DNA from: Paludibacteraceae bacterium
GTDB taxonomy: Bacteria > Bacteroidota > Bacteroidia > Bacteroidales > Paludibacteraceae
Assembly (NCBI GenBank): GCA_017384225.1
Contig: JAFNUD010000088.1
Location: 1 to 32,381, forward strand
DNA length: 32,381 nucleotides
Reading direction: 5' to 3'
Under the pieces are notes generated by a model. That model had not been told where the DNA came from. It saw only the letters and a list, made by a program, of their open reading frames with translations, and made no database searches. Below, in pieces: positions 1-32,381 of this stretch (the first letter of the stretch is position 1; the number at the start of each line of letters is the position of its first letter). A program made the translations under genes and the position numbers.

Positions 1-144
1 ATATTATTTATGTATAAGTAGCAAGAAGTGCCATCTGATACAAATATAACAAAAAAAAATAATTTATCCAAATATTTTTTGCAATTTTATGGCAGATTGT
101 TATCACACATAAATACATTATATAATAAAAATTATTATTTTGAG

Positions 145-885
145 ATGAGTAATGTATTGAAGGTGAAAATAAGAGCACAGCGTATCAAATACGAGATAAT
201 GAAAGTATCATTTGAGGAGAGCGACTTAATGAAAGCGAAAAGATGGAAGTGGGACAATAAAGGGTCTCTTTATTGCACTGGAAAAAGACTGGATATTTTA
301 AGAGATTATGATACATTTGATTGTATTGATGCTGGCGTTGCTCTCCATCCAATTGGCGAGATTTACTATGAAATGGGAAACTCACACGGCGTGATTACGA
401 TGGATAATGTATTAAATGCTATCAATCATAAAATCCTCGTTTCTTACAGACGAGCAAAGGAGGAGGAAGGTATGACCCTTCTTAACGCAGATGTGTATGA
501 TAATAATATATATGAATATACAATAGAAGTCGGTGATGGCGAATTATTTGATGCTTCTCTGTTAGAGATGGTCTCTATTCAATGCCCCATTACGGAGGAG
601 CAATATATCGTTGAATTGAGATATGCAGGAAAGACAATGAAAGGCGGGATAGAGGGATTGCCGTTTAGAGGGGAACCTGTGAGCAATACGAGTATGCTCA
701 CAGTGCCACAAGAATACGCCGATGCTCTGGGTCTTAACGAGAACAGGAGATTAAAAAAAATATTGAAGTTTGATGATTTTATCAAGGAGGAGCATTGGAA
801 AGATGGAAAAAGTCTTAAAGAAGATTACATCCACTCATTCATCAACGAACACGAGCCAGACCACGAACCAGACGAAGAGGAATAA
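145..885 (+). CDS. Hypothetical protein, unrecognised, acidic C-terminus
   Basis: I do not recognise this 247-residue protein. It looks soluble: no signal peptide or membrane segment is visible. The C-terminus is very acidic and ends in a repeated EPDHEPDEEE pattern. The open frame runs back to a GTG at 28, but the extra 39 residues are Asn/Lys/Tyr-rich and look like translated AT-rich leader. A TAnnTTTG-like stretch near 74-83 lies inside that extension, so I prefer the ATG at 145; a further ATG at 199 is also possible. A terminator-like hairpin follows the stop by about 40 nt. Composition is AT-rich compared with the housekeeping genes further right, which fits an accessory gene (inference). 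Confidence 0.6.
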   Translation: MSNVLKVKIRAQRIKYEIMKVSFEESDLMKAKRWKWDNKGSLYCTGKRLDILRDYDTFDCIDAGVALHPIGEIYYEMGNSHGVITMDNVLNAINHKILVSYRRAKEEEGMTLLNADVYDNNIYEYTIEVGDGELFDASLLEMVSIQCPITEEQYIVELRYAGKTMKGGIEGLPFRGEPVSNTSMLTVPQEYADALGLNENRRLKKILKFDDFIKEEHWKDGKSLKEDYIHSFINEHEPDHEPDEEE

Positions 886-923
886 CCATCTTCTATACAA
901 TACAACTATCTTCATAGTAATAG

Positions 924-952
924 ACCACCCTTCAAAAGAGGGTGGTTTATTT
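924..952 (+). terminator. Intrinsic terminator of the first gene
   Basis: An 8-bp perfect stem (ACCACCCT at 924-931 with AGGGTGGT at 939-946) with a 7-nt loop is followed by a T-rich run (TTTATTTG). It sits 38 nt after the stop codon of the unrecognised gene. Confidence 0.75.
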
Positions 953-1084
953 GTATCTGACCTCCGTTGTGAAATATGCTGGCAGTTTTTTTATGTGTTT
1001 TTAAGATTATGCCGAAATATTTCTCAAAAATATAAAATACGGATAACCATATACTATAAAAAATATAGGAAGAGGTGAAAAATA

Positions 1085-1116
1085 TTTGCAAATATCAAAA
1101 AAATGTATTACCTTTG
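1085..1116 (+). promoter_or_regulatory. Bacteroidota-type promoter of candidate ncRNA
   Basis: TTTG at 1085-1088, exactly 20 nt, then TACCTTTG at 1109-1116, with an A-rich spacer. This is the same architecture as the promoters of the housekeeping genes in this window. Transcription would start near 1122. No plausible start codon follows closely, but a structured region with its own terminator does. Confidence 0.8.
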
Positions 1117-1121
1117 CACCG

Positions 1122-1373
1122 CTTTGCACTTGGTGCGGGCATTACATATTGAAAGTGTTTTCGCTGTCCTACAAGAAAATGTGGAAGTTTTCAAGAACTA
1201 GGGATAAACGAATGACACTCACTACTTGCTTGTTTATGGCAGGGCACACATTGATAACTAATGTGTCCTATCCCCATAACATTCAGGTGTGGGGATTAGC
1301 ATCGTTTATTATAGTTCAGGTCATTCCACAACCTTCTTGTTGATAAGCGTGAGCAAGCCTCACACTTTTTTTG
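1122..1373 (+). ncRNA. Candidate structured non-coding RNA of about 250 nt
   Basis: This stretch lies between a strong promoter and an intrinsic terminator and shows no convincing protein. Complementary segments form a long irregular rod: AAAGTGT 1152-1158 with ACACTTT 1362-1368; CGCT 1162-1165 with AGCG 1346-1349; CAAGAA 1172-1177 with TTCTTG 1334-1339; TGTGG 1180-1184 with CCACA 1326-1330; ATAAACGA 1204-1211 with TCGTTTAT 1302-1309. Inside lie two hairpins, ACACATT/AATGTGT (loop GATAACT) and ATCCCCA/TGGGGAT. AATGAC 1211-1216 can alternatively pair with GTCATT 1320-1325, giving a competing or pseudoknotted form. I do not recognise RNase P, SRP or tmRNA motifs. 6S RNA or a Bacteroidales-specific RNA family is possible but unproven. 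The 85-codon open frame across it looks incidental. Confidence 0.6.
1349..1373 (+). terminator. Intrinsic terminator of the candidate ncRNA
   Basis: Stem GTGAG 1349-1353 with CTCAC 1359-1363, loop CAAGC, then seven T residues (1366-1372). The 3' arm overlaps the segment that would close the RNA's basal stem, so terminator hairpin and basal helix are mutually exclusive. Confidence 0.7.
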
Positions 1374-1398
1374 TATATATCCATTCCCAATTGCAAAG

Positions 1399-1454
1399 CA
1401 GGAGTATGCCGAAAATCCTGTAAAGAGTAGGTATCAACTAAAACTAATAATATT
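1399..1454 (+). promoter_or_regulatory. Structured 5' leader, copy 1 of duplicated element
   Basis: Positions 1401-1449 match 1701-1749 at 46 of 49 nt, whereas the downstream ORFs differ. CAGGA 1399-1403 pairs with TCCTG 1416-1420, leaving a 12-nt loop. ATGCC in that loop (1406-1410) can pair with GGTAT 1430-1434 (one G-U), forming an H-type pseudoknot. The element ends 5 nt before an ATGATG start. It may be a cis-regulatory leader or a translation-control element; this is inference from structure and duplication. Confidence 0.6.
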
Positions 1455-1640
1455 ATGATGTATTTCACATTAAAGTTTGCAAACAAGTATGTAGGTGGTA
1501 TGACCGTAGGTTATACTCTCAATGTTTCATCCGAACAAAATGTTCCTTGCGGAAGAGACATTGAAAAAGCCTTAATAAATGCAGGTTTTTCCAAGTCTGA
1601 CGCTCAGCGATTATCAGAGCCTACTTATTGGAGTAGATAA
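1455..1640 (+). CDS. Small hypothetical protein (61 aa) behind duplicated leader
   Basis: This 61-residue ORF begins ATGATG directly after the first copy of the 49-nt leader. The predicted protein has an N-terminal stretch that looks beta-stranded (YFTLKF, MTVGYTLNV) and a C-terminal part that looks helical (DIEKALINAGFSKSDAQRL), with one cysteine and no membrane segment. I do not recognise the family. Support for a real gene comes from the leader: the same leader precedes another short ORF that also starts with two Met codons. There is no own promoter match upstream, so it may depend on read-through from the candidate ncRNA promoter. Confidence 0.5.
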   Translation: MMYFTLKFANKYVGGMTVGYTLNVSSEQNVPCGRDIEKALINAGFSKSDAQRLSEPTYWSR

Positions 1641-1685
1641 AAACTCTCCTCATAATAGAAAATAGATAGAATAGATAAAGTAATA

Positions 1686-1693
1686 TAACTTTG
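1686..1693 (+). promoter_or_regulatory. Possible -7 element for second leader
   Basis: TAACTTTG matches TAnnTTTG. No TTTG is found at the expected upstream distance, so this is a half-supported promoter. If used, the transcript would start near 1699, right at the beginning of the second leader hairpin. Confidence 0.4.
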
Positions 1694-1698
1694 TAAAG

Positions 1699-1756
1699 AA
1701 GGAGTATGCCGAAAATCCTGAAAAGAGTAGGTATTTACTAAAACTAATATTTTCTT
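1699..1756 (+). promoter_or_regulatory. Structured 5' leader, copy 2 of duplicated element
   Basis: This second copy lies exactly 300 bp after the first. It keeps the hairpin (AGGA 1700-1703 with TCCT 1716-1719), the identical loop, and the loop-to-GGTAT pseudoknot partner at 1730-1734. The three differences from copy 1 (1721, 1735, 1736) all fall outside the pairing segments. It ends 7 nt before an ATGATG start codon pair. Confidence 0.6.
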
Positions 1757-1993
1757 ATGATGGTATTAAAATACACAGGAGGTAACGACGGGGGTCGAAG
1801 CGAATTAAATTATGGTACGTGTATTGTTGTGCTGGGAACTTATCGCACAGATAAATTGGGATATGTTTCAAAAGATGCACTTCCAGAAATCAGAGAGTGC
1901 GTGAGAGATATGCGTATTCGCTTGAGTTTTAACAATTATAACCCTTTTTCACCCGATGCTAATGGCTTCTTATTGTTTTGGCAAGAGGTTTAG
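1757..1993 (+). CDS. Small hypothetical protein (78 aa) behind duplicated leader
   Basis: This 78-residue ORF again starts ATGATG after the duplicated leader. The protein is Gly/Asn-rich at its N-terminus (GGNDGG), has a beta-looking core (TCIVVLGTYR), a short helix (EIRECVRDMRIRL) and ends FLLFWQEV. It has no membrane segment or signal peptide. I see no clear sequence similarity to the 61-aa neighbour, so the leader is shared but the coding parts are not. Function unknown; it is probably accessory, given the AT-rich setting. Confidence 0.5.
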   Translation: MMVLKYTGGNDGGRSELNYGTCIVVLGTYRTDKLGYVSKDALPEIRECVRDMRIRLSFNNYNPFSPDANGFLLFWQEV

Positions 1994-2187
1994 TTAAGAG
2001 GGGGAATATGCGATTTTGGTGCATTTTTGCCATAAAAAAGTTGCACCGATATGGGTCCGATAGCATAATGCGAGTAGATTAATAAGGTAAATAGCAGATG
2101 ATTTTCCTAATATCTCATAGCGTATCTGTATGGTTCTCAGTTAGAAGCATATAAAATTAGACTAAGAATATTGGAAAATTATGTGTT
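1994..2187 (+). other. Non-coding stretch with long stem
   Basis: No supported gene is visible. The main structure is a stem with one bulge: ATTTTCCTAATAT at 2101-2113 pairs with AATATTGGAAAAT at 2167-2179, enclosing about 53 nt. A weak promoter-like GTTGCACC lies near 2040. It could be the 3' untranslated part of the 78-aa gene or a separate small RNA running to the terminator at 2209. Confidence 0.35.
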
Positions 2188-2204
2188 AATCCCCCACTTT
2201 CCGC
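2188..2204 (+). repeat. 17-nt direct repeat, copy 1, 5' of a terminator
   Basis: AATCCCCCACTTTCCGC is identical to the stretch at 2338-2354, 150 bp downstream. Both copies are followed almost at once by AAATAA, which begins the left arm of a terminator hairpin. The significance is unknown; see findings. Confidence 0.7.
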
Positions 2205-2208
2205 TGTA

Positions 2209-2250
2209 AATAACCCACTATACCCAAGAAGGTATAATGGGTTATTTATT
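2209..2250 (+). terminator. Strong hairpin terminator
   Basis: AATAACCCACTATACC at 2209-2224 pairs with 2231-2246 at 15 of 16 positions around a 6-nt loop, CAAGAA, followed by TATTTGG. It probably ends the transcript carrying the 78-aa ORF. Confidence 0.7.
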
Positions 2251-2337
2251 TGGATCGGAGAGCCTTCTGCACCCTACAATCGAGGGCTCTTATCTCGCTT
2301 AACAGCTCGAACGATACGCGATAAAATATCGCTAGCG
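2251..2337 (+). other. Non-coding spacer with hairpins between the repeats
   Basis: No open frame is supported. It contains AGAGCC/GGCTCT flanking a loop of about 20 nt near 2260-2292 and a perfect 6-bp hairpin, GCGATA 2318-2323 with TATCGC 2327-2332. An 8-nt palindrome, CGCTAGCG, lies at 2330-2337. Together with the repeat and terminator that follow, it may be a second small RNA unit (inference). Confidence 0.3.
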
Positions 2338-2354
2338 AATCCCCCACTTTCCGC
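2338..2354 (+). repeat. 17-nt direct repeat, copy 2, 5' of a terminator
   Basis: This is an exact copy of 2188-2204. It directly abuts the left arm of the terminator at 2355. Confidence 0.7.
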
Positions 2355-2417
2355 AAATAAAAAAGAGTGATTTGCTTGCTTAAGTAAACTTAGACAGACA
2401 AATCACTCTTTTTATTT
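2355..2417. terminator. Bidirectional terminator hairpin
   Basis: The left arm (2355-2374) and right arm CAAATCACTCTTTTTATTT (2399-2417) pair along 19 bp with one bulged A; an inner TAAGT/ACTTA pairing extends it. T-runs occur on both strands, so it can end transcripts from the left and the minus-strand gene whose stop lies about 110 nt away. Confidence 0.75.
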
Positions 2418-2528
2418 GAACAAGGTGCCAGCTGCAGCTTGTTGGGATTACGCAGCAATCCTCCACCATGCAAGGATGCCTATCAGCAGACTTAAGGCAT
2501 GCGAGGTCGATGCCATCGAATCCCTCCT

Positions 2529-3839
2529 CTACTCATTCAGCGCCAGCAGCACACCGACTTCATTCCACAAGGCAAAGAGTTTGCCGTCAGAGGTACTCAC
2601 CAGCAGTTCCACCTGCGAATGTACCGTCACAGCCCGTAGCGCAGGATAATCTATCAGCGAAAATTTGGCTATTTGCATAGCCTCGCCATGATGACAATAC
2701 AAGACACGCAAACTTCGACGACTACACTCTATATCAACAATTTGGTATTCAGTTGTTGGTACTAATCCCTCCTCGCTATACCTTCGCAGTTCCGTTTCAC
2801 GCTTCATCTCGTCACTCATCTGACGCGCGCGATCTACTAATTGTGGGTCGTCCTTTTCGTGCAGCGTAATGAGTTGCTTGGGTAATAGTCTATTCAATGC
2901 ATGTTCCTCTTCGGGCGTGAAAGTCAAAACATGCTTTCCGTCAATCACATCCAATTTCCACCAGAGATTTATGCCTGTAGTCTTTCGCTCCTTGGTATGT
3001 AACAGCTGAACGGACTGATGATGGTTAAAGAGGAGCATAAAATGTTCTGCCTGTATCACGCTTTGCTGGTCTTCAATGCGCATAATATCATAGATGGCAT
3101 CCGTCGTGCCGTTTTTAAGCCAAAACCACAACGTATCTCCAGCCTTATTACTACTCGCATCGCGCCACCATTGCCACCACATAAATGGCATGGGAGTTGT
3201 GCCTTTTAGGCAAATCTCCTCTGCGTATGTAGGCTCATAATACAAGCGCAACACAATGCCACCGAAGTATCCCATCCACCACCAACTATCTACGTCTTCT
3301 CTTTCAATTGTTTGCGCCAATTGTTGCGCAGCATCATTGGCACTGACTTGCTGGGGATAAAGTAGGTACAAATAGGTATTGAGTTCGTTGATTACTTGCG
3401 CAGTTGCCCGCATGCCTTTTTGCTGATAGGGATTAATGTGGTTACATTTGGCATAGAGCAAGCCCAACAAGATGTAATATAACATCCGATCCTGTCCCCA
3501 GAGCGTTTGTACCTGCAGCCAAGTGTCGTTTTCAATGCTTTGGGGTTGAGTATGTTCCTCTGGAGGTGTATCCAATCGTAACGCATCAGGTGTATTTTTC
3601 AGTTGATTGCACAAATCCCAAACAGTAGGCAAATGGGGTAATATCTCCTCAGGCACATCAAACAGTCTGCTAATCTTCTCCCAAAGGTGATTGACAGCTC
3701 TGTCGCCCAATGTTCCGTCTATTAGGCGTGTGATGTTCATTCTGCCCTTTTGCCCCAGCAGGCTTGCCAATCGGGTATTGTTGGCGGCAAAAAAGCAGTG
3801 TTTGACCAATTGTTGTAATATGTCTTTGCGGTTTGTCAT
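2529..3839 (-). CDS. Hypothetical protein (436 aa)
   Basis: I do not recognise this protein. The N-terminal 70 residues look helical and resemble a DNA-binding-like arrangement (RLASLLGQKG, then ITRLIDG), but no family can be named. The middle is unusually rich in Trp and Tyr (runs such as WWWMGYFGG and MWWQWWRD). The C-terminal 80 residues look beta-rich, with short repeats around VDIECSRRSLRVLYC and VELLVSTSDGKLFALW. There is no signal peptide. The start at 3839 is chosen because a longer TTG-initiated frame (3854) would overlap the -7 promoter element. The gene is monocistronic, flanked by its own promoter and by the bidirectional terminator. Base composition resembles the chromosomal core more than the AT-rich islands on each side. 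Confidence 0.75.
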   Translation of the reverse strand: MTNRKDILQQLVKHCFFAANNTRLASLLGQKGRMNITRLIDGTLGDRAVNHLWEKISRLFDVPEEILPHLPTVWDLCNQLKNTPDALRLDTPPEEHTQPQSIENDTWLQVQTLWGQDRMLYYILLGLLYAKCNHINPYQQKGMRATAQVINELNTYLYLLYPQQVSANDAAQQLAQTIEREDVDSWWWMGYFGGIVLRLYYEPTYAEEICLKGTTPMPFMWWQWWRDASSNKAGDTLWFWLKNGTTDAIYDIMRIEDQQSVIQAEHFMLLFNHHQSVQLLHTKERKTTGINLWWKLDVIDGKHVLTFTPEEEHALNRLLPKQLITLHEKDDPQLVDRARQMSDEMKRETELRRYSEEGLVPTTEYQIVDIECSRRSLRVLYCHHGEAMQIAKFSLIDYPALRAVTVHSQVELLVSTSDGKLFALWNEVGVLLALNE

Positions 3840-3851
3840 AGAAATTTTGCG

Positions 3852-3883
3852 CAAAGGTACACAAAAATTGGTGTTTATGCAAA
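3852..3883 (-). promoter_or_regulatory. Promoter of the 436-aa gene
   Basis: On the minus strand TTTG (3883-3880), 20 nt, then TACCTTTG (3859-3852). The ATG lies 12 nt beyond the -7 element, implying a very short leader. Confidence 0.8.
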
Positions 3884-3897
3884 TCCCTCTGCCAATT

Positions 3898-3926
3898 TTG
3901 TATCAAAGTCTTTTGGTTTGATACAA
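3898..3926. repeat. Perfect 10-bp inverted repeat upstream of the 436-aa gene
   Basis: TTGTATCAAA at 3898-3907 and TTTGATACAA at 3917-3926, 9-nt spacer. It lies just upstream of the minus-strand -33 element, so an operator is possible; a hairpin acting on the plus strand is the alternative. Confidence 0.5.
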
Positions 3927-4023
3927 GATTATGCTTGTTTATCCTTTTTAGGTACGATTCATTGGCATTTTCATAATTTTTAACTAATTTTGCAGCGAAA
4001 ACGAGAAATAATGCTCCTAAAAT

Positions 4024-4054
4024 TTTGCTCTTTGAAAAAAATGTAGTAATTTTG
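4024..4054 (+). promoter_or_regulatory. Promoter of the small-protein/SHOCT gene group
   Basis: TTTG 4024-4027, 19 nt, TAATTTTG 4047-4054. A second -7-like TAATTTTG sits at 3985-3992. Transcription from the closer one would start near 4059, at the edge of a 7-bp hairpin. Confidence 0.6.
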
Positions 4055-4058
4055 CAAC

Positions 4059-4326
4059 GTTTTGGGGAGAAATCCAAAACATGAAGCGTTATTTACTTTT
4101 GACCCGACAAACAGAAATCTGGTACATTTCAATAGCAGAAGGGCAAAGAGTAATCGTTTCCGCGTATATGAAATCCTTGCGAAGTCATATATGGCGTGGA
4201 GCATTATTTCTCTTTGTTTCTGTAGGGTTTACCAGAGCCTTGTTTGTGATGAAGGAAAAAATACTCTGCGCTTTTTTGTATATGTATAACAAAAATAGAC
4301 TATAATCTAATTTAAAATTTTATCTT
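4059..4326 (+). other. Long leader (about 270 nt), possibly encoding a small ORF
   Basis: The predicted transcript begins with a hairpin (GTTTTGG 4059-4065 with CCAAAAC 4074-4080) and then runs about 245 nt before the next gene. Two overlapping open frames exist here: 4081-4305 (74 codons, ATG directly after the hairpin, one hydrophobic segment) and one in another frame from 4062. Neither has a composition that convinces me. A structured regulatory leader and a real small membrane protein are both possible; I lean to the leader. Confidence 0.4.
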
Positions 4327-4557
4327 ATGACACACATGTATGAAGTAGCTGTAAAGCACAGCTATCTGGTAAATGGCATTCACCTTCCAGCGGGTCTTTC
4401 AGTACGAGTTGCCACTCCTTTTTTCGCAAATCCACTAAACTCTCAAGAGGGTAAAATTCTTATTGCAAAAGCATATCTTATGCAATGTGGATTGGATTTA
4501 ACAGGGTGTCTTCAAACAATCACCTCAGCACATTTTGAAGCATTTAGATTGTCATAA
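4327..4557 (+). CDS. Small hypothetical protein (76 aa), possibly DUF6140-like
   Basis: This 76-residue protein starts MTHMYEVAVKHSYLVNGIHL; a second ATG at 4336 is equally possible. The pattern of an N-terminal beta-strand, then VNGIxLPAGLSVxV, then NPxxxxxGKxxIxxAY and GLDL resembles the small Bacteroidales proteins grouped as DUF6140. That is from memory of the family pattern and needs a profile search. No membrane segment is seen. It is the first gene after a long leader and lies 57 nt ahead of the first SHOCT gene, so co-transcription is likely. Function unknown. Confidence 0.6.
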   Translation: MTHMYEVAVKHSYLVNGIHLPAGLSVRVATPFFANPLNSQEGKILIAKAYLMQCGLDLTGCLQTITSAHFEAFRLS

Positions 4558-4614
4558 ATGAATTAGTCTATAGAAACAATAGCAACGATAATAGCCTTAA
4601 AAGAGGGAATTATT

Positions 4615-5304
4615 ATGGAAAAGGAAACTATTGAAAAACTAAAAGAGCTTAAACAGTTGTTGGATGAAGGTATTTTAACGCAAGAAGAGTTTGATGCAGA
4701 AAAACAAAAACTTCTTGCATCTTCACCAACTGTAATTCCAAAAGCTGAAACACTCGTTTTAGAAACTGAAGAAACACCTGTTTCTATTAGAGAATATGAC
4801 ACGCAAAATAGGTTTGAATCGCAAATAAAACCTAATCGAACAATTCATATTCCCCTTCTACATCGTTCGGTTGTAATAAATGCAACATCTCCCGAAGCGG
4901 TTATAAAAAAATGTAATAATTATATTACTCGTGGAAAAATTGGAATTGCTTTGGGTATTCTATTAACGGGCGTCTTCGTATATTATTGTTTTACGGCTGG
5001 TTTTTGGGCTATTTTCGGTGCAGTATTTTGGGCATTATTCCCAGCTTTAATTTGGATTATCACTGGTTCTATAACGATACCATCTTATACAGAACTTCGC
5101 GATAAATTTGTAGGGATGAATCAAGCAGAATTTAATTATGTAAAAGAAATTATTCGTCAAAAACGAGAAAACGAAAAAGAGGCAATTATTAACATCGCTG
5201 GCGAGGTTGCCCATGTTGCAAATACAGCAGCCGATGTCTACCAAGAGCAAACTGGCAATAATATGTGGTTTGATATAGGACGAAATTTGGGCAGTAAATA
5301 TTAA
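4615..5304 (+). CDS. Membrane protein with N-terminal SHOCT module (229 aa)
   Basis: Residues about 4-33 match the short C-terminal (SHOCT) module pattern: IEKLKELKQLLDEGILTQEE then FDAEKQKLL. Such modules are usually small oligomerisation or interaction domains at protein ends; here it is N-terminal. A linker follows, then two hydrophobic segments at about 105-125 and 130-150 with a short turn between them, then a charged helical tail. An SD-like GAGGGA lies upstream of the ATG, which is uncommon in this phylum. The next gene carries a nearly identical module at its C-terminus, so the two products may interact through it (inference). AT-rich; the exact role is unknown. Confidence 0.75.
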   Translation: MEKETIEKLKELKQLLDEGILTQEEFDAEKQKLLASSPTVIPKAETLVLETEETPVSIREYDTQNRFESQIKPNRTIHIPLLHRSVVINATSPEAVIKKCNNYITRGKIGIALGILLTGVFVYYCFTAGFWAIFGAVFWALFPALIWIITGSITIPSYTELRDKFVGMNQAEFNYVKEIIRQKRENEKEAIINIAGEVAHVANTAADVYQEQTGNNMWFDIGRNLGSKY

Positions 5305-5454
5305 CTGTCAATTGTTGCAACATGTTCAGCATTCTATTATTGTCTTTTCACTATCTTTTCCGAGATAGTTACGGAAACGAGACGGCAATGATAGCAACCT
5401 TCAGAGGAAAATAATAATGAAATCTGTATAAAAAAATATAATATACTTAAAATT

Positions 5455-6219
5455 ATGAGTTGGAATGAAAAGAATGCCAATATGTATATGGGCATTGTGA
5501 ATTCAGTAGAGAAATTTGCCTCGGGGGCTTTGGACTCACAGATAAATGCAGTCATTCGTAAAAAAGCGGTGATAGGGGCTCTGTGTATGGCAATCCCATT
5601 ATGGGGAATAGAAACAATTGTGTATGCCATTACTTTATGGGGAACATATTCTAAAATCAGTGATATCAGTGGTGTGCCTTTTCGAAGTAATTTTGTAAAA
5701 AATGCACTTTCTGGTTTTATTTTGAATATTGTCGTTACCTTTGTATTGGGATTAGCTTTGGATTTTATACCTGTGTTTGGATGGATTGGTTCTGCGCTTT
5801 TGGGATTTTTATCAATTCAGCTTTCGGGAATGGGGTATGTTAAAGCATTAAAACTTGCTCATGGAAGAAAAGCGAAGAAGGATGTTAACATTAAAAAGGG
5901 AATATCAAATCTCAAGAAGAAGATAGATATGTCAGATCATCAAAAAGAGCTTGATGAAACACTTGGCACAGTGAAACGAGCCAATAGATTTCTTGATGCT
6001 GTAGAAAACAAAGATGTAGAAGAAATCGCTAATATTGTGCAAGAACACAAAGAAATTCAACAACCCAAAGAAGAAGCTATTGCTCCTGACAATACAATTG
6101 ATGTTTCATCAAAATCAAACATAGAAAAACTACGCGAATTGAAAGCTTTATTAGATGAAGGCATACTGACACAAGAAGAATTTGCTGCGGAGAAGAAAAA
6201 AGTTTTAGAAACTACATAA
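5455..6219 (+). CDS. Membrane protein with C-terminal SHOCT module (254 aa)
   Basis: The N-terminal half has hydrophobic segments at about 40-62, 80-100 and 105-128, with Gly/Pro-rich turns (DFIPVFGWIGSALLG) that recall EcsC/DUF697-like membrane domains without a firm match. A Lys-rich stretch and a charged, probably coiled-coil region (about 140-205) follow. Residues about 222-252 are a SHOCT module (IEKLRELKALLDEGILTQEE) highly similar to the upstream gene's N-terminal module. The 150-nt gap from the upstream gene contains no other gene; around 5385-5416 it resembles the region just ahead of that gene (ATAGCAAC, CTT, AGAGG), suggesting that regulatory sequence as well as the module was duplicated. 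Function unknown. Confidence 0.75.
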   Translation: MSWNEKNANMYMGIVNSVEKFASGALDSQINAVIRKKAVIGALCMAIPLWGIETIVYAITLWGTYSKISDISGVPFRSNFVKNALSGFILNIVVTFVLGLALDFIPVFGWIGSALLGFLSIQLSGMGYVKALKLAHGRKAKKDVNIKKGISNLKKKIDMSDHQKELDETLGTVKRANRFLDAVENKDVEEIANIVQEHKEIQQPKEEAIAPDNTIDVSSKSNIEKLRELKALLDEGILTQEEFAAEKKKVLETT

Positions 6220-6274
6220 TATAAAATTAGCGCAATGTGCATGGATTTGGAGGTCAAAGTAAACGTGCACGTAC

Positions 6275-6296
6275 GTAGTGGTACCGTAGTGGTATC
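6275..6296 (+). repeat. Tandem 11-mer
   Basis: GTAGTGGTACC is followed directly by GTAGTGGTATC. It lies in the 354-nt gap between the SHOCT gene and the MATE gene, which holds no gene that I can support. Confidence 0.55.
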
Positions 6297-6386
6297 GTGA
6301 TATACGTTGCGCTACGCTTGTATCTGTTTCATCCAGATTTTCTGTCTGTTTATTTCTTGCAGTACCATATTTTGAAAAGATATTTA

Positions 6387-6496
6387 AGGTGACAGAGGTG
6401 ACAGATGGTGACAGTATTATTTATACTCTCGTCCGTGTACGCGTACGGGGACGTAGTATTAGAAACTGCTGTCACCATCTGTCACCTCTGTCACCT
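6387..6496. repeat. Perfect 28-bp inverted repeat with triplicated 9-mers
   Basis: The left arm 6387-6414 and right arm 6469-6496 are exact reverse complements. Each arm contains three near-identical copies of GGTGACAGA. The 54-nt loop carries a second, smaller palindrome (GTCC...TACGCGTA...GGAC, about 6431-6452). It lies between convergent genes and could act as a bidirectional transcription block or be a remnant of a mobile sequence. No transposase is present nearby. Confidence 0.8.
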
Positions 6497-6573
6497 ATTC
6501 GCGTAGCAATAGGTGTGCTTCTTGCATTCAGTCTAGCAGAAGCGAAATAAAGCAAGCGTACAAAGAATGCTAA

Positions 6574-7905
6574 TCACTGTATCCGCTTCCACATGGCAGT
6601 AAGATATACTACACGTGCAGCAAGGTGCAAGAAATAGCCAACAAATAATGCATGCGTTCCCCACCCTGCTGGTGACAACCAATAGCCAGCCAGAAAACCT
6701 ATCGCAGCCCAGATCATGGCATTGCGTATTTGCTTGCCCGCAGTAGCTCCCGCATAGACTCCATCCCACATAAACGCCAGTGTACTCACGATAGGCATGG
6801 CAATCAGCCAAGCCGTGAAATGCGTCAAACGCTCCAATACAATAGCATCGCTCGTCATTGCACGATACATAGGCATGTACGCCAATGCAAATAGCAACGT
6901 AAAGACCACACCGACGCCCAATGACCAGATAAAGAGGAGGCGAACAGCAGAAGTAAGGGGGGGAGTGGCTATTGGCGATTGGTTATTGGTTATAGTGGAT
7001 TTAGCTTCGCCAATGAATTTGCCTACAAGCGCTTCGCCAGCATACGCAAAACCATCCACGAAATAGGAAACTAGCATAAAGAGTTTCATCAATATGCTGC
7101 AAACAGCCAAATCTGTATCGCCATACTTAGAGGATAAGGATGTGAAACCCACATAAACTACCATGAAGCAGAGCGAACGCACAAACAGATTGGCATTGAG
7201 CGACATAAGTCGTCCCATACCACTCATATCACGCAACAACTGGCGAAGCGACAAGCCCTGCCATACCATGCGGTACTTGGTCATCAGTATGACTACGGAT
7301 AGTAGCAGACCTGTCAGCTGTGCCACCACCGTACCATACGCCACACCCAATGCACCAATAGGCGTATAGACAGCCAACACGTAGCTGACTACCATATTCA
7401 GCACATTGACCAGCATGTCCATCATCATCGGACTAACCGTATCTTGCATGCCAATGAACCAGCCCTTGATAGCCATTAGACTGAGCGTAGCGGGAGCTGC
7501 CCATACACGAATGAAAAAGTATTCACGTGCGAAAGCATCCACCTCTGGCGAACAAGGTACAAGATACAAGACTCCCGTCACAAAGACCCATTGCAAGAGC
7601 CAAATAAGTAATGCACCTGACAGAGCAATACCCACGCTTTGCGTCAAAAGTCGTGCACAAGCTTCGCGATCGTTGCGACCATAGGCTTGCGCCGTCATAC
7701 CACTGGTGCCTACACGCAAAAAGCCAAAATTCCAATACAATAAATCGAAGAGCATTGTGCCAATAGCAATACCGCCAATAGCATGTGCATCGGATATATG
7801 ACCAACAATAGCCGTGTCAACCAATCCCACCAATGGAATGGTGATATTGGCTAGAATACTTGGGATCGCTAATTTAAGAATCTGTCGGTTCATCTCATCC
7901 GTCAC
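6574..7905 (-). CDS. MATE family efflux transporter, DinF-like
   Basis: Length (443 aa) and the regular pattern of about twelve hydrophobic helices fit MATE (multi-antimicrobial extrusion) transporters, which export cationic compounds across the inner membrane using an Na+ or H+ gradient. The N-terminal motif PSILANITIPLVGLVDTAIV followed by GHISDAHAIGGIAIG is typical of the DinF subgroup. The substrate cannot be deduced. An internal loop encodes a low-complexity stretch (NNQSPIATPP, about 6955-7000) made by TTGG-rich repetitive DNA, probably an in-frame expansion. The start at 7905 lies 17 nt after its -7 element; a second ATG at 7893 is possible. It stands alone on this strand, divergent from the dehydrogenase series. 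Confidence 0.9.
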   Translation of the reverse strand: MTDEMNRQILKLAIPSILANITIPLVGLVDTAIVGHISDAHAIGGIAIGTMLFDLLYWNFGFLRVGTSGMTAQAYGRNDREACARLLTQSVGIALSGALLIWLLQWVFVTGVLYLVPCSPEVDAFAREYFFIRVWAAPATLSLMAIKGWFIGMQDTVSPMMMDMLVNVLNMVVSYVLAVYTPIGALGVAYGTVVAQLTGLLLSVVILMTKYRMVWQGLSLRQLLRDMSGMGRLMSLNANLFVRSLCFMVVYVGFTSLSSKYGDTDLAVCSILMKLFMLVSYFVDGFAYAGEALVGKFIGEAKSTITNNQSPIATPPLTSAVRLLFIWSLGVGVVFTLLFALAYMPMYRAMTSDAIVLERLTHFTAWLIAMPIVSTLAFMWDGVYAGATAGKQIRNAMIWAAIGFLAGYWLSPAGWGTHALFVGYFLHLAARVVYLTAMWKRIQ

Positions 7906-7921
7906 TATATCAAACAGGGTG

Positions 7922-7953
7922 CAAAGGTACTACATTTTTGCGGAATACGCAAA
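7922..7953 (-). promoter_or_regulatory. Promoter of the MATE gene
   Basis: Minus strand: TTTG (7953-7950), 20 nt, TACCTTTG (7929-7922). Confidence 0.85.
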
Positions 7954-7977
7954 TATTTATGCATAAGTTCACAAAGA

Positions 7978-8009
7978 TTTGCATACGTGCAAAAAAAATT
8001 GTACCTTTG
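7978..8009 (+). promoter_or_regulatory. Promoter of the dehydrogenase-pepT-gcvT-rmuC series
   Basis: TTTG 7978-7981, 20 nt, TACCTTTG 8002-8009. It is divergent from the MATE promoter, with only 24 bp between the two -33 elements. Confidence 0.85.
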
Positions 8010-8031
8010 CAGCGAAATACCATTGAATAGT

Positions 8032-8949
8032 ATGCGAATTGCTTTTACAACAGAACTTCCAGCAGAAGGATTCGTCCGACTGAACGAACATGAATTATAT
8101 GCTCCGCTGGAAGAAGCAGAGGTGCTGGTTAGTACCTTCGATAAAGCTGTGACACGCGACATGATTGCAATAGCTCCAAATTTGCAGTTAGTAGCTAATT
8201 TCGGTGTAGGATTTAACAATGTAGATATAGAAGCCTGTCGCGAGCGTGGTATTCGCGTGACCAATACGCCTCAACCCGTGATAGAGCCAACAGCAGAGTT
8301 AGCATTTGCGCTGATGCATGATGTGGCACGACGCACCGCTGAGTTTGATCGCAAACTACGCACAGGACAAGCAGAGCCTTTTGGCGTAATGAACAACCTT
8401 AGTCACTCGCTCTACGGCAAGACATTAGGCATCATCGGCATGGGAAGAATAGGACAAGCCCTTGCGCGCAGAGCATTGGCAGCAGGAATGACCGTCATCT
8501 ATCACAACAGGCGACCTTTAGGCGACGAGGCGATGAGGCGATTAGGCAATGAGGTTAAGTATGTAACTAAAGATGAGTTGCTAAAAGAGGCAGATTTTGT
8601 AAGTCTAAACCTGCCCTACACACCAGAAGTGAAGCACTTGATAGGAGAAGAGGAACTGAAAATGATGAAGCAGAATGCCTACCTAATCAATACAGCGCGC
8701 GGAGCGCATGTGGACGAGGAAGCATTGGTAGAGGCACTCAAAAATGGCGAGATAGCAGGTGCTGCCATGGATGTGTATGAACACGAACCTCAAATTCATC
8801 CCGAACTGCTGAAACTGGACAACGTGGTACTCTCACCACATACTGGCACCGGCACTTGGGAAGGCAGAATAGCTATGTGCGAGAACGTCTGCGACAATAT
8901 CCTCGCATGGGAAAAAGGTAATGTACAAAAGATGGATATTGTGGTTTAG
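8032..8949 (+). CDS. D-isomer-specific 2-hydroxyacid dehydrogenase
   Basis: The 305-residue product reduces 2-oxoacids or oxidises D-2-hydroxyacids with NAD(P); cytosolic. The Rossmann motif GMGRIG lies at about 136-141. The family's catalytic triad is visible: R223 in NTARGAHVDE, E252 in YEHEP and H270 in SPHTGTGT. Substrate is not fixed; glyoxylate/hydroxypyruvate reductase-like is most plausible, with 3-phosphoglycerate or D-lactate as alternatives. A longer frame from GTG 7987 would overlap the -7 element, so ATG 8032 is used. A GGCGATGAGGCGA repeat (8529-8541) encodes the loop after the first part of the nucleotide-binding fold. First gene of a co-directional series. Confidence 0.9.
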   Translation: MRIAFTTELPAEGFVRLNEHELYAPLEEAEVLVSTFDKAVTRDMIAIAPNLQLVANFGVGFNNVDIEACRERGIRVTNTPQPVIEPTAELAFALMHDVARRTAEFDRKLRTGQAEPFGVMNNLSHSLYGKTLGIIGMGRIGQALARRALAAGMTVIYHNRRPLGDEAMRRLGNEVKYVTKDELLKEADFVSLNLPYTPEVKHLIGEEELKMMKQNAYLINTARGAHVDEEALVEALKNGEIAGAAMDVYEHEPQIHPELLKLDNVVLSPHTGTGTWEGRIAMCENVCDNILAWEKGNVQKMDIVV

Positions 8950-8982
8950 TGTTTAGAGTTTAAAGATTAAAGATAAGAAGAT

Positions 8983-10194
8983 ATGAACATTACAGAAAGA
9001 TTTTTGAAGTATGTGAGTTTTTGCACAACTTCGGACGACGAAACGAATATGACTCCGTCCACACCAGGACAAATGGAGTTCGCAAAGTATCTAGCAAACG
9101 AATTAAAAGAGATTGGTTTGCAAGACGTTACATTAGACGACAACGGCTATGTAATGGCTACTTTGCCTGCTAACGTAGAGGGAAAACCTACCATCGGTTT
9201 TATCGCCCACATGGACACAGCTCCAGATGCTAGCGGCAAAAACGTGAAAGCACGCATCGTAGAAAACTACGACGGCAACGACATCGTGCTCAATGCAGAT
9301 AAAAACATCGTATTCGAGGTAGCAAAATACCCAGAAATACTTGATTACAAAGGACAAGACATCATTGTAACCGATGGTACTACCCTACTCGGTGCAGATG
9401 ATAAAGCTGGTTTGGCAGAGATTGTAACTGCTTGCGAATATCTGGTACAACACCCTGAGATCCAACACGGTAAAATCCGCGTGGGTTTTACTCCTGATGA
9501 AGAAATCGGTCAAGGTGCTGACCACTTTGATGTGGCGAAGTTCGGTTGCGACTTTGCCTACACAATGGACGGCGGCGCTATTGGCGAATTGGAATATGAG
9601 AACTTCAATGCAGCTGGCTGCAAAGTGAAAGTACATGGTGTAAACGTACACCCTGGTTATGGTTATCACAAGATGATTAACTCAATGCGTATCGCCAACC
9701 ACTTTGCTACTATGCTTCCTCGTTGGGAGACTCCAGAGCACACACAAGGATACGAGGGATTCTATCACCTCATTGCCATGAACGGAAGCGTAGAGGAAAC
9801 GACCCTGCAATATATCATTCGCGACCACGACCGTGCTCGCTTTGAGAGCCGTAAGCGCGAGATAGAGCATTTGGCACGCAAAATTAACCAAGAATACGGT
9901 GAAGGTACAGTAGAGGTGGAGATTCGCGATCAATACTACAACATGCGCGAGAAAGTGGAACCAGTAATGCACATCGTGACGTTGGTAGAAGAAGCCATGA
10001 AAGAAGTGGGCGTAACACCCAAAGTACAACCTATCCGTGGTGGCACAGACGGTGCACGTTTGTCTTTCGAAGGACTGCCATGCCCAAACATCTTCGCAGG
10101 TGGCGTGAACTTCCACAGTCGATTTGAGTACCTGCCTATTCCATCCATGGAGAAGGCTATGGAAGTGATTTTGAAGATTGTTACTTTAGCGTAA
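8983..10194 (+). CDS. pepT: Peptidase T (tripeptide aminopeptidase)
   Basis: Length 403 aa matches peptidase T (about 408), an M20 metallopeptidase that removes the N-terminal residue from tripeptides in the cytoplasm. Zinc-site motifs are visible: H76 and D78 in HMDTAPD, D140 in GADDKAG, E173/E174 in TPDEEIG, D196 in TMDGG and a late His in [10 protein letters not shown]. The family is clear, and PepT is preferred over other M20 peptidases because of [12 protein letters not shown] and TMDGG. It lies 33 nt after the dehydrogenase, with a repetitive TTTAAAG-type spacer between them; co-transcription is likely. Confidence 0.93.
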
Positions 10195-10246
10195 CATCTT
10201 CAAGACAGTTGAAAGTTTAAGGTTTAAAGTTTAAAGGCGAGAATAT

Positions 10247-11314
10247 ATGAAAACTACTCCATTTACAGACATCCATATCGCTCTGGGAGCGAAGATGGCG
10301 GATTTTGCGGGCTTTAACATGCCTATCCAATACCCTACTGGTATCAACCAAGAACATATGATTGTGCGCGAGGGCGTAGGTGTATTCGACGTAAGTCACA
10401 TGGGCGAGTTCTGGGTAAAAGGCGAGAAAGCGCTTGATTTCCTACAATACATCACCACTAATGATGTAAGCAAACTCGAGGCAGGCAAAGCACAATACAC
10501 CTGCTTCCCTAACGGCAAAGGCGGTATCGTAGATGATCTGATTATCTACAAATACTCAACCACCAAATACTTGCTCGTTGTAAACGCAGGCAATATTGAC
10601 AAAGACTGGGCATGGGTGAATGAGCACAATACCTTTGGCGTACAACTGGAGAATGCCAGCGACCGCTATGGTCAATTGGCAGTGCAGGGACCAAAAGCTA
10701 CAGAGATGCTTCAACTCTTGACTGATGCTGATTTGAGCGCGATTCCATATTACGCATTCCGCGAATGGTCATTCGCAGGTGTACAGGGCGTAATTTTGAG
10801 TAATACAGGTTATACAGGTGCAGGCGGTTTCGAGTTGTATTTCCCAAAAGAGCATAGCCAACAGATTTGGGATGCTCTCTTCGAAGTAGGCAAACCATTC
10901 GGTTTGGCACCAATCGGATTGGGTGCGCGCGATAGTTTGCGTCTGGAGAAATGGTACTGCCTCTATGGTCATGATATTGATGACACCACCTCACCACTTG
11001 AGGCTGGATTGGGCTGGATCACCAAGTTTGATGCCAAAGATTTTATCGACAAAGAGTACTTGCTCAAGCAAAAGTCAGAGGGTGTACAACGCAAGTTGGT
11101 GCACTTTGAGTGTCAAGAGCGTGCTATTCCACGTTGTGGCTATGAGCTTTGCGATGCTGAGGGCAATGTGATAGGTAATGTGACCAGCGGTATCATGCTG
11201 CCAACCACTAAGGTGGGTATAGGTATGGGCTATGTGAAGACTGCTTTTGCAAAGAAAGAAACTATCATATACGTGAAGATTCGCGAGAAACTGATTCCTG
11301 CGAAGATTGTGTAA
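10247..11314 (+). CDS. gcvT: Glycine cleavage system T protein (aminomethyltransferase)
   Basis: This 355-residue protein is the T component of the glycine cleavage complex: it transfers the methylene group from aminomethyl-H protein to tetrahydrofolate, releasing ammonia. Motifs typical of GcvT include the N-terminal [23 protein letters not shown], a [13 protein letters not shown] stretch with the folate-site region, and [11 protein letters not shown]. The C-terminal barrel contains [11 protein letters not shown]. Length is normal. No gcvH or gcvP is in this window, so the rest of the complex must be elsewhere. The stop codon lies 3 nt before a hairpin that covers the rmuC start. Confidence 0.95.
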
Positions 11315-11316
11315 GG

Positions 11317-11342
11317 GCATAATAATAGGGCTATCATTATGC
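11317..11342 (+). promoter_or_regulatory. Hairpin masking the rmuC start codon
   Basis: GCATAATAATAG 11317-11328 pairs with CTATCATTATGC 11331-11342 at 11 of 12 positions. The rmuC ATG (11339-11341) lies in the 3' arm. A ribosome finishing gcvT at 11314 would open it, suggesting translational coupling (inference). Confidence 0.5.
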
Positions 11343-12622
11343 AAGCTATGCTATATATCTGTATTCTGCTTATTTGCAGTGTCGTTGTTGCTGCCGTACT
11401 CATTGTACGCAGAGAGAAGCAATACACCATACAACTGCAAAATGAAAATCGCATCTTGCGCGAAGAAAAAGAAGCTGTTCTTCGACAAGAAGCCACGACA
11501 GCTGCACACCTAATCAATGCTCAACAAACACTAAAAAATGCAGAAGAACGTTGGCTGAAAGAAGCAGAAGAACGCAAACAAACCTTTCATACCGAACTGT
11601 CGCTCGCACGCGAAAGCATGCGTGCGCAGTTTGAGAAGGAGATGTTGGAACGTACAGAGCAACTCAAACAGACCAACAAAGAGCATATGCAGCAAGTGGT
11701 GGATCCTCTTAAGCGCGAACTGGATCTGCTACGCGAACTCGTAGCTAAAAGCAAGGAGAGTAGCGACAAGAATACAGCTTCGTTAGCACAAAGTATCCGC
11801 ACGATAATCGAACACGATCAAGAGCGCGACAAGACGACACAAACACTTGCCAACGCCCTCAAAAATCGTGGCAAAGTGCAAGGCGACTGGGGCGAACAAG
11901 TACTGACTAACATATTGCAAGATAGCGGTTTGCGCCAAGGAGAAGAGTACTTTGTACAAGATAATGTAAAAAACGAGGAAGGCAAGAACCTACGTCCTGA
12001 TGTAATTGTCAAAGGTGCAGACGGAACACGTATCATCATTGATAGCAAAGTGTCGCTGACTGCCTATACCGACTATGTGGGAGCCGAAAACGATGAGCAA
12101 CGCAAAACTGCCATCAAAGCTAATCATGAATCCATATGGAAACATGTGGAAGAGCTATCTAAAAAGAACTACGCCAAATTGGTGGAGAACGCCGTACCTA
12201 TCGTGCTGATGTTTGTTCCAAACGAAGGTAGCTATATCTTGGCGATGAATCACGACCCACATCTTGGTGCTAAAGCATATCAGAAAGGAGTACTGATCAT
12301 CAACCCTACTAACTTGATGGTAGTGCTACAATTGATCTTCTTGACTTGGCAAAATACCCGCCAAGAGAAGCACTACGAAGCCATACGAAAAGCTGCTGCA
12401 GGCATATATGAAAAATATAGTACTTTCGCCGAAGGTTATGTGACACTCGGCAACCAAATCAACATCCTGCGTAACACCTACGAGAAAGGCGTAGGACAGC
12501 TGCGAGAAGGTCGTGGTAACCTGTCAAGTAGGATGGAGGCACTGTTGCAATATGGCGTTACAACCAACAAACGACTACCCGCAGAGATGACCCCCATCTT
12601 AGGAGAGGAGGACGAAAAATGA
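11339..12622 (+). CDS. rmuC: RmuC family DNA recombination protein
   Basis: The 427-residue product has an N-terminal membrane anchor (about residues 5-22, LYICILLICSVVVAAVLIV), a long charged coiled coil (about 25-150) and the RmuC nuclease-like core beginning at GKVQGDWGEQVLTNIL, with RPDVIVKG and IIIDSKVSL carrying the conserved acidic/Lys residues. RmuC limits DNA inversions and is thought to process DNA structures; biochemical detail is sparse. Its start overlaps a hairpin just after gcvT, and its stop overlaps the ATG of the following HAD remnant (ATGA). Confidence 0.92.
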   Translation: MQAMLYICILLICSVVVAAVLIVRREKQYTIQLQNENRILREEKEAVLRQEATTAAHLINAQQTLKNAEERWLKEAEERKQTFHTELSLARESMRAQFEKEMLERTEQLKQTNKEHMQQVVDPLKRELDLLRELVAKSKESSDKNTASLAQSIRTIIEHDQERDKTTQTLANALKNRGKVQGDWGEQVLTNILQDSGLRQGEEYFVQDNVKNEEGKNLRPDVIVKGADGTRIIIDSKVSLTAYTDYVGAENDEQRKTAIKANHESIWKHVEELSKKNYAKLVENAVPIVLMFVPNEGSYILAMNHDPHLGAKAYQKGVLIINPTNLMVVLQLIFLTWQNTRQEKHYEAIRKAAAGIYEKYSTFAEGYVTLGNQINILRNTYEKGVGQLREGRGNLSSRMEALLQYGVTTNKRLPAEMTPILGEEDEK

Positions 12623-12783
12623 ACAGCCTTGAACTGTCAACTATAAACAACTATCAACTCATCATCTTCGACCTCAACGGCACACTTTACGACAAGCGCA
12701 GTTTATCGCTACGCATGATGCTGCATGCGCTAAGCGAATCAGCACGGAAAACCAAAGCAAAATTCAACAAAATCACATACTAA
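12619..12783 (+). pseudogene. Truncated HAD-family hydrolase (54 codons)
   Basis: The ORF begins at the ATGA overlap with the rmuC stop and encodes LIIFDLNGTLYDKR at residues 14-27, the HAD motif I (DxDGT/V type, here with Asn at the second Asp). The frame ends after 54 residues with a tail (KFNKITY) that is not HAD-like. HAD phosphatases normally have 200 or more residues with three further motifs; none follows. The next 15 bp are a palindrome and then the groES upstream region, so a deletion probably fused the gene's 5' end to the groESL control region. A true mini-protein is unlikely. Confidence 0.75.
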
Positions 12784-12828
12784 CTGCCATTTTGGCAGAG
12801 AAACTACATTTTGGCATACATTTTGAAA
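12784..12828 (+). promoter_or_regulatory. Candidate heat-shock operator ahead of groESL
   Basis: A palindrome CTGCC-N5-GGCAG (12784-12798) starts right after the HAD remnant's stop codon. Its half-site ATTTTGGCA recurs at 12808-12816 and, degenerate, at 12820-12828. No CIRCE element is visible. A stress-regulator binding site is a reasonable guess, given groESL 135-180 nt downstream, but unproven. The remaining 12829-12961 is AT-rich leader without a gene. Confidence 0.45.
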
Positions 12829-12961
12829 CATCATTAGCGTATAAAAATTGGATAAAAACCAAAATTGTAGTAAATGGTAGTAAATTAACCAAAAATATTT
12901 TTCTACATTCAATTTACTGCAAACAATATAAAAATCGTTAATTATTAAAAAAAGAACAAAT

Positions 12962-14972
<2,011 letters not shown>

Positions 14973-15027
14973 TTTTACGAGCAAAATTATAGGATACCCT
15001 CTTGGGCTATCGGAGGCTAATCATGAT

Positions 15028-15066
15028 AAAGAGAGTGTACCATGTGGGTACGCTCTCTTTTGTAAG
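15028..15066 (+). terminator. Terminator of groESL
   Basis: AAAGAGAGTGTACC (15028-15041) pairs with GGTACGCTCTCTTT (15047-15060), 14 bp with one G-U, 5-nt loop; the 3' arm ends in TTTTG. Confidence 0.85.
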
Positions 15067-15106
15067 CATTGCTTTGTAGGAATATCAGTGACCATCAGCC
15101 AATAAA

Positions 15107-15138
15107 TTTGCATATCTCAAAAAAAAGTAGTACCTTTG
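15107..15138 (+). promoter_or_regulatory. Promoter of the yigZ-coaD series
   Basis: TTTG 15107-15110, 20 nt, TACCTTTG 15131-15138. It is the only clear promoter ahead of the co-directional series that runs to fabG, though internal promoters are possible. Confidence 0.85.
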
Positions 15139-15162
15139 CACGCAAATTAATTTAGCTGTATT

Positions 15163-15549
15163 ATGTCAGAAGAAAAACATAACATCACAGGGCTTGCCAA
15201 AGGTATCTTTAAAGACAGAGGAAGCAAGTTTCTCGCTTTTGCCGAACCTATTGCCAATGAGGAGGAAGCCAAAACACGCATAGCATGGTACAAAAAGAAA
15301 TACCATGATGCGCGCCATGTATGCTATGCCTATCGCTTGGGCGAAAATCTCTGGCGGACGAAAGATGATGGCGAACCCCATGGTACAGCAGGCATGCCTA
15401 TTCTTCGCAGTATAGACGCGCAAAAAATGGATAATATACTTGTGGTTGTAGTACGCTACTTCGGTGGCACACTACTCGGAACTGGCGGACTAATGGTGGC
15501 ATATAGAGAGGCTACAAAAGAAGCGTTGAAAAACGCTGAAATCGTGTAA
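15163..15549 (+). CDS. YigZ/IMPACT family protein, short form
   Basis: The 128 residues match the N-terminal UPF0029 (IMPACT) domain: FKDRGSKFLAFAEP, HDARHVCYAYRLG, DDGEPHGTAGMPIL and VRYFGGTLLGTGGL. Members of the bacterial YigZ family normally have about 200 residues, with a second (DUF1949) domain of ferredoxin-like fold; it is absent here and no continuation is seen in another frame. The protein may still be functional, since the conserved block is complete. The biochemical role is unclear; links to translation and nucleic acid binding are proposed. coaD begins 17 nt later. Confidence 0.88.
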   Translation: MSEEKHNITGLAKGIFKDRGSKFLAFAEPIANEEEAKTRIAWYKKKYHDARHVCYAYRLGENLWRTKDDGEPHGTAGMPILRSIDAQKMDNILVVVVRYFGGTLLGTGGLMVAYREATKEALKNAEIV

Positions 15550-15566
15550 GTGTATCAGGAAAAAAT

Positions 15567-16010
15567 ATGAACAAAAGAATAGCAATATTTCCAGGAAGTT
15601 TTGATCCCTTTACCATAGGACATCACGACATTGTAATGCGCGGATTGGAAATCTTTGACGAGATTATCATTGGTATTGGGCACAACTATACCAAACGTGA
15701 GAGTTTTTCAGTTGAGGAACGATTACGTATCATACAACGAGCATACAACGATCAGCCACGTGTACGCGTGGAGGTCTATGACAACTTGACTGTGGATTTT
15801 GCACAAAAGCACGAAGCGAAATTCATATTGCGAGGCGTAAGGTCGGTACAAGATTTTGAATATGAACGCAATATAGCCGAAGCAAACAAGCAACTATCTG
15901 GCATAGAAACCGTGTTACTTTACACCCGCCCCGAATATGCCCACATATCCTCTACCCTCGTACGAGACCTGCACACACACGGCAAAGATATCACTGCGTT
16001 TTTGCCCTAA
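15567..16010 (+). CDS. coaD: Phosphopantetheine adenylyltransferase
   Basis: CoaD transfers AMP from ATP to 4'-phosphopantetheine, making dephospho-CoA, the penultimate step of CoA synthesis. The nucleotidyltransferase signature is visible: GSFDPFTIGH (residues 10-19), with RGVRSVQDFEYE and the C-terminal ISSTLVRDL (ISSTxVR). Length of 147 aa is close to the usual 155-165. It is placed between yigZ and the S41 protease gene in one orientation. Confidence 0.96.
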   Translation: MNKRIAIFPGSFDPFTIGHHDIVMRGLEIFDEIIIGIGHNYTKRESFSVEERLRIIQRAYNDQPRVRVEVYDNLTVDFAQKHEAKFILRGVRSVQDFEYERNIAEANKQLSGIETVLLYTRPEYAHISSTLVRDLHTHGKDITAFLP

Positions 16011-16081
16011 AACGACCTTTACCTCCCACGGATTATCACAGATAGAATAATTTAGTGAGGGAAACAAATAAAACAAGAACA

Positions 16082-17626
16082 ATGAAAAAGTTACTACTCA
16101 TATCCTTGCTATTGCTGACAATCAAACTGTTAGCAGAAACGCAGACTACACGCATAGACAAGAATCTGACTATCTACACTGACGTGATGCGACAGCTGGA
16201 TATCAACTATGTGGATACGCTCAACTACGACGACCTCATCGAAACGAGCATCAACTATATGCTTCACAAGGTGGATCCTTACACCACTTATATTCCCAAG
16301 CGTGAGGATGATGAACTGCGCCGTATGACACAGGGCAAGTACGGTGGTATCGGTAGTATCATCATGTATCGCGATAGCAATGTATATGTCAATGAGTTAT
16401 ACGAAGGCATGCCTGCTCAAGAAGCAGGTTTCCTACCTGGCGACCGCTTCGTGAAAGTAGATGGTATGGACTGCAAAGGCAAAAATACCAAAGAGGTTTC
16501 CGAAAAATTGCGCGGCAAGTCGGGCACAACTATTGAAATAGTTTTTGAACGTGATAGCCAATTAATCACTAAGCAAGTAACACGTCGCGATATACACCTG
16601 CCTGCAGTAGGATATGCTTGCGTATTGCAAGACTCTATCGGATATATTCTATTTAATGAATTTACCTCCAACTCAGCTCAAGAACTGCTTACAGTCTTAG
16701 ACGGAATGGTACAATCCAATGGTATTAAACGTCTGATTCTTGACTTACGTGGCAATGGGGGTGGTATCATTGACGAAGCAATACAGATAGTGAGCTATTT
16801 CGTGAACAAAGATACCGAAGTGGTGGCTACCAAAGGAAAAACAGAACGCAGTAATAACTCTTACAAGACTCAAACATCGCCAATCTTCCCTGATATGCCA
16901 TTGGTAGTCATGGTGAATGGTCAGTCAGCTTCCGCCAGCGAGATTGTATCAGGAGCATTGCAAGACCTCAAACGAGCCACCATCATAGGAGAACGCACAT
17001 TCGGAAAAGGGCTGGTGCAAAATATACGTCCAATTGCCTATGGAGGACACCTGAAAGTGACAACATCGAAATATTACCTTCCTTCAGGACGTTGTATCCA
17101 AGCTATAGACTATGCAGAACGCCAACGCGGACATGAATTGCACCGCGATACAGCTGGAGGTATCTTGCCAGATGTGATACTGACCGACTCACAAAAATTG
17201 GATATCACCTACAACCTATACCGCGACCACCTATTTTTCGACTATGCTAACCTCTACTACAAACAACACCCGACAATCGCACCTGCAACAGAATTTAGAC
17301 TGACGGATAGCGACTTAGACGATTTCTGCCAATTCCTTGACAAAAAGCAATTCAGCTACGAGACAGAAACAGGACGCCATTTGGGCGAACTCATCAAGAT
17401 GGCAAAACAAGAGGATATTGACTCTACCCTGCTCGCCGAATTGGAGGCCTTCCAACCACGATTGAGCGAGGATTATCGCACCGCTATTCAGCGTAACCGC
17501 GAAGAGGTAGAGGAGATACTCGGAGGCGAGATTATCAAGCGATATTACTACCACCATGGTTATTATGCCTACATGCTACGTTATGACAAGCAAATCCAGC
17601 GTGCGCTAGAAGAGATTGTGCGGTAA
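16082..17626 (+). CDS. S41 carboxy-terminal processing peptidase
   Basis: The 514-residue protease has a signal peptide (MKKLLLISLLLLTIKLLAET), a PDZ domain at about 95-175 (YEGMPAQEAGFLPGDRFVKV) and the S41 domain. The Ser-Lys dyad is visible: S284 in QSASASEIV and K309 in TFGKGLVQ, 25 residues apart as in CtpA/Prc. It acts in the periplasm on protein C-termini. The frame opens from a GTG at 16055, but the signal peptide argues for ATG 16082. A C-terminal helical region of about 130 residues follows the catalytic part, as is usual in Bacteroidota members. It lies 71 nt after coaD. Confidence 0.93.
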   Translation: MKKLLLISLLLLTIKLLAETQTTRIDKNLTIYTDVMRQLDINYVDTLNYDDLIETSINYMLHKVDPYTTYIPKREDDELRRMTQGKYGGIGSIIMYRDSNVYVNELYEGMPAQEAGFLPGDRFVKVDGMDCKGKNTKEVSEKLRGKSGTTIEIVFERDSQLITKQVTRRDIHLPAVGYACVLQDSIGYILFNEFTSNSAQELLTVLDGMVQSNGIKRLILDLRGNGGGIIDEAIQIVSYFVNKDTEVVATKGKTERSNNSYKTQTSPIFPDMPLVVMVNGQSASASEIVSGALQDLKRATIIGERTFGKGLVQNIRPIAYGGHLKVTTSKYYLPSGRCIQAIDYAERQRGHELHRDTAGGILPDVILTDSQKLDITYNLYRDHLFFDYANLYYKQHPTIAPATEFRLTDSDLDDFCQFLDKKQFSYETETGRHLGELIKMAKQEDIDSTLLAELEAFQPRLSEDYRTAIQRNREEVEEILGGEIIKRYYYHHGYYAYMLRYDKQIQRALEEIVR

Positions 17627-17659
17627 CCAATTATCCATTACATTGACGATTAAACAAAA

Positions 17660-17872
17660 ATGCTCCAAGGTATAATCATAACAATCATCACAATAGCCAT
17701 CTGTGTGGCACTACTTTGCGTGCGAATCATACTGAAAAAAGATGGTAAATTCAGTAGTGAACACATCTCACAAAACAAACGAATGCGAAACGACGGCATA
17801 CATTGCGCCACTTCGCAAGATAGAGAGGCACGCAAAAATGCAAATAAGAAATTAAATGTCAACCAACTATAA
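17660..17872 (+). CDS. Small membrane-anchored protein (70 aa), Bacteroidales type
   Basis: One N-terminal membrane helix (about residues 4-24, GIIITIITIAICVALLCVRI) is followed by a hydrophilic tail with LKKDGKFSSEHIS, GIHCATSQDREAR. I recall similar short membrane proteins with a K(G)GKF/RF...H...R..GI.C...QDREAR pattern in many Bacteroidales; none has a known function to my knowledge. The tail with one Cys would face the cytoplasm or periplasm depending on topology. It overlaps or nearly abuts the porE-like gene, suggesting translational coupling. Confidence 0.8.
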   Translation: MLQGIIITIITIAICVALLCVRIILKKDGKFSSEHISQNKRMRNDGIHCATSQDREARKNANKKLNVNQL

Positions 17873-17876
17873 AGAT

Positions 17877-19910
17877 ATGTACAATAGACTGATTACTTCT
17901 ATACTATTGCTGATTACTATTGTAGGAATGAGCAGTTGCAGCATCAATGCTCGTATCAAAAAAGCGGATCGCAAATATGCTATCGGCGAATACTATGAGG
18001 CTAGTGAGATGTACCGACAGGTATATCGACGCATATCCAGCAAAGATAGAGCACTACGCGCCAACGTAGCATTTAAGCAAGCCGAAAGCCAACGTATATT
18101 GAACAATTCAAGAGCGGCATCGGCATACAAAAACGCTATCAAATATCACTATCCGGACTCTATCATGTACTTGCACTATGCACAAGTGTTGCAATACCAA
18201 GGTAAGTACAAAGATGCTATCAAACAATACGATACCTATCTTGAGGCACACCCTCAAGACTATGTAGCCTTGGCAGGTAAGTATGGTTGCACACAAGTAG
18301 AAGAATGGAAAAAACAATCGTCGCGCTACAAAGTGGCACTAGCCAAAGAATTTAATGAGAAACGCACTTCTAATTTCTCACCAGCCTTCATGACTGAGGA
18401 TGGCGACGCACTGGTATTTACTTCTAATCGACAAGAAAAATCCACAGATAAGAAAAAGAAAGTACGAACTTCACCTGTGACAGGCGCTGCTACATTCAAC
18501 CTCTACTCCACTCGCAAGAATGCTGCAGGCAAGTGGGAAGAGATCATGCTATGCGAAGGACTATATCAGGAAGCCGAGGGGGAAGAAGAAGAGGGCACAC
18601 AAACTAAGACAGGTACCGCCGAATTGGGAGCATGCTGCTTCTCTGCTGATGGCAAAACGATGTATTTCACCTATTCCTGCCCCGTCAATGGACAAGATTT
18701 AGGTGCAAAAATCTATACATCTACTCGCGCCAGCGGCGAATGGGGAGAGGGACAAGAACTGAAACTCTTCGCCGATAGCAGCATCACAGTGGGACACCCT
18801 TCGCTCAATGCTGATGGAGATACACTATACTTCGTAAGTGACGCTCCAGGAGGGTATGGAGGAAAAGATATCTATATGGCCATATCGGATGGCAGCGAAT
18901 GGGGCGATATACAGAATCTCGGACCACAAATCAATACAACTGACGACGAGCTATTTCCACACTATCGTGCCGATGGAAGATTGTATTTCTCCTCCAAAGG
19001 ACATCCAGGATACGGAGGACTCGATCTCTTCTACGCCGTGCGCCGTGACTCAGTCTGGGATCTATTTAATATGGGGGCACCATTCAACTCAATAAATGAC
19101 GATTTTGGTATTACTTTTGCAGGTGCTACAGAGAATGGATTCTTCTCCTCTAACCGCGGACAAAAACGAGGTTATGACCAGATCTACTCCTTCACACTGC
19201 CCGCGATGGAGTTTATCGTAGAAGGAACGATCTTCGACACCGATGGCGAAGTACTTGCAGATGCTAATATCCGTTTGGTAGGTGACGATGGTACTAATGT
19301 AAAAGCACAAGTACGACGCGATGGTACTTATCGACTAAAACTTAGCAAAGATACACGCTACGTCATGTTGGCAACCGCACGAGGATACCTCAATGCTCAA
19401 CAACAGCTATCTACAAAAGGATTGACCGATAGCCATTCCTACACACAAGACTTCAACCTAGCACTCATATCCAAACCAGTGAAAATGGGCAATATCTTCT
19501 TCAAATTTGGTAATTGGGAACTCACACCAGACTCCGAGAATGGACTTAATGCTCTTGTCAAACTGCTCAACGACAATCCTAATATCACTATTGAAATGGC
19601 TGCGCATACTGATATGATAGGTAATAATGCAGCTAACCAAGAATTGTCACTTAAGCGTGCACAATCGGTGGTGGACTATCTAATCAAACATGGTATTGAA
19701 AAAGAGCGTTTGACCCCTGTAGGATATGGCGAAGAAAAACCTTTAGTGGTAGATGAAACACTACACAAGCAACATTCATTCCTGCCAAAGGACCAAGTGT
19801 TGGACGAAGAATTTATTTCTACCCTTACTGCCGACAAACAAGAAATATGCAACTCGCTGAACCGCCGAACTGAGTTCCGAGTACTGAAAACAACGTATAA
19901 CCTTTATTAA
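17877..19910 (+). CDS. PorE-like lipoprotein: TPR, beta-propeller, CRD and OmpA domains
   Basis: Domains in order: lipoprotein signal with lipobox GMSSC; TPR-like helices over the first 130 residues ([34 protein letters not shown]); a PD40-type beta-propeller ([55 protein letters not shown]); a carboxypeptidase-regulatory-like fold ([19 protein letters not shown]); an OmpA C-terminal peptidoglycan-binding domain ([20 protein letters not shown]). This order and length (about 677-684 aa) match PorE of the type IX secretion system, which anchors the machine to peptidoglycan. The start could also be ATG 17856, overlapping the upstream gene by 17 nt; 17877 gives a more normal signal peptide. Confidence 0.85.
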
Positions 19911-19962
19911 TAGAGTCGGACAAGTCGGACCTGTCCGAAAAGTTAGACCTCAAAAAAGAATT

Positions 19963-20757
19963 ATGAAACAATATTTGGATTTATGCCGCCGAGTGCTTGA
20001 AGAAGGTACCATTAAGCACGACAGAACAGGCACTGGAACTAAGTCTGTGTTTGGTCATCAAATGCGATTTAACTTGGAAGATGGTTTTCCACTCCTTACT
20101 ACCAAAAAACTACACCTCAAGTCCATTATATACGAATTGCTGTGGTTTCTCAAAGGCGATACCAACGTGAAATACCTGCAAGACCATGGCGTGCGTATCT
20201 GGAACGAATGGGCAGATGAGAACGGCGAATTAGGTCCTGTATATGGACACCAATGGCGTTCATGGCCCGACTATCAAGGCGGACACATTGACCAAATAGC
20301 ACAACTCGTAGAACAAATAAAGAACAATCCCGACTCTCGACGCCATATCGTGAGCGCATGGAATGTGGCAGAAGTCAACAAAATGGCACTGCCCCCTTGC
20401 CACACACTATTTCAGTTCTACGTAGCAGACGGACGACTCAGTTTGCAACTCTATCAACGTTCAGCAGACATCTTTCTGGGCGTACCCTTCAACATTGCTT
20501 CCTACGCATTGCTGCTGATGATGATGGCACAAGTGACAGGATTGAAAGCAGGTGACTTTGTGCACACCTTTGGAGATGCCCACATCTATCTGAACCACAT
20601 GGAGCAAGTGAATCTGCAACTCACACGCGACACACGCGCACTGCCCAAAATGCTCATCAATCCAGAAGTGAAAGACTTGCTGGACTTCCAATATGAGGAT
20701 TTCACACTCGTGGACTACGACCCATACCCACATATTCCTGGAATTGTAGCTGTGTAG
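19963..20757 (+). CDS. thyA: Thymidylate synthase
   Basis: The 264-residue enzyme methylates dUMP to dTMP with methylene-tetrahydrofolate, producing dihydrofolate. Length equals the E. coli enzyme. The nucleophile C146 sits in [23 protein letters not shown], the dUMP-binding [18 protein letters not shown] and the C-terminal IPGIVAV are all intact. folA follows about 100 nt downstream, the classic pairing that recycles the dihydrofolate. Confidence 0.98.
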
Positions 20758-20860
20758 TACCACTGCATTGAGAGACTGGGCTACGGGCTGAGAGGTAGTA
20801 GATCCGATAATCTAATAGCGACAAAAAAGTCGTGGTCTAATAGTGAAACGATTTATACAT

Positions 20861-21346
20861 ATGAAAATCATCGTAGCAATAGCAGAGAATAATGCCATTG
20901 GCAAAGCAGGCGACCTGCTCTGCCATTTGCCCAATGACCTCAAACACTTTAAAGAACTTACTACCGGCGCTACCGTAGTGATGGGGAAAAAAACCTTCTT
21001 ATCCCTACCCCGTCGCCCATTGCCTAATCGTCGCAACATCGTTCTAACACGCGACACTGCCTTCACCTACGACCAAACAGAAGTAGCACACTCCATAGAA
21101 GAACTACAAGGCATGATACAAACCGATGAACAAGTATTCATTATCGGTGGCGGAGAAGTGTATAAGCAATTCATGCCATACGTAGATGAATTGCAAATCA
21201 CACACATACACCACACATGGGACGATGCCGACACCTTCTTCCCACAAATAGATCCTGCAGAGTGGCAATGCGTAAGCAACGAATATCACGAAGCAGACGA
21301 GAAACACGCATACGCGTACACCTTTGCCGTATATACAAGAAAATAA
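20861..21346 (+). CDS. folA: Dihydrofolate reductase
   Basis: The 161-residue enzyme reduces dihydrofolate to tetrahydrofolate with NADPH. Diagnostic motifs: IVAIAENNAIGKAGDLLCHL at the N-terminus (folate pocket; the acidic residue is D in HLPNDLKHF), VVMGKKTFLSLP, RRNIVLTRD and FIIGGGEVYKQ. A GTG-initiated frame from 20843 exists; ATG 20861 fits the family N-terminus. It follows thyA and precedes an S9 peptidase gene by 24 nt. Confidence 0.97.
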   Translation: MKIIVAIAENNAIGKAGDLLCHLPNDLKHFKELTTGATVVMGKKTFLSLPRRPLPNRRNIVLTRDTAFTYDQTEVAHSIEELQGMIQTDEQVFIIGGGEVYKQFMPYVDELQITHIHHTWDDADTFFPQIDPAEWQCVSNEYHEADEKHAYAYTFAVYTRK

Positions 21347-21370
21347 TACACTAATCGAACAGAATATAAC

Positions 21371-23467
21371 ATGCGTAAAATCATTTTCATGGCTACACTT
21401 GCACTGCTGGCAACTGCCTGCCAAACCCACAACGATAGCAGCAAAAGTGCTATCACCAAACCCGATATTACTATCGAAGGCGGACGACTCACACCCGAAG
21501 CCCTATGGGCTATGGGACGCATCAATAGCGTAATACCTAATGCCGAAACAGGCGAAATAGCATACACCATCAGTTACTACAGCGTAGAGGAAAACCGATC
21601 CACTTCGTGGATTCGAATCTGCAACCCCATCACCATGGAAATGTCCCGCGAGTTCGTAGGACATTCACCTGCTTGGTACAAAGACCAACTATGCTACATC
21701 AACAACGATGGACAAGTGGTGATAGGCAATAAGATACTCAGCGGTTTTGACAAAGATATTGACGGTTTTCTCCTCTCCCCACAAGGCGACAAGATTATCC
21801 TCGTCGCACAAGTTAAGACTATTCCTACCACTGCGGACAAACATCCTGACCTGCCACTGGCATCTGGACGCGTAGTGGATGACCTGATGTACAAACACTG
21901 GGACGAGTGGACAGAAACTGCACCACATCCGTTTTTGTGTGAGTTGAAGAGTTTGAACCGTTCTAAGGGTTTAGAAGTGGTTAGCTGCATTGATCTATTG
22001 GAGGGAACACCTTACGAGTCACCTATGAAACCATTTGGCAGCGTGGAGCAATTGGCATGGAGTCCTGATGGCAAACAGATTGCCTACACCTGTCGCAAGA
22101 AAAGCGGATTGGAGTATGCCGTTTCTACCAATTCGGACATCTATCTCTATGATCTCGCTTCAGGCACACATACCAACCTCACAGAAGGCAATGGTGGATA
22201 CGATACCAACCCTAGCTACTCGCCCGACGGACAATGGATCGCATGGCAATCCATGGAACGAGATGGCTATGAGAGCGATGAGAATAGACTCATGATTCAA
22301 GACCGACAAACTGGCGAACGTCGTTTCCTCACCCAAGGCATGGAAACCAACGTAGATGCCTACTATTGGAAAGATAACAACTCGCTCGTTTTCAGTGCTG
22401 TATGGCATGGATGCTCTATGCTCTATGAGGTAAACGTAGAGCGTTCAGGAGTTGAAGAGTTGAGGAGTTTAGGAATAGAGCAATTGACTACTGGGCAATA
22501 TGACTACGTACCAGGTGGTAATATCGGCGATACCTACTACTGCCTGCGTCACTCTATGAGAGAGGCGAATGAGATATTCGCTTTTGAGGCGATAAAGCAA
22601 GACGGCGATGAGGCGAAAGGCGCGGTGAGACAACTCACACACGAAAACGACAACATCTACTCACAAATAACCATGGGCACTGTAGTGCCTCGTTGGCAAA
22701 AGACCAGCGATGGCGAACAGATGCTTACATGGATCATCTATCCTCCACACTTCGACCCAACGAAGAAATACCCCACTCTGCTCTACTGTGAAGGCGGTCC
22801 ACAATCACCTGTGAGCCAGTTCTGGAGTTTCCGCTGGAACTTCATGATGATGGCTGCCAACGACTACATCATCGTGGCCCCTAACCGTCGCGGATTGCCC
22901 GGTTTTGGCAACGAATGGAATGAACAGATTAGTGGCGACTACGGAGGTCAGTGTATGAAGGATTATTTGAGTGCTATTGATGAATTTGTAGCGAGCGAAC
23001 CTTATGTAGATAAAGACCGTTTGGGCTGCGTAGGTGCATCCTTTGGCGGATTTAGCGTATATTGGCTCGCTGGACACCACAACAAGCGATTCAAAGCCTT
23101 CATCGCACACGATGGTATCTTCAACATGGAGATGCAATACCTCGAAACCGAGGAGAAATGGTTTGCCAATTGGGATATGGGTGGCGCATACTGGGACAAG
23201 CAAAACAAGATTGCTCAACGCACTTTTGCCAATTCGCCACACTTGTTTGTGGACAAGTGGGATACTCCTATCCTTTGTATCCATGGCGAGAAAGATTATC
23301 GCATCCTTGCTAACCAATCTATGGCAGCGTTCGATGCTGCAAAGATGCGAGGCATAGAGGCACAACTACTCATCTTCCCAGATGAGAACCACTGGGTACT
23401 CAAACCACAAAACGGTATCCTCTGGCAACGCACATTCTTTGCGTGGCTGGATAAGTATTTGAAATAA
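21371..23467 (+). CDS. S9 family (prolyl oligopeptidase-like) peptidase, lipoprotein
   Basis: The 698-residue protein begins with a lipoprotein signal (lipobox ATAC, Cys about residue 17), so it is exported. An N-terminal beta-propeller with PD40-like repeats (LAWSPDGKQIAYTCR, PSYSPDGQWIAWQSME) precedes an alpha/beta-hydrolase domain. The catalytic triad is visible: S557 in GASFGGF, D642 in GEKDYRI, H674 in DENHWVL. It resembles dipeptidyl-peptidase / acylaminoacyl-peptidase enzymes of Bacteroidota, which cut oligopeptides; specificity is not deducible. Two loops are encoded by repetitive DNA: RSGVEELRSLGIEQL (about 22441-22485) and QDGDEAKGA (GGCGATGAGGCGA at 22604-22616), probably in-frame insertions. 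Confidence 0.93.
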   Translation: MRKIIFMATLALLATACQTHNDSSKSAITKPDITIEGGRLTPEALWAMGRINSVIPNAETGEIAYTISYYSVEENRSTSWIRICNPITMEMSREFVGHSPAWYKDQLCYINNDGQVVIGNKILSGFDKDIDGFLLSPQGDKIILVAQVKTIPTTADKHPDLPLASGRVVDDLMYKHWDEWTETAPHPFLCELKSLNRSKGLEVVSCIDLLEGTPYESPMKPFGSVEQLAWSPDGKQIAYTCRKKSGLEYAVSTNSDIYLYDLASGTHTNLTEGNGGYDTNPSYSPDGQWIAWQSMERDGYESDENRLMIQDRQTGERRFLTQGMETNVDAYYWKDNNSLVFSAVWHGCSMLYEVNVERSGVEELRSLGIEQLTTGQYDYVPGGNIGDTYYCLRHSMREANEIFAFEAIKQDGDEAKGAVRQLTHENDNIYSQITMGTVVPRWQKTSDGEQMLTWIIYPPHFDPTKKYPTLLYCEGGPQSPVSQFWSFRWNFMMMAANDYIIVAPNRRGLPGFGNEWNEQISGDYGGQCMKDYLSAIDEFVASEPYVDKDRLGCVGASFGGFSVYWLAGHHNKRFKAFIAHDGIFNMEMQYLETEEKWFANWDMGGAYWDKQNKIAQRTFANSPHLFVDKWDTPILCIHGEKDYRILANQSMAAFDAAKMRGIEAQLLIFPDENHWVLKPQNGILWQRTFFAWLDKYLK

Positions 23468-23502
23468 GAGAACAGAGGTTAATAGAAAGGTTAGGAAGAA
23501 AC

Positions 23503-24246
23503 ATGATAAATCTACAGGGAAAGACAGCCCTTATCACAGGCGCAACACGTGGTATAGGTAGAGCAATAGCACTACTATTCTCAGAAAACGGATGCAACGT
23601 AGCATTCACCTATCAAAGCAGCACAACTGCAGCTCAATTACTAACTGAAGAAATACAAAACAAAGGTGTCAAATCGCTTGCTATTCAGTCAGATGCAGCA
23701 GATTTTAACCAAGCACACGATGCTGTGAAACTGGTTGTAGATACTTTTGGTAGGATAGACATTTTAGTTTGCAATGCTGGCATCACACAAGACAACTTGC
23801 TTGTGCGCATGAATGAAGAGCAATGGGATTGTGTGTTGGATACCAATCTAAAATCTGTATTCAACTATTGCCATGCAGCTACACCACAAATGATGCGACA
23901 GCGCGCTGGTAGCATTATTGCGATGTCATCTATAGTTGGAATCAGCGGAAATGCAGGACAGGCCAACTATGCGGCATCAAAAGCAGGAATCATAGGACTA
24001 ATCAAATCCCTTAGCAAAGAATTGGGAAGTCGCAATATACGTGCCAACGTGATTGCACCTGGATTTGTGCTAACCGACATGACGCTCGCATTATCCGAGC
24101 AAGCACGTACCGAGATCGTGCAGCAAATCCCAATGCGACGTTGTGGTGAAGCCGAGGAAATAGCCAAAGTGGCACTTTTCCTTGCTTCTGACCTATCGTC
24201 CTATGTATCAGGACAAGTGATTTCTGTCAATGGAGCTATGGGTTAA
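23503..24246 (+). CDS. fabG: 3-oxoacyl-ACP reductase FabG
   Basis: The 247-residue short-chain dehydrogenase reduces 3-oxoacyl-ACP with NADPH in fatty acid elongation. The nucleotide motif TGATRGIGRA is at 12-21, NAG in VCNAGIT, and the catalytic S143, Y156 and K160 (MSSIVG, NYAASKAG) keep the exact FabG spacing. The end VISVNGAMG is typical. Another SDR role cannot be fully excluded but FabG is by far the best fit. Its stop codon overlaps that of the convergent aminotransferase, and no terminator separates them. Confidence 0.93.
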   Translation: MINLQGKTALITGATRGIGRAIALLFSENGCNVAFTYQSSTTAAQLLTEEIQNKGVKSLAIQSDAADFNQAHDAVKLVVDTFGRIDILVCNAGITQDNLLVRMNEEQWDCVLDTNLKSVFNYCHAATPQMMRQRAGSIIAMSSIVGISGNAGQANYAASKAGIIGLIKSLSKELGSRNIRANVIAPGFVLTDMTLALSEQARTEIVQQIPMRRCGEAEEIAKVALFLASDLSSYVSGQVISVNGAMG

Positions 24247-25439
24247 TTACCTTGAGAATTATATACCTCCAAGGCCTTGCGAAGCACCAATACTGCTTTT
24301 GCAAGGTCTTCTTTATTAAGTATATACGCCATACGTACTTGTTGGCGTCCATCATCTGGATTGGTGTAGAATCCACTGCCTGGAGCCATCATCACTGTCT
24401 GACCTTCGTACTGAAAATCAGTCAGACACCATTCGCAAAACTTATCTGTATCATCTACAGGCAATTGCACCATCACATAGAAAGCGCCCATAGGCGTGGG
24501 GGCAAACACTCCTGGAATTTGATTGAGTTGGTCGATCAAGAAATTGCGACGTTCCAAATATTCATCATACACCTCTTCCATATATTCGTGTGGCGTAGCC
24601 AAAGCTGACTCCGCAATCACTTGACCTAATAATGGTGGTGAAAGACGTGCTTGGCAGAACTTCATAACTGCCTTATGAACTGCTTTATTTTTAGTAATCA
24701 ACGCACCAATACGTACTCCACATAGCGAATAGCGCTTGCTCACAGAATCAATCAGCACCACGTTGTCTTCTATTCCCTCCAAGTGAAAAGCGGATATATA
24801 AGGACGTTTGGTGTAGATAAATTCGCGATATACCTCGTCAGAAAGCAGATACAAATCATATTTTTTTACCAAATCGCGAATCTGTTGCATCTCCTGCTTG
24901 CTGTAGAGATAGCCAGTAGGATTATTAGGGTTACAGATCAATATTGCACGTGTCTTATCCGTGATTTGCTTCTCAAACTCCTCTACAGGAGGCAATTTGA
25001 ATCCATCTTCTATATGCGTCTTTACAGATTTAACAACCGCGCCACATGAGATAGCAAATGCCATATAATTGGCATAACTAGGATCTGTCACGATAATCTC
25101 ATCTCCTGGATTTAGGCATGCCATATAGGCAAACATAATAGCTTCTGATCCACCTGTAGTGACTATGATCTCATCAGGCGAGATGTCAATGCCATATTCC
25201 GCATAATATTGAACCATCTTCGCGCGCAACGAAATGCCACCTTGTGATGGACTATATTGCAATATATCTTGCTGAAAATTAGCAACTGCATCCAAAGCAC
25301 ATTTGGGTGTTTTTATATCGGGCTGACCGATATTCAGAGAATAGATATGTACTCCATTTCGATGAGCAGCCTCTGCATATTTCGCCAATTTACGAATAGG
25401 CGACTGAGGCATATTTTGTGCGCGTTTAGAAATATACAT
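24243..25439 (-). CDS. PLP-dependent aminotransferase (class I/II, AspC-like)
   Basis: The 398-residue enzyme is a fold-type I PLP aminotransferase. The PLP lysine is K235 in DSVSKRYSLCGVRIG; other family motifs are SLNIGQPDI, the NPNNPTGY substrate/PLP-binding Asn, and YLLSDEVYREF. Substrates (aspartate, aromatic or branched amino acids) cannot be told from sequence. A frame extending to 25538 runs through the promoter; ATG 25439 is used. Final codons overlap fabG by 4 bp (TTAA shared by both stops). Confidence 0.92.
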   Translation of the reverse strand: MYISKRAQNMPQSPIRKLAKYAEAAHRNGVHIYSLNIGQPDIKTPKCALDAVANFQQDILQYSPSQGGISLRAKMVQYYAEYGIDISPDEIIVTTGGSEAIMFAYMACLNPGDEIIVTDPSYANYMAFAISCGAVVKSVKTHIEDGFKLPPVEEFEKQITDKTRAILICNPNNPTGYLYSKQEMQQIRDLVKKYDLYLLSDEVYREFIYTKRPYISAFHLEGIEDNVVLIDSVSKRYSLCGVRIGALITKNKAVHKAVMKFCQARLSPPLLGQVIAESALATPHEYMEEVYDEYLERRNFLIDQLNQIPGVFAPTPMGAFYVMVQLPVDDTDKFCEWCLTDFQYEGQTVMMAPGSGFYTNPDDGRQQVRMAYILNKEDLAKAVLVLRKALEVYNSQGN

Positions 25440-25466
25440 ATAACGTAGTTTTGTTGTTTTCGCCTG

Positions 25467-25498
25467 CAAAATTACACAAAATAATGCACATATGCAAG
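25467..25498 (-). promoter_or_regulatory. Promoter of the aminotransferase gene
   Basis: Minus strand: CTTG (25498-25495), 20 nt, TAATTTTG (25474-25467). It is divergent from the glyA promoter 26 bp away. Confidence 0.7.
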
Positions 25499-25523
25499 AG
25501 GTAGCAGAAAAAAATCGTTGGAA

Positions 25524-25555
25524 TTTGCACATATGCAAAAAATTATGTACCTTTG
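25524..25555 (+). promoter_or_regulatory. Promoter of glyA
   Basis: TTTG 25524-25527, 20 nt, TACCTTTG 25548-25555. The palindrome TTTGCACATATGCAAA overlaps the -33 region (25524-25539). Confidence 0.85.
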
Positions 25556-25601
25556 CACATTATTTATACACAAACGTCAAACAATACTACACTATACAAT
25601 T

Positions 25602-26882
25602 ATGACTCGAGATTTAGAGATTTTTGACATCATCCGCCGTGAGCGTGAGCGTCAAACCAAAGGCATCGAATTGATTGCCAGTGAAAACTTTGTCAGCGAC
25701 CAAGTGATGGAAGCTATGGGTAGCGTGCTGACCAATAAGTATGCCGAGGGATACCCTGGCAAGCGTTACTATGGCGGTTGCGAAGTGGTGGATGAGAGCG
25801 AGAATATCGCACGCCAACGCCTCTGCCAGCTCTTTGGTGCTGAGTATGCTAACGTACAACCCCACTCTGGTGCACAAGCCAACATGGCAGTGTTTATGGC
25901 ATGCTTGCAAGCGGGCGACACATTCTTGGGACTCAACCTCAGTCATGGTGGTCACCTTAGTCATGGTTCGCCAGTGAACTTCTCTGGACTCATGTTCAAC
26001 GCCCTCGAATACAATGTGAAAGAGGATACAGGTCGCGTGGACTACGAACAACTGGAGCAAGTGGCACGTGAGAAGAAACCTAAACTCATTATCGCAGGTG
26101 CAAGTGCTTATAGCCGCGAGTGGGATTATGCTCGTATCCGCAAAGTGGCTGACGAGATTGGCGCTATCTTCATGGTGGATATGGCTCACCCTGCAGGTCT
26201 GATTGCAGCCGGTCTGTTGGAGAACCCTGTGAAGCACGCACATATCGTCACTTCTACTACGCATAAGACCCTGCGCGGTCCACGTGGTGGTATCATTTTG
26301 ATGGGCAAAGACTTCCCTAACCCATGGGGCAAAACCACTCCAAAGGGCGAGGTGAAGATGATGTCTGCATTGCTTGACTCAGCTGTCTTCCCAGGCACAC
26401 AAGGTGGTCCATTGGAGCACGTGATTGCAGCTAAGGCAGTCGCTTTCGGCGAGGCACTCACACCTGAGTTCAAAGAATATCAAAAGCAAGTGCAGATCAA
26501 TGCAGCAGCTATGGCTAAGGCATTGATGGACAAGGGATATAAGATTATTTCTGATGGTACAGACAACCACTCTATGCTCGTGGATCTGCGCACCAAATAT
26601 CCAGAATTGACTGGTAAAGTAGCAGAGAAAGCGCTTGTTGCAGCCGACATCACCACCAATAAGAACATGGTGCCATTCGATTCTCGCAGCGCTTTTCAAA
26701 CGAGCGGTTTGCGCTTCGGTACTCCTGCCATTACTACTCGCGGTTTGAAAGAGGACAAGATGGCATGGATTGTAGAGCTCATCGACCGTGTATTGAGCAA
26801 TCCAGAGTCAGAAGAGAACATCGCAGCTGTACGCGCAGAGGTGAATGCCGAGATGGTGAAATACCCACTCTTTGCATGGTAA
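25602..26882 (+). CDS. glyA: Serine hydroxymethyltransferase
   Basis: The 426-residue PLP enzyme interconverts serine and glycine, loading tetrahydrofolate with a methylene group. The PLP lysine is K222 in [38 protein letters not shown] and SGAQANMAV are diagnostic. Length is normal (E. coli 417). The open frame reaches back to 25518 through the promoter; ATG 25602 fits the family N-terminus and lies about 40 nt after the expected transcription start. Confidence 0.97.
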
Positions 26883-26957
26883 AATTCGAGTTCAACATTG
26901 TTCAATAGCGTTTCGCGCTGTTTAGAATTGTTCAACATTGAACTACTTTGAACAACA

Positions 26958-28007
26958 ATGGTATTACTCGGAAAAACATTAGAAGAACTGCAAGCGGTAG
27001 CCCAAGAAGTTGGGCTACCACGCTTTGCTGGTAAGCAGTTGGCAGAGTGGATCTACGTGCGTCGTGCCACTTCGTTCGATGAAATGACTAACATCTCGCT
27101 CAAAGGACGTGAAGCACTCAAAGCCCGCTACACCATCGGTCGCCACGCCCCCGTAGCCGAAGCCATCTCCAAAGATGGTACAAAGAAGTACCTATTCGCC
27201 ATAAAAGGCGAGAAGGCGATGAGGCGAGAAGGCGATGAGGCGAGGTATATCGAATCCGTCTATATCCCCGATGAGGATCGTGCTACGCTCTGCGTGAGCA
27301 CACAGGCGGGTTGCAAAATGGGTTGTAAATTCTGTATGACAGGCACATTGGGTTTCCACGGGCACCTATCTGCAGCAGATATCCTCAACCAGATCTTCTC
27401 CATTCCAGATGCCGACAAACTCACCAATATCGTCTATATGGGTGAAGGCGAACCAATGGACAATCTAGACAACGTTCTGCGTTCGCTCAACGCCATGACT
27501 AGCCCTTGGGGATGTGCGTGGTCGCCCAAACGAATCACCGTTTCCTCAGTAGGAATAACCAAAGGACTCAAACGCTTTATTGAGGAAAGCGAATGCCACT
27601 TGGCAATTTCTCTGCATAATCCATTCGCTATTGAACGTCAGGAGATTATGCCTATTGAGAAAGCACAGCATCTAAGCGATGTGATTGCCCTACTCCGTCA
27701 GTACGATTGGACTCATCAGCGTCGCGTGAGCTTCGAATATATCTGCTGGGGCGGTGTAAACGATACCCCAAAACATGCTAACGAACTTCTACGCCTACTA
27801 AAAGGCATTGACTGCCGAATCAACCTTATCCGTTTTCACGCAGGAGTAAATCAAGACTTCCCCGGTTCAGACGAACGACAAATGGAGTGGCTGCGCGATT
27901 ACCTTACCCAACACGGAATAACGACTACCATACGGCGCAGTAGAGGAGAAGATATATTGGCAGCATGCGGCATGTTGGTGAATTCCTTGGAAGGACAAAA
28001 CAAATAA
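26958..28007 (+). CDS. rlmN: 23S rRNA/tRNA (adenine-C2)-methyltransferase RlmN
   Basis: RlmN is a radical-SAM enzyme that methylates A2503 of 23S rRNA and A37 of some tRNAs. The 4Fe-4S cysteines are C119, C123 and C126 (AGCKMGCKFCMTG); the methyl-carrying and resolving cysteines expected from the family correspond to C337 (ILAACGML) and C112 (TLCVST). Length (349 aa) is normal. Between the N-terminal domain and VYIPDEDRATLC is an unusual basic loop, EKAMRREGDEAR, encoded by a tandem DNA repeat (27207-27245). It lies 75 nt after glyA, with a GTTCAACATTG repeat in the gap. Confidence 0.95.
   Translation: MVLLGKTLEELQAVAQEVGLPRFAGKQLAEWIYVRRATSFDEMTNISLKGREALKARYTIGRHAPVAEAISKDGTKKYLFAIKGEKAMRREGDEARYIESVYIPDEDRATLCVSTQAGCKMGCKFCMTGTLGFHGHLSAADILNQIFSIPDADKLTNIVYMGEGEPMDNLDNVLRSLNAMTSPWGCAWSPKRITVSSVGITKGLKRFIEESECHLAISLHNPFAIERQEIMPIEKAQHLSDVIALLRQYDWTHQRRVSFEYICWGGVNDTPKHANELLRLLKGIDCRINLIRFHAGVNQDFPGSDERQMEWLRDYLTQHGITTTIRRSRGEDILAACGMLVNSLEGQNK
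27207..27245 (+). repeat. Tandem 16-mer inside rlmN
   Basis: Two exact copies of GGCGAGAAGGCGATGA (27207-27222, 27223-27238) plus GGCGAGG. Because 16 is not a multiple of 3, the two copies are read in different frames, yet the gene stays open. Confidence 0.85.
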
Positions 28008-28030
28008 GCATACGTGATTTAACATAATAA

Positions 28031-28062
28031 TTTGCAGATTTACAAAAAAAGTTGTACCTTTG
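28031..28062 (+). promoter_or_regulatory. Promoter of pheT
   Basis: TTTG 28031-28034, 20 nt, TACCTTTG 28055-28062; the ATG is about 50 nt downstream. Confidence 0.85.
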
Positions 28063-28113
28063 CAGACTGATTTCGTAGAGAAAACAATTTATACCTGATA
28101 ATATAGTAAAACA

Positions 28114-30600
28114 ATGAATATTTCGTACAAATGGCTCAAACGCTACATCGCACTCACAGATAGCGCGGAAGAGGTAGCAAAAATCTTGACTTCCATCGGA
28201 TTGGAAGTTGGTACTGTAGAGAAAGTACAAACCATCAAAGGTGGTTTGGAGGGATTGGTAGTAGGTGAAGTTATCACTTGCGTAGATCACCCTAACTCCG
28301 ATCACTTGCACATCACCACTACCCGCGTAGCGCCTGATGCAGAACCTCTGCAAATTGTATGCGGTGCACCTAACGTAGCTGCAGGTCAAAAAGTAATCGT
28401 AGCTACAGTAGGTACTGTACTATACGACGGCGATGAGAAATTTACCATCAAGAAAGGCAAAATCCGTGGCGAAGAGTCGTTGGGTATGATTTGCGCCGAA
28501 GATGAGATAGGCGTAGGTACTAACCACGATGGCATCATGGTATTGCCAGCAGACACTCCTGTAGGAATGCCTGCAAAAGAGTATTTCGGCGTAGAAGACG
28601 ACACACTCATAGAGGTAGATATCACCCCTAACCGATCAGATGCAGCCAGTCACTATGGTGTAGCACGTGATTTGTATGCATATTATCAGGCTAAAGGCGA
28701 TAAGGCAATAAAGCTAGAAAAACCTTCAGTAGAAGCATTTAAGGTAGATAGCAACGAGTTGCCTATTGAGGTAGTAGTAGATAACGCAGAGGCATGCCCT
28801 CGCTATACCGGCGTGAGCATCAAAGGAGTAACGATCGCAGAATCACCAGACTGGCTCAAAAAAGCATTGTCCACCATCGGTATTCGTCCGATCAACAACG
28901 TAGTTGATGCGACTAACTTTGTTCTCCACGAGATGGGACAAGCACTCCACTCTTTCGATGCCGACAAAATCAAAGGCAACAAAGTGATTGTAAAGAACGC
29001 TACCGAAGGACAAAAATTCACTACTTTAGACGGCATTGAGCGCACTCTATCTGCTGCCGACTTGATGATTTGCAACGCAGAAGAGCCAATGTGTATTGCA
29101 GGTGTATTCGGCGGACAAGACTCTGGTATTACAGAGCAGACAAAGAACGTATTCCTTGAAAGTGCATACTTCAATCCTGTCAGCATACGTAAGACAGCTC
29201 GTCGTCATCAACTCTCTACAGATGCAAGTTTCCGCTACGAGCGTGGTTGCGACCCTAATAATACTCTCTATGTGCTCAAGCGCTGCGCACTACTCATCCA
29301 AGAAGTGGCAGGCGGTGAGATTGCTATGGAGGTAACCGACCAAGGTACTACATGCTTCGAGCCATTCCCTGTAGAACTCAATATCGACCGCGTAGAATCA
29401 TTGATTGGCAAGCAATTAGGCGAAGAACTTATCGAGACTATCCTCTCTGCATTGGAAGTAGCAATCTACAGCAAAGAGGGCAAGATATGGCAGATTGGCG
29501 TACCTCGCTATCGCGTGGACGTACAACGCGAGTGCGACGTGGTAGAAGACATCCTGCGCATCTATGGATTCAACAACGTGGAGTTCCCAGAGAAACTCAA
29601 CACATCACTCAGCTATAATCCAAAGCCAAACCCAGTAGCATTGCAAATCCGCCTTTCAGAGCAACTCACAGCTCAAGGCTTCAACGAGATTCTCAATAAC
29701 TCGCTCACCAAAATGTCGTACTACGAGGCACTGGAAGCATACACGCTGGACACATGTGTAAAGATTATGAATCCACTCAGTCAGGATCTTGGTGTGATGC
29801 GTCAGACATTGCTCTTCGGTGGACTCGAGAGCATCCAACGCAATGCAAACCGCAAGAATGCCGACTTGAAGTTTTACGAGTTTGGTAACTGCTATCACTA
29901 CGATGCACAGAAGATTGCAACTCGCCAGGCGAAAGACCCACATTGGACATATGACCCACTATATGCTTATAGCGAAGACCCACATTTGGCATTATGGTTG
30001 ACGGGTAACAAGACCGCACAATCATGGGTAATGAAGGAGGAAAAGACCAGTTTCTACCAATTGCATGCCTATGTAAGCAATGTACTTCGTCGCTTGGGCA
30101 TTGCCTATAAATTGGCTCCATTGGCAGCGAATGATTTATTCGACGATGGTATGGAGGTACTCGCACCTAACGGCAAGCAAATAGGCGTGATAGCTATCGT
30201 AGCTAAGAAACAACTGAAAGCATTTGATATTGACAATCCTGTATATTATGCAGACCTCGATTGGAACATGCTCCTTCGTCTGCACAAGCAATACAAGCCA
30301 GTCATCAACGATCTGCCTAAGTATCCAGAAGTAAAACGCGACTTTGCACTCTTGGTGGATAAGTCGGTGAAGTTTGCCGACCTAGTGCAAGCAGCCTATG
30401 CTGTAGAGAAGAAACTGCTCAAGCAAGTAAACCTCTTCGATGTATATGAAGGCAAGAACCTCGAGGCTGGTAAGAAGAGCTACGCACTCTCTTTCATCCT
30501 ACAAGATGCAGAGAATACCCTCAAAGACAAGCAGATAGAAGCCATCATGACCAAACTGCAAAAGACCTTTGAGGAGAAATTCAATGCGAAACTGAGATAA
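28114..30600 (+). CDS. pheT: Phenylalanyl-tRNA synthetase beta subunit
   Basis: The 828-residue beta subunit forms an alpha2-beta2 enzyme that charges tRNA-Phe. Domains in order: N-terminal region and EMAP-like tRNA-binding domain (VVGEVITCVDHPNSDHLHIT, about 45-150), B3/B4 editing domain (about 210-390, VDATNFVLHEMGQ and HSFDADK), B5 domain, catalytic-like core, and C-terminal anticodon-binding FDX-ACB domain (LPKYPEVKRDFALLVD, about 730-828). Length is near the usual 790-820. The alpha subunit (pheS) is not adjacent, the normal Bacteroidales arrangement as far as I recall. Confidence 0.97.
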   Translation: MNISYKWLKRYIALTDSAEEVAKILTSIGLEVGTVEKVQTIKGGLEGLVVGEVITCVDHPNSDHLHITTTRVAPDAEPLQIVCGAPNVAAGQKVIVATVGTVLYDGDEKFTIKKGKIRGEESLGMICAEDEIGVGTNHDGIMVLPADTPVGMPAKEYFGVEDDTLIEVDITPNRSDAASHYGVARDLYAYYQAKGDKAIKLEKPSVEAFKVDSNELPIEVVVDNAEACPRYTGVSIKGVTIAESPDWLKKALSTIGIRPINNVVDATNFVLHEMGQALHSFDADKIKGNKVIVKNATEGQKFTTLDGIERTLSAADLMICNAEEPMCIAGVFGGQDSGITEQTKNVFLESAYFNPVSIRKTARRHQLSTDASFRYERGCDPNNTLYVLKRCALLIQEVAGGEIAMEVTDQGTTCFEPFPVELNIDRVESLIGKQLGEELIETILSALEVAIYSKEGKIWQIGVPRYRVDVQRECDVVEDILRIYGFNNVEFPEKLNTSLSYNPKPNPVALQIRLSEQLTAQGFNEILNNSLTKMSYYEALEAYTLDTCVKIMNPLSQDLGVMRQTLLFGGLESIQRNANRKNADLKFYEFGNCYHYDAQKIATRQAKDPHWTYDPLYAYSEDPHLALWLTGNKTAQSWVMKEEKTSFYQLHAYVSNVLRRLGIAYKLAPLAANDLFDDGMEVLAPNGKQIGVIAIVAKKQLKAFDIDNPVYYADLDWNMLLRLHKQYKPVINDLPKYPEVKRDFALLVDKSVKFADLVQAAYAVEKKLLKQVNLFDVYEGKNLEAGKKSYALSFILQDAENTLKDKQIEAIMTKLQKTFEEKFNAKLR

Positions 30601-30642
30601 CAGACCAGCTACGCTGACTTCTAACAGCGAAGCGATCAAAAT

Positions 30643-30756
30643 ATGACCTACGAGGAATATATACAAGAACAACAAACAGCATTCAACGAGGAACAATCGG
30701 ACGAATGCTGTTTTGTTGAAAATCAAGCTGAAGGTGTATTCGTCAGGGGACATTAA
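30643..30756 (+). CDS. Tiny ORF after pheT (37 aa), doubtful
   Basis: A 37-codon frame starts 43 nt after pheT (MTYEEYIQEQQTAFNEEQSD, then a CCFVENQAEGVFVRGH tail). It is acidic and Gln/Glu-rich with two adjacent cysteines. The frame ends inside a 7-bp hairpin. It could be a real small protein or a remnant; I have no homologue in mind. Confidence 0.35.
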   Translation: MTYEEYIQEQQTAFNEEQSDECCFVENQAEGVFVRGH

Positions 30757-30769
30757 ATGGATTGTCCCC
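30746..30769. terminator. Weak hairpin between convergent genes
   Basis: GGGGACA 30746-30752 with TGTCCCC 30763-30769, 10-nt loop, no T-run on either side. It is the only terminator-like structure between pheT and the convergent SDR gene. Confidence 0.35.
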
Positions 30770-30778
30770 CACTCTCTG

Positions 30779-31546
30779 TTAAAATAATCCTATTTTTCGA
30801 ATAAGGCGCAGCAAACAGGTTGGTACCAACGCCACAAGCGCTATCAGCACAGCGTTCCACACACATGGTACGCTCACTTTTGCACGTCCACGGAACATAC
30901 CTCTCAAACCGCGCTTGGCAAGATATTGTGGTTGCACAATATAACCCAACACTAAGCCCAACTTTGTAGCCCAAGGACGGATATTGTACAATCCTGTATT
31001 GATAGCACCAGGTGTAACATCTGTGATTATCACACCTTTATCTTTGAGTTCCACGTAAGTAGAACGACTAAAATTCTTCAAGAAAGCCTTGGTGCTAGCG
31101 TAACTACCCAAACGCTGAACGGCAATATCGGCAGTCACCGAACACATATTCAGCACGTATCCTTTGCCGCGTTTTGCCATGTCTGGCGCAAAATAATAGA
31201 TCAGCATAGCAGGTGTTATCATATGCAAATTGAAAATCAGCATATTGAACGCCACGCTATCTTGCAAGAAGTCGCGGTCATGATATACTCCAGCATTGTT
31301 AATAATCACTTCTACTTCCAAGTGTTGTTCTTGGCAATAGGTATAGAGTTCTTTGGTAGCAGTTTGCGTGCCTAAGTCCATCACTAAATCAACTACCTTT
31401 ACGGGAAAATCAGCGCGAAGCAATTGACCTTTCTCATGAATAGCATCTTCGTTGCTCACGATGAGCAAATCATATCCTTTGGCAGCTAACTGACGGGCGT
31501 ATTCATAACCACAACCCGAGCTGGCTCCTGTAACAAGTGCGTACAT
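30779..31546 (-). CDS. Short-chain dehydrogenase/reductase with C-terminal hydrophobic tail
   Basis: The 255-residue SDR has an N-terminal TGASSGCGYEYA nucleotide motif, NNAG in IINNAGVYHD and the catalytic Ser-Tyr-Lys in NMCSVTADIA...SYASTKAF. Substrate is unknown. The C-terminal 25 residues form a hydrophobic helix (NAVLIALVALVPTCLLRLI), which is unusual for FabG-like enzymes but seen in membrane-associated 17-beta-HSD-like SDRs, suggesting a lipid or sterol-like substrate at the membrane (inference). ATG 31546 is chosen over an extension to 31576 that reaches the promoter. Confidence 0.88.
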   Translation of the reverse strand: MYALVTGASSGCGYEYARQLAAKGYDLLIVSNEDAIHEKGQLLRADFPVKVVDLVMDLGTQTATKELYTYCQEQHLEVEVIINNAGVYHDRDFLQDSVAFNMLIFNLHMITPAMLIYYFAPDMAKRGKGYVLNMCSVTADIAVQRLGSYASTKAFLKNFSRSTYVELKDKGVIITDVTPGAINTGLYNIRPWATKLGLVLGYIVQPQYLAKRGLRGMFRGRAKVSVPCVWNAVLIALVALVPTCLLRLIRKIGLF

Positions 31547-31573
31547 ATCAAAATTATAAATAAAAAAACACCA

Positions 31574-31604
31574 CAAAAGTACAACAAAAAATGCACATAC
31601 GCAA
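31574..31604 (-). promoter_or_regulatory. Promoter of the SDR gene
   Basis: Minus strand: TTG (31604-31602, inside CTTG-like GCTTGC), 20 nt, TACTTTTG (31581-31574). The rest of the gap up to 31814 is AT-rich with no gene that I can support. Confidence 0.65.
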
Positions 31605-31814
31605 GCGGAGCGAGGAATTTGTTGAAAAATAATAGATTTATAAACAAATACACCATCAAATCATTCACTTGGTGGTTTTCGGAAGATTTATTAAAAACAA
31701 AAATTAGATAAAATGGGATCCCAGCAAAGTTACAACATGTTTCTGAATTATGCAAAAGATTTGAGCAAAAAATCGTGCATAAGAATTGGCGAGTGATTGA
31801 AAGTTCTATAACAA

Positions 31815-31843
31815 CAATCGCCACGGGGAAACCGTGGCGATTG
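31815..31843 (-). terminator. Terminator of the methylmalonyl-CoA mutase gene
   Basis: CAATCGCCACGG (31815-31826) with CCGTGGCGATTG (31832-31843), 12 bp perfect, 5-nt loop; on the minus strand TTGTTGTTATAG follows. It lies 24 nt after the mutase stop. Confidence 0.8.
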
Positions 31844-31867
31844 CATTGTTTATAGTGGATAACTGAA

Positions 31868-32381
31868 TTACTCAGCCATCAAAAGCTCCATGATGGTGCA
31901 AGCTGACTTAGCCACTGGACTACCAGGACCGAAGATAGCAGCTACACCTGCCTTGTAGAGGTACTCATAGTCTTGTGCTGGGATAACACCACCAGCGATA
32001 ACCATGATATCCTCGCGGCCAAGCTTCTTGAGCTCCTCGATCACTTGAGGAACCAAAGTCTTGTGACCAGCAGCCAAAGAAGATACACCGAGTACGTGAA
32101 CATCGTTCTCAACCGCTTGCTTAGCAGCCTCCGCTGGAGTTTGGAACAATGGACCCATATCTACGTCGAAACCGCAGTCAGCGTAGCCAGTAGCTACCAC
32201 CTTAGCACCACGGTCGTGACCGTCTTGACCCATCTTAGCAATCATGATACGAGGTTGACGACCCTCTTTCTTAGCAAATGCTGCTGTGAGTTCTTGTGCC
32301 TTAACGAAGAACTCGTCATTCTTAGTTCCTGATGCGTACACGCCTGAAATAGTTCTAATAGTTGCTGAATAGCGTCCAACC
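31868..32381 (-). CDS. Methylmalonyl-CoA mutase large subunit, C-terminal part (cut by window end)
   Basis: Only the last 170 residues are present; the frame continues beyond 32381 ([19 protein letters not shown] reads through the edge). They form the cobalamin-binding domain: DGHDRG in [11 protein letters not shown] holds the His that coordinates cobalt, followed by GVSSLAAGH and the IAGGVIP segment. The enzyme interconverts methylmalonyl-CoA and succinyl-CoA with adenosylcobalamin; in Bacteroidales it serves propionate formation from succinate. The small subunit is expected upstream on this strand, outside the window. Confidence 0.95.

Follow-up and report, generated by a model that had tools for sequence, protein, structure and literature searches.

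Features of the locus

The window, that is, the whole 32,381-nt stretch of DNA analysed here, comes from a draft genome of a Paludibacteraceae bacterium (88% complete, 5.8% contamination) and carries on its + strand a structured RNA of ~220 nt, made up of a rod and a terminator (1152–1372). Reading of the sequence places a promoter upstream, as originally predicted (1085–1116, + strand): TTTG at 1085–1088, a 20-nt spacer and TAccTTTG at 1109–1116, matching the TTTG/TAnnTTTG consensus that we take to be the Bacteroidetes promoter type (−7 box). A sigma-70 scan of 600–2000 returned a single + strand site, at 1734–1761, and none at this promoter. The RNA is also preceded by ACATAT (1145–1150, + strand), a copy of an ACATA element that is conserved 5′ of the RNA: 118 of 151 loci have it at most 45 nt before the core. 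The frame at 1086–1343 (85 amino acids (aa), TTG start) is a mechanical open reading frame (ORF) only.

The region is predicted to be highly stable: the minimum free energy (MFE) is −81.2 kcal/mol for 1128–1373 (z = −5.08) and −87.0 kcal/mol for 1116–1375 (z = −4.99), and in both cases none of 200 dinucleotide shuffles was as stable. All five complementary blocks of the original prediction are present in the MFE fold, and AATGAC (1211–1216) has in the window copy the second partner proposed for it, the exact complement GTCATT at 1320–1325. The two hairpins said to cap the rod are not what the prediction gives, as pair 1274/1292 of the second one has a probability of 0.002.

Four strands can be combined in two ways (all features on the + strand). 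In the MFE fold, strands 2 and 3 form an extended (antiterminator) hairpin (1171–1340) with the helices H1 (1171–1177/1334–1340), H2 (1180–1186/1324–1330) and H3 (1195–1200/1312–1317), a further helix at 1203–1211/1302–1310 and an apical one at 1213–1239/1274–1298. In the other arrangement, strands 1 and 2 form hairpin I (1154–1219; stems 1154–1163/1209–1219 and 1165–1170/1201–1206), which bears hairpin A (1175–1192; GAAAAU[GUGGAA]GUUUUC), and strands 3 and 4 form hairpin II (1287–1365; 1287–1294/1358–1365 and 1303–1311/1341–1349), the terminator stem, which bears hairpin B (1318–1334; AGGU[CAUUCCACA]ACCU). The loop of hairpin A is complementary to that of hairpin B; in a fixed register the outermost pair of the window's hairpin A is A·C, the actual pairing being off by one. 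A U-tract (U7, 1366–1372) directly follows hairpin II. The hairpin plus U7 of the predicted intrinsic terminator is thus present at 1349–1372, but not as the small hairpin 1349–1363 alone: the terminator backed across relatives is hairpin II (1287–1365 + U7). Folded by itself, hairpin II reaches −24.1 kcal/mol (z = −3.7), and the 5′ domain (1142–1285) −32.7 kcal/mol with a z of only −1.7.

Behind the RNA lies a 61-aa ORF (1455–1640, + strand), the presumed regulated gene of the window copy, which is syntenic in genome G215 and has two weak partial relatives among viral contigs. Between leader and ORF, Rfam places a DUF805b cis-regulatory element (RF02914; 1399–1433, + strand; 42.2 bits, gathering score 35.6). 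A second such element lies at 1699–1733; each stands directly 5′ of a small ORF (61 and 78 aa), and neither ORF has a Pfam match.

The window holds a second, divergent copy (4047–4277, + strand), with TAatTTTG at 4047–4054, a core at 4100–4256 that is matched by the covariance model R2 described below (E = 2.3e-4), a hairpin II at 4193–4271 that folds at −26.5 kcal/mol and a U-tract at 4272–4277. A 76-aa ORF (4327–4557, + strand) starts 71 nt after the core of this copy and, judged by eye, distantly resembles the 61-aa ORF behind the first.

Homologues and distribution

The family was revealed by structure models alone, given that DNA similarity yielded nearly nothing beyond the locus itself and G215. 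By BLAST, the closest copy is that of G215 (94% identical, same neighbours). A search of 150 family genomes returned, apart from the locus itself, a single 24-nt match, and among 178 genus genomes 20 were matched at E ≤ 0.1, with long matches only at the own locus and in G215 and short stretches (E ≥ 0.0018) in the other 18. A model built from just these two sequences (R1) recovered further full-length relatives within the genus at E values of 1.2e-5 to 1.5e-3, and one weaker relative at 0.067; they include another copy in the window's own genome and have sequence motifs and compensatory changes in common. In the resulting seed alignment A7 (11 rows), 91.7% of cells pair, compared with 83.9 ± 0.7% after shuffling and 37–46% in slid registers. 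Both sides change in 16 of 58 pairs (shuffled, 10.5; 2 of 500 shuffles as high), and further pair types showed no excess (47 versus 49.5 in shuffles).

At E ≤ 0.05, the second covariance model, R2, matched 155 of the 178 genus genomes and 226 of the 358 family genomes (24 of 33 genera). At E ≤ 1e-3 it matched 71 of the 393 order genomes (42 of 206 genera), and at E ≤ 1e-4, 11 of the 395 class genomes; the four genome samples overlap. Of the 11, 6 belong to the same order, counting the genome of the window, and the other 5 come from elsewhere in the class. Within the own genome, R2 matches 16 places at E ≤ 0.05, and at 11 of these E is below 1e-6. Copy numbers are lower bounds because the genome searches scored 6–14 candidates per genome, in groups. 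Recovery of copies absent from the seed alignment, at E values down to 1.0e-42 for the best of them (G213:C48:14639-14812), indicates that the family is more than a product of chance.

At the gathering score, Rfam 15 has no match at the RNA in the window, as originally predicted, or in 20 loci from the order search. Seven further copies have none at the RNA up to E 0.5, and the RNA region of the window gave nothing convincing up to E 10. The window RNA had no match in phages or plasmids. Phages likewise gave none for a copy from the order search, nor plasmids for a copy from the genus, and an exact 20-mer was not found in viral contigs. The literature searched contained no description of the RNA family. 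The RNA belongs to a family of long 5′ leaders of Bacteroidales that is not listed in Rfam 15.

Some copies have neighbours or duplicates of their own. In locus L107 a second RNA copy seems to begin soon after the first U-tract (about bases 455–503), which would make a tandem leader; two copies of genome G211 (contigs C62 and C79; loci L041 and L044) have flanks that are identical as far as printed, owing either to recent duplication or to an artefact of the assembly; and one 3-kb locus (L094) contains, besides its RNA copy, a SAM-II riboswitch (RF01726; 2027–2086).

Position and downstream genes

Comparisons between copies used 159 of 161 loci as base-by-base rows, after removal of one reverse-strand match and one duplicate. 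These loci are the best model matches together with picks from the matches listed, not a random sample, and many come from one genus. TAnnTTTG occurs 20–160 nt 5′ of the core in 135 of the 159 loci (8 of 77 for a stretch used as control), and in 101 loci TTG stands 18–23 nt ahead of this upstream element. Within 140 nt 3′ of the core, TAnnTTTG was found in 15 of 159 loci and its TTG-spaced form in none. UUUU follows the core by no more than 45 nt in 151 of 159 loci (upstream window, 50 of 159). With six loci near contig ends set aside, 138 of the 153 testable loci have an ORF of 60 aa or more in the same orientation whose start lies 20–200 nt beyond the core, at a median distance of 77 nt (quartiles, 70–84); 15 loci have no ORF by this rule, and the corresponding counts were 20 of 156 for the divergent side and 297 of 790 for random same-strand positions. 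The positions of the upstream promoter element, the U-tract and the co-oriented ORF show that promoter, RNA and gene belong together as a unit; we infer that the gene would be transcribed from the upstream promoter. The RNA had been proposed to be an independent RNA gene and is instead the 5′ leader of a protein gene. In several genus loci (L048, L051, L077, L078 and others), the motif ACGGGkCGTTTGGAGCCrAykTCCC lies about 15–45 nt past the U-tract and before the start codon; loosely DUF805b-like, it is possibly a second leader element.

What most of the proteins encoded downstream have in common is export rather than a pathway. By a crude, home-made hydropathy test, signal-peptide-like N termini are present in 85 of 118 downstream proteins with 100 aa or more and in 18 of 125 neighbours (Fisher p = 1.8e-20). 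After removal of near-duplicates by eye, Pfam scanning covered 109 of the 138 proteins and identified 58 families and no common pathway, the commonest being BspA-type LRR_5 (11), FNIP (5), Lcl_C (4), MBOAT (3) and Por_Secre_tail (3). Given that the presumed regulated genes mostly encode exported or surface proteins, a link between the regulon and the cell envelope is probable. A cytosolic location seems likelier for some targets, namely short helix-turn-helix-like proteins and a methyltransferase-like protein, and the hydropathy test detects no signal peptide in either the 61-aa or the 76-aa ORF of the window.

Two mutually exclusive folds

We measured, in kcal/mol, the complementarity of two strands within a locus (own) and with the same strand taken from other loci (swapped). 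This strand-swap test used 154 loci: 86 of 88 close (core-set) loci and 68 of 71 divergent ones, the divergent set consisting of the order-search copies, to which 8 divergent ones from the own genome and a small number from its genus and family were added. Among the 68 divergent loci, complementarity was locus-specific for hairpin I (own −19.31, swapped −12.57; difference −6.74), for hairpin II (−24.20 and −15.29; −8.91) and for the central 2:3 strands, termed s2p.s3 (−20.12 and −15.52; −4.59). Two control pairings gave −9.78 versus −9.56 and −7.69 versus −7.83. The outer strands of the rod (s2.s4) resembled these controls: own −9.39 and swapped −8.78, a difference of −0.60 compared with −0.21 and +0.14 for the negative controls. 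In the window, s2.s4 corresponds to 1142–1169 with 1342–1365, and includes 1162–1165/1346–1349 and most of 1152–1158/1362–1368. The long rod of the original prediction was therefore rejected as the native fold in its outer part, for which locus-specific covariation was lacking in relatives, and the own-versus-swapped tests identify hairpins I and II, not the outer rod stem, as the conserved frame. In 67 of 68 divergent and 86 of 86 close loci, hairpins I and II together outweigh the pairings that their strands make in the rod. In the 86 close loci, the strands hardly vary and the tests are accordingly weak (own minus swapped: I, −0.46; II, −1.04; central, −2.25; controls, +0.05 and −0.32). The terminator base b.c (the 13 nt before the U-tract with the apical 3′ strand; tests of b.c and c.d used 155 loci) gave −14.61 own and −11.06 swapped in 69 loci, the best of 10 shuffles reaching −11.45.

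The helices of the extended hairpin behave likewise across 159 loci. H1 has −8.29 own and −0.97 swapped (difference −7.32), and H3, which joins the 3′ internal-loop strand of hairpin I to the 5′ internal-loop strand of hairpin II, −7.35 and −2.28 (−5.07). Their control pairings differ by only −0.08 and −0.09 (−1.37 versus −1.30 and −0.84 versus −0.75). Six hypervariable pairs of H1 are paired in 97–100% of the 159 rows (shuffled, 42–48%), its innermost pair being without covariation (150 of 159 paired; shuffled, 149.6), and H2 is 96–100% paired.

The nucleotides flanking H2, seemingly conserved internal loops, pair with one another—GGY with RCC in hairpin B, GAAA with UUUC in hairpin A. Pairs 1 and 2 of hairpin A are formed in 146 and 157 of 159 rows (shuffled, 136.7 and 152.6), with G–C and U–A replacements in several lineages; pairs 3 and 4 equalled the shuffles in the same rows. 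In hairpin B, pair 3 is U–A in 124, C–G in 21 and U·G in 9 of 159 rows, giving 154 paired compared with 134.7 after shuffling (0 of 1,000 as high); its two G–C pairs are uninformative because they hardly vary and the GG was located by search. The loops of A and B pair with each other as H2, which makes H2 also a kissing contact of 7 bp.

The figures for H1, H2 and the central strands lean upward because these pairs belong to the search model R2; hairpins I, II, A and B and most of H3 are not in that model. The rows are related and shuffles ignore phylogeny; the control pairings have the same relatedness, yet show little. Compensatory changes, named beforehand as the means of judging the stems, are many among the homologues, and the locus-specific complementarity of both I + II and 2:3 bears out the proposal that two folds compete. 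Taken as a whole, the original prediction was partly confirmed in what it observed and partly supported in how it read it.

Several other pairings were tried and dropped. The P0 stem, between the 5′ A-tract and the U-tract, is conserved but lacks locus-specific covariation: 94 of 151 loci form 8 of 8 pairs, compared with 77–83 when a foreign tail is used, and c.d gave −8.68 own and −8.38 swapped. Its extension beyond the U-tract gave −7.44 own and swapped alike. An alternative hairpin of GGAACCUC with GAGGUUCC is not general (perfect in 14 of 149 loci; own −8.31, swapped −7.69), and an ACCC/GGGU helix in R2 that competes with hairpin B has no two-sided change and was discounted. Just a few copies (L083, L085) have a locus-specific hairpin (AGACCUCGUGU/ACACGAGGUCU and similar) that joins the 3′ strand of H1 to the sequence ahead of the U-tract.

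The central 2:3 helix is incompatible with the base of hairpin II, and both are conserved. When the halves of 73 loci were folded alone, the two halves had mean z values of −3.13 (55 of 73 below −2) and −4.00 (70 of 73), and the MFE of the whole sequence averaged −76.0 kcal/mol compared with −62.0 kcal/mol for the two halves summed. Since the whole folds below the sum of its halves, termination would need kinetic or other control; and given that I and II beat the rod pairings while the whole-sequence MFE is lower, the RNA has what a switch requires, one fold being available early in transcription and another favoured later.

Attenuation model and alternatives

On the basis of these comparisons, the locus is probably a transcription attenuator free of a leader peptide, acting mostly on genes of exported proteins. 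Judged from sequence, the RNA would lie in the 5′ untranslated region (UTR) of a gene, hairpin II plus the U-tract would provide an intrinsic terminator ahead of that gene, and s2p.s3 with H1–H3 a conserved and mutually exclusive antiterminator helix. What we infer here is termination, its direction and its signal. Hairpin I would form first and hairpin II would then be completed, terminating transcription before the gene; alternatively, the 7-bp kissing contact between A and B could spread into the 2:3 duplex, which would dismantle the base of the terminator and let RNA polymerase read into the gene.

Tentatively, and as a possibility more than an expectation, we suggest that such an intramolecular switch from kissing loop to extended duplex serves as a general attenuator without a leader peptide, present in at least 10 copies per genome and placing a large share of the Bacteroidales surface proteome under one common envelope or export signal. 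To our knowledge, a fold exchange from kissing contact to extended duplex is otherwise known only from dimerising RNAs. If this is true, a major order of gut bacteria contains a widespread class of cis-acting RNA without an Rfam entry, which decides the production of many surface and secreted proteins (BspA-type leucine-rich-repeat (LRR) proteins, lipoproteins, outer-membrane proteins and O-acyltransferases). Each genome would then provide many testable switches, with a shared signal to search for. Work on RNA folding would gain a naturally occurring kissing-to-duplex device, and the ways in which gut commensals alter their surface would become more accessible to study.

Alternatively, the RNA might be a static structured 5′ UTR that sets the stability, localisation or translation of mRNAs for exported proteins, the folds being intermediates and the U-tract terminating little. 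Genes linked by export rather than by pathway would suit such a role, and the loop–loop contacts could belong to one rigid structure, given that a kissing complex can accommodate I, II, A, B and H2 together; however, a covarying stem ends directly at the U-tract, and s2p.s3, a helix that excludes the base of this stem, covaries too, which makes a static UTR unlikely.

We regard it as distinctly improbable that the copies are a multi-copy family of trans-acting small RNAs placed upstream of genes by chance. A promoter and a terminator of their own, the 16 matches within a single genome and the hypervariable stretches are features such a family could have, yet the spacing to the next gene is narrow and the orientation fixed (138 of 153), no locus of 159 retains a spaced promoter element for the gene, and the variable stretches pair inside the molecule. 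One such family is FopS of Bacteroides thetaiotaomicron, likewise a multi-copy Bacteroidales RNA, with outer-membrane targets; FopS RNAs are reported to be trans-acting and about 65–70 nt long (PMC11697453), a size that the window's ~220-nt rod and terminator (1152–1372) does not share.

A DNA-level palindrome—an attachment site, a miniature transposon or a recombination site—is very improbable: the sequence is strongly palindromic and multi-copy, with some order-level matches near contig ends, but folding is more favourable for the + strand (−87.0 kcal/mol, z = −4.99) than for the − strand (−70.9 kcal/mol, z = −3.39), G·U pairs are tolerated on one strand, copies are alike in structure more than in sequence, and RNA, U-tract and gene keep one constant orientation. 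A 6S-like RNA that binds RNA polymerase, which the long rod of the MFE fold and a genus-copy consensus rod with a central asymmetric bubble recall, has next to nothing left in its favour, as neither the 6S nor the Bacteroidales-1 model matches, a Bacteroidales-1 candidate lies elsewhere in the genome, the outer rod stem is unsupported and the position is gene-linked.

Relation to known RNAs

Attenuation as proposed here has a close counterpart in the trp-type attenuators, 5′ leaders in which four strands form a terminator (3:4), an antiterminator (2:3) and an anti-antiterminator (1:2). The window family has the same four-strand logic of 1:2, 2:3 and 3:4 in a 5′ leader, but differs in three respects. 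Its strands 2 and 3 also hold complementary hairpin loops; it has many copies per genome, ahead of unrelated genes; and it lacks a consistent leader peptide. A trp-like peptide was rejected because no ATG or ATG ORF is consistent among 135 leaders: ATG occurs in 77 of them compared with 103 expected from shuffling, and an ATG-initiated ORF of at least 6 codons (only ATG starts were counted) in 64.

Riboswitches with loop–loop contacts, some of them equipped with a terminator, include those for lysine and cobalamin. The guanidine-II riboswitch is reported to have a kissing loop between P1 and P2 (PMC9094411). A leader RNA with kissing hairpins is what the window family shares with riboswitches of this kind. 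Its kissing loops, unlike theirs, span 7 bp and are variable, and its gene set is not metabolic; a metabolic riboswitch was rejected on the latter ground and because the gene context of the RNA copies suggests no ligand. The window RNA would work like a transcription attenuator and is a member of no family among those tested.

A 132-bp palindromic candidate from human microbiomes, HMP2_4205, is described as mostly from Bacteroidetes, with a predicted terminator and near TPR genes (PMC8040213); it could be a fragment of the window's RNA family.

Identity with 6S or Bacteroidales-1 RNA, a possibility raised by the original prediction, was rejected on the evidence of covariance models: positions 1040–1420 of the window match neither model up to E 10, and 6S (RF00013) has no match in the genome. 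Bacteroidales-1/6S (RF01693) is also a long RNA and occurs in the same genome, but its model does not match the leader RNAs. Its sole match there is a candidate at C65:39880–40078 (L011, 1501–1699), which at 58.9 bits lies below the cut-off of 60 and may have been missed by standard annotation.
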